From the NCBI GenBank assembly GCA_024650095.1, contig JANKMV010000051.1:1-10425 (forward strand): DNA of 10,425 bases, written 5' to 3'. The stretch is from Bacillota bacterium (GTDB lineage: Bacteria; Bacillota; Dethiobacteria; Dethiobacterales; Dethiobacteraceae). Position numbers and translations under genes: made by a program. Below the pieces are notes generated by a model. It saw nothing but the letters and a program-made list of their open reading frames with translations, did no database searches and was not told the DNA's origin. Shown piece after piece: positions 1 through 10,425 of this stretch (position 1 is its first letter; every line of letters begins with the position of its first letter).

Positions 1-502
1 GTATCCCAAGTAGTGTGCCGGCTTCTTTCAGTCTTTTTGTTATGTCAACATCTTCCACCGATGGATCGCAGCAATGTGAGGGGTGGTTGTGGAAAATTAT
101 TACAGATGCACACTTGATCCGAATAGCCGCCGAAAATACTTCGCGTGGATGAATTAGTGATGTATTCAATGTTCCTTTTGATATGACTGTGTGCATTAAT
201 ACTTTGTTCTTCGTGTTCAAATACAGGGCTACAAGCTGCTCTTCTTCATTAAGCGCCATGTACTTAAAGTGTTCATAAACATCTGCAGGTGATTTAATAA
301 TAATATTTTCATTGTCTGGCTGGAGCAGCGCTCTGCTAAGGGCGAAAATATCTTTCAACTTCTTAGCTTTTTGTGCTCCAATGCCAGGAATCTGCAAAAG
401 TTCGAGCTCTGTTAATGAGCTTAGCTGGCAAAGGGACGTAAAGTTTTCAGTCACATAATCGATTCCAGGCTCATGTAAAAATGGTCTTAATAAATCCCTC
501 AT
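1..502 (-). CDS. radC: RadC-like JAB/MPN-domain protein, 3' end outside window
   Basis: The visible 167 residues start at ATG 502-500 behind a near-perfect RBS (AGGAGGTGA). Residues about 25-50 carry a helix-hairpin-helix (LLQIPGIGAQKAKKL) typical of the RadC N-terminal part. Residues about 75-167 are the JAB/MPN domain, with HPREVFSAAI followed by HNHPS and then DPSVED, the metal-binding His-x-His and Asp positions of the JAMM motif. The usual RadC string is HNHPSG with a Thr/Asp-rich turn; here it reads HNHPSHCCDPS, so the conserved Gly is replaced and two Cys are inserted in the turn. The reading frame runs off the left edge at GTLLGI. RadC proteins were named for DNA repair, but their true function is unsettled, and many sit in mobile elements. 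It is the last of three leftward genes. Family assignment is confident; the symbol is by family only. Confidence 0.9.
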   Translation of the reverse strand, partial: MRDLLRPFLHEPGIDYVTENFTSLCQLSSLTELELLQIPGIGAQKAKKLKDIFALSRALLQPDNENIIIKSPADVYEHFKYMALNEEEQLVALYLNTKNKVLMHTVISKGTLNTSLIHPREVFSAAIRIKCASVIIFHNHPSHCCDPSVEDVDITKRLKEAGTLLGI

Positions 503-520
503 ACTGTCACCTCCTGAAAA

Positions 521-556
521 TTAAAAAAGGCACAGCTCCATTGTGGTTGCTGTGCC
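521..556 (-). terminator. Intrinsic terminator, probably bidirectional
   Basis: An 8-bp perfect stem (GGCACAGC at 529-536 with GCTGTGCC at 549-556) encloses a 12-nt loop. Read leftward it is followed by six T, and read rightward by TTCTTTT. It lies just after the stop of the 118-aa gene and before the radC-like RBS, so it should reduce read-through from that gene into radC. Confidence 0.8.
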
Positions 557-575
557 TTCTTTTGTTACTTGTACC

Positions 576-932
576 TTAAATGTTGGAAAGATCAAAGCCG
601 CTCTCATAACTGTTCTTCATCAAGAAATAGATACTGGCCTTGGCGAAGAAGATTAATGCCATAAAACCAAATTCTGATAGATACGGTTTGTTTCGGATGA
701 TGGATTCTTTGTTGCGTACAGCCACTTTTGCGTTTTCGGCAATCGAGCTGACCACACCTTGCAGTTCGGAAAGTAGTTCATTGCTGCCACTATAATACTG
801 GCGACTCGTGCGTTGCTGGCTGGGGTTCCACTCAGAGCGGATGTCTTCACCAAAGTGAAGGGCAATAGTCTCAGGATCAGGCATTTCACCATATTCTTCC
901 AAATACATTCGTTCGAACTCATTACGGGTCAA
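576..932 (-). CDS. Unknown 118-aa protein with one hydrophobic segment
   Basis: The gene starts at TTG 932-930, preceded by AAGGAGG eight bases upstream, which makes this start convincing. I do not recognise the family. The first 40 residues are acidic (MTRNEFERMYLEEYGEMPD...). Residues about 52-80 are polar and could be helical (NELLSELQGVVSSIAENAK). Residues about 88-105 (FGFMALIFFAKASIYFLM) are hydrophobic enough for a membrane or amphipathic segment, and a short polar tail follows. It lies between two terminators in a leftward series with a small membrane peptide upstream and a RadC-like protein downstream. The tight RBS and clean frame argue for a real gene; function is unknown. Confidence 0.7.
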   Translation of the reverse strand: MTRNEFERMYLEEYGEMPDPETIALHFGEDIRSEWNPSQQRTSRQYYSGSNELLSELQGVVSSIAENAKVAVRNKESIIRNKPYLSEFGFMALIFFAKASIYFLMKNSYESGFDLSNI

Positions 933-950
933 TTAAAAAACCTCCTTAGA

Positions 951-984
951 ATTAAATAAAGCATGAACCCGTATGGGTTCATGC
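951..984 (-). terminator. Terminator hairpin overlapping a stop codon
   Basis: A perfect 10-bp stem (GCATGAACCC at 961-970 with GGGTTCATGC at 975-984) has a 4-nt loop. Read leftward it is followed by TTTATTTAAT. The stop codon of the 62-aa gene (979-981) lies inside the upstream arm, so a terminating ribosome would cover part of the hairpin. Confidence 0.7.
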
Positions 985-1167
985 TCCGGCGTGTAGCTGT
1001 CTGCGGTCATTGTAGGCCACTTTAACTTTTTTAATGTCCTTTGCCAATTCGGTCATTGTTTCGTTATTGGCTTCCTTCAGGGCAGCTTGGGCAAGCGTGA
1101 CGATAAGTAATGCTGTGCCGACTTTTAATACGTTTGTTCCTGTTCTTGTGATTACGTCTGTGATCAT
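979..1167 (-). CDS. Small 62-aa putative membrane protein
   Basis: ATG at 1167-1165 follows AAAGGAGG with normal spacing, so the start is well supported. The protein has a hydrophobic stretch at about residues 13-33 (NVLKVGTALLIVTLAQAAL) and a charged C-terminal half (ELAKDIKKVKVAYNDRRQ), which suggests a single-span membrane peptide with a cytoplasmic basic tail, or an amphipathic helix. I do not recognise a family. It is the first gene of the leftward group, and its stop codon is embedded in a terminator hairpin. The overlapping plus-strand frame (1034-1222) has no RBS and is taken as a shadow. Confidence 0.65.
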   Translation of the reverse strand: MITDVITRTGTNVLKVGTALLIVTLAQAALKEANNETMTELAKDIKKVKVAYNDRRQLHAGA

Positions 1168-1296
1168 TTGTGTTCCTCCTTTCGATTTATTTTATTTCTT
1201 ATACCATAAAAATGGAGGATAAATGTTGGTAAAAATTTGCCTATCACAATTTTGAGGGGTAAAATAAATAATGACACTAAACTATATGGAGGGCGT

Positions 1297-2179
1297 ATGG
1301 ATAAGGCGATATTAAAATTTTTTGCTGTTCAGATGTACGAGCCATTTATTGAAGAAATAACAAAGATCCGAGATAATGAAGAAATTCAACGTATTTTAAC
1401 TTTACTTTCCCAGCATTCAATATTACCAATTATTTTGCCTGCAAATTTTGAAATGATATTTCATAGAAATATTGTTGTACAAGGCAAGGACATCTGAAAA
1501 GCTAAAGAATTCTGTGGTTCTTAGCTACGTATGGGTAAACTGGGACAGAATTAGAAGCGGAATGTCCAGTGCATTAAGAAATGAAATATATAAAAATAGA
1601 GAAGAAAAGCAAAGGGTTACAGATAAAGAACAGTTTTTGCGGGATGAAAAACTAAAATCTATAACAAGAATCCCAAAAGAACAAATTATTGAGGTACAGG
1701 TCGATTTTATTATATACCTTTTGAAAAAGAGCTTCCCATTAATAGAAAAATATTTTAGTCTTGACGAATATGGCTTACCATCATTAAGGTTTATAGAATT
1801 ATTTCTAAACAGAATTTTAGGAGAGCAGCTTATAATAAAAGGGCATAAGGTAGATTGGTCCTCTGCTACGTTTAAGATAGGAAAGGATGTATACACAGTA
1901 AACCTGGGGCCCCAATTTAATAGGGTTCATGATAAATATGCACTACTAAAAGATTATGAAATCCATTATTTGCGCCAGAAACTAAAAGAATTAAATCCCA
2001 ATATAAACTTAGCTGATGAGATGCAGAAAGACGGTTATGATAAGCATATGTATATGCTCGAGAAAATTATAAAGCTACAGGATCCTGTCTTTTATGTTAG
2101 TTTCGATACTAACATTAAAAAAACAAATATACGAAAGAGTGACGATTTTTTAAAAAGGATCTCAATACCGGTAGACTAA
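1297..2179 (+). pseudogene. Unknown gene split by a frameshift
   Basis: The first part begins at ATG 1297 behind GGAGGG (1288-1293) and reads MDKAILKFFAVQMYEPFIEE..., ending at a TGA at 1495-1497 (66 aa). The second part is open in the next frame from after the TGA at 1454-1456 through 2179 (about 240 aa). Its earliest listed start is TTG 1472, which has no Shine-Dalgarno sequence. The two frames overlap only in 1457-1497, the pattern left by one indel in a single gene of roughly 295 codons. The second part is Lys/Glu/Ile-rich with a coiled or helical section (RNEIYKNREEKQRVTDKEQF) and a more globular end (LGPQFNRVHDKYALLKDYEIHYL). I do not recognise a family. The gene is AT-rich like the hydrolase that follows. 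A sequencing error or programmed frameshift is possible instead of true decay. Confidence 0.6.
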
Positions 2180-2184
2180 TACAA

Positions 2185-2201
2185 GGTTTATCTGATAAAC
2201 C
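2185..2201 (+). other. Small hairpin after the broken gene
   Basis: GGTTTAT (2185-2191) and ATAAACC (2195-2201) form a perfect 7-bp stem with a 3-nt loop just after the stop at 2179. No T run follows, so it is a weak terminator at best. Confidence 0.3.
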
Positions 2202-2296
2202 AGCATATGATTATTGGGGTATGGATAGCATGATACTTTACCATATCAGGCTTAAGATGAGAGATAGAATGAATTGCATAGCAAGGTGAGGTTCTG

Positions 2297-2386
2297 AGGA
2301 GGAAGATAAAAATGTTAAAAATACTAGGAATTATAATAATATCGATCTTGTTTATAGCAGTTATTATTTTTTTTTTGCACTTATGA
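2297..2386 (+). other. Membrane-anchor leader ORF out of frame with hydrolase
   Basis: A strong RBS (GAGGAGG, 2297-2303) precedes ATG 2312. The frame encodes a 24-residue peptide, MLKILGIIIISILFIAV followed by hydrophobic residues, which is a classic uncleaved membrane anchor. It ends at TGA 2384-2386. That stop overlaps the hydrolase ATG (2383-2385) as ATGA. One extra T, or two fewer, in the T10 run at 2367-2376 would fuse this anchor directly to the hydrolase, giving a protein of about 319 aa. Alpha/beta hydrolases of this kind commonly carry such an N-terminal anchor, so this is most likely the true 5' end of the gene. Confidence 0.75.
2367..2376 (+). repeat. T10 homopolymer at the frame break
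   Basis: Ten consecutive T lie inside the anchor-coding sequence, exactly where the frame is lost. Tracts of this length are prone to replication and transcription slippage and also to sequencing miscounts. Confidence 0.9.
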
Positions 2387-3270
2387 TTAATCATAATAAT
2401 CAATTAAAAGAAGAGGCTAAAGAATACCCGCCACCAGGCAGAATTGTTGAATTAAATGATAAAAAGCTACATGTATACACAGAAGGTGAAGGAGATATTA
2501 CACTTGTTTTTATGGCTGGGCACGGCACCAGTAATCCGACATTGGATTTTAAGCCCTTATGGATGAGGATGATAGATGAATACAGGATTGCAGTAGTAGA
2601 GAAATCAGGTTATGGCTGGAGTGACACATCGTATAGTCCAAGAGATATTGATACTATGCTTGAGGAAACCAGGAAGGTACTGGAGCTTTCGGGGGAGAAG
2701 GCTCCATATGTACTCTTTCCGCATTCAATGTCGGGGTTAGAGGCACTATATTGGGCTAAAAAATATCCTGATGAAGTAAAAGCAATTATTGGCTTGGATC
2801 CATGTACACCTGAAACGATTGACCTAATTCCTGAACCTCAAAAAATACAGCTAAGTTTTATGTATTTTATATCAAGAATAGGTCTACCTAGATTTATGCC
2901 GGAATCTGAAGTAGGTGAAAACTTGCCTCTGATGAAATCAAATGAACTATCAGAAGAAGATAAAAATCAATATTTGGCTGCTTTTTACAAAAGTGCTTTC
3001 ACAAAAGATATGTTAAGAGAAATTCATTATATGAAAGAGAATGCCGACACAGTAGCAAAAAATGAGGTTCCTATCAACACTCCCATGTACTTTTTTATTT
3101 CCGATGACCAAGAGGCAAGCGCAAGTCGTTGGAAAGAAGCATTATCGGATTATCTTTCCAAGATTACTATTGGAAAGAATATGCAGCTTGCTACTGGTCA
3201 TTATGTCCATTATGATAAAGCAGAAATAATTGCTGAAGGGGCTAAAGCCTTTCTTGAAGATATATTGTAA
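2383..3270 (+). CDS. Alpha/beta hydrolase, probably membrane-anchored when in frame
   Basis: The 295-aa frame shows the alpha/beta-hydrolase fold in order: a beta hairpin (VELNDKKLHVYTEGEGD, about residues 22-38), the oxyanion-hole strand FMAGHGTSNPTLDF (43-56), VEKSGYGWSD (72-81), and the nucleophile elbow FPHSMSGLEALYWAKKYP (112-129) with Ser115 as probable nucleophile. A likely catalytic His lies in the C-terminal GHYVHYDKAEII (His273 or His276), and an acid near SDDQE (240-244). The GxSxG first Gly is His, as is common in HSMSG/HSMGG members. Substrate cannot be told; esterase, lipase or related hydrolase activity is expected. The ATG at 2383 has no RBS of its own, and the proper start appears to be 2312, in another frame. 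The gene is AT-rich and followed by a terminator. Confidence 0.85.
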   Translation: MINHNNQLKEEAKEYPPPGRIVELNDKKLHVYTEGEGDITLVFMAGHGTSNPTLDFKPLWMRMIDEYRIAVVEKSGYGWSDTSYSPRDIDTMLEETRKVLELSGEKAPYVLFPHSMSGLEALYWAKKYPDEVKAIIGLDPCTPETIDLIPEPQKIQLSFMYFISRIGLPRFMPESEVGENLPLMKSNELSEEDKNQYLAAFYKSAFTKDMLREIHYMKENADTVAKNEVPINTPMYFFISDDQEASASRWKEALSDYLSKITIGKNMQLATGHYVHYDKAEIIAEGAKAFLEDIL

Positions 3271-3414
3271 GGTAATACTGAGGGTGAACGTAATTATCAC
3301 TTTACCTATTAACTCTTTATATCCCCTTCATTGACTGCAAGTCCCCCTCTCTGCTGGGATGGCATGATTCCCTGATAAACCTGCAGTGGAGCAGTTGAGA
3401 CTAAATGGATAATT
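3271..3414. other. Intergenic stretch with no recognised gene
   Basis: Between the hydrolase stop and the terminator there is no open frame with an RBS and no clear structure. The only signal in the convergent gap is the terminator listed next. Confidence 0.5.
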
Positions 3415-3460
3415 AACCCCTGCATTTTTAAAAATGATTGCAGGGGTTTGATTGTTTTAG
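3415..3460 (+). terminator. Intrinsic terminator between convergent genes
   Basis: A perfect 10-bp stem (AACCCCTGCA at 3415-3424 with TGCAGGGGTT at 3439-3448) has a 14-nt loop and is followed by TTGATTGTTTT. It ends the rightward hydrolase transcript. Read leftward it is followed by only a weak T tract, though it may also act on the permease transcript. Confidence 0.8.
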
Positions 3461-3499
3461 TTCCCCGCCTTGCTACAGGGAGTCCTTATCTTTCAGCCA

Positions 3500-4318
3500 C
3501 TACTCCGTTAAATCTTGACCGCGGGAAATTAGTAGTGTCAAACTAAAGAATAACAATGCCCACAATAACAAGCCTACGACTGCATATCCATTTGCCAGCA
3601 GTGCGGAATTCTCAGCGATTGCAGATGTGTTGCTGATCAACCAATTGGAATTTGCAAGACTGTTGGCCATTTGCCGGGGTAGGAATTTTAAGATTTCTAT
3701 TTTTTCTCCAAGGAGCTGGCAGACTAGGTTCTCCAGCAAGGCGAAGGCCGCTCCGCCGCCAAAGGTTGCTGCCAGTGAACGGGTGGCTACAGCCAAGAAA
3801 AGGGTGATGCTGGCATAGGGAAGGAAACTATAGGCAGTTCGCAACACGCCAAGCAAAACTTGAATTAAGTTAATCTCGCTATAGTTGATCGTTCCCTTAA
3901 GCATCAAGGTAAAATATGCTGTCACTGGCGAGCTGGCTAGGATGGGTAATGCCGCGATCAGTAGAAATGGCAGGATTAACGCTGTTGTTTTAGCAGTCCA
4001 CAGGGTTGGGCGTTTTAAGCCCCTGCTTAACCAGAGGCGCATGGTACCAAGACTATAATCCTGGCAAGCCACCGTTGCTGTGAGCAGAACCACAATAAAA
4101 ATCCCCAGTTGGTCAGCATGCTGCAGGGCGGCAACCAGGGAGAAAGGCCAAGTAATCGCCGCAATATCGCCGGAGATTAGCGTTTCACCTGCTTGTTGGC
4201 TAAAGTAAAGCCCAGCGAACATGATCAGGGATATCCCTGTCAGTATGATCAGAGCAACCCAGAATAGACTTCTTTTAAAAACTTTCCGATGCTCATTTAC
4301 GACAATTCCCCAGAACAT
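3500..4318 (-). CDS. ABC-2 type transporter permease
   Basis: The 272-aa protein begins MFWGIVVNEHRKVFKRSLFW, the usual start of ABC-2 permeases in which a short cytoplasmic amphipathic piece precedes TM1. About six hydrophobic segments are visible, near residues 19-39, 71-88, 110-130, 153-175, 180-203 and 246-265, with a characteristic QDYSLGTMRLWLSRG loop after TM2. Its ATG shares one base with the stop of the upstream ATPase (TGATG), so the two are translationally coupled and almost surely form one exporter, two ATPases with two permeases. The neighbouring two-component system suggests the substrate is linked to what the kinase senses, for example an antimicrobial peptide or bacitracin-like compound, but substrate is inference only. 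Confidence 0.88.
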   Translation of the reverse strand: MFWGIVVNEHRKVFKRSLFWVALIILTGISLIMFAGLYFSQQAGETLISGDIAAITWPFSLVAALQHADQLGIFIVVLLTATVACQDYSLGTMRLWLSRGLKRPTLWTAKTTALILPFLLIAALPILASSPVTAYFTLMLKGTINYSEINLIQVLLGVLRTAYSFLPYASITLFLAVATRSLAATFGGGAAFALLENLVCQLLGEKIEILKFLPRQMANSLANSNWLISNTSAIAENSALLANGYAVVGLLLWALLFFSLTLLISRGQDLTE

Positions 4319-5229
4319 CAGCTATCAGCACCTTTCTTTGTGATTTCCATAAATAAACTCTCAAGATCTGTCTGGTCGGTGGATACGCTGCTGGGAATAA
4401 TACCCCGATCCACAAGAAAAGCTACCACCTCTTCAGCTGAAACCCCGCTGACCGCCACATCATTCCCTTGTACTACTTCTGCTGAACTGACCCCTTCAAG
4501 GTCGCGTAGCATGGTTGCAGCTATTTCAGGTGATGGCACCCTTACCAGAGTAGCAGCGGGTCTTTCCAGCAGCTTAGCAACATTACCCTCAGCTACGACG
4601 GTCCCATGGTTTAGGACAGCAACCCGATCGCAGATCTGCTCCACTTCATGGAGCATATGACTGCTGAGGAAAACAGTGGTCCCGTCATCTGCAAGGGTTC
4701 GCAGCAGGTTTCGCACCTCCCTCATGCCTGCAGGGTCGAGCCCGTTGGTGGGCTCATCCAAAATCAGCAGCTTCGGTCTGTCTAGCAGCGCTCCGCCTAA
4801 AGCCAATCTCTGCTTCATTCCCATAGAGTAGCTGCTCACCTTGCGTTGGCCGGCCGGCTCTAAACCTACCTGAGCTAGCACTTCCTTGATGCGGCCTTTG
4901 CCGACGATACCGTGAATTCTGGCAAGCATAAGCAGATTTTCCTCTCCAGACAAATAGGGCACAAAGCCATGTTGACCAAGCATCGCCCCCACCTGATTCA
5001 AAGGCCCATTTTGCCTTGGGGTTACCGCTTCGCCCATGATTCTCACTTCTCCCCTGGTAGCATGGATCAAACCCAGAATCATACCGATGCTGGTTGTCTT
5101 GCCCGATCCGTTGGGTCCCAGGAAACCGTAAATCTGTCCTCTGCCAACCGACAAATTGACATCACTTACTGCAGTTATGTCTTTATAACGCTTGGTAAGC
5201 TGTCTGATTTCCAAAACTATTTCAGACAT
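4318..5229 (-). CDS. ABC transporter ATP-binding protein, BcrA-like
   Basis: All the ABC ATPase motifs are visible in the 303 aa: Walker A GPNGSGKT (38-45), Q-loop MLGQHGFVPYLSG (83-95), signature SYSMGMKQRL (133-142), Walker B LLILDEP (154-160), D-loop GLDP (163-166) and H-loop SSH (189-191). The YSMGMKQ form of the signature and the C-terminal extension of about 85 residues (LVRVPSPEIAATMLRDL...) are typical of the BcrA/DrrA-type exporter ATPases. The start at ATG 5229-5227 follows AAGGAGG. A 9-bp inverted repeat lies directly against this RBS. The stop overlaps the permease start by one base. The likely role is powering export or detoxification at the membrane, with the permease encoded next to it. 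Confidence 0.93.
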   Translation of the reverse strand: MSEIVLEIRQLTKRYKDITAVSDVNLSVGRGQIYGFLGPNGSGKTTSIGMILGLIHATRGEVRIMGEAVTPRQNGPLNQVGAMLGQHGFVPYLSGEENLLMLARIHGIVGKGRIKEVLAQVGLEPAGQRKVSSYSMGMKQRLALGGALLDRPKLLILDEPTNGLDPAGMREVRNLLRTLADDGTTVFLSSHMLHEVEQICDRVAVLNHGTVVAEGNVAKLLERPAATLVRVPSPEIAATMLRDLEGVSSAEVVQGNDVAVSGVSAEEVVAFLVDRGIIPSSVSTDQTDLESLFMEITKKGADS

Positions 5230-5235
5230 TCTATA

Positions 5236-5270
5236 ACCTCCTTCTATGCTTTTCTTAAAGCATAGGGCAT
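5236..5270 (-). promoter_or_regulatory. Hairpin abutting the ATPase RBS, with a mini-ORF
   Basis: On the minus strand CTATGCTTT and AAAGCATAG form a perfect 9-bp stem with a 4-nt loop (5244-5265), and AAGGAGG follows at once. An 8-codon reading frame (ATG at 5270-5268, MPYALRKA, stop at 5246-5244) spans the hairpin exactly. It has only a weak AAGG upstream, so translation is uncertain. The hairpin could set ATPase translation or protect the 5' end of a processed mRNA. Confidence 0.45.
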
Positions 5271-5283
5271 GAACCTTACATCC

Positions 5284-5329
5284 ACATTACAGGGACATAA
5301 ACATAAATTACTGCCTAAATAACATTACA
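5284..5329 (-). repeat. Pair of 8-bp direct repeats upstream of ATPase
   Basis: ACATTACA occurs at 5284-5291 and again at 5322-5329, 38 bp apart, in the gap between kinase and ATPase. OmpR-type regulators bind direct repeats, so these may be regulator sites for a separate ATPase promoter, but no convincing -35/-10 pair is seen. Confidence 0.25.
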
Positions 5330-5340
5330 CGAACCCCAGT

Positions 5341-5375
5341 ACATAGAAACTGCCCCCAGACCTTAAGGAGGCAGT
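5341..5375 (-). terminator. Weak terminator or attenuator between kinase and ATPase
   Basis: On the minus strand ACTGCCTCC pairs with GGGGGCAGT (5349-5375), nine pairs with one T-G wobble and a 9-nt loop. Only TTTCTATGT follows. It probably lowers read-through from the kinase into the ABC genes and so separates their levels. Confidence 0.45.
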
Positions 5376-5394
5376 GTAACTGGATAGGTTATGT

Positions 5395-6828
5395 CTATTC
5401 AATGACAATGGGGATAGTAAACCAGAAAAGTGCGCCGCCGCCAGGGCTACTGTCCACACCAATTTCGCCGCCATGGCGTTGAATAATTTCTTTGCAGATT
5501 GCCAAGCCGAGGCCGCTGCCCCCGCTGGAACTGTTCCTGGCCAAATCTCCCCGGAAAAAGCGTTCAAAAACTCGATTTCTATCTTCAGGGGCCACACCCT
5601 GACCGCCATCAGCAACATCCACTCTGAACCAGCCTCGAAGACGGGACACTTTTACACCGATCCACAAACCTTGGCTCCCATAATTGACAGCATTGGTGAG
5701 CAGATTATCCAGCACCCGCTCAATTTTCCCGGGCACTAGTTCTGCCCAAAGGGCTTGGTCAGGTATCTCCACATCTACGGTGAACCCCTTCTCTTCCAGA
5801 CTGGGCAGGAAACTAATGACAGTCTGGCGCACTACTTCCGTCAGGTTCAGCCGCTTAGTCTGCCAAGCCTCGGAGGTACCGGCTTCCAGGGAAATGAGCT
5901 CAAACAAGTTATCTATCAATCCTTTTAGCATAAGCCCTTTATCATGGATTACAGAAATTGACTGGGATGGTTTCTCGGCAATGCCGTCTTTAAGTAATTC
6001 GGCATGGGCTAACAGGGCTGTTAAGGGTGTGCGCAGGTCATGGGATGCGGCCGCGGCTAGATAGCGTCGAGTTCCATCGGCAATCTCTGCTTCTTCTTTA
6101 GCTTGTTGGAGCTTTGCAGCCATAATATTTACATCCCGTTCCAGCTGTCCTATTTCGTCTGTCCTTTTGCTTTCATTAATCCGAGCGCGGAAATCACCCG
6201 CAGCCAAACGGGCCATTACGGCAGAGACTCGCCGTACAGGTGCAACAAGATGATGGCCAAAAAACCAGAAGAGAAGCAGGCTTGTGATTAAAGCCAGCAG
6301 GGGAACGGAAAAAAAAGCAAAGGGAATCAGTCGCGAGGCTGGGGTTTTTTCCAGGGCAAGCACAGGCTGTTTGAGCTTCAGTACATAGTACCCCCACATC
6401 TCTCCATCCCGGGTCAGGGGGTAAGTCAATGCACGCATTCCCACCTGCCCCTCCGAAGGAGGAAGCCAATGTAAAATCTCTGTTGATGTAAGAACTCGAC
6501 CTGGATTGTCATTGCTGGCGGCCCAAACCGTGCCCTTCATGTCAATGATCTGGACTTGTTCATCCGGGTCCAGTTCCGTGGGCAGGGCAACCGCTTCCAG
6601 CGCTTCTTGGTCCCTGCCGTCATTCAACACCTCCTGGACTGCAGTTGCCCGTTCCCTGACCAAGACTTGCGCACGGATCAATTCTCTAATCCCGTAACTG
6701 TCATGGTTGTAGACGATTAAGAACAAGACAGAAAAAATCAGCGCCGTCAACAAAATCGCCAATAAGACAGTGCCGATGAAGGTTAGCACCAGCTTCTTCC
6801 GGACAGAAAACTTTATAATTTTTTTCAA
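5395..6828 (-). CDS. Sensor histidine kinase (HAMP-HisKA-HATPase)
   Basis: I place the start at TTG 6828-6826 (477 aa). It lies four bases after the regulator stop, with GGAAGGGG correctly placed upstream; a GTG at 6867 gives 490 aa but lacks an RBS. Order: basic N-terminus, TM1 (about 14-40), an extracytoplasmic sensor part of about 125 residues, TM2 (167-190), HAMP (191-243, ending in DEIGQLERDVNIMA), HisKA with phospho-acceptor His263 in ASHDLRTPLTALLAHAE, N box DNLLTNAVNYG (374-384), DGGQGV G1 box (from 407) and GGSGLGLAIC G2 box (436-445). The sensor part is larger than in BceS-type intramembrane kinases, so it may read a ligand directly. It pairs with the response regulator just upstream, and the ABC exporter downstream is the likely target. 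Confidence 0.93.
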   Translation of the reverse strand: MKKIIKFSVRKKLVLTFIGTVLLAILLTALIFSVLFLIVYNHDSYGIRELIRAQVLVRERATAVQEVLNDGRDQEALEAVALPTELDPDEQVQIIDMKGTVWAASNDNPGRVLTSTEILHWLPPSEGQVGMRALTYPLTRDGEMWGYYVLKLKQPVLALEKTPASRLIPFAFFSVPLLALITSLLLFWFFGHHLVAPVRRVSAVMARLAAGDFRARINESKRTDEIGQLERDVNIMAAKLQQAKEEAEIADGTRRYLAAAASHDLRTPLTALLAHAELLKDGIAEKPSQSISVIHDKGLMLKGLIDNLFELISLEAGTSEAWQTKRLNLTEVVRQTVISFLPSLEEKGFTVDVEIPDQALWAELVPGKIERVLDNLLTNAVNYGSQGLWIGVKVSRLRGWFRVDVADGGQGVAPEDRNRVFERFFRGDLARNSSSGGSGLGLAICKEIIQRHGGEIGVDSSPGGGALFWFTIPIVIE

Positions 6829-6832
6829 CTGC

Positions 6833-7540
6833 CTAACCCCTTCCACCGAAGCGATAACCCAGTCCACGTACTGTCTTTAAGAGCTTGGGAGCAGAGGGGT
6901 CTTCCTCGATTTTTTCCCTCAGGCGCCTAATGTGTACAGTAACGGTGTTATCATCACCAAAAAAATCTTCTCCCCAAACCTGGCTGAAAATCTGTTCCCT
7001 GGTCAATACTCTGCCTCTATTTAAAGTAAAGTACTGCAAGAGCTCAAACTCCTTCGCAGTAAGGCTCAATGATTCGTCATTGAGCCAAACTTGGCAGGCA
7101 GCGAAGTCGACTTCCAAGCCGCCAATTTTGAGATGCTCTTCTGGGAAAAACTGTGCCCCTCCTGGATAATCGCGATACCTGCGCAGGTGGGCCTTTACAC
7201 GTGCCGTTAAAGCGACCCTGGAAAAGGGTTTGACTATGTAATCATCAGCCCCTAAACCCAAACCCAGTACCTGGTCAACATCGTCACCCCGGGCAGTCAA
7301 GAATAAAATGGGAACATTGATGCCGCTCATCCGCGCCCTGCGGCAGACCTCAAATCCGTCCAGGGATGGAAGCATTATATCAAGCAGCACCAAGTCCCAA
7401 CGGAAATTATTTAGTTCCTCTAGTGCGTCCTTTCCATTGGAAACCCATCCCGTGGCTATGCCTTCCCTTTTCAGGTACTCGCTAATGGCGTCAGCAATAT
7501 CCTTTTCATCTTCAACTATCAAAACCCGTGCCGAAGTCAT
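6833..7540 (-). CDS. OmpR-family response regulator
   Basis: The chosen start is ATG 7540-7538 (235 aa), eight bases after AAGGGG. The GTG at 7549 lies too close to that RBS. The receiver domain (about 5-120) shows the acidic pair in VEDEKD, the phospho-acceptor Asp54 in LVLLDIMLPSLDGFEV, the Thr in FLTARGDD and the conserved Lys in DDYIVKPF. The winged-helix DNA-binding domain (about 137-232) shows LTAKEFELLQYFTLNRGRVL and the recognition region VTVHIRRLREKI, ending in VRGLGYRF. All are textbook OmpR/PhoB features. It is first in the leftward operon and, once phosphorylated by the adjacent kinase, should control its own operon and perhaps the ABC genes. Confidence 0.95.
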   Translation of the reverse strand: MTSARVLIVEDEKDIADAISEYLKREGIATGWVSNGKDALEELNNFRWDLVLLDIMLPSLDGFEVCRRARMSGINVPILFLTARGDDVDQVLGLGLGADDYIVKPFSRVALTARVKAHLRRYRDYPGGAQFFPEEHLKIGGLEVDFAACQVWLNDESLSLTAKEFELLQYFTLNRGRVLTREQIFSQVWGEDFFGDDNTVTVHIRRLREKIEEDPSAPKLLKTVRGLGYRFGGRG

Positions 7541-7568
7541 ATTAACCACCCCTTATCGAAAGACTAAT

Positions 7569-7631
7569 GCGTTTAACTATTCTTGAAAGAACGGATAGTA
7601 TTGTGCAAAAAACAATACGCTTCAACTATTC
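7569..7631 (-). repeat. Direct repeats around the regulator promoter
   Basis: AACTATTC occurs at 7575-7582 and 7624-7631, 49 bp apart; on the minus strand both read GAATAGTT followed by similar bases. One copy overlaps the candidate -35 and the other lies downstream of the predicted start. They are candidate regulator sites or a duplicated promoter end. Confidence 0.35.
7597..7625 (-). promoter_or_regulatory. Candidate sigma-A promoter for the two-component operon
   Basis: On the minus strand TTGAAG (7625-7620) and AATACT (7602-7597) are separated by 17 bp, giving a start near 7590 and a leader of about 50 nt to the regulator ATG. The spacer is part of a 7-bp inverted repeat (GTATTGT at 7598-7604 with ACAATAC at 7612-7618), which could be an operator. 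Confidence 0.45.
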
Positions 7632-7722
7632 GGCAGTGACGGTAATTTTCCTTTATTTAGTGGGTACGTGACCAAGGGTACAGAACCAAGTTGACATTAC
7701 CAGTAATGAAAACATCAAAAGA

Positions 7723-7751
7723 AAAAAGCCCTACTTCTTCTAAGGCTTTTT
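7723..7751 (-). terminator. Bidirectional terminator-like hairpin
   Basis: AAAAAGCC (7723-7730) pairs with GGCTTTTT (7744-7751) around a 13-nt loop, with T runs on both sides when read in either direction. It lies just after the apbE remnant when read leftward, and may have been its terminator. It could also shield the regulator promoter from upstream transcription. Confidence 0.6.
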
Positions 7752-7970
7752 CATGGTCGAAGCGACAACTCGGTCAATAAAAAGTTAGCTACAGCCAAAT
7801 CGCGGCCACTACTGTAACCGCCCGGAAGTGATCGGTTGGCATCAGCGTCTGATGATCGATCAGTATTGTAACGTTCGCCAGTAGTAACGCTGGTAATCGC
7901 CGCTCTTGACAACCGAAGCGTCAGTTGTCAAGAGCAAAGAGAAAGCCATTAAAGAACTGACGAGATGTTC
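7751..7970 (-). pseudogene. apbE: Remnant of apbE (FAD:protein FMN transferase)
   Basis: No frame stays open, but three minus-strand frames in a row give pieces that line up with the C-terminal half of ApbE. Piece A (about 7970-7877) reads DASVVKSGDYQRYYW, against the family's SVVTSGDYQRYF. Piece B (7863-7804) reads LIDHQTLMPTDHFRAVTVVA, against HHIIDPxTLMPAxYFRAVTVV. Piece C (7804-7751) reads RDLAVANFLLTELSL, against DSGLADALSTALF. The order and spacing are as in ApbE, with at least two frameshifts and loss of the HH pair. ApbE proteins attach FMN to Thr in target proteins such as Rnf/Nqr subunits. The N-terminal half is not found. A dead gene seems near certain; identity is by remembered motifs. 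Confidence 0.72.
7902..7935. repeat. Perfect 12-bp inverted repeat inside apbE remnant
   Basis: GCTCTTGACAAC (7902-7913) and GTTGTCAAGAGC (7924-7935) are exact inverse complements with a 10-nt loop. There is no T run on either side, so it is not a terminator. Confidence 0.6.
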
Positions 7971-8201
7971 CAAAACGCAATTTGACGCAAATATATAATA
8001 ATAGAGTATTATCAAATTTATAGCTATTTCAGGGGGGGCTAAGTCTTACTCACTGTTAAAGAGAAAGATGTAAAGCTTGGAGGAAAACCATACTGAAAGC
8101 ATTTGATAATGATTAAAAAATGCAGGGGTTGCTGATTTTGAGTAAGGGCATTAAAATCATAGTAGATATGTTTCCTCAACCTTGGTTTCTCCAAAGACAG
8201 T
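7971..8201. other. AT-rich spacer with no recognised gene
   Basis: This stretch between the apbE and AraC remnants has many stops in all frames. It holds a small inverted repeat (ATAATA and TATTAT near 7999-8012), a run of seven G near 8033-8038 and a GGAGG-like site near 8081-8085 with no credible frame behind it. It probably contains further decayed sequence that I cannot identify. Confidence 0.4.
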
Positions 8202-8249
8202 GACAGAGCAGATTGGATATCGGTGCTTGGCGAGTAGTCGATTTAGATG
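8202..8249 (+). repeat. Dispersed 40-bp element, copy 1
   Basis: It starts GACAGAGCAGATTGGATATC and ends near GTCGATTTAGATG. It shares GACAGAGC, GATT, GAT-TC, GG-GAGT-GTCG and a final ATG with copy 2, and GATTTAGA plus the TTGGAT core with copy 3. It sits immediately before the AraC remnant. Confidence 0.5.
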
Positions 8250-8501
8250 TTGGGTGTAATTCACCTTTTGTGGTTGGTTATGTTATTTTCAAAATATTCG
8301 AGTGAAACATTGAAACAGTTTATTACACGTATAAAGATGGAACGTTCGGCAATTTTCTTAGCAATAAATTCTGAAATAAGTGTCACAGAGATTGCATTTA
8401 AGTATGGTTACAACAGTTCAAGTAGCTATAATAAAGCATTTAAAACCAATTTGGTTATTAATGAAATTTACAGCTTATTAAATGAAATAAGCAATGATTA
8501 G
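8247..8501 (+). pseudogene. C-terminal remnant of an AraC-family regulator
   Basis: The 84-codon frame carries the second half of an AraC/XylS DNA-binding domain. ETLKQFITRIKMERSAIFLA (20-39) matches the linker helix, and SEISVTEIAFKYGYNSSSSYNKAFK (42-66) is the second helix-turn-helix with its usual YGY/F-S-x-S-x-F pattern. The first helix-turn-helix and any sensor domain are absent. The usual GxSPxxFR that follows is altered to LVINEIYS, and no RBS precedes ATG 8247. It therefore looks like a truncated, non-functional tail joined to unrelated sequence at about 8280. Confidence 0.8.
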
Positions 8502-8561
8502 TGAGTGTTACGTGATTTTATCGCTCCGTGGGAACAAGTCCGAAGTCGTGATTTTGAACGC

Positions 8562-8608
8562 GACAGAGCGATTTAGATGTCATAGTCTGGAGAGTGGTCG
8601 GCATCATG
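8562..8608 (+). repeat. Dispersed 40-bp element, copy 2
   Basis: It reads GACAGAGCGATTTAGATGTC, then CTGGAGAGTGGTCGG, ending in the ATG of the HhH gene. Aligned to copy 1 with a few 1-nt gaps it matches at most positions. It provides whatever RBS the following gene uses. Confidence 0.5.
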
Positions 8609-9229
8609 AAATATACACTGGATTTGGAGCTTCTGTCTGTCCAAGAATACAAAACACTGCTGAAGCAACAAAATCTGCTGCCGGGTCGCAGAATTCTTTG
8701 GCAGGACATTGATGAAAATTTTGCCGTATTTGAAAGCAGGAAAATTAAAACCGTCGCACAACTGAAAAAAAGCCTTTCTACTCCCGCCAAAATTGCGGAT
8801 ATCGAAGTGGCGAGTGGCATACCTGAGGAATATCTGGTGATTTTGAAGAGAGAAATTGGTAGTCTGGAGCAAAAGCCCGTCCCGCTTTCAGGTTTTCCCA
8901 GCATTGGTCCCTCGCTAGTTGCAAAGTTGGGCAGCGCCGGTCTGAAAACATCAAAAGAGTATTGGGAGACAAAACAAGACTTGTCAGACGAGCTGTTTTG
9001 CCTTTGCGACCTTGTTCGGATAAACGGCGTGGGTCCCGTCGCCGCAAGAGCGTTTTATGAAGCCGGATATCGGTCGGTTTACGACGTTGCCGCAGCGGAC
9101 GCGGCGGTTATGCTGAAGAAGGTCTCCGCAGTCAACGAAGCCCAGCGCTATTATAAGGCGAATCTGGGGCTAAAAGATATGCAATTTTGTATTGATTTCG
9201 CAAAGTTGCTTAGAGATATGGGCGTATAA
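8606..9229 (+). CDS. Helix-hairpin-helix protein, DUF4332-like
   Basis: I choose ATG 8606 (207 aa) over GTG 8594, because GGAG at 8589-8592 is too close to the GTG; it is rather far (13 nt) from the ATG, so the start is uncertain. The protein carries two helix-hairpin-helix-like units: FPSIGPSLVAKLGSAGLKT (about 97-115) and LVRINGVGPVAARAFYEAGY (about 136-155). This matches DUF4332-type proteins with paired HhH motifs, which are thought to bind DNA without sequence specificity or to serve as a scaffold. The N-terminal 90 residues are helical and Lys-rich (LSVQEYKTLLKQQNLLPGRR). The frame is intact and codon use is more GC-rich than in the AraC remnant before it, which suggests a separate origin. 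Repeat copies flank both sides. Confidence 0.75.
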   Translation: MKYTLDLELLSVQEYKTLLKQQNLLPGRRILWQDIDENFAVFESRKIKTVAQLKKSLSTPAKIADIEVASGIPEEYLVILKREIGSLEQKPVPLSGFPSIGPSLVAKLGSAGLKTSKEYWETKQDLSDELFCLCDLVRINGVGPVAARAFYEAGYRSVYDVAAADAAVMLKKVSAVNEAQRYYKANLGLKDMQFCIDFAKLLRDMGV

Positions 9230-9241
9230 TTAACGGGAAAC

Positions 9242-9289
9242 CGAGTGGTAAGGTTGGATGTCAGCAAGTTTGCGAAAGGTCGATTTAGA
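9242..9289 (+). repeat. Dispersed 40-bp element, copy 3
   Basis: AGGTTGGATGTCAGCAAGTT followed by TGCGAAAGGTCGATTTAGA (9251-9289) aligns with AGATTGGATATC...GGCGAGTAGTCGATTTAGA of copy 1 with one gap. It begins just after the HhH gene. Confidence 0.5.
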
Positions 9290-9316
9290 ATTTTTTCAAA
9301 TTTTACGAGGTTGAAT

Positions 9317-9350
9317 GAGCAGGTTGGATGTGGGCGTTTCTGGCTGCTCA
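9317..9350 (+). repeat. Dispersed element, partial copy 4
   Basis: GAGCAGGTTGGATGTGGGCG matches GAGCAGATTGGATATCGGTG of copy 1. GAGCAG (9317-9322) and CTGCTC (9344-9349) make this copy a small inverted repeat. Confidence 0.4.
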
Positions 9351-9408
9351 AGGCATGACATAAGAGATGATTTGTTTTAGGCGAAGGGGAAAGCGGTCGT
9401 TAACATAG

Positions 9409-9437
9409 TTGACTATAGCGATCATACATAATATTAT
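9409..9437 (+). promoter_or_regulatory. Sigma-A promoter for the methyltransferase
   Basis: TTGACT (9409-9414) and TATTAT (9432-9437) are separated by 17 bp, each matching five of six consensus bases. Transcription should start near 9444, giving a leader of about 150 nt. Confidence 0.65.
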
Positions 9438-9460
9438 AAGATAGCTCCATAAGCTTATTA

Positions 9461-9478
9461 CTCCTAAATTATCAGGAG
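9461..9478 (+). other. Possible hairpin hiding the leader RBS
   Basis: CTCCT (9461-9465) can pair with AGGAG (9474-9478), the core of the leader peptide's RBS, around an 8-nt loop. The stem is short, so stability is doubtful. Confidence 0.3.
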
Positions 9479-9483
9479 GGTTT

Positions 9484-9540
9484 ATGAACACAAAATTTGG
9501 TACACGAGAGTCCGTATTATTGCCGGGGGCATGGCAGTAA
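9484..9540 (+). CDS. 18-aa putative leader peptide
   Basis: AGGAGGG (9474-9480) precedes ATG 9484, and the frame MNTKFGTRESVLLPGAWQ ends at TAA 9538-9540. The strong RBS four bases before the ATG, the placement between a good promoter and the methyltransferase, and the overlap of its last codons with a terminator stem all point to a regulatory leader peptide. I recognise no known leader sequence. It could instead be the start of a decayed gene, though no continuation is seen in other frames. Confidence 0.55.
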   Translation: MNTKFGTRESVLLPGAWQ

Positions 9541-9569
9541 TATAGCCGCCTCCGGTACTATTTTTATTT
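9521..9569 (+). terminator. Attenuator-like terminator in the methyltransferase leader
   Basis: TGCCGGGGGC (9521-9530) pairs with GCCTCCGGTA (9548-9557), ten pairs including two G-U, around a 17-nt loop. CTATTTTTATTT follows. The 5' arm lies in the codons for Leu-Pro-Gly-Ala of the leader peptide, so a ribosome stalled or ending there would open the hairpin and let transcription continue. Confidence 0.6.
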
Positions 9570-9585
9570 CTTAAAAATAGGGAGG
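9558..9585 (+). promoter_or_regulatory. Second leader hairpin abutting the methyltransferase RBS
   Basis: CTATTTTTA (9558-9566) and TAAAAATAG (9572-9580) form a perfect 9-bp stem with a 5-nt loop. The RBS GGGAGG begins at its last base. Its 5' arm is the U tract of the terminator, so the two structures may influence each other. Confidence 0.5.
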
Positions 9586-9593
9586 TAAAAATA

Positions 9594-10307
9594 TTGTATA
9601 AATATCATCGCACAGAAAAGTATGATAAGCTCTTTTTATCGCAAAATTTCATGGGTCCAAACGCAGTGCTTATGCTTGACGAGATTACCCAAAGTATTGA
9701 AATCAGCAAGGGAATGCGTGTTTTAGATCTGGGCTGCGGCAAGGGGTTAACGTCAGTGTTTCTGGCTAAAGAATACGGCGTACAAACATTTGCAGTTGAT
9801 TTATGGATTACAGCTGCCGATAACTATAAGCGTTTTCTGCATATGGGTGTGGATGACTTGGTTGTTCCTATCCATGCCGACGCAACGGTGGAGCTGCCTT
9901 TTGCAGATGAGTACTTCGATGCATTAATAAGCGTTGATTCCTACCACTATTACGGAAACAACGATGACTATTTTGAGAAGCGTTTGAAATCGCTGATTAA
10001 AAAAGGCGCACCGGTTGCAATTGCTATTCCCGGCACAAAGCATGAAATGAACGGTATCATACCTGATGCGTTAAAGCCGTTTTTAGACGACGAGGGTTTT
10101 GCCACATTGCATTGCATTGAATGGTGGACGCAAATTTTTGAAAAGCATTTAGACGACTTCTCGATTAAGGAAATGGAATGTACCGACACAGCGTGGAGTG
10201 ATTGGCTTGCTACCGATAATCCAATTGCAAAGCAGGATATAGATATGATGAAACCCGATAACGGCAAGTATCTGAATCTTATCTCGATAACTGGAAAAAG
10301 AAAATAA
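9594..10307 (+). CDS. Class I SAM-dependent methyltransferase
   Basis: TTG 9594 is placed eight bases after GGGAGG and gives 237 aa. The Rossmann-like fold is clear: motif I VLDLGCGKGLTSVFLA (43-58) binds the methionine part of SAM, FAVDLW (66-71) has the acidic residue after strand 2, HADATVELPFADEYFDALIS (94-113) covers motifs II and III, and LIKKGAPVAIAIPG (134-147) is the next helix and strand. It resembles the UbiE/Methyltransf_11-25 type rather than Erm or RsmA rRNA dimethylases, whose NPPY motif is absent. Small-molecule or lipid methylation is therefore more likely than rRNA methylation, but the substrate is unknown. It has its own promoter, a regulated-looking leader, and a strong terminator, so it is monocistronic. 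Confidence 0.88.
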   Translation: MYKYHRTEKYDKLFLSQNFMGPNAVLMLDEITQSIEISKGMRVLDLGCGKGLTSVFLAKEYGVQTFAVDLWITAADNYKRFLHMGVDDLVVPIHADATVELPFADEYFDALISVDSYHYYGNNDDYFEKRLKSLIKKGAPVAIAIPGTKHEMNGIIPDALKPFLDDEGFATLHCIEWWTQIFEKHLDDFSIKEMECTDTAWSDWLATDNPIAKQDIDMMKPDNGKYLNLISITGKRK

Positions 10308-10316
10308 CAATAAAAA

Positions 10317-10367
10317 CAAAACGAGGCATCCTACGTTCAAATTCGTAGTGTGCCTTGTTTGTTTTTA
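10317..10367 (+). terminator. Bidirectional terminator between convergent genes
   Basis: AGGCA-TC-CTACG (10324-10335) pairs with CGTAG-TG-TGCCT (10344-10355), interrupted by a 2-nt internal mismatch, with an 8-nt loop. TGTTTGTTTTT follows on the plus strand and GTTTTGTTTTTATTG on the minus strand. Confidence 0.85.
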
Positions 10368-10370
10368 AGC

Positions 10371-10425
10371 TTATTCATTTACATCCACTATCACGCCAGA
10401 CTTGAATTCTACAGTAAATTTATCC
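10371..10425 (-). CDS. C-terminus of an unknown convergent gene
   Basis: Reading leftward from the right edge, one frame gives DKFTVEFKSGVIVDVNE and a TAA at 10373-10371, directly before the bidirectional terminator. The position and the protein-like composition support a real 3' end, but 17 residues are too few to name it. Confidence 0.55.
   Translation of the reverse strand, partial: DKFTVEFKSGVIVDVNE

Follow-up and report, generated by a model that had tools for sequence, protein, structure and literature searches.

A leader frame ending within two exclusive hairpins as a probable ribosome-mediated attenuator of a Bacillota methyltransferase gene

The gene for a class I SAM-dependent methyltransferase in a Bacillota genome (G000) is preceded by an 18-codon leader frame that ends within two mutually exclusive hairpins, which is the usual anatomy of an attenuator. 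The combination that marks ribosome-mediated transcription attenuators as a kind, a translatable frame ending in an exclusive terminator and antiterminator, was found in the DNA that we analyzed (10,425 nucleotides, referred to as the window), and we consider it probable that the leader is such an attenuator, induced by stalling late in the frame. Leader-peptide attenuation of this methyltransferase had been proposed in a sequence-only reading of the same DNA; our analysis adds to that proposal the exclusive hairpins, a second genome with the same leader and ribosome-type attenuators ahead of related genes, and overall supports it only in part.

The leader and its two competing hairpins

Along the DNA, the promoter is followed by a Shine-Dalgarno sequence, the 18-codon frame, a GC-rich hairpin, a U tract, the methyltransferase Shine-Dalgarno sequence and a TTG start codon (Table 1), and the elements named in the sequence-only reading, namely promoter, 18-residue frame with ribosome binding site (RBS), GC-rich hairpin and U tract, were all found present. 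Taken alone, the promoter match does not exceed chance (one in the region versus a shuffle mean of 3.3); transcription would start near position 9444. Among 600 dinucleotide shuffles of positions 9230-9593, a frame of 8-40 codons with a Shine-Dalgarno sequence arose in 97, and neither a terminator of -15 kcal/mol or lower with a T tract nor a frame overlapping such a terminator arose in any. The fold of 9440-9600 (-47.4, z -3.64) was equalled in one of 200 shuffles. In the window, the leader Shine-Dalgarno sequence is predicted to be paired by a hairpin that is lost in the corresponding locus of genome G321 (L093).

Table 1. Positions of the leader and gene features in the window and of mini-ORF elements at other loci
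Feature	Position	Strand	Detail
Sigma-70-like promoter	9409-9437	+	TTGACT 9409-9414, 17 nt spacing, TATTAT 9432-9437; hexamers match 10/12
Leader Shine-Dalgarno	9474-9480	+	AGGAGGG
Leader frame, 18 codons	9484-9540	+	MNTKFGTRESVLLPGAWQ; ATG 9484, TAA 9538-9540
12-bp alternative hairpin (antiterminator or pause hairpin)	9514-9543	+	arms 9514-9525/9532-9543
Intrinsic terminator hairpin	9521-9557	+	arms 9521-9530/9548-9557, inner 9533-9535/9545-9547
U tract	9558-9570	+	CTATTTTTATTTC; kept in L093
U-tract alternative hairpins	9558-9593	+	9558-9580 (9 bp, RBS free) or 9559-9572/9580-9593 (14 bp, RBS covered)
Methyltransferase Shine-Dalgarno	9580-9585	+	GGGAGG
Class I SAM-dependent methyltransferase gene	9594-10307	+	237 aa; TTG start 9594 (ATG in L093)
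Mini-ORF attenuator before RsgA-like gene, L119	1501-1629	-	
Mini-ORF attenuator before RsgA-like gene, L120	1501-1629	+	
Mini-ORF attenuator before RsgA-like gene, L122	1501-1628	-	
Type A mini-ORF element, L002	1243-1458		G000:C99
Type A mini-ORF element, other loci			L029, L040, L043, L045, L046, L051, L056, L097, L098, L100, L101

The terminator hairpin (-22.0 kcal/mol, z -3.82) was matched by none of 200 shuffles. A simple terminator scan listed none at the leader (0 versus a shuffle mean of 1.3), a miss that we think is due to the 9-nt inner loop of the hairpin and the CTA ahead of the T run. The rival 12-bp hairpin, which an earlier reading of the locus had overlooked, is made of the RNA of codons 11-18 and the stop codon, to just beyond the stop, and is transcribed earlier than the 3' arm of the terminator (-14.0 kcal/mol for 9514-9546, z -5.13, 0 of 200 shuffles). 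As the two hairpins have bases in common, they are mutually exclusive. Folded without a ribosome, the window RNA forms the terminator with a probability of 0.95 when it ends at 9557, 0.13 at 9569 and 0.93 at 9593, and the L093 RNA with 0.96-0.97 at all five lengths tested. The window RNA is tipped to the alternative by an outer pairing of about 9499-9510 with the 3' arm of the terminator; this pairing loses one pair in L093 and may therefore be accidental. Because the equilibrium at the window's U tract (9569) favours the antiterminator, against a terminator probability of 0.97 in L093, basal termination is uncertain.

The effect of a translating ribosome was modelled by masking a footprint of assumed size, which reaches 14 nt upstream and 15 nt downstream of the first base of the P-site codon, at 19 of 19 codons in the window and 13 of 19 in L093. 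In both RNAs, the terminator probability was 0.86-0.98 with the P site at codons 1-8, 0.69-0.70 at codon 9, 0.01-0.30 at codon 10 and 0.00 at codons 11-19, apart from 0.04 at the stop codon of L093. According to this folding, RNA polymerase would therefore pass when a ribosome is stopped in the frame's second half or on the stop codon, and a drug that keeps the ribosome at codon 1 would leave the window's terminator intact.

The mechanism that we propose starts from the nascent RNA of codons 11-18 and the stop codon, which would fold as the 12-bp hairpin, or the core of which would pair downstream as the terminator, the two being exclusive by prediction. As long as the second half of the frame is free of ribosomes, the terminator could form and many transcripts would end in the U tract. 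A P site held at about codons 10-19 would, in the model, cover bases of both hairpins and block the terminator, and RNA polymerase would then continue into the methyltransferase gene. The inducer would be a drug, we infer, and the likeliest candidate is an inhibitor of the ribosome that halts elongation in the late codons or at the stop; the enzyme may then be part of a translation-stress response and act on the ribosome, on a factor of translation or on the drug itself. On inspection, the 18-residue peptide has no recognisable stalling motif, and the RLR motif of erm/hflXr-type macrolide leaders is absent from it.

The sequence-only reading had also described a second, 9-bp hairpin on the U tract. 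It exists (-6.2, with the closing C-G pair lost in L093) but is only one of two pairings, since two copies of TAAAAATA flank the methyltransferase Shine-Dalgarno sequence and the U tract is able to pair with either; the full-leader prediction prefers the 14-bp pairing that covers the RBS. The predicted probability of an unpaired methyltransferase RBS without a ribosome is 0.04 in the window and 0.20 in L093, and across the ribosome positions it is 0.00-0.09 (all positions in the window) and 0.18-0.20 (L093). If real, an RBS covered at every ribosome position tested would call for a further step and would speak against a simple on-switch; the pairing may be a translational layer or AT-rich noise.

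The methyltransferase and the close relatives of its locus

The enzyme matches Methyltransf_25 (2.6e-10) and Methyltransf_11 (5.3e-10), with all methyltransferase models below the NCBIfam cut-offs and some above general Pfam cut-offs, and the closest solved chains are distant (3bus_A, 3.9e-11). That it is not Erm-like, as stated in the sequence-only reading, holds true: RrnaAD scores 19.3 bits, below the cut-off of 24. The range of homologues takes in archaea, Chloroflexota, Pseudomonadota and others, which suggests transfer. Among 72,556 plasmid records two match the enzyme, at 43% and 36% identity, and viral contigs gave only eight weak or short matches to it; at the DNA level, 9400-10307 had no match in plasmids and 9400-9620 none in phages.

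While 17 of the 398 genomes of our phylum sample contain a homologue at E <= 1e-55, close homologues besides the window's own were found there only in G321 (92% identity, L093) and G111 (90%, L094). The same three genomes (G000, G321, G111) were the only ones with the close gene in scans of 19 genomes of the family, the 398 of the phylum sample, 97 of the class and 5 of the order of G111. From at least 419 relatives 80 loci were kept, and among the matches listed only L005 (90%) and L014 (82%, truncated by the contig end inside the methyltransferase gene) exceed 60% identity. Further homologues, at 76-89% identity (P0001-P0014), are encoded on metagenome contigs.

Over window positions 9377-10356, the L093 DNA is 93.7% identical in alignment, with differing flanks before 9377, and promoter, frame, both hairpins and U tract all recur in it; both promoter hexamers are the same in sequence. 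Its leader frame encodes MNTKYSTRESVLLPGAWQ, with 2 changes in 57 bases, and its methyltransferase gene is 94.8% identical (17 synonymous and 19 other changed codons of 237), so that no better conservation of the leader than of the gene can be measured; the two known leaders are too alike for a conservation test. The changes fit the structures in part: one G-U pair of the terminator becomes G-C, the 12-bp hairpin is shortened to 11 bp with one pair becoming U-G, and two other hairpin features are lost.

The third locus is arranged differently. L094 and L005 agree in their upstream DNA. The match of L005 to the window begins at 9571, and ahead of that point L005 matches 9242-9331 and 8519-8599. 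L005 thus has none of window positions 9332-9570, which hold promoter, frame and terminator, and it follows that a locus can keep the gene without the leader. The expectation that homologous loci keep the leader is therefore borne out in two of the three distinct loci that have upstream DNA and 90% or more enzyme identity, the window included, but fails in the one that has neither promoter, frame nor terminator. A leader-core pattern matched two of the 398 genomes (G000 and G321), with no match of the reversed control among the matches listed. In a peptide-motif scan of 92 loci, L093 not among them, no copy of the leader turned up apart from the window's own, and the outer homologues are accordingly without a window-type leader. 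A single leader-core match in a viral contig (L114) was dismissed as chance, as neither a start with a Shine-Dalgarno sequence nor a hairpin with a U tract nor such a frame was seen there.

Repeat-like DNA (GATTTAGATGTC, GGTTGGATGT) is common to window positions 8519-8599 and 9242-9331, L005 2798-2958 and L106 1266-1305. These repeats flank the window frame 8594-9229 and in L005 lie directly before the leaderless gene; they are perhaps the ends of a mobile element. Elsewhere in the window, genes for a response regulator, a histidine kinase, an ABC ATPase and a probable permease stand in a row on the reverse strand (3500-7549), which looks like a drug-sensing transport operon; the best models for the ATPase are of the DrrA and lantibiotic-protection types, below cut-off.

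A mini-ORF element ahead of distant homologues

In many of the distant homologues (38-46% identity), a conserved element lies some 170-330 nt upstream of the start codon; it is composed of a Shine-Dalgarno-like stretch at near-constant spacing, a mini-ORF, paired regions and mostly a terminator. The mini-ORF is mostly of five codons and mostly encodes M-x-[VI]-[VI]-L-stop; it starts at the same place with ATG in type A (ATG TCG GTN ... CTG TAA, mostly MSVIL) and with TTG in type B (TTG NNN ... GTT CTG TAA; MDIVL, MEIVL, MAIVL, MELVL, MESVL and others), stops with TAA or TAG, and in L053 is short by exactly three bases (MPVL). Among the 99 loci in which 150 nt or more of upstream DNA was available, 29 carry the element with duplicates included (17 type B, 12 type A); L112, L113, L005 and L111 repeat others, and the distinct loci are 16 of type B and 12 of type A. 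The type A loci, listed by start sequence among loci picked by eye, include the window genome's own second homologue (L002, 44% identity) and a locus of the culturable Sporomusa silvacetica DSM 10669 (L045).

The structure for the alignment of 16 type B sequences was drawn up from a single member (L103). Pairing of the end of the mini-ORF with UACAGAA further downstream, taken together with the terminator, gives 87.9% paired cells (0 of 500 shuffles; slid controls 35-55%), with 11 of 17 pairs changed on both sides (0 of 500) and further pair types (5 of 500). In the rival pairing, the segment that follows UACAGAA pairs with the terminator's 5' arm; this gives 73.4% paired cells (0 of 500; slid controls 23-46%) and 5 of 8 pairs changed on both sides; it is less certain than the first set, because 23 of 500 shuffles do as well on the latter count and one slid control has 6 such pairs. 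Type B thereby shows the same logic of anti-antiterminator, antiterminator and terminator as vmlR, in the portions of the source available to us (PMC9226507).

A covariance model built from type B (R1) places four of the six type A loci given at E < 0.001 (L045 at 8e-6, L002 at 9e-5, L056 and L029), finds L040 at 0.012 and does not find L051, so that types A and B look like one family. The type A model (R2) finds L002 at 2e-31, having been built partly from it. R1 matches in 12 of the 398 genomes: seven before a methyltransferase gene, most of these in the model or its relatives, three before an RsgA-like GTPase gene and outside the model (G079, G271, G382), and two unconvincing (G045 and G400). 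Not taken as attenuators of a known gene were these two, the match in G045 lying inside a long frame that by eye looks like phosphate acetyltransferase and the one in G400 being partial, and a reverse-strand shadow in G390. R2 matches in six genomes of the sample, five times before a methyltransferase gene and once near a contig end (G366); this last was not counted either, as the contig ends shortly after its MSVSR mini-ORF. At that locus (L133, G366:C42), the type A-like element is followed by unfamiliar structured-looking DNA.

The window leader does not belong to this element: R1 reached at best 0.1 bits in 9200-9700 with filters off, so that a mini-ORF model covering the leader was rejected, and a whole-genome search with R2 found nothing in contig C466, which holds the window. 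A stalling motif common to leader and mini-ORFs (ESVL, in the window leader and in the MESVL of L059) was also discarded, being a single tetrapeptide match and the mini-ORF ending being explained by the pairing of UUCUGUA. At Rfam gathering scores, the upstream elements of 14 loci (12 with the element or its gene family) were unmatched, the only matches, to c-di-GMP-I and tRNA, lying elsewhere. In a tree of 94 homologues with 200 bootstrap trees, types being counted against other labelled rows, type A forms one group in 100% of the bootstrap trees, type B needs two changes, and both window-type leaders and L094 sit on a separate branch. As unlabelled rows are interspersed with those of A and B, some members of the family are without the elements. 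L042, L048 and L095 have a similar strong terminator about 100 nt upstream of the methyltransferase gene, varying around CGACATGG...CCGTGTCG and then a T run, with no mini-ORF found before the gene; this is possibly a further attenuator type. Judged by its covariation and position, the mini-ORF element would lend independent support to ribosome-sensing control of the methyltransferase family.

The three RsgA-like proteins under the element score 151-166 bits on TIGR00157 (cut-off 100); in L119 the mini-ORF stop is displaced and the frame longer. An RsgA-like gene also lies immediately upstream of the methyltransferase gene in L057 (1904-2992), where no attenuator was seen between the two. In L095, the methyltransferase gene is followed within 200 nt by the gene for an ANT(9) spectinomycin nucleotidyltransferase (2270-3055; 397 bits, cut-off 340). 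As the look-up covered a chosen sample of eight proteins, seven of 55 neighbour frames and the L120 GTPase, and was not a survey, the ANT(9) and RsgA neighbours are leads. Weak neighbours, below cut-off, are methyltransferase-like (L034, L072), a class A beta-lactamase (L042) and TadA (L104), and the L096 neighbour protein had no match; in L034 (3037-3735), the second methyltransferase-like gene comes straight after the attenuated one. The RsgA-like GTPase under a mini-ORF attenuator and the ANT(9) neighbour hint, indirectly and from the family only, at drug induction, and the family as a whole shows hints of induction by translation inhibitors. We tentatively suggest, as a possibility that we would not yet favour, that the MGPN-motif methyltransferases are an unrecognised, horizontally mobile and inducible translation-stress or resistance family under at least two unrelated ribosome-sensing attenuators, one of which also stands over an RsgA-like GTPase, so that methyltransferase and small-subunit ribosome factor would form one antibiotic-inducible response.

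Alternative readings and comparison with known systems

Stalling late in the frame could also arise from a scarce tRNA (Leu UUA/UUG, Trp, Pro, Arg CGA), in which case the leader would sense an amino acid or charged tRNA and switch the gene on as in biosynthetic operons. The hairpin logic would be identical, and Leu-Leu, Pro and Trp are among the late codons. The peptide, however, has at most two Leu in a row and no run of one amino acid as in amino-acid operon leaders, confirming the sequence-only reading on this point; the product shows no link to amino-acid synthesis, and the mini-ORFs of the relatives are too short for codon counting, all of which makes this reading improbable. Alternatively, the locus might be unregulated, with a short transcript ending at its own terminator, a frame that is chance or an unrelated peptide, and a methyltransferase expressed by read-through. 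The shuffle frequency of Shine-Dalgarno frames alone, the leaderless gene of L094/L005 and a leader identity not above that of the gene would all agree with this, yet the frame ends in two overlapping exclusive hairpins that are each beyond shuffles and the complete set recurs in L093, and we regard the absence of regulation as rather unlikely. Very unlikely is a switch of RNA alone, in which a ligand or protein would select the hairpin and translation of the frame would be incidental: ribosome-free, the window states are indeed close in energy (-36.8 for RNA ending by 9563; -37.6 from 9566), but L093 is not bistable and keeps Shine-Dalgarno sequence, start and stop, and the leader (9440-9600) has no match in Rfam 15 up to E = 1, a search that gave two weak matches elsewhere in the window.

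Taken as a ribosome-mediated attenuator, the leader is not of the Erm, ABC-F or amino-acid-operon type of control. In the attenuators of erm genes, a leader peptide likewise precedes a methyltransferase gene; the enzyme in the window differs in not being Erm, and its switch would act first on transcription. In the open-licence literature, combinations of leader, uORF, attenuation, methyltransferase and RsgA returned no description of the present elements, and four peptide strings had no match.

The following comparisons refer to the portions of the published sources available to us. Closest in design is the rli80 leader of hflXr (lmo0762) in Listeria, a 14-residue frame with an RLR motif ahead of the gene for a ribosome-splitting factor (PMC6310831); the window leader resembles it in frame length, alternative terminator and antiterminator folds and transcription attenuation, and departs from it in having no RLR and a methyltransferase gene instead. 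The vmlR and cplR attenuators of ABC-F genes have uORFs of 3-4 codons (PMC9226507, PMC10201436). Terminator and antiterminator are common to them and the window leader, and the distant homologues share with them also an anti-antiterminator with a very short uORF; in contrast, the window gene is not ABC-F (Methyltransf_25/11) and its frame has 18 codons, and as its terminator is unopened by a ribosome at codon 1, the window leader is separate from the short ABC-F uORFs. The uORFC-6-1 motif before hflX, a structured uORF thought to sense stalled ribosomes (PMC8632094), is alike by description, as a structured uORF before a ribosome-linked gene, although the gene is another. The smtA motif precedes a class I methyltransferase gene, is unusually long and lies between the divergent smtA and purH (PMC11109978); in the part of that source available to us it is not called a uORF, and it is set apart from the present elements by description, although it could be the same. 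The genes under the ribosome-sensing attenuators of vmlR, cplR and hflXr proved to be resistance or rescue factors (PMC9226507, PMC10201436, PMC6310831). An enzyme family carrying such switches in different designs is thus a testable candidate for an inducible translation-inhibitor response in anaerobic bacteria, and its mini-ORF element would make drug-inducible genes findable across genomes.
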